A stretch of 12,833 nt of DNA from an uncultured Ruminococcus sp. Lineage in GTDB: Bacteria > Bacillota > Clostridia > Oscillospirales > Ruminococcaceae. How positions within the stretch are numbered: the stretch's first letter is position 1; each line of letters starts with the position of its first letter. Below the pieces are notes generated by a model that was given only the letters and a program-made list of their open reading frames with translations, was not told the origin of the DNA and searched no databases. This document shows, piece by piece, positions 1 through 12,833 of this stretch. The translations under genes and the position numbers were made by a program. The stretch covers positions 1 to 12,833 of the forward strand of contig UQEM01000064.1 of NCBI GenBank assembly GCA_900540005.1. The letters are read 5' to 3'.

Positions 1-51
1 TTTGGAATCCGCTAAAGGGTTAACAACCCTTTAGAATCCCATTATTAGTTA
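1..51 (-). repeat. 51-bp hairpin repeat, left copy (inverted relative to the right copy)
   Basis: Bases 1-51 are the reverse complement of 12779-12829 with a single difference (C24 against T12806). The copy holds a 10-bp perfect hairpin, CTAAAGGGTT (12-21) and AACCCTTTAG (25-34), with a 3-nt loop. The hexamer GAATCC occurs at both hairpin edges as a direct repeat (5-10 and 34-39). It lies just beyond the pta terminator on the downstream side of pta. No coding potential or U-run marks it as a terminator. It resembles a dispersed REP/MITE-like intergenic repeat; this class is inferred. It may extend past the left window edge. Confidence 0.93.
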
Positions 52-59
52 AACAAAAC

Positions 60-86
60 AAAAGGGACGCATAAAGCGTCCCTTTT
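60..86 (-). terminator. Rho-independent terminator of pta
   Basis: An 11-bp perfect stem (60-70 paired with 76-86, core AAAGGGACGC) closes a 5-nt ATAAA loop. It begins 15 bases past the pta stop codon. On the minus strand the stem is followed by TTTTGTTTTG-type U-rich sequence, as expected for intrinsic termination. The plus strand is also T-rich after the stem, so it may work in both directions and insulate pta from transcription entering from the left. Confidence 0.88.
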
Positions 87-101
87 ACTTTTAACTTATA
101 A

Positions 102-1118
102 TTAAGCCATACCTGCGGTGATGATAGCCATTTTGTAAACTTCATCAGCGTTGCAGCCTCTTGAAAGGTCATTGATAGGAGCGTTAAGTCCCTGAAGGAT
201 CGGGCCGTATGCTTCGTATCCGCCAAGACGCTGTGCGATCTTGTAGCCGATGTTTCCTGCTTCAATAAGAGGGAAGATAAATGTGTTAGCCTGTCCGGCA
301 ACCTTTGAATCGGGACACTTTGTCTTAGCGACCTCGGGTGAAACGGCTGCGTCAAACTGGAACTCGCCGTCGATAACAAGCTCGGGATCTATCTTGCGAG
401 CCTCGATAACTGCATCGTGGCTGAGCTGAACTGTTGCGCCCTTGCCTGAGCCGTATGTTGAGAAGCTGAGAACTGCGACCTTGGGGTCGATACCAAAGAA
501 AGCAGCGGTCCTTGCAGTTTCAACAGCGACCTCTGCAAGCTGCTGAGCAGCAGTGAGGACAACGTTGCCCTCCTTGTCGAGTCTGTCGTTATAGCCGATA
601 TTGATAGCGCAGTCGCCCATTGAGATTTTCTCCTCAACGCCGTCCTTTTCACGGAAAAGAATGAAGCTTGAGCTTACGAGGTTCGAGCCCTTCTTGGTCT
701 TGATGATCTGGAGCGCAGGTCTTACTGTGTCAGCAGTTGAATATGTAGCGCCACCGAGAAGTGCATCAGCCTTGCCCATCTTTACGAGCATTGTGCCGAA
801 ATAGTTGGATTTCTGAAGAGCTGCACGGCACTCGTCCTCTGTCATCTTGCCGCGGCGGAGTTCCGCCATCTTAGCGACCATCTCGTCCATTTCGCCGTAT
901 GAAGCAGGGTCGATAACAGTTGCCTTTGAAACATCAAAACCACTCTTATCAGCAGCAGCCTTTACCTCGTCAGGATTTCCGCAGAGAATAACGTCCATGA
1001 TATCCTCGCTGAGAAGCTTTGCTGTTGCGGAGAGTATTCTCTCATCTGTGCCCTCAGTAAATACGATAGTCCTTCTGTCTGCCTTTAAATTGGCAAGCAG
1101 CTTGTCAAACATTGCCAT
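102..1118 (-). CDS. pta: Phosphate acetyltransferase (phosphotransacetylase)
   Basis: Interconverts acetyl-CoA plus phosphate and acetyl phosphate plus CoA in the cytoplasm. With acetate kinase it makes ATP from acetyl-CoA in fermenting anaerobes. The 338-residue product is the usual size of the short, single-domain PTA_PTB class. Visible family motifs are IVFTEGTDERIL (18-29), NYFGTMLVKMGKADALLGGA (105-124), STADTVRPALQIIKTK (127-142), SFSTYGSGKG (218-227), DGEFQFDAAVSPEVA (250-264) and the C-terminal LNAPINDLSRGCNADEVY (311-328), which carries the conserved active-site Asp/Arg region. The start at 1118 is chosen because GGAGG lies 8 bases upstream; an in-frame ATG at 1148 would place the start before the ribosome site. 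A dedicated promoter and terminator make it monocistronic. No ackA is adjacent within the window. Phosphate butyryltransferase is the alternative family member, but the acetyl-type motifs fit better. Confidence 0.96.
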   Translation of the reverse strand: MAMFDKLLANLKADRRTIVFTEGTDERILSATAKLLSEDIMDVILCGNPDEVKAAADKSGFDVSKATVIDPASYGEMDEMVAKMAELRRGKMTEDECRAALQKSNYFGTMLVKMGKADALLGGATYSTADTVRPALQIIKTKKGSNLVSSSFILFREKDGVEEKISMGDCAINIGYNDRLDKEGNVVLTAAQQLAEVAVETARTAAFFGIDPKVAVLSFSTYGSGKGATVQLSHDAVIEARKIDPELVIDGEFQFDAAVSPEVAKTKCPDSKVAGQANTFIFPLIEAGNIGYKIAQRLGGYEAYGPILQGLNAPINDLSRGCNADEVYKMAIITAGMA

Positions 1119-1153
1119 ATAGATAACCTCCATAAGATTAATTTTCACGTTTT

Positions 1154-1182
1154 ATTATAGCACATTCCCTCAGAAAATGCAA
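1154..1182 (-). promoter_or_regulatory. pta promoter (extended -10)
   Basis: On the minus strand, TTGCAT (1177-1182) and TATAAT (1154-1159) are separated by exactly 17 bases, and TGC precedes the -10, giving the extended TGnTATAAT form. It sits in the 70-bp gap after the DUF4214 gene, with a short leader to the ribosome site of pta. No clear intrinsic terminator separates it from the upstream gene, so some read-through from 1189 is possible. Confidence 0.85.
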
Positions 1183-1188
1183 CAATAA

Positions 1189-2073
1189 TTATTCGGGGAG
1201 CTTGTCTCCCACGGACATTCCGACAACGGCGCACTGTTTTTTGAACTCATCGCTGAAAAGGAAACCGTTGATGACGGAATTTCGCGAAGCTCCGCTGTTG
1301 AGCTGATTAGTCCATGCAGCAAGTCCGGCGGGATCGGGTGAACGTCCGAGCAGAGTTTTGTAAAGCATGGTCACAAAATCGCTGTTTGAAGCATTCTTTT
1401 TTGTGTACTCATCGCTGTAAATAAATCCGAAAACCATTTTCGAGCCGGTATAGCCGGATTTTATCGCCTGACACCACGACTCAAGACCTGTCGGGTCGGG
1501 AGTTCTGCCGAGGCAGTTTACATAGAGCCTGTACACAAAATATGTACGCTCATAGTTCTCGTCAACTGCGCTTGTAACCGAATAGCTGCCCGGCTGTATG
1601 GCATGATCCATGCAGCGCTGCTTGAATTCCTGACTTGACGCAAGGTCACGGCATATTGAGTTCACCGACATTCCCACATTAAGGTGATTGACGTATACCG
1701 CTTTGCTTGAAGCGTCTGCCGTGCGTCCGAGCATAGCCTGATAGCAGTCGTCAACGATCTGTGCGTTCGTCCTCTTGCGGCGTTTGTATTCATCGGAATT
1801 GAAAAAAGTATAAGCCACGTCCGAACCCGTAGCTATGCGCTTCAGGAGCTTTTCCGTCCAGTTGCTCACCGCTCTTTCGCTTGGTTCTCTGTTCAGGCAG
1901 ACATTAAATACTCTTGTGATGAATCCTCTGAAATCGGTCGTATATGTCGCAGCCGATGCCGTTATAACGCTGCTCTGTGAAGCAGTTTTCACGCTGCCTG
2001 CAAAGAAACTTCCGGCTCCGCTCACGGTGATCACCGCAGCAGCGACAGCCGCCGCTATTCTGTTCTTTTTCAT
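1189..2073 (-). CDS. Secreted protein with four DUF4214-like repeats
   Basis: The 294-residue product starts with a Sec-type signal peptide: MKKNR, a hydrophobic Ala/Val stretch (6-20), and a probable cleavage region near SAA (40-42). The mature part is almost entirely four tandem repeats of about 50 residues, at roughly 48-98, 103-154, 178-227 and 230-281. Each has the DUF4214 pattern: an aromatic/hydrophobic helix, then LGR-x-x-D (weaker in repeat 1, NREPS), a Trp or Tyr-containing segment, and F-x-x-S-x-E-F/Y-K-x-x. No enzyme motif, dockerin, cohesin or sortase signal is visible. DUF4214 is common in secreted and surface proteins, but its role is not established, so no function is assigned. 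ATG 2073 is preceded by GGGAG at 7 bases. It has its own promoter and no functional link to its neighbours is visible. Confidence 0.85.
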   Translation of the reverse strand: MKKNRIAAAVAAAVITVSGAGSFFAGSVKTASQSSVITASAATYTTDFRGFITRVFNVCLNREPSERAVSNWTEKLLKRIATGSDVAYTFFNSDEYKRRKRTNAQIVDDCYQAMLGRTADASSKAVYVNHLNVGMSVNSICRDLASSQEFKQRCMDHAIQPGSYSVTSAVDENYERTYFVYRLYVNCLGRTPDPTGLESWCQAIKSGYTGSKMVFGFIYSDEYTKKNASNSDFVTMLYKTLLGRSPDPAGLAAWTNQLNSGASRNSVINGFLFSDEFKKQCAVVGMSVGDKLPE

Positions 2074-2137
2074 TTTATCACTCCCGAAAAAATCTTCCTG
2101 TACCGCATATCGTGATACATCCTGTTATTTCCCATAC

Positions 2138-2167
2138 ATTATACCATTTTATTCTCCCCTGTGTCAA
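2138..2167 (-). promoter_or_regulatory. Promoter of the DUF4214 gene (extended -10)
   Basis: On the minus strand a consensus TTGACA (2162-2167) and a consensus TATAAT (2138-2143) are 18 bases apart, with TGG before the -10 (extended form). This predicts an untranslated leader of about 55-60 bases before ATG 2073. The near-perfect elements suggest strong constitutive expression. Confidence 0.87.
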
Positions 2168-2333
2168 GCGCGGAGAAGTCTGCTCCATGCGAGACTACGC
2201 AAAAGACAGAGTGTTTCCGATAAGATCCGCAGCCGTTACTCAAAACATAGTATTCTTATATGACATATATGTATAATTTTGTCACAGTTGCACGCCCCAT
2301 TTCATACAAGTAGCCAAAAACATGAAAAAACTA
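2168..2333. other. Divergent intergenic spacer with AT-rich palindromes
   Basis: This spacer lies between the divergent DUF4214 and cysP promoters. No gene or RNA is recognised in it. It contains a perfect 10-bp palindrome ACATATATGT (2263-2272) inside a TGACA/TGTCA inverted pair (2261-2265 and 2280-2284). A 9-base word, CATAGTATT (2246-2254), recurs in the cysP leader (2379-2387). These could be regulator-binding sites, but AT-rich DNA gives such patterns by chance. Confidence 0.35.
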
Positions 2334-2362
2334 TTGACATTTCGAGAATTAGAGTGTATTAT
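2334..2362 (+). promoter_or_regulatory. Promoter of the cysPTWA operon
   Basis: Consensus TTGACA (2334-2339) is followed after 17 bases by TATTAT (2357-2362). The predicted start of transcription is near 2368-2370, giving a leader of about 175 bases before cysP. The next terminator on this strand is after cysA, so the leader ORF and all four transporter genes should be on one transcript. Confidence 0.8.
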
Positions 2363-2381
2363 ATACTCATGCTTCAAGCAT
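2352..2381 (+). promoter_or_regulatory. Candidate operator: two abutting palindromes over the -10 and start site
   Basis: Bases 2352-2368 (GAGTGTATTATATACTC) form a 17-bp near-palindrome centred on 2360 with 7 of 8 pairs matching; it contains the whole -10 element. Immediately next, 2369-2381 (ATGCTTCAAGCAT) is a perfect 13-bp palindrome at the predicted start of transcription. A repressor bound here would block RNA polymerase. An Rrf2/CymR-type sulfur regulator is a natural guess from the genes controlled, but no known consensus is matched with certainty. Confidence 0.45.
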
Positions 2382-2434
2382 AGTATTTCGGTATGAATAG
2401 TATGCTTATAGAGCAAATGAAAGGAGGCATTATT

Positions 2435-2479
2435 ATGATAATACGTTATTTTGCCGCCGGAGGTCTCATACGCTGTTGA
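2435..2479 (+). CDS. Putative 14-residue leader peptide ending in cysteine
   Basis: A short ORF encodes MIIRYFAAGGLIRC and ends with TGA. It begins 7 bases after AGGAGG (2422-2427, extended AAAGGAGG), a better ribosome site than the one of cysP, so it is very likely translated. Its only cysteine (TGT, 2474-2476) is the last sense codon. It sits in the 5' leader of a sulfate uptake operon, 65 bases before cysP. Small Cys-containing leader ORFs are known to control sulfur genes in other bacteria, notably actinobacteria. By analogy this one may sense charged tRNA-Cys. The peptide is not recognised as a named family; the function is inferred from position, ribosome site and the terminal cysteine. 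Confidence 0.6.
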   Translation: MIIRYFAAGGLIRC

Positions 2480-2494
2480 ACCTCCTGCGTATGA
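2459..2494 (+). promoter_or_regulatory. Mutually exclusive RNA stems with an anti-Shine-Dalgarno mimic
   Basis: Two stems interleave. Stem A pairs GGAGGT (2459-2464) with ACCTCC (2480-2485); stem B pairs TCATACGC (2466-2473) with GCGTATGA (2487-2494). Connecting segments are only 1 base long on two sides, so they probably alternate rather than form a pseudoknot. The segment ACCTCCT (2480-2486) equals the 16S rRNA anti-SD. It can also pair as CCTCCT with the leader-ORF ribosome site (2422-2427), and AACCTC (2479-2484) with GAGGTT at the cysP ribosome site (2532-2537). Stem B lacks an adjacent U-run, so control of translation is more likely than transcription attenuation. Confidence 0.5.
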
Positions 2495-2544
2495 AACGTT
2501 GCTTATCCACAATATATCGAATTTTTGAAAAGAGGTTTATTATT

Positions 2545-3570
2545 ATGAAAAACAATTTCCTTAAACTTACCGCATTCATCCTCGCCGCAGCCACAGCCGT
2601 TCTCGGATTTACAGCTTGCGGAAAAGGCAAGGCTGACGACGGTACTCTTTCTATAGTAAATGTGTCCTACGACCCGACCCGTGAACTGTACGAGGCTTAC
2701 AATGAGGCTTTCAAGGCTCACTGGGAATCCGAGCACGACACAAAGGTTGAGATAACCCAGTCGCACGGCGGTTCGGGCAAACAGGCTCTTGAAGTCGCAA
2801 ACGGCAACCCCGCAGACGTTGTAACGCTCGCGCTTGAATACGACGTTAAGGCAATTCAGGACGCAGGTCTTATCGAGGACGGCTGGATAAACGAATTTCC
2901 GCTTGACAGCTCGCCCTACACATCGACAATAGTTTTCCTTGTAAGAAAAGGCAATCCAAAGAATATCAAGGACTGGGGCGACCTCGTAAACGGTGATGTC
3001 GGAATAATCACTCCCAATCCCAAAACTTCCGGCGGTGCGCGCTGGAACTACCTTGCCGCATGGGCGTGGGCAGATAAGGAATACGGCGGTGATGAAGAAA
3101 AGATAACCGATTACATCAAAAAACTCTATGCAAATGTTCTCGTTCTCGACTCAGGCGCAAGAGGAGCAACAAACTCTTTCGTGGAAAACAAGCAGGGCGA
3201 TGTGCTCCTTGCATGGGAAAATGAAGCGTTCCTCTCATTAAAAGAATATCCCGATGAGTACGAGATCGTTACTCCGAGCATAAGCATTCTTGCACAGCCC
3301 TCAGTGGCGATCGTTGACTCGGTCGTAGATAAAAAGGGCACTCGTGAGGTCGCAACAGAATACCTCAATTATCTCTATTCAGAAGAAGCTCAGCGTATCG
3401 CAGGAGAGAATTTCTACCGTCCCTCGAACGAAAAGATACTCGCAGAATTCAGCGATGTTTTCGACCTCAGCCTTGACCTCGTAACCATTAACGACTTCGG
3501 AGGCTGGGACGCAGCTTACGAAAAGCACTTCGCTGACGGCGGCGTTTTCGACCGTATCTATGAGCAGTAA
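2545..3570 (+). CDS. cysP: Sulfate/thiosulfate-binding lipoprotein of an ABC importer
   Basis: Extracellular solute receptor that delivers sulfate (or thiosulfate) to the CysTW permease. The 341-residue product has a lipoprotein signal peptide: MKNN, hydrophobic stretch 8-22, then FTAC with Cys25 as lipid anchor; Phe at -3 is less usual than Leu. Hallmarks of the Sbp/CysP family are NVSYDPTREL (39-48), QSHGGSGKQA (72-81), ADVVTLA (90-96), TPNPKTSGGARWNYLAAW (156-173), LDSGARGAT (201-209) and DVLLAWENEA (219-228). These supply the anion-binding loops. The start at 2545 follows AGAGG (2531-2535) at 9 bases and begins directly with the signal peptide; an upstream in-frame TTG at 2476 would spoil it. 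First gene of the transporter operon; cysT begins at or just after its end. Sequence alone cannot separate sulfate from thiosulfate preference. Confidence 0.95.
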   Translation: MKNNFLKLTAFILAAATAVLGFTACGKGKADDGTLSIVNVSYDPTRELYEAYNEAFKAHWESEHDTKVEITQSHGGSGKQALEVANGNPADVVTLALEYDVKAIQDAGLIEDGWINEFPLDSSPYTSTIVFLVRKGNPKNIKDWGDLVNGDVGIITPNPKTSGGARWNYLAAWAWADKEYGGDEEKITDYIKKLYANVLVLDSGARGATNSFVENKQGDVLLAWENEAFLSLKEYPDEYEIVTPSISILAQPSVAIVDSVVDKKGTREVATEYLNYLYSEEAQRIAGENFYRPSNEKILAEFSDVFDLSLDLVTINDFGGWDAAYEKHFADGGVFDRIYEQ

Positions 3571-3583
3571 GGATCGATTTGTT

Positions 3584-4414
3584 ATGAAAAAGAAAGTAAG
3601 GATAATTCCCGGATTCGGCTTATCAATGGGCGTAACGCTGAGTCTTTTGAGCCTTGTGGTACTTATACCGCTGGCTTCGCTGGTGGTTTTCACTGCAAAA
3701 ATGGATCTCAGCAGTATTATCGAGGTCATCACAAAACCTCGTGTCGTAGCAAGCTTCAAGGTAAGTCTGTTGACCGCACTTATAGCCTCGCTCGTAAATG
3801 CGGTCATGGGAGTTGTGCTTGCTTGGGTTCTTGTAAGATATGATTTCCCACTGAAAAGACTGCTTGACGGAATGATCGAGCTTCCGTTCGCACTTCCTAC
3901 GGCAGTCGCGGGCATATCGCTCACTTCCCTCTACGCCGATACGGGTCTCATGGGTAAATTTTTCGCGAAATTCGGCATAAAGGTAGCATATACGCGCCTT
4001 GGAATTATTGTTGCGCTTATCTTCGTCGGCATTCCGTTCGTAGTCAGAGCAGTTCAGCCTGTTCTTGAAAAGCTTGACCCGCTCTATGAGGAGGCTGCCG
4101 GTATTCTCGGAGCAAGCCGTGCACAGATATTCCGCAAGGTCATTTTCCCAGAACTCCGCCCCGCGATCTTCACTGGCTTCGGTCTTGCATTCGGACGCTG
4201 CCTCGGTGAATACGGCAGCGTTGTTTTCATCGCAGGAAACAAGCCTTTCGAGACGGAGATCACTCCCCTCATCATCATGTCGGAGCTTCAGGAATTCGAC
4301 TATTCAAGCGCGACAGCGATCGCTCTCGTAATGCTCGCAGCAGCATTCCTGATACTCTTCCTCGTAAACCTTATACAGATACGCAACTCAAAAATACTGA
4401 AAGGAGGACACTGA
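3584..4414 (+). CDS. cysT: Sulfate ABC transporter permease CysT
   Basis: One of the two inner-membrane halves of the sulfate import channel. The 276-residue product has about six hydrophobic segments (around 14-36, 60-84, 100-116, 138-158, 196-218 and 244-266). The cytoplasmic EAA loop that contacts CysA is at about 169-190 (EEAAGILGASRAQIFRKVIF). LGEYGSVVFIAGN (207-219) is typical of the CysT family. Start choice: ATG 3584 follows AAGGA (3569-3573) at 10 bases. An in-frame ATG at 3560 would overlap cysP by 11 bases and add MSSKDRFV, but no ribosome site precedes it. The gene ends with a good ribosome site (AAAGGAGG) for cysW one base after its stop, so the two are translationally linked. 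Confidence 0.95.
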   Translation: MKKKVRIIPGFGLSMGVTLSLLSLVVLIPLASLVVFTAKMDLSSIIEVITKPRVVASFKVSLLTALIASLVNAVMGVVLAWVLVRYDFPLKRLLDGMIELPFALPTAVAGISLTSLYADTGLMGKFFAKFGIKVAYTRLGIIVALIFVGIPFVVRAVQPVLEKLDPLYEEAAGILGASRAQIFRKVIFPELRPAIFTGFGLAFGRCLGEYGSVVFIAGNKPFETEITPLIIMSELQEFDYSSATAIALVMLAAAFLILFLVNLIQIRNSKILKGGH

Positions 4415-4415
4415 T

Positions 4416-5276
4416 ATGGCAGCAGATACCAAAACTGCGGACACCGATATCCACGGCAGAACGAAAGGTTCAAGCGCCGTTAAATGGCTACTCATCGGCA
4501 TAAGTGTCCTCTTTCTTTTTATAATGCTCGTCCTGCCGCTGTTCACGGTAATTTCTGAGGCTTTCAGAAAGGGCTTTGCGGCTTACGCGGAAACTATTGC
4601 GGACGATGACACGATAAGCGCAGTTCTGCTCACGCTTGAAGCTACCGTCATTGCAGTCGTGATAAATACTGTTTTCGGACTTTTTGCTGCGTGGGCGGTA
4701 ACGAAATTCCACTTCAAGGGCAAAAAACTCCTCGTAACTCTCATTGACCTGCCCGTAACAGTCTCACCTATTATCGCAGGTCTCATATTCGTGCTCACAT
4801 TCGGCTCGCAGAGTCCGATATATCCGTTTTTGCAGGAGCACAACTTCCGTATCGTCTACGCTGTTCCCGGAATTATCCTTGCAACGGTTTTTGTAACATT
4901 TCCGTTCATCTCGCGTGAGATCCTCCCCGTTCTTGAGGCTCAGGGCACTGACGAAGAAGAAGCCGCGGCTATGATGGGCGCTAAGGGATTCACTATTTTC
5001 AGAAAGATAACACTTCCGCATATCCGCTGGGCGCTCGTGTATGGTATCGTCCTCTGCGCGGCACGTGCAATGGGAGAATTCGGCGCGGTTTCGGTTCTTT
5101 CTGGACATCTCCGCGGTGAAACGGTAACACTCCCGCTTCAGGTAGAGATACTTTTCGGCGACAATAAGTACGTTCCGGCATTTGCAGTATCCTCAATACT
5201 CGTAGTCCTCGCAGTTTTACTTCTCATTTTAAGAAGCGTCATTGAATACATCGGCAGAAGAAAGGGGCGCATATAA
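4416..5276 (+). CDS. cysW: Sulfate ABC transporter permease CysW
   Basis: Second permease half, pairing with CysT in the membrane. The 286-residue product has a polar N-terminal tail (1-22), then about six membrane segments (near 23-47, 69-95, 106-129, 147-165, 205-228 and 253-274). The EAA loop is at about 181-201 (EEAAAMMGAKGFTIFRKITL). The DLPVTVSPIIAGLIFVLTFG (111-130) and RAMGEFGAVSVLSGHLRGET (217-236) stretches are strongly CysW-like. AAAGGAGG precedes the start at 8 bases, inside the end of cysT. Its stop overlaps the cysA start by one base (TAATG at 5274-5278), so subunit synthesis is probably coupled. Confidence 0.95.
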   Translation: MAADTKTADTDIHGRTKGSSAVKWLLIGISVLFLFIMLVLPLFTVISEAFRKGFAAYAETIADDDTISAVLLTLEATVIAVVINTVFGLFAAWAVTKFHFKGKKLLVTLIDLPVTVSPIIAGLIFVLTFGSQSPIYPFLQEHNFRIVYAVPGIILATVFVTFPFISREILPVLEAQGTDEEEAAAMMGAKGFTIFRKITLPHIRWALVYGIVLCAARAMGEFGAVSVLSGHLRGETVTLPLQVEILFGDNKYVPAFAVSSILVVLAVLLLILRSVIEYIGRRKGRI

Positions 5277-6334
5277 TGTACATCGAGCTTAAAAACATCA
5301 ACAAGACTTACGGCGATTTCAAGGCTTCGGACAACGTAAGTTTCAGCGTTGAAAAGGGTAAACTCGTTGCTCTGCTCGGTCCGAGCGGCAGCGGCAAGAC
5401 CACCATTCTCCGTATGATAGCAGGTCTTGAAAAGCCTGACAGCGGCGATATCCTCATTGACGGCAAACGTGTGAACGACATTCCTGCAAGCAAACGCGGA
5501 ATAGGTTTCGTTTTTCAGAGCTATGCTCTTTTCAGATACATGACGGTGTACGAGAACATCGCCTTCGGCTTGAAGATACAGAAAGCCAAGAAAAAGGACA
5601 TTGACACGCGCGTAAGGGAACTTATCAAGCTTATCGGACTTGAAGGCTTTGAGCGCCGCTATCCGAGTCAGCTTTCGGGCGGTCAAAGACAAAGAGTGGC
5701 GTTTGCAAGAGCGCTTGCTCCGAATCCGCAGGTTCTTCTCCTTGACGAACCCTTCGCCGCTCTTGATGCCAAGGTAAGGCAGGATCTGAGAAGCTGGCTC
5801 AAAAACATGATCGCAAAACTCGGTATAACCAGTATTTTTGTAACTCACGACCAGAGTGAGGCAATCGAGGTTTCGGACGAGATCATCGTGACCAACAAGG
5901 GCAGGATCGAACAGACAGGTACTCCTATTGAAATATACCAGCACCCGACAACTGCTTTCACATCATCATTTTTCGGTACTGCCTCGGAACTTGAGGATTA
6001 CCGTAAATTCAGCACATTTGACGACATTGCGGAATATGACAAGGCTCTTGTCCGTCCCGAATTTGTTAAGATAACCAAGAAGAACGAGCACCAGAAGTAC
6101 AGAAGCTCTGCGGCTGACGGAGTAGTTCAAAGTACGGCATTCCGCGGTAATTTCATTGAATTCACTGTTTCATGCAACGGCAGTACTCTCATTGCAACGC
6201 GCGGACTCGACGAGTCTCCCGTAGAAGTCGGCGAAACCGTTGACGTGTTCATCTACAGGATTTTTGTGACCCACGGCGACAGCGTTACCATGCTCACCAA
6301 CAACGCACTTCGCGAGGAGTATGTAGTGATCTGA
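5276..6334 (+). CDS. cysA: Sulfate ABC transporter ATP-binding protein CysA
   Basis: Cytoplasmic ATPase that powers sulfate import. All ABC motifs of the 352-residue product are intact: Walker A GPSGSGKT (35-42), Q-loop Gln81 in FQSYALF, signature LSGGQ (133-137), Walker B LLLDEP (154-159), D-loop ALD (162-164) and H-loop His191. YALFRYMTVYENIAFGL (83-99) is the CysA-type segment after the Q-loop. The C-terminal 110 residues form the TOBE-like regulatory domain expected of this class. The start shares its A with the cysW stop; GGGGCGC just upstream is a weak ribosome site, consistent with coupling to cysW. Last gene of the operon, followed by a terminator 41 bases later. Confidence 0.96.
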   Translation: MYIELKNINKTYGDFKASDNVSFSVEKGKLVALLGPSGSGKTTILRMIAGLEKPDSGDILIDGKRVNDIPASKRGIGFVFQSYALFRYMTVYENIAFGLKIQKAKKKDIDTRVRELIKLIGLEGFERRYPSQLSGGQRQRVAFARALAPNPQVLLLDEPFAALDAKVRQDLRSWLKNMIAKLGITSIFVTHDQSEAIEVSDEIIVTNKGRIEQTGTPIEIYQHPTTAFTSSFFGTASELEDYRKFSTFDDIAEYDKALVRPEFVKITKKNEHQKYRSSAADGVVQSTAFRGNFIEFTVSCNGSTLIATRGLDESPVEVGETVDVFIYRIFVTHGDSVTMLTNNALREEYVVI

Positions 6335-6375
6335 GTCAACACTCCCTAGTCAATAAAGCGTTTTGGGCAGACTGA

Positions 6376-6401
6376 GGCGGTTCGATGAACCGCCGATTTT
6401 T
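6376..6401 (+). terminator. Rho-independent terminator after cysA
   Basis: An 8-bp perfect GC-rich stem, GGCGGTTC (6376-6383) and GAACCGCC (6387-6394), closes a GAT loop and is followed by GATTTTTAT. It cleanly ends the transporter operon 40 bases past cysA and separates it from the hem promoter. Confidence 0.9.
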
Positions 6402-6423
6402 ATATGCGCACTGAGTTTGCCGC

Positions 6424-6452
6424 TTGTAAAAATCGCGATTGTGTGATATACT
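6424..6452 (+). promoter_or_regulatory. Promoter of the hemA operon (extended -10)
   Basis: TTGTAA (6424-6429), a 17-base spacer, and TATACT (6447-6452) preceded by TGA (extended -10). Transcription should start near 6458-6460, leaving only about 10 bases before the hemA ATG. There is thus no room for a riboswitch or attenuator in the leader, and control would have to act at the promoter or on the enzymes. Confidence 0.75.
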
Positions 6453-6468
6453 TATAGGCGGTGATAAA

Positions 6469-7590
6469 ATGTATTGTATAAGTATCAATCATAAAAACGC
6501 GTCGGCGGAAATCCGCAGCCGTTTTGCTTTCAGCCGCGACAAACGTCAGGAGATATCGGCGGCTCTTTCAGAGCACGGAATAAAGCAGTCAGTTATCGTC
6601 TGTACCTGCAACCGAACCGAGCTGTACTTTATAGGCTCGGATATCGGCTGCACGGACACAGCCGCGGAGATCCTCACAAAATACTCGGGTGAAGAACCGA
6701 CCTCGGTTTCGCTGTGTCTACGCTCGTACTACGACGAAAAGGCTCTCGCGCACCTTTTCAGGGTAGCCTGCGGTATCGACTCAATGATCATCGGCGAGGA
6801 CGAAATTCTCCGTCAGGTCAAAGATGCATACGCGGAGTCTCACGAAAACGGCTTTACTGATTTTGAGCTGAATACAATTTTTCAGTCAGCAATTACCTGT
6901 GCAAAGCGTATCAAGACCGACACGGCTCTCTCAAAAACGCCGGTTTCCGCCGCTACTCTCGCAGCTAATAAAGCTGCTTCTCTCGGCGGCAGCGTGAATG
7001 TCCTTGTTATCGGTGCAAGTGGAAAAATCGGCACTTCCGCGCTGAAAAATCTCCTCTCACACAAAAACGTAAGCGTTACTGCGACTATGAGGAGCAAGGG
7101 ACTTGGAGCAGACTTTCACGACATAAGAACAGTCCCCTATCCGGAGCGATACAGGTTCGCGGACGAGGCTGACTGCATTATAAGCGCAACAGCAAGTCCG
7201 CATTACACTCTCACGGCAAGAGCGCTCGGCGAGGCGCTGAAAACCGCTAAGCCGCGCCTGCTTATCGACCTTGCTGTTCCGCACGATATCGAAAAAAACG
7301 TGAAAGAAATCGAGGGCATACGGCTCATGGACATAGATGATTTCGCGAAACTTGCCGAGCACAACAACTCGATACGTTTAAGTTCGGCTGAGGAAGCTGA
7401 AACTATCATCGCCGGGGATATTGACGAGCTGCAAAAACGGCTGTCTTTCCGCAGATTCATGCCGTATATGGCGGATTTTTCTCAGCAGCTTGACAGTATG
7501 GGAGCGGAAGGTCTCCTTTACAGACTGCGCGATAATCTCACAAGTGCGCAGTTTTCAGCCGTACTCGAAGCACTTGTATCAATGCAATAA
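6469..7590 (+). CDS. hemA: Glutamyl-tRNA reductase
   Basis: First committed step of C5-pathway tetrapyrrole synthesis: NADPH-dependent reduction of glutamyl-tRNA(Glu) to glutamate-1-semialdehyde. The 373-residue product has the catalytic Cys47 in CTCNRTE (45-51), a conserved His95 in HLFRVACGIDSMIIGE (95-110), EILRQVKDAY (112-121), and a Rossmann NADPH motif VIGASGKIG (180-188). LIDLAVPHDIEKNV lies later in the same domain. It is shorter than the 410-450 residues common elsewhere, mainly because the C-terminal dimerisation helix region is reduced. ATG 6469 is chosen because GGCGGTGAT lies just upstream and the promoter predicts initiation at about 6459; an in-frame ATG at 6439 lies upstream of that start point. 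First gene of the siroheme operon. Confidence 0.95.
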   Translation: MYCISINHKNASAEIRSRFAFSRDKRQEISAALSEHGIKQSVIVCTCNRTELYFIGSDIGCTDTAAEILTKYSGEEPTSVSLCLRSYYDEKALAHLFRVACGIDSMIIGEDEILRQVKDAYAESHENGFTDFELNTIFQSAITCAKRIKTDTALSKTPVSAATLAANKAASLGGSVNVLVIGASGKIGTSALKNLLSHKNVSVTATMRSKGLGADFHDIRTVPYPERYRFADEADCIISATASPHYTLTARALGEALKTAKPRLLIDLAVPHDIEKNVKEIEGIRLMDIDDFAKLAEHNNSIRLSSAEEAETIIAGDIDELQKRLSFRRFMPYMADFSQQLDSMGAEGLLYRLRDNLTSAQFSAVLEALVSMQ

Positions 7591-7610
7591 AGTGATCCGT
7601 AGATTTTGCT

Positions 7611-7637
7611 GCATTGCTGTGAAAATGGCGGCAATGC
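7611..7637 (+). other. Small inverted repeat between hemA and sirC
   Basis: GCATTGC (7611-7617) and GCAATGC (7631-7637) form a 7-bp stem with a 13-base loop in the 68-bp gap, the only real gap inside the hem operon. There is no U-run, so it is not a standard terminator. It lies just before the sirC ribosome site and might affect mRNA stability or differential expression of hemA. Confidence 0.4.
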
Positions 7638-7658
7638 CAGAAACAGGAGGAAAACAAC

Positions 7659-8270
7659 ATGGGATATTTCCCGTTTTACATGGACATAAGCGGCAAAAAA
7701 TGCGTAATTGTCGGCGGCGGAAAGGTTGCCCTGCGTAAGACTGAGAAACTGCTTTCATTTTCGCCAGATATCACGGTCGTAGCTCCGAAAATATGCGCGG
7801 AACTCGAAAAACTTCCGCTCACTTTTATCCGCCGCGAATTTCGTGACGCCGACCTCAGCGGCGCATTCATGGCGATCGCAGCGACCGAGGATAACGCGCT
7901 GAATACGCGCATTTCCAAGCTTTGCCGCGAAAGGAATATCCACATAAACTCTGTGGACGATATCGAAAACTGCTCCTTTATTTTCCCTGCGCTCGTACAT
8001 AAAGACGACATTACGGTCGGAATATCAACAGGCGGAACAAGTCCCGTTTTTGCGAAATTTCTGCGCATGAGTATTGAGAAACAGCTCGACGACCGTACTA
8101 TCGAAGCCGCAAGGCTGCTGAAAAACTGCCGTCCGCTCGTCATGGAAAAGTTTTCAACAGAAAATGAACGGCGCACGGTAATGGAGACTTTGCTCGAACG
8201 CTGTCTCAGCGGAGGTTCACTCCCCGAAGAAAAGGATATCGCAAAATTTCTGGAGGAAACACCCAAATGA
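7659..8270 (+). CDS. sirC: Precorrin-2 dehydrogenase / sirohydrochlorin ferrochelatase
   Basis: Converts precorrin-2 to sirohydrochlorin with NAD and, if bifunctional as in Met8p and the CysG N-terminal domain, inserts iron to give siroheme. The 203-residue product has an N-terminal NAD-binding fold with VIVGGGKVALRK (16-27). INSVDDIENCSFIFPALV (96-113) carries the conserved Asp100/101 pair, the region implicated in catalysis. STGGTSPVFAKFLR (123-136) is also family-typical. A helical C-terminal part follows; its small size leaves open whether chelatase activity is present. GGAGG (7646-7650) precedes the ATG at 8 bases. The stop overlaps the hemC start in ATGA (8267-8270). Presence of this enzyme is the main sign that the operon aims at siroheme. 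Confidence 0.92.
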   Translation: MGYFPFYMDISGKKCVIVGGGKVALRKTEKLLSFSPDITVVAPKICAELEKLPLTFIRREFRDADLSGAFMAIAATEDNALNTRISKLCRERNIHINSVDDIENCSFIFPALVHKDDITVGISTGGTSPVFAKFLRMSIEKQLDDRTIEAARLLKNCRPLVMEKFSTENERRTVMETLLERCLSGGSLPEEKDIAKFLEETPK

Positions 8271-9121
8271 AAATAAGGATAGGAACACGAAAAAGCGCAC
8301 TCGCCCTCGCGCAGACCAAGCTTGTTGAAAACGCCCTGAAAGCGGCTTTCCCCGAGATCGAGACTGAGATCGTTCACATCACGACAAAGGGAGACAAGAT
8401 CCTCGACAAGCCTCTTGACGCTATCGGTGAAAAGGGAGTTTTCATCGCCGAGATAGAACGCGCTCTCACGGAAAATGAAATCGATATCGCCGTACACAGC
8501 GCAAAGGATCTTCCGCTTGAACTTGCAGAAGGTACGCACATCGGAGCAGTTCCGGAACGTGCTGACCCTGCTGACGTTCTCGTCATGCGCAGAGGTGATT
8601 CCATTGCGGACGTAATGACCGTCGGAACGGGAAGTCTCCGCCGCCGCAACGCTTTCAACAGTATATTTGCAGGCAGAGTTTTCAACGATATCCGTGGAAA
8701 TGTTGATACACGGCTGAAAAAGCTTGAAAACGGCGAGTATGACGGAATTATCCTTGCGGCAGCAGGTCTTGAACGGCTCGGGCTTCGCAGCAGCAAGAGG
8801 TTCAGCTACATGGAGTTTGAGCCCGAATTTTTCGTACCTGCGCCATGCCAGGGAATAATTGCTGTTCAGTCACGGATCGGCGAAACGGATGAACTCCTTG
8901 CCGCGATAAATCACCCCGAGACATTTCTGTGCTTTCAGACTGAGCGGGAGGTTTTACGGCTGCTTGACGCAGGCTGTACCACTCCTGTAGGAGCTTACGC
9001 GCGTAGATCGGGTGAGCGTCTCACGCTCACGATAACTCTTGATTCAATGTCCCTCGTCACCTGCGAATGCACGGACGATAATTATGAAAAACTTGTACGC
9101 GAGGCGGTCGGAAGTCTATGA
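8267..9121 (+). CDS. hemC: Hydroxymethylbilane synthase (porphobilinogen deaminase)
   Basis: Joins four porphobilinogen units into linear hydroxymethylbilane. The 284-residue product has the N-terminal IRIGTRKSALALAQ (3-16) and HSAKDLP (77-83) with catalytic Asp81. Further family stretches are GTGSLRRR (120-127), DIRGNVDTRL (141-150) and PAPCQGIIAVQSR (191-203). Cys237 in LLDAGCTTPVGAYA is the attachment point of the dipyrromethane cofactor. It is slightly shorter than the typical 300-320 residues because of an abbreviated C-terminal domain, but all key residues are present. The start overlaps sirC by 4 bases, with GGAGG inside the end of sirC. The end overlaps the next gene by 4 bases. Confidence 0.96.
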   Translation: MKIRIGTRKSALALAQTKLVENALKAAFPEIETEIVHITTKGDKILDKPLDAIGEKGVFIAEIERALTENEIDIAVHSAKDLPLELAEGTHIGAVPERADPADVLVMRRGDSIADVMTVGTGSLRRRNAFNSIFAGRVFNDIRGNVDTRLKKLENGEYDGIILAAAGLERLGLRSSKRFSYMEFEPEFFVPAPCQGIIAVQSRIGETDELLAAINHPETFLCFQTEREVLRLLDAGCTTPVGAYARRSGERLTLTITLDSMSLVTCECTDDNYEKLVREAVGSL

Positions 9122-10554
9122 CGGGAAAAGTTTATCTTATAGGCGCAGGCTGCGGAGATCACGACCTTATCACACTCCGCGGACTTCGCCTGCTTGAAAA
9201 ATGCAGTTGTATCATATATGACGCTCTTATTGACGAGCGGCTGCTTGGTTTTGCTCCCGAAAGCGCGGAGCTTATCTGTGTCGGCAAGCGCAGCGGTCAC
9301 CACAGCGCCAAGCAGGAGGACATCAACGCGCTGATAGTGGAGAAGGCTCTTGGCAGCAAAACCGTTGCCCGTCTCAAGGGCGGCGATCCGTTTGTGTTCG
9401 GACGCGGCGGAGAGGAAATTCTCGCACTAAAGGAGCACGGGATACCTTATGCGGTAGTTCCGGGCATTTCATCATCTGTTGCAGTCGGCGAACTTGCAGG
9501 AATACCGGTAACTCACCGCAGACTCAGCCGCAGTTTTCACGTCATTACCGGACACAGTGCAGACGGCGGTGAGAATTTTGCAAAATACGCACAGCTTGGC
9601 GGTACGCTCGTTTTCCTCATGGGGCTGTCGCACATTGGCAGGATTGCGGAGAGTCTTATCGCCGGTGGCTTGTCCCCCGAAACTCCTGCCGCAGTCGTCT
9701 CAAACGGCGCAACCTCGGAGCAAAAAGCTGTTCGCAGTACTCTCGCAAATATTGTTTCCGACTCGGCAGACTGTGAAGCTCCTGCGGTCATAATAGTGGG
9801 TGAAACTGCCGCGTTTGACTTTTCGTCTACGATAAAGCTTCCTCTTACGAGCACGAAAATCGCAGTCACGGGCACGAAAAACTTTACTCATAAGCTGGCG
9901 GCTCAGCTCGGACCGCTCGGCGCTCAGGTTTATCTGCACAGTCATATCAGGATAGTGCAAAAGGGTGAAATTCCGCCGCTTGACGGCTACGGCTGTATTG
10001 CATTCACAAGTGTGAACGGAGCAAACCGATTTATTGAGCATATCCGCCGCGAAAGAATCGATATGCGCTCGCTTGCCGGGCTGAAATTTGCGGCTGTAGG
10101 CTCAGGTACGGCTTCTGCGCTTGCAGAAGTGGGAATATACGCGGATATAATCCCCGAAGTTTTCACAGTCGCAGAGCTCGCAAAGGCTATTGCCGCTAAT
10201 ATCGGAAAAGGCGAGCGTCTGCTTATCCTGCGTGCGGAAAACGGTTCACGGGAACTTAACGAAATTCTCAGTGAAAACGGCGTGGTTCTCGACGATATAA
10301 AGCTTTATGACACCGTACCCTGCACTAAGGAACTGCCCCGTGCGATAGACTGCGACTATATAGTTTTCGGCAGTTCTTTCGGAGTAAAGACCTTTTTTGA
10401 AAACAGCAGTGTCGGCGAATCTGCGAAAATCGTCTGCATAGGCACAAAAGCCGCAGAGACCGCCGAGAAATACACTGTCAATAAAATTCTGACCGCCGCT
10501 CCCCACACTTCCGAGGGCGCAGTCAAGGCGATAATGGAGGATAACAAAAAATGA
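9118..10554 (+). CDS. cobA-hemD: Fused uroporphyrinogen-III C-methyltransferase / uroporphyrinogen-III synthase
   Basis: A 478-residue two-domain enzyme. Residues 1-240 are the SAM-dependent methyltransferase that turns uroporphyrinogen III into precorrin-2. Its motifs are VYLIGAGCGDHDLITLRG (5-22), RLKGGDPFVFGRGGEE (85-100), VVPGISSSVA (113-122) and GIPVTHR (128-134). Residues about 245-478 are uroporphyrinogen-III synthase, which cyclises hydroxymethylbilane: FTSVNGANRF (296-305), VGSGTASAL (327-335), FGSSFGVKTFF (417-427), CIGTKAAETAEKYT (440-453) and APHTSEGAVKAI (461-472). The fusion is well known in clostridia. In the first motif the usual GAGPGDPD reads GAGCGDHD. ATGA overlaps couple it to hemC and hemB. 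By joining the two steps the fusion may favour flow to siroheme/corrinoids over haem. Confidence 0.95.
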   Translation: MTGKVYLIGAGCGDHDLITLRGLRLLEKCSCIIYDALIDERLLGFAPESAELICVGKRSGHHSAKQEDINALIVEKALGSKTVARLKGGDPFVFGRGGEEILALKEHGIPYAVVPGISSSVAVGELAGIPVTHRRLSRSFHVITGHSADGGENFAKYAQLGGTLVFLMGLSHIGRIAESLIAGGLSPETPAAVVSNGATSEQKAVRSTLANIVSDSADCEAPAVIIVGETAAFDFSSTIKLPLTSTKIAVTGTKNFTHKLAAQLGPLGAQVYLHSHIRIVQKGEIPPLDGYGCIAFTSVNGANRFIEHIRRERIDMRSLAGLKFAAVGSGTASALAEVGIYADIIPEVFTVAELAKAIAANIGKGERLLILRAENGSRELNEILSENGVVLDDIKLYDTVPCTKELPRAIDCDYIVFGSSFGVKTFFENSSVGESAKIVCIGTKAAETAEKYTVNKILTAAPHTSEGAVKAIMEDNKK

Positions 10555-11516
10555 GAAGATTCAGAAGGCTTCGCGCAACCGATGAACTGCGCGGACTTGT
10601 TTGCGAAACACGTTTAAGCAAAAAGGAACTTATCTACCCTATTTTTGTGGCGGAGGGTGAGAATATCAAGTCACCTGTTGACTCAATGCCGAACGTTTAT
10701 CAGTACTCGCTCGACAGAGTGGACGAAATTCTTGCCGAGATCTCAGCAAGCGGCATTTCAGGACTGCTTATTTTCGGCATTCCCGCACATAAGGACGAAC
10801 TCGCGACCGAGGCTTATAATGACAACGGGATCACTCAGCGCGCAGTACGTCTTATCAAGGAAAAGTACCCCAAACTCATCGTGATAGCGGACGTTTGCCT
10901 CTGCGAATACACCTCTCACGGTCATTGCGGGGTTGTTCACGGTCACGAGATATGCAATGACGAAACGCTGCCCCTGCTGGCAAAAATGGCTGTCAGCCTC
11001 GCGAAAGCAGGCGCGGACTTTATTGCTCCCTCCGACATGATGGACGGCAGAGTTGCGGCTTTGCGCACCGCCCTTGACGAAAACGGATTCTCCAACACCC
11101 CCATAATGTCCTACAGCGCAAAATTTGCGTCCGGATACTATTCACCGTTCCGCGATGCAGCTCAGTCTGCACCGTGTTTCGGCGACAGGCGCTCGTATCA
11201 GATGAGTCCTGCAAACGCTCGTGAGGCTCTGCGCGAGATACAAGACGATATTGATGAGGGTGCGGACATAGTTATGGTAAAGCCCGCACTTGCGTATCTT
11301 GACATTGTCCGTGCCGCACGCGACCGTTTTGACCTGCCGATAGCTACCTACAACGTCAGCGGGGAATACGCAATGGTCAAGGCTGCCGCAGCAAACGGCT
11401 GGATAGACGAAAAACGGATAGTAATGGAAAATCTCACCGCAATGAAGCGCGCAGGTGCGGATATCATCATCACCTACCATGCTCTTGATGCGGCAAAATG
11501 GCTGGAGGAAGTATGA
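10551..11516 (+). CDS. hemB: Delta-aminolevulinic acid dehydratase (porphobilinogen synthase)
   Basis: Condenses two 5-aminolevulinate molecules to porphobilinogen. The 321-residue product has both active-site lysines: Lys191 in MSYSAKFASGYYSPFRDAA (186-204) and the Schiff-base Lys244 in DIVMVKPALAYLDIV (239-253). The metal-binding stretch ADVCLCEYTSHGHCG (113-127) keeps three cysteines (116, 118, 126), which marks the zinc-dependent class. PSDMMDGRV (160-168) is also family-typical. Length is normal. It shares ATGA overlaps with cobA-hemD (10551-10554) and with hemL (11513-11516). Confidence 0.97.
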   Translation: MRRFRRLRATDELRGLVCETRLSKKELIYPIFVAEGENIKSPVDSMPNVYQYSLDRVDEILAEISASGISGLLIFGIPAHKDELATEAYNDNGITQRAVRLIKEKYPKLIVIADVCLCEYTSHGHCGVVHGHEICNDETLPLLAKMAVSLAKAGADFIAPSDMMDGRVAALRTALDENGFSNTPIMSYSAKFASGYYSPFRDAAQSAPCFGDRRSYQMSPANAREALREIQDDIDEGADIVMVKPALAYLDIVRAARDRFDLPIATYNVSGEYAMVKAAAANGWIDEKRIVMENLTAMKRAGADIIITYHALDAAKWLEEV

Positions 11517-12781
11517 ATACCGAAAAATCTGAAAAGCTCTACAGCAGAGCGCTCGACTTCATGCCGGGCGGAGTAAACAGTCCCGTCCGTGCTTACCGCA
11601 ATGTGGGCAGAAGTCCGTTGTTTATCGACCGCGCCTACGCTGACCGCATTATAGACGTTGACGGCAACGAATTTATCGACTATGTATGCTCGTGGGGGCC
11701 TGACATTCTCGGTCACGCCTTTCCGTCTGTGATCCAAGCGGTTCAAAAGCAATGCGAGAGCGGTCTTACATTCGGAGCGTGTCACGAGGGTGAAATCACC
11801 CTCGCCGAGAAGATCCGCGCGCACTTTCCGTCAATTGAAATGCTCCGCCTTGTAAACTCGGGAACTGAAGCCGTAATGAGCGCAGTTCGCGCTGCACGGG
11901 GATTCACCCACCGCGACAAGATAGTAAAGTTCGAGGGTTGCTACCACGGACACTCGGACGGACTTCTCGTAAAGGGCGGCTCGGGACTTCTCACGAATTC
12001 TATCCCGAACAGCGCAGGAGTTCCGCGTGGATTCACCGATAATACCCTCCTTGCAAGGTACAATGACCTCTCCTCCGTTGAAAAACTGTTTGAAAGCTTT
12101 GGCAGCGAGATAGCCTGCGTTATTGCAGAGCCTTGCGCGGCCAATATGGGTGTAGTTCCGCCAAACAAGGGATTTTTACAAGGACTTCGCGACATTACTG
12201 AAAAATACGGCGCGCTGTTGATCTTTGACGAGGTCATCACGGGTTTCCGCCTGAGTATCGGCGGAGCGCAGGAGTTCTACGGTGTAAAGCCCGATATGAC
12301 AGCTCTCGGAAAAATTGTCGGCGGCGGTATGCCGCTTGCAGCTTACGGCGGCAGACGCGAGATAATGGAGTGTGTAGCTCCGCTTGGTTCGGTTTATCAG
12401 GCAGGAACTCTCTCGGGCAATCCGATAGCAGTCGCGGCAGGAATCGCGGCAATAAGCGAGCTTGAACGCCGTCCCGACATCTACAGCGAACTTGATAAAA
12501 AGTCCGCCAAGATCGAAACTGCGGCACATGAGGCAGGACTTAACGCAAACCGCTGCGGCTCGCTTATGACAGTGTTCTTCACAGACAAGCCTGTAACTGA
12601 CTACGACAGCGCGGTAAGTTCTGACACAAAAAAGTACGCAGATTACTTCAATTTCCTGCTTGAGCGCGGCATCTACACAGCCCCCTCGCAGTTTGAGGCA
12701 ATGTTCGTCTCAGCGGCTCACACAGACGAGGATATCGAAAGAACCTGCGATATCATCAGGCAATATAAAAAGTCTTGCTAA
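11513..12781 (+). CDS. hemL: Glutamate-1-semialdehyde 2,1-aminomutase
   Basis: PLP enzyme that turns glutamate-1-semialdehyde, the HemA product, into 5-aminolevulinate. The 422-residue product has FMPGGVNSPVRAY (16-28), RLVNSGTEAVMSAVRAARG (112-130), YHGHSDG (144-150) and AEPCAANMG (205-213). Asp239 in LLIFDEVITGFR and the PLP-binding Lys267 in ALGKIVGGGMPLAAYGG are both present. GGAGG (11504-11508) is 4 bases before ATG 11513; the in-frame ATG at 11498 lies before that ribosome site and deep inside hemB, so it is not favoured. Last gene of the operon. Its TAA stop (12779-12781) is the first codon of the 51-bp repeat shared with the left window end. No U-run terminator is seen afterwards within the window. 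Confidence 0.97.
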   Translation: MNTEKSEKLYSRALDFMPGGVNSPVRAYRNVGRSPLFIDRAYADRIIDVDGNEFIDYVCSWGPDILGHAFPSVIQAVQKQCESGLTFGACHEGEITLAEKIRAHFPSIEMLRLVNSGTEAVMSAVRAARGFTHRDKIVKFEGCYHGHSDGLLVKGGSGLLTNSIPNSAGVPRGFTDNTLLARYNDLSSVEKLFESFGSEIACVIAEPCAANMGVVPPNKGFLQGLRDITEKYGALLIFDEVITGFRLSIGGAQEFYGVKPDMTALGKIVGGGMPLAAYGGRREIMECVAPLGSVYQAGTLSGNPIAVAAGIAAISELERRPDIYSELDKKSAKIETAAHEAGLNANRCGSLMTVFFTDKPVTDYDSAVSSDTKKYADYFNFLLERGIYTAPSQFEAMFVSAAHTDEDIERTCDIIRQYKKSC

Positions 12782-12829
12782 CTAATAATGGGATTCTAAA
12801 GGGTTTTTAACCCTTTAGCGGATTCCAAA
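12779..12829 (+). repeat. 51-bp hairpin repeat, right copy (overlaps the hemL stop)
   Basis: This is the inverted partner of bases 1-51, with 50 of 51 positions matching. It contains a 10-bp perfect hairpin, CTAAAGGGTT (12796-12805) and AACCCTTTAG (12809-12818), with loop TTT. GGATTC is a direct repeat at both edges (12791-12796 and 12820-12825). The stem is not followed by a T-run, so it is a weak candidate for intrinsic termination, although it might protect the 3' end of the hem transcript. In relation to the gene it follows (hemL here, pta on the left) it has the same orientation in both places. Confidence 0.93.
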
Positions 12830-12833
12830 GGCA

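Follow-up and report, generated by a model that had tools for sequence, protein, structure and literature searches.

A candidate cysteine-sensing leader ORF with one terminal cysteine codon before the sulfate-import genes of a Ruminococcus

Could a 14-codon open reading frame (ORF) that closes on a single cysteine codon inform a sulfate transporter operon that cysteine is running short? The question is raised by contig UQEM01000064.1 of an uncultured Ruminococcus sp., whose full stretch of 12,833 nucleotides is the window analyzed here. In a preliminary description, slow decoding of the UGU codon under cysteine shortage was proposed to change the folding of the following RNA and thereby switch cysPTWA on.

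The leader ORF and its surroundings

The leader ORF lies at 2435–2479 of the plus strand (start codon ATG 2435–2437, stop codon TGA 2477–2479) and encodes MIIRYFAAGGLIRC-UGA with the core AAGGLIRC; its assignment draws on counterparts before cysP and cysK in relatives and on the pattern of differences by codon position. The letters of the sequence give a Shine-Dalgarno (SD) motif, AAAGGAGG, at 2420–2427 (plus strand), which is separated from the ATG by a 7-nt spacer and occurs in two copies on the plus strand of the window (2420 and 4400). The peptide has 14 residues and one Cys, at the C-terminal end, and the UGU codon for this residue (2474–2476, plus strand), flanked by CGC (Arg) on its 5' side and by UGA on its 3' side, is the candidate sensing codon. 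The coordinates, the SD with its spacing, the length of the ORF and the position of its only Cys as the final residue had all been given exactly in the preliminary description.

A consensus scan (11/12) located a putative, near-consensus promoter at 2334–2362 of the plus strand, with a −35 box TTGACA (2334–2339), a 17-nt spacer and a −10 box TATTAT (2357–2362). Transcription is predicted to start near 2369, about 176 nt 5' of cysP and 66 nt 5' of the leader ATG, in agreement with the 175-base leader described earlier. On the same strand follow cysP (sbp, sulfate-binding protein; 2545–3570, ATG at 2545; NF008022 and TIGR00971), cysT (3560–4414; TIGR02139), cysW (4416–5276; TIGR02140) and cysA, the ATP-binding protein (5276–6334; TIGR00968), each above the cut-off of its family. 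By NCBIfam, the product of cysP-cysT-cysW-cysA is a sulfate transporter, which bears out the importer that had been placed downstream of the leader.

Several other features surround the operon. By eye, 2369–2412 of the window and L094, L148, L149, L150, L151, L203, L208 and L217 (L numbers denote loci, G numbers genomes) share an alike palindromic or repeated element 3' of the −10 box, exemplified in cysP and cysK promoters by AAACATAGTA...TACTATG and ATACCAAACAGATAGG. This element looks like a common repressor operator, which we presume may be CymR-like. Also by eye, an apparent tetrapyrrole cluster extends 3' of the transporter genes (6469–12781), with ORFs resembling hemA, siroheme synthase, hemC, cobA-hemD, hemB and hemL; given that siroheme is the cofactor of sulfite reductase, these genes and the cys operon may form one sulfur module. 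Divergent from the cys operon, a secreted-looking protein with four DUF4214 stretches is encoded on the minus strand (1189–2073).

Conservation, recurrence and translation

Relatives were drawn from a starting set of 80 CysP loci, the best 80 of 583, and then from the genus and two families. The genus of G001 (L001, a Ruminococcus MAG) was represented by 125 genomes; CysP matches were obtained in 12, nine of them at E ≤ 1e-160, and a short ORF with Cys near its end precedes cysP in all nine of the latter. Eight of these leaders carry (A/T)AGGxIRC (MKKNFNAAGGVIRC, MLRNDEFFFAAGGVIRC, MNSLFFAAGGVIRCWTSQRM, MKICQSIFTTAGGVIRC, MKDYLAAGGMIRC, MKSYFAAGGVIRCCLELTADIS, MKIFYILSTAGGLIRC and MLNRFNIKFRSTAGGMIRC), and the ninth, with RANYRFGRC, belongs to another class (MENIFEQLVRANYRFGRCRITAFAFRKTKQYL); an SD was found by script for every one except MKIFYILSTAGGLIRC. 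The family draw yielded CysP matches in 20 of 297 genomes (15 at E < 1e-100), and the 14 with upstream DNA reached comprised nine with a clear leader, two ambiguous cases and three with none. In the family of G004, matches were obtained in 13 of 300 genomes, nine of them at E < 1e-100; six of these nine have a clear leader, one has none, and the remaining two (G492, G385) either have two upstream ORFs (uORFs), as L116 does, or had been merged with listed loci as duplicates. Other classes of cysP leader are M..F..L.RANFRFGRC (L095–L098), NWRNGRMC...SDGGISYC (L003, L004, L009, L118), FRCC (L014, L122) and HNWRMCRC (L123).

Conservation of the leader ORF is more than chance. When SD-preceded, Cys-terminated ATG uORFs of 8–40 codons were counted in the 250 nt before CysP and in dinucleotide shuffles, they occurred at 14 of 57 loci of the closest-CysP set, against a shuffle mean of 0.23 (maximum 1). 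The distant set (L037–L080; mixed Bacilli, Proteobacteria, Clostridia and others) had one at 1 of 44 loci and none at the other 43, against a shuffle mean of 0.25 (maximum 2). A collection of 39 leaders, 28 before cysP and 11 before cysK, was chosen by eye with near relatives included, and p-values computed on it are rough for both reasons; L007, L013, L016, L020, L024, L102, L103, L108, L116, L204 and L227 were ambiguous and excluded from the counts. Three of the 39 (L002, L153, L219) have no recognizable SD, and the number of Cys residues, one in the window, ranges from one to few in relatives. The preliminary description had made its reading depend on whether close relatives conserve the ORF, its stop and its terminal Cys. 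Of these, the first and the last stand, in nine of nine genus members with a strong CysP match, whereas the adjacent stop falls as an obligatory feature: the script finds it directly behind Cys in 26 of the 39 leaders, and it lies away from Cys in L005, L100, L148 (the closest relative), L151 and L152, among others.

Some cysP loci carry other arrangements. In L007 and L116, tandem Cys uORFs, MKIINCMCHKIMLSNMFPMRQC and MKKIFIRP...SRCCQ..., lie about 100–300 nt before cysP. Upstream of cysP in L023 and L025 are the uORFs MIMLMVRNNWRNGRM and MVTLTIKNNRRNGRMYGIV, with the motif NWRNGRM or NRRNGRM; they end or change at the position of the relatives' Cys and are possibly decayed leaders.

The leader also recurs before cysK. 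A degenerate pattern for AGGxxRC-stop, searched in 347 genomes, gave 19 matches, whereas its reversed control gave 0. An in-frame ATG led by an SD accompanies seven of the matches; cysP follows in three cases and cysK in four. The four cysK leaders, with AAGGLxRC-UGA (MNRMYLCPAAGGLARC, MKRLSICAAAGGLARC, MKQLCVCMAAGGLVRC and MKRLCVCIAAGGLARC), have their stop 69–72 nt from the cysK ATG; cysK in L129 was identified by TIGR01139, and three of the four genomes were included in the CysP search and absent from its matches. The other 12 matches have no SD-led ATG in that frame and were set aside as chance; among them, L136 stands before another gene and has an in-frame ATG but no SD. When TGTTGA was held constant in a similar pattern, 394 genomes of the order returned seven matches, three of them known leaders (L131, L141, L142); the rest were judged by eye to be chance, as were L159–L161. 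Upstream regions of cysK were looked at in 33 genomes, all with cysK, and leaders were present in 11, with no recognized leader at the cysK loci looked at in the other 22; for further cysK copies, upstream DNA was fetched for part only. The seven leaders besides the four above are of the -RC or -RCC type: MLLITHKRC, MFILDQRCCR, MYILDQRCCR, MKLLTQNRVLRRC, MFKILCPLFGKRC (no SD by script), MLYIDFRCCRV and MLYIDFRCCRI.

Wider searches returned further ORFs. One scan gave 144 matches, of which 98 were read in frame and yielded 13 RC-stop ORFs; seven are known cysP or cysK leaders, and from the other six that at G004:C28 (L232) was looked at. Two more scans gave 120 matches, 95 of them read, with 11 in-frame entries at nine places, four of them known leaders; L246, L272, L243 and L265 were rejected as leaders, lying inside regions covered by open frames of more than 120 codons, and the ninth place is G682:C11. 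At L232 (about 199–253), an SD-led ORF MYGIKKSDFSYRC-stop lies ahead of a gene other than cysP or cysK; this uORF is either chance or points to another target.

Codon-level differences bear on translation. When the 8-codon cores of the window and of the eight genus leaders of AGG type are compared in pairs, third positions differ 138 times, first positions 43 times and second positions 0 times; across 13 AGG leaders the corresponding figures are 345, 118 and 24, and the codon differences divide into 250 synonymous and 121 non-synonymous ones. The leaders in both comparisons were found by CysP homology, not by motif, while the 23-core codon table was selected with the peptide pattern GG..[RYF]C, which builds the constant Gly and Cys into it. 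This third-position bias argues for translation, and on these codon patterns the leader ORF is evidently both conserved and translated. At the protein level, the AAGG core is retained before cysP and cysK alike. Codon choice is also skewed: 36 of the 39 leaders encode Cys by UGU (L095 was scored by script on an inner UGC, although its terminal Cys is UGU), versus 1 UGU and 29 UGC in the downstream genes as far as the loci reach (p 6e-15), and the genes of the window contain 15 UGU and 45 UGC. Arg precedes Cys in 33 of 39 leaders and is always encoded by CGN (CGA 19, CGC 12, CGT 2); the search pattern demanded CGN for L129–L132 and L145, and with these five dropped CGN still accounts for 28 of 28 Arg codons before Cys. 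The 358 downstream Arg codons include 181 AGA/AGG and 8 CGA.

These patterns weigh on two other readings of the locus. It is exceedingly improbable that a structured RNA, such as a riboswitch or T-box, acts here with an ORF present by chance: the leader does fold better than its shuffles (2369–2565, minimum free energy −48 kcal/mol, z −2.64), but the differences cluster at third codon positions of the ORF. Rfam returned no family at gathering score for the window and 19 leader loci, T-box and SAM riboswitch included, and NCBIfam gave no leader-peptide family match to nine longer leaders at E up to 10, the 14-residue peptide of the window being too short for the tool. A role of the uORF only in loading ribosomes or aiding reinitiation at cysP, with no cysteine sensing, would suit a strong SD near the main gene, and reinitiation at leader genes is proposed in general terms in excerpts of PMC4833913. 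Such a role is nonetheless very improbable, for it leaves the conserved Cys, the UGU bias and the motif common to cysK unexplained, and all RC-stop uORFs looked at outside genes precede cysP or cysK, with L232 as the sole exception. A fusion or frameshift was also discarded: a TTG ORF at 2476 is in frame with cysP in the window, but the frame closes before cysP in L001, L002, L003, L004 and L009 (spacers by eye).

Pairing with the cysP Shine-Dalgarno and a possible mechanism

In the window, an anti-SD arm, UGAACCUC (2477–2484, plus strand), begins in the stop codon just after the Cys codon and is computed to pair with the cysP SD region, GAGGUUUA (2532–2539, plus strand), in a helix of 8 bp with one G-U (−10.4 kcal/mol, z −2.4 to −2.5). 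Two competing hairpins were recognized by eye within 2460–2493 of the plus strand, GGAGGU 2460–2465 with ACCUCC 2480–2485, or CAUACGC 2468–2474 with GCGUAUG 2487–2493, and either of them involves bases that would lie under a ribosome positioned at the Cys codon.

Over all 39 leaders, SD pairing is weak (mean z −0.5; own versus swapped, p 0.0175). Under a split into cysP and cysK leaders that was made after the data had been seen, z < −2 at the Cys codon is reached in 9 of 28 cysP leaders, the window included, and in 0 of 11 cysK leaders; the other 19 cysP leaders do not reach this threshold, and z is above +1 in four. The number of cysP leaders with z < −2 depends on the offset, with nine at 0, seven at −5 and +5, and 0–4 elsewhere. 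Own leader–SD pairs of cysP beat swapped ones (p 0.0016, n = 28), and still do so in a less redundant set of 23 leaders (p 0.0026). As a control, five upstream regions were taken at each of 81 loci that lack a counted leader; the count among these 405 was 23, for Fisher values of 5e-5, or 0.001 without two near-duplicates, which are rough because the control regions overlap.

The arms themselves differ between species: UUGAAUAC pairs with GUAUUCAA in L001, UAAUAACCUUUUUC with GAAAGAGGUUAUUA in L097, and AACCUUGUUUCAU with AUGAAAUGAGGUU in L099, which, together with the window, argues that the helix is maintained. The distance from Cys to the stop is 10 residues in L100 and 14 in L152, yet the anti-SD starts at most 6 nt from the Cys codon; the arm tracks the Cys codon, not the stop. 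SD exposure was modeled with a ribosome placed at Cys for 21 of the 39 leaders, a placement that lowers structure by construction. The modeled probability that the SD is unpaired rises from 0.00 to 0.71 in L097 (about 20 bp), from 0.03 to 0.50 in L099 and from 0.23 to 0.56 in L001, the gain being smaller in L100 and L154 and about nil in most other leaders. In the window it rises from 0.15 to 0.22, a small gain that we attribute to competition by the other hairpins. The earlier proposal that RNA after the Cys codon changes its folding thus gains support, in that nine of 28 cysP leaders, including that of the window, could pair RNA from the Cys codon onward with the cysP SD, the effect being centered on that codon.

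We consider it likely that the leader is a cysteine-responsive translation attenuator of cysPTWA, which probably turns sulfate uptake on at cysteine shortage. Recruited by the strong SD, a ribosome would translate the leader ORF as far as the single terminal UGU. With ample Cys-tRNA it would pass UGU, terminate and depart; in the vacated leader, the RNA from the Cys codon on could then pair with the cysP SD, so that cysPTWA would be poorly translated. With scarce Cys-tRNA, the ribosome would wait at UGU and cover the anti-SD arm, cysP would be translated, and sulfate would be imported. We infer the pause at UGU, Cys-tRNA as the signal and the direction of the switch; this direction fits physiology, because sulfate import and cysteine synthesis should rise when Cys-tRNA is scarce. 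SD pairing leaves the action of the cysK leaders unexplained.

Control could alternatively lie in transcription, the ribosome at the Cys codon setting a terminator against an antiterminator or exposing a Rho site. Such attenuation would accommodate the cysK leaders without SD pairing; L007 shows a Cys uORF (...MRQC), a terminator-like hairpin (by eye) and a second Cys uORF, and L116 both uORFs. A Rho option was put forward for actinobacterial cys leaders in excerpts of PMC1262725. Between 2479 and 2545 of the window, however, no terminator-like site was found, and the position-specific SD pairing of cysP leaders speaks for translation; transcription attenuation is accordingly quite improbable.

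Peptides such as TnaC and SpeFL stall their own ribosome in response to a small molecule. Here, an AAGGxIRC peptide could arrest its ribosome at the Cys codon or stop on a small molecule and so free the cysP SD, a reading that we regard as unlikely. The amino-acid conservation of AAGG before cysP and cysK exceeds what a bare codon sensor needs, and in the 26 leaders noted above the stop directly adjoins Cys. Against arrest, AAGG is absent from short cysK leaders (MLLITHKRC, MFILDQRCCR) and from the RANFRFGRC class, the stop adjacency typical of TnaC and SpeFL is missing in several leaders, L005, L100, L148, L151 and L152 among them, and stalling on surplus cysteine would act in the wrong direction for sulfate import.

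The excess conservation of AAGG nevertheless allows for a role of the nascent chain within the attenuator favored here. By classical standards, one Cys codon alone senses starvation weakly, and some codons are known to be decoded slowly. We tentatively suggest, as a possibility that falls short of likely, a single-codon sensor tuned by its peptide, in which the nascent AAGGxIR or RANFRFGR and a maybe-slow CGA-UGU or CGC-UGU pair would sensitize the one Cys codon. Several clostridial groups would have this cassette in front of various sulfur genes, and in many cysP leaders the arm that masks the SD would be arranged to start at the sensing codon itself.

Known cysteine leaders and the clostridial variant

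That leader ORFs with Cys codons regulate sulfur genes in other lineages, as the preliminary description stated, agrees with excerpts of the literature on Actinobacteria (PMC1262725, PMC13236596) and Rhodobacterales (PMC8632094). Mycobacterial polycysteine uORFs have been described as cysteine-responsive attenuators (Canestrari 2020, as cited in excerpts of PMC13236596 and PMC9094748). Like the leaders described here, they are Cys-codon uORFs before cysteine-biosynthesis genes, acting in M. smegmatis by translation attenuation according to the excerpts of PMC13236596. As these excerpts describe them, they are leaderless and polycysteine, whereas the clostridial leaders have a strong SD, one or sometimes more Cys and an AAGGxIRC or -RC core, before sulfate import genes and cysK; the window has neither a Cys run (one Cys) nor a leaderless start (SD AAAGGAGG, with transcription predicted to begin upstream of the ATG as above).

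In 2005, candidate Cys leader peptides were reported for cys operons of Mycobacterium and Propionibacterium acnes and for cbs of Bifidobacterium longum (excerpts of PMC1262725). These resemble the present leaders in having Cys codons near the stop and no conserved terminator, but in the same excerpts they contain runs of Cys codons and their action is left open, whereas the window has a single codon and SD complementarity starts from that codon in a subset of leaders. Before cysS of Rhodobacterales, the predicted uORFC-8-2 is likewise a short ORF with Cys codons, proposed to sense charged tRNA-Cys; it differs, as far as the excerpts of PMC8632094 describe it, in its two tandem Cys codons, mostly UGC, and its intrinsic terminator, the window having UGU and no terminator found. 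Within Firmicutes, a 2010 survey described His leader peptides before hisS and hisZ of Bacilli (excerpts of PMC2965389), which are amino-acid leader peptides as well but with histidine codons and premature terminators. The cysteine response of C. perfringens is the topic of PMC2940859, and among the matches listed in the open-licence literature no cysteine leader peptide was described in Clostridia.

Set beside ribosome-mediated cysteine attenuators in general, the window has the short ORF with a Cys codon before a sulfur gene, and its translation is deduced from codon patterns. As for ribosome-governed structures, the SD complementarity is position-specific in the cysP subset, missing from the cysK leaders and modest in the window. 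These comparisons suggest that the kind of leader is known and that the clostridial form before cysP and cysK, with a single Cys in the window, is a new variant.

If this reading is true, sulfur assimilation in gut and rumen Clostridia is under ribosome-mediated cysteine control. Furthermore, the leaders are tiny natural switches in which the single codon, its neighbors and the anti-SD arm can be changed separately, and they could show how one codon senses and whether the nascent peptide sharpens codon sensing.
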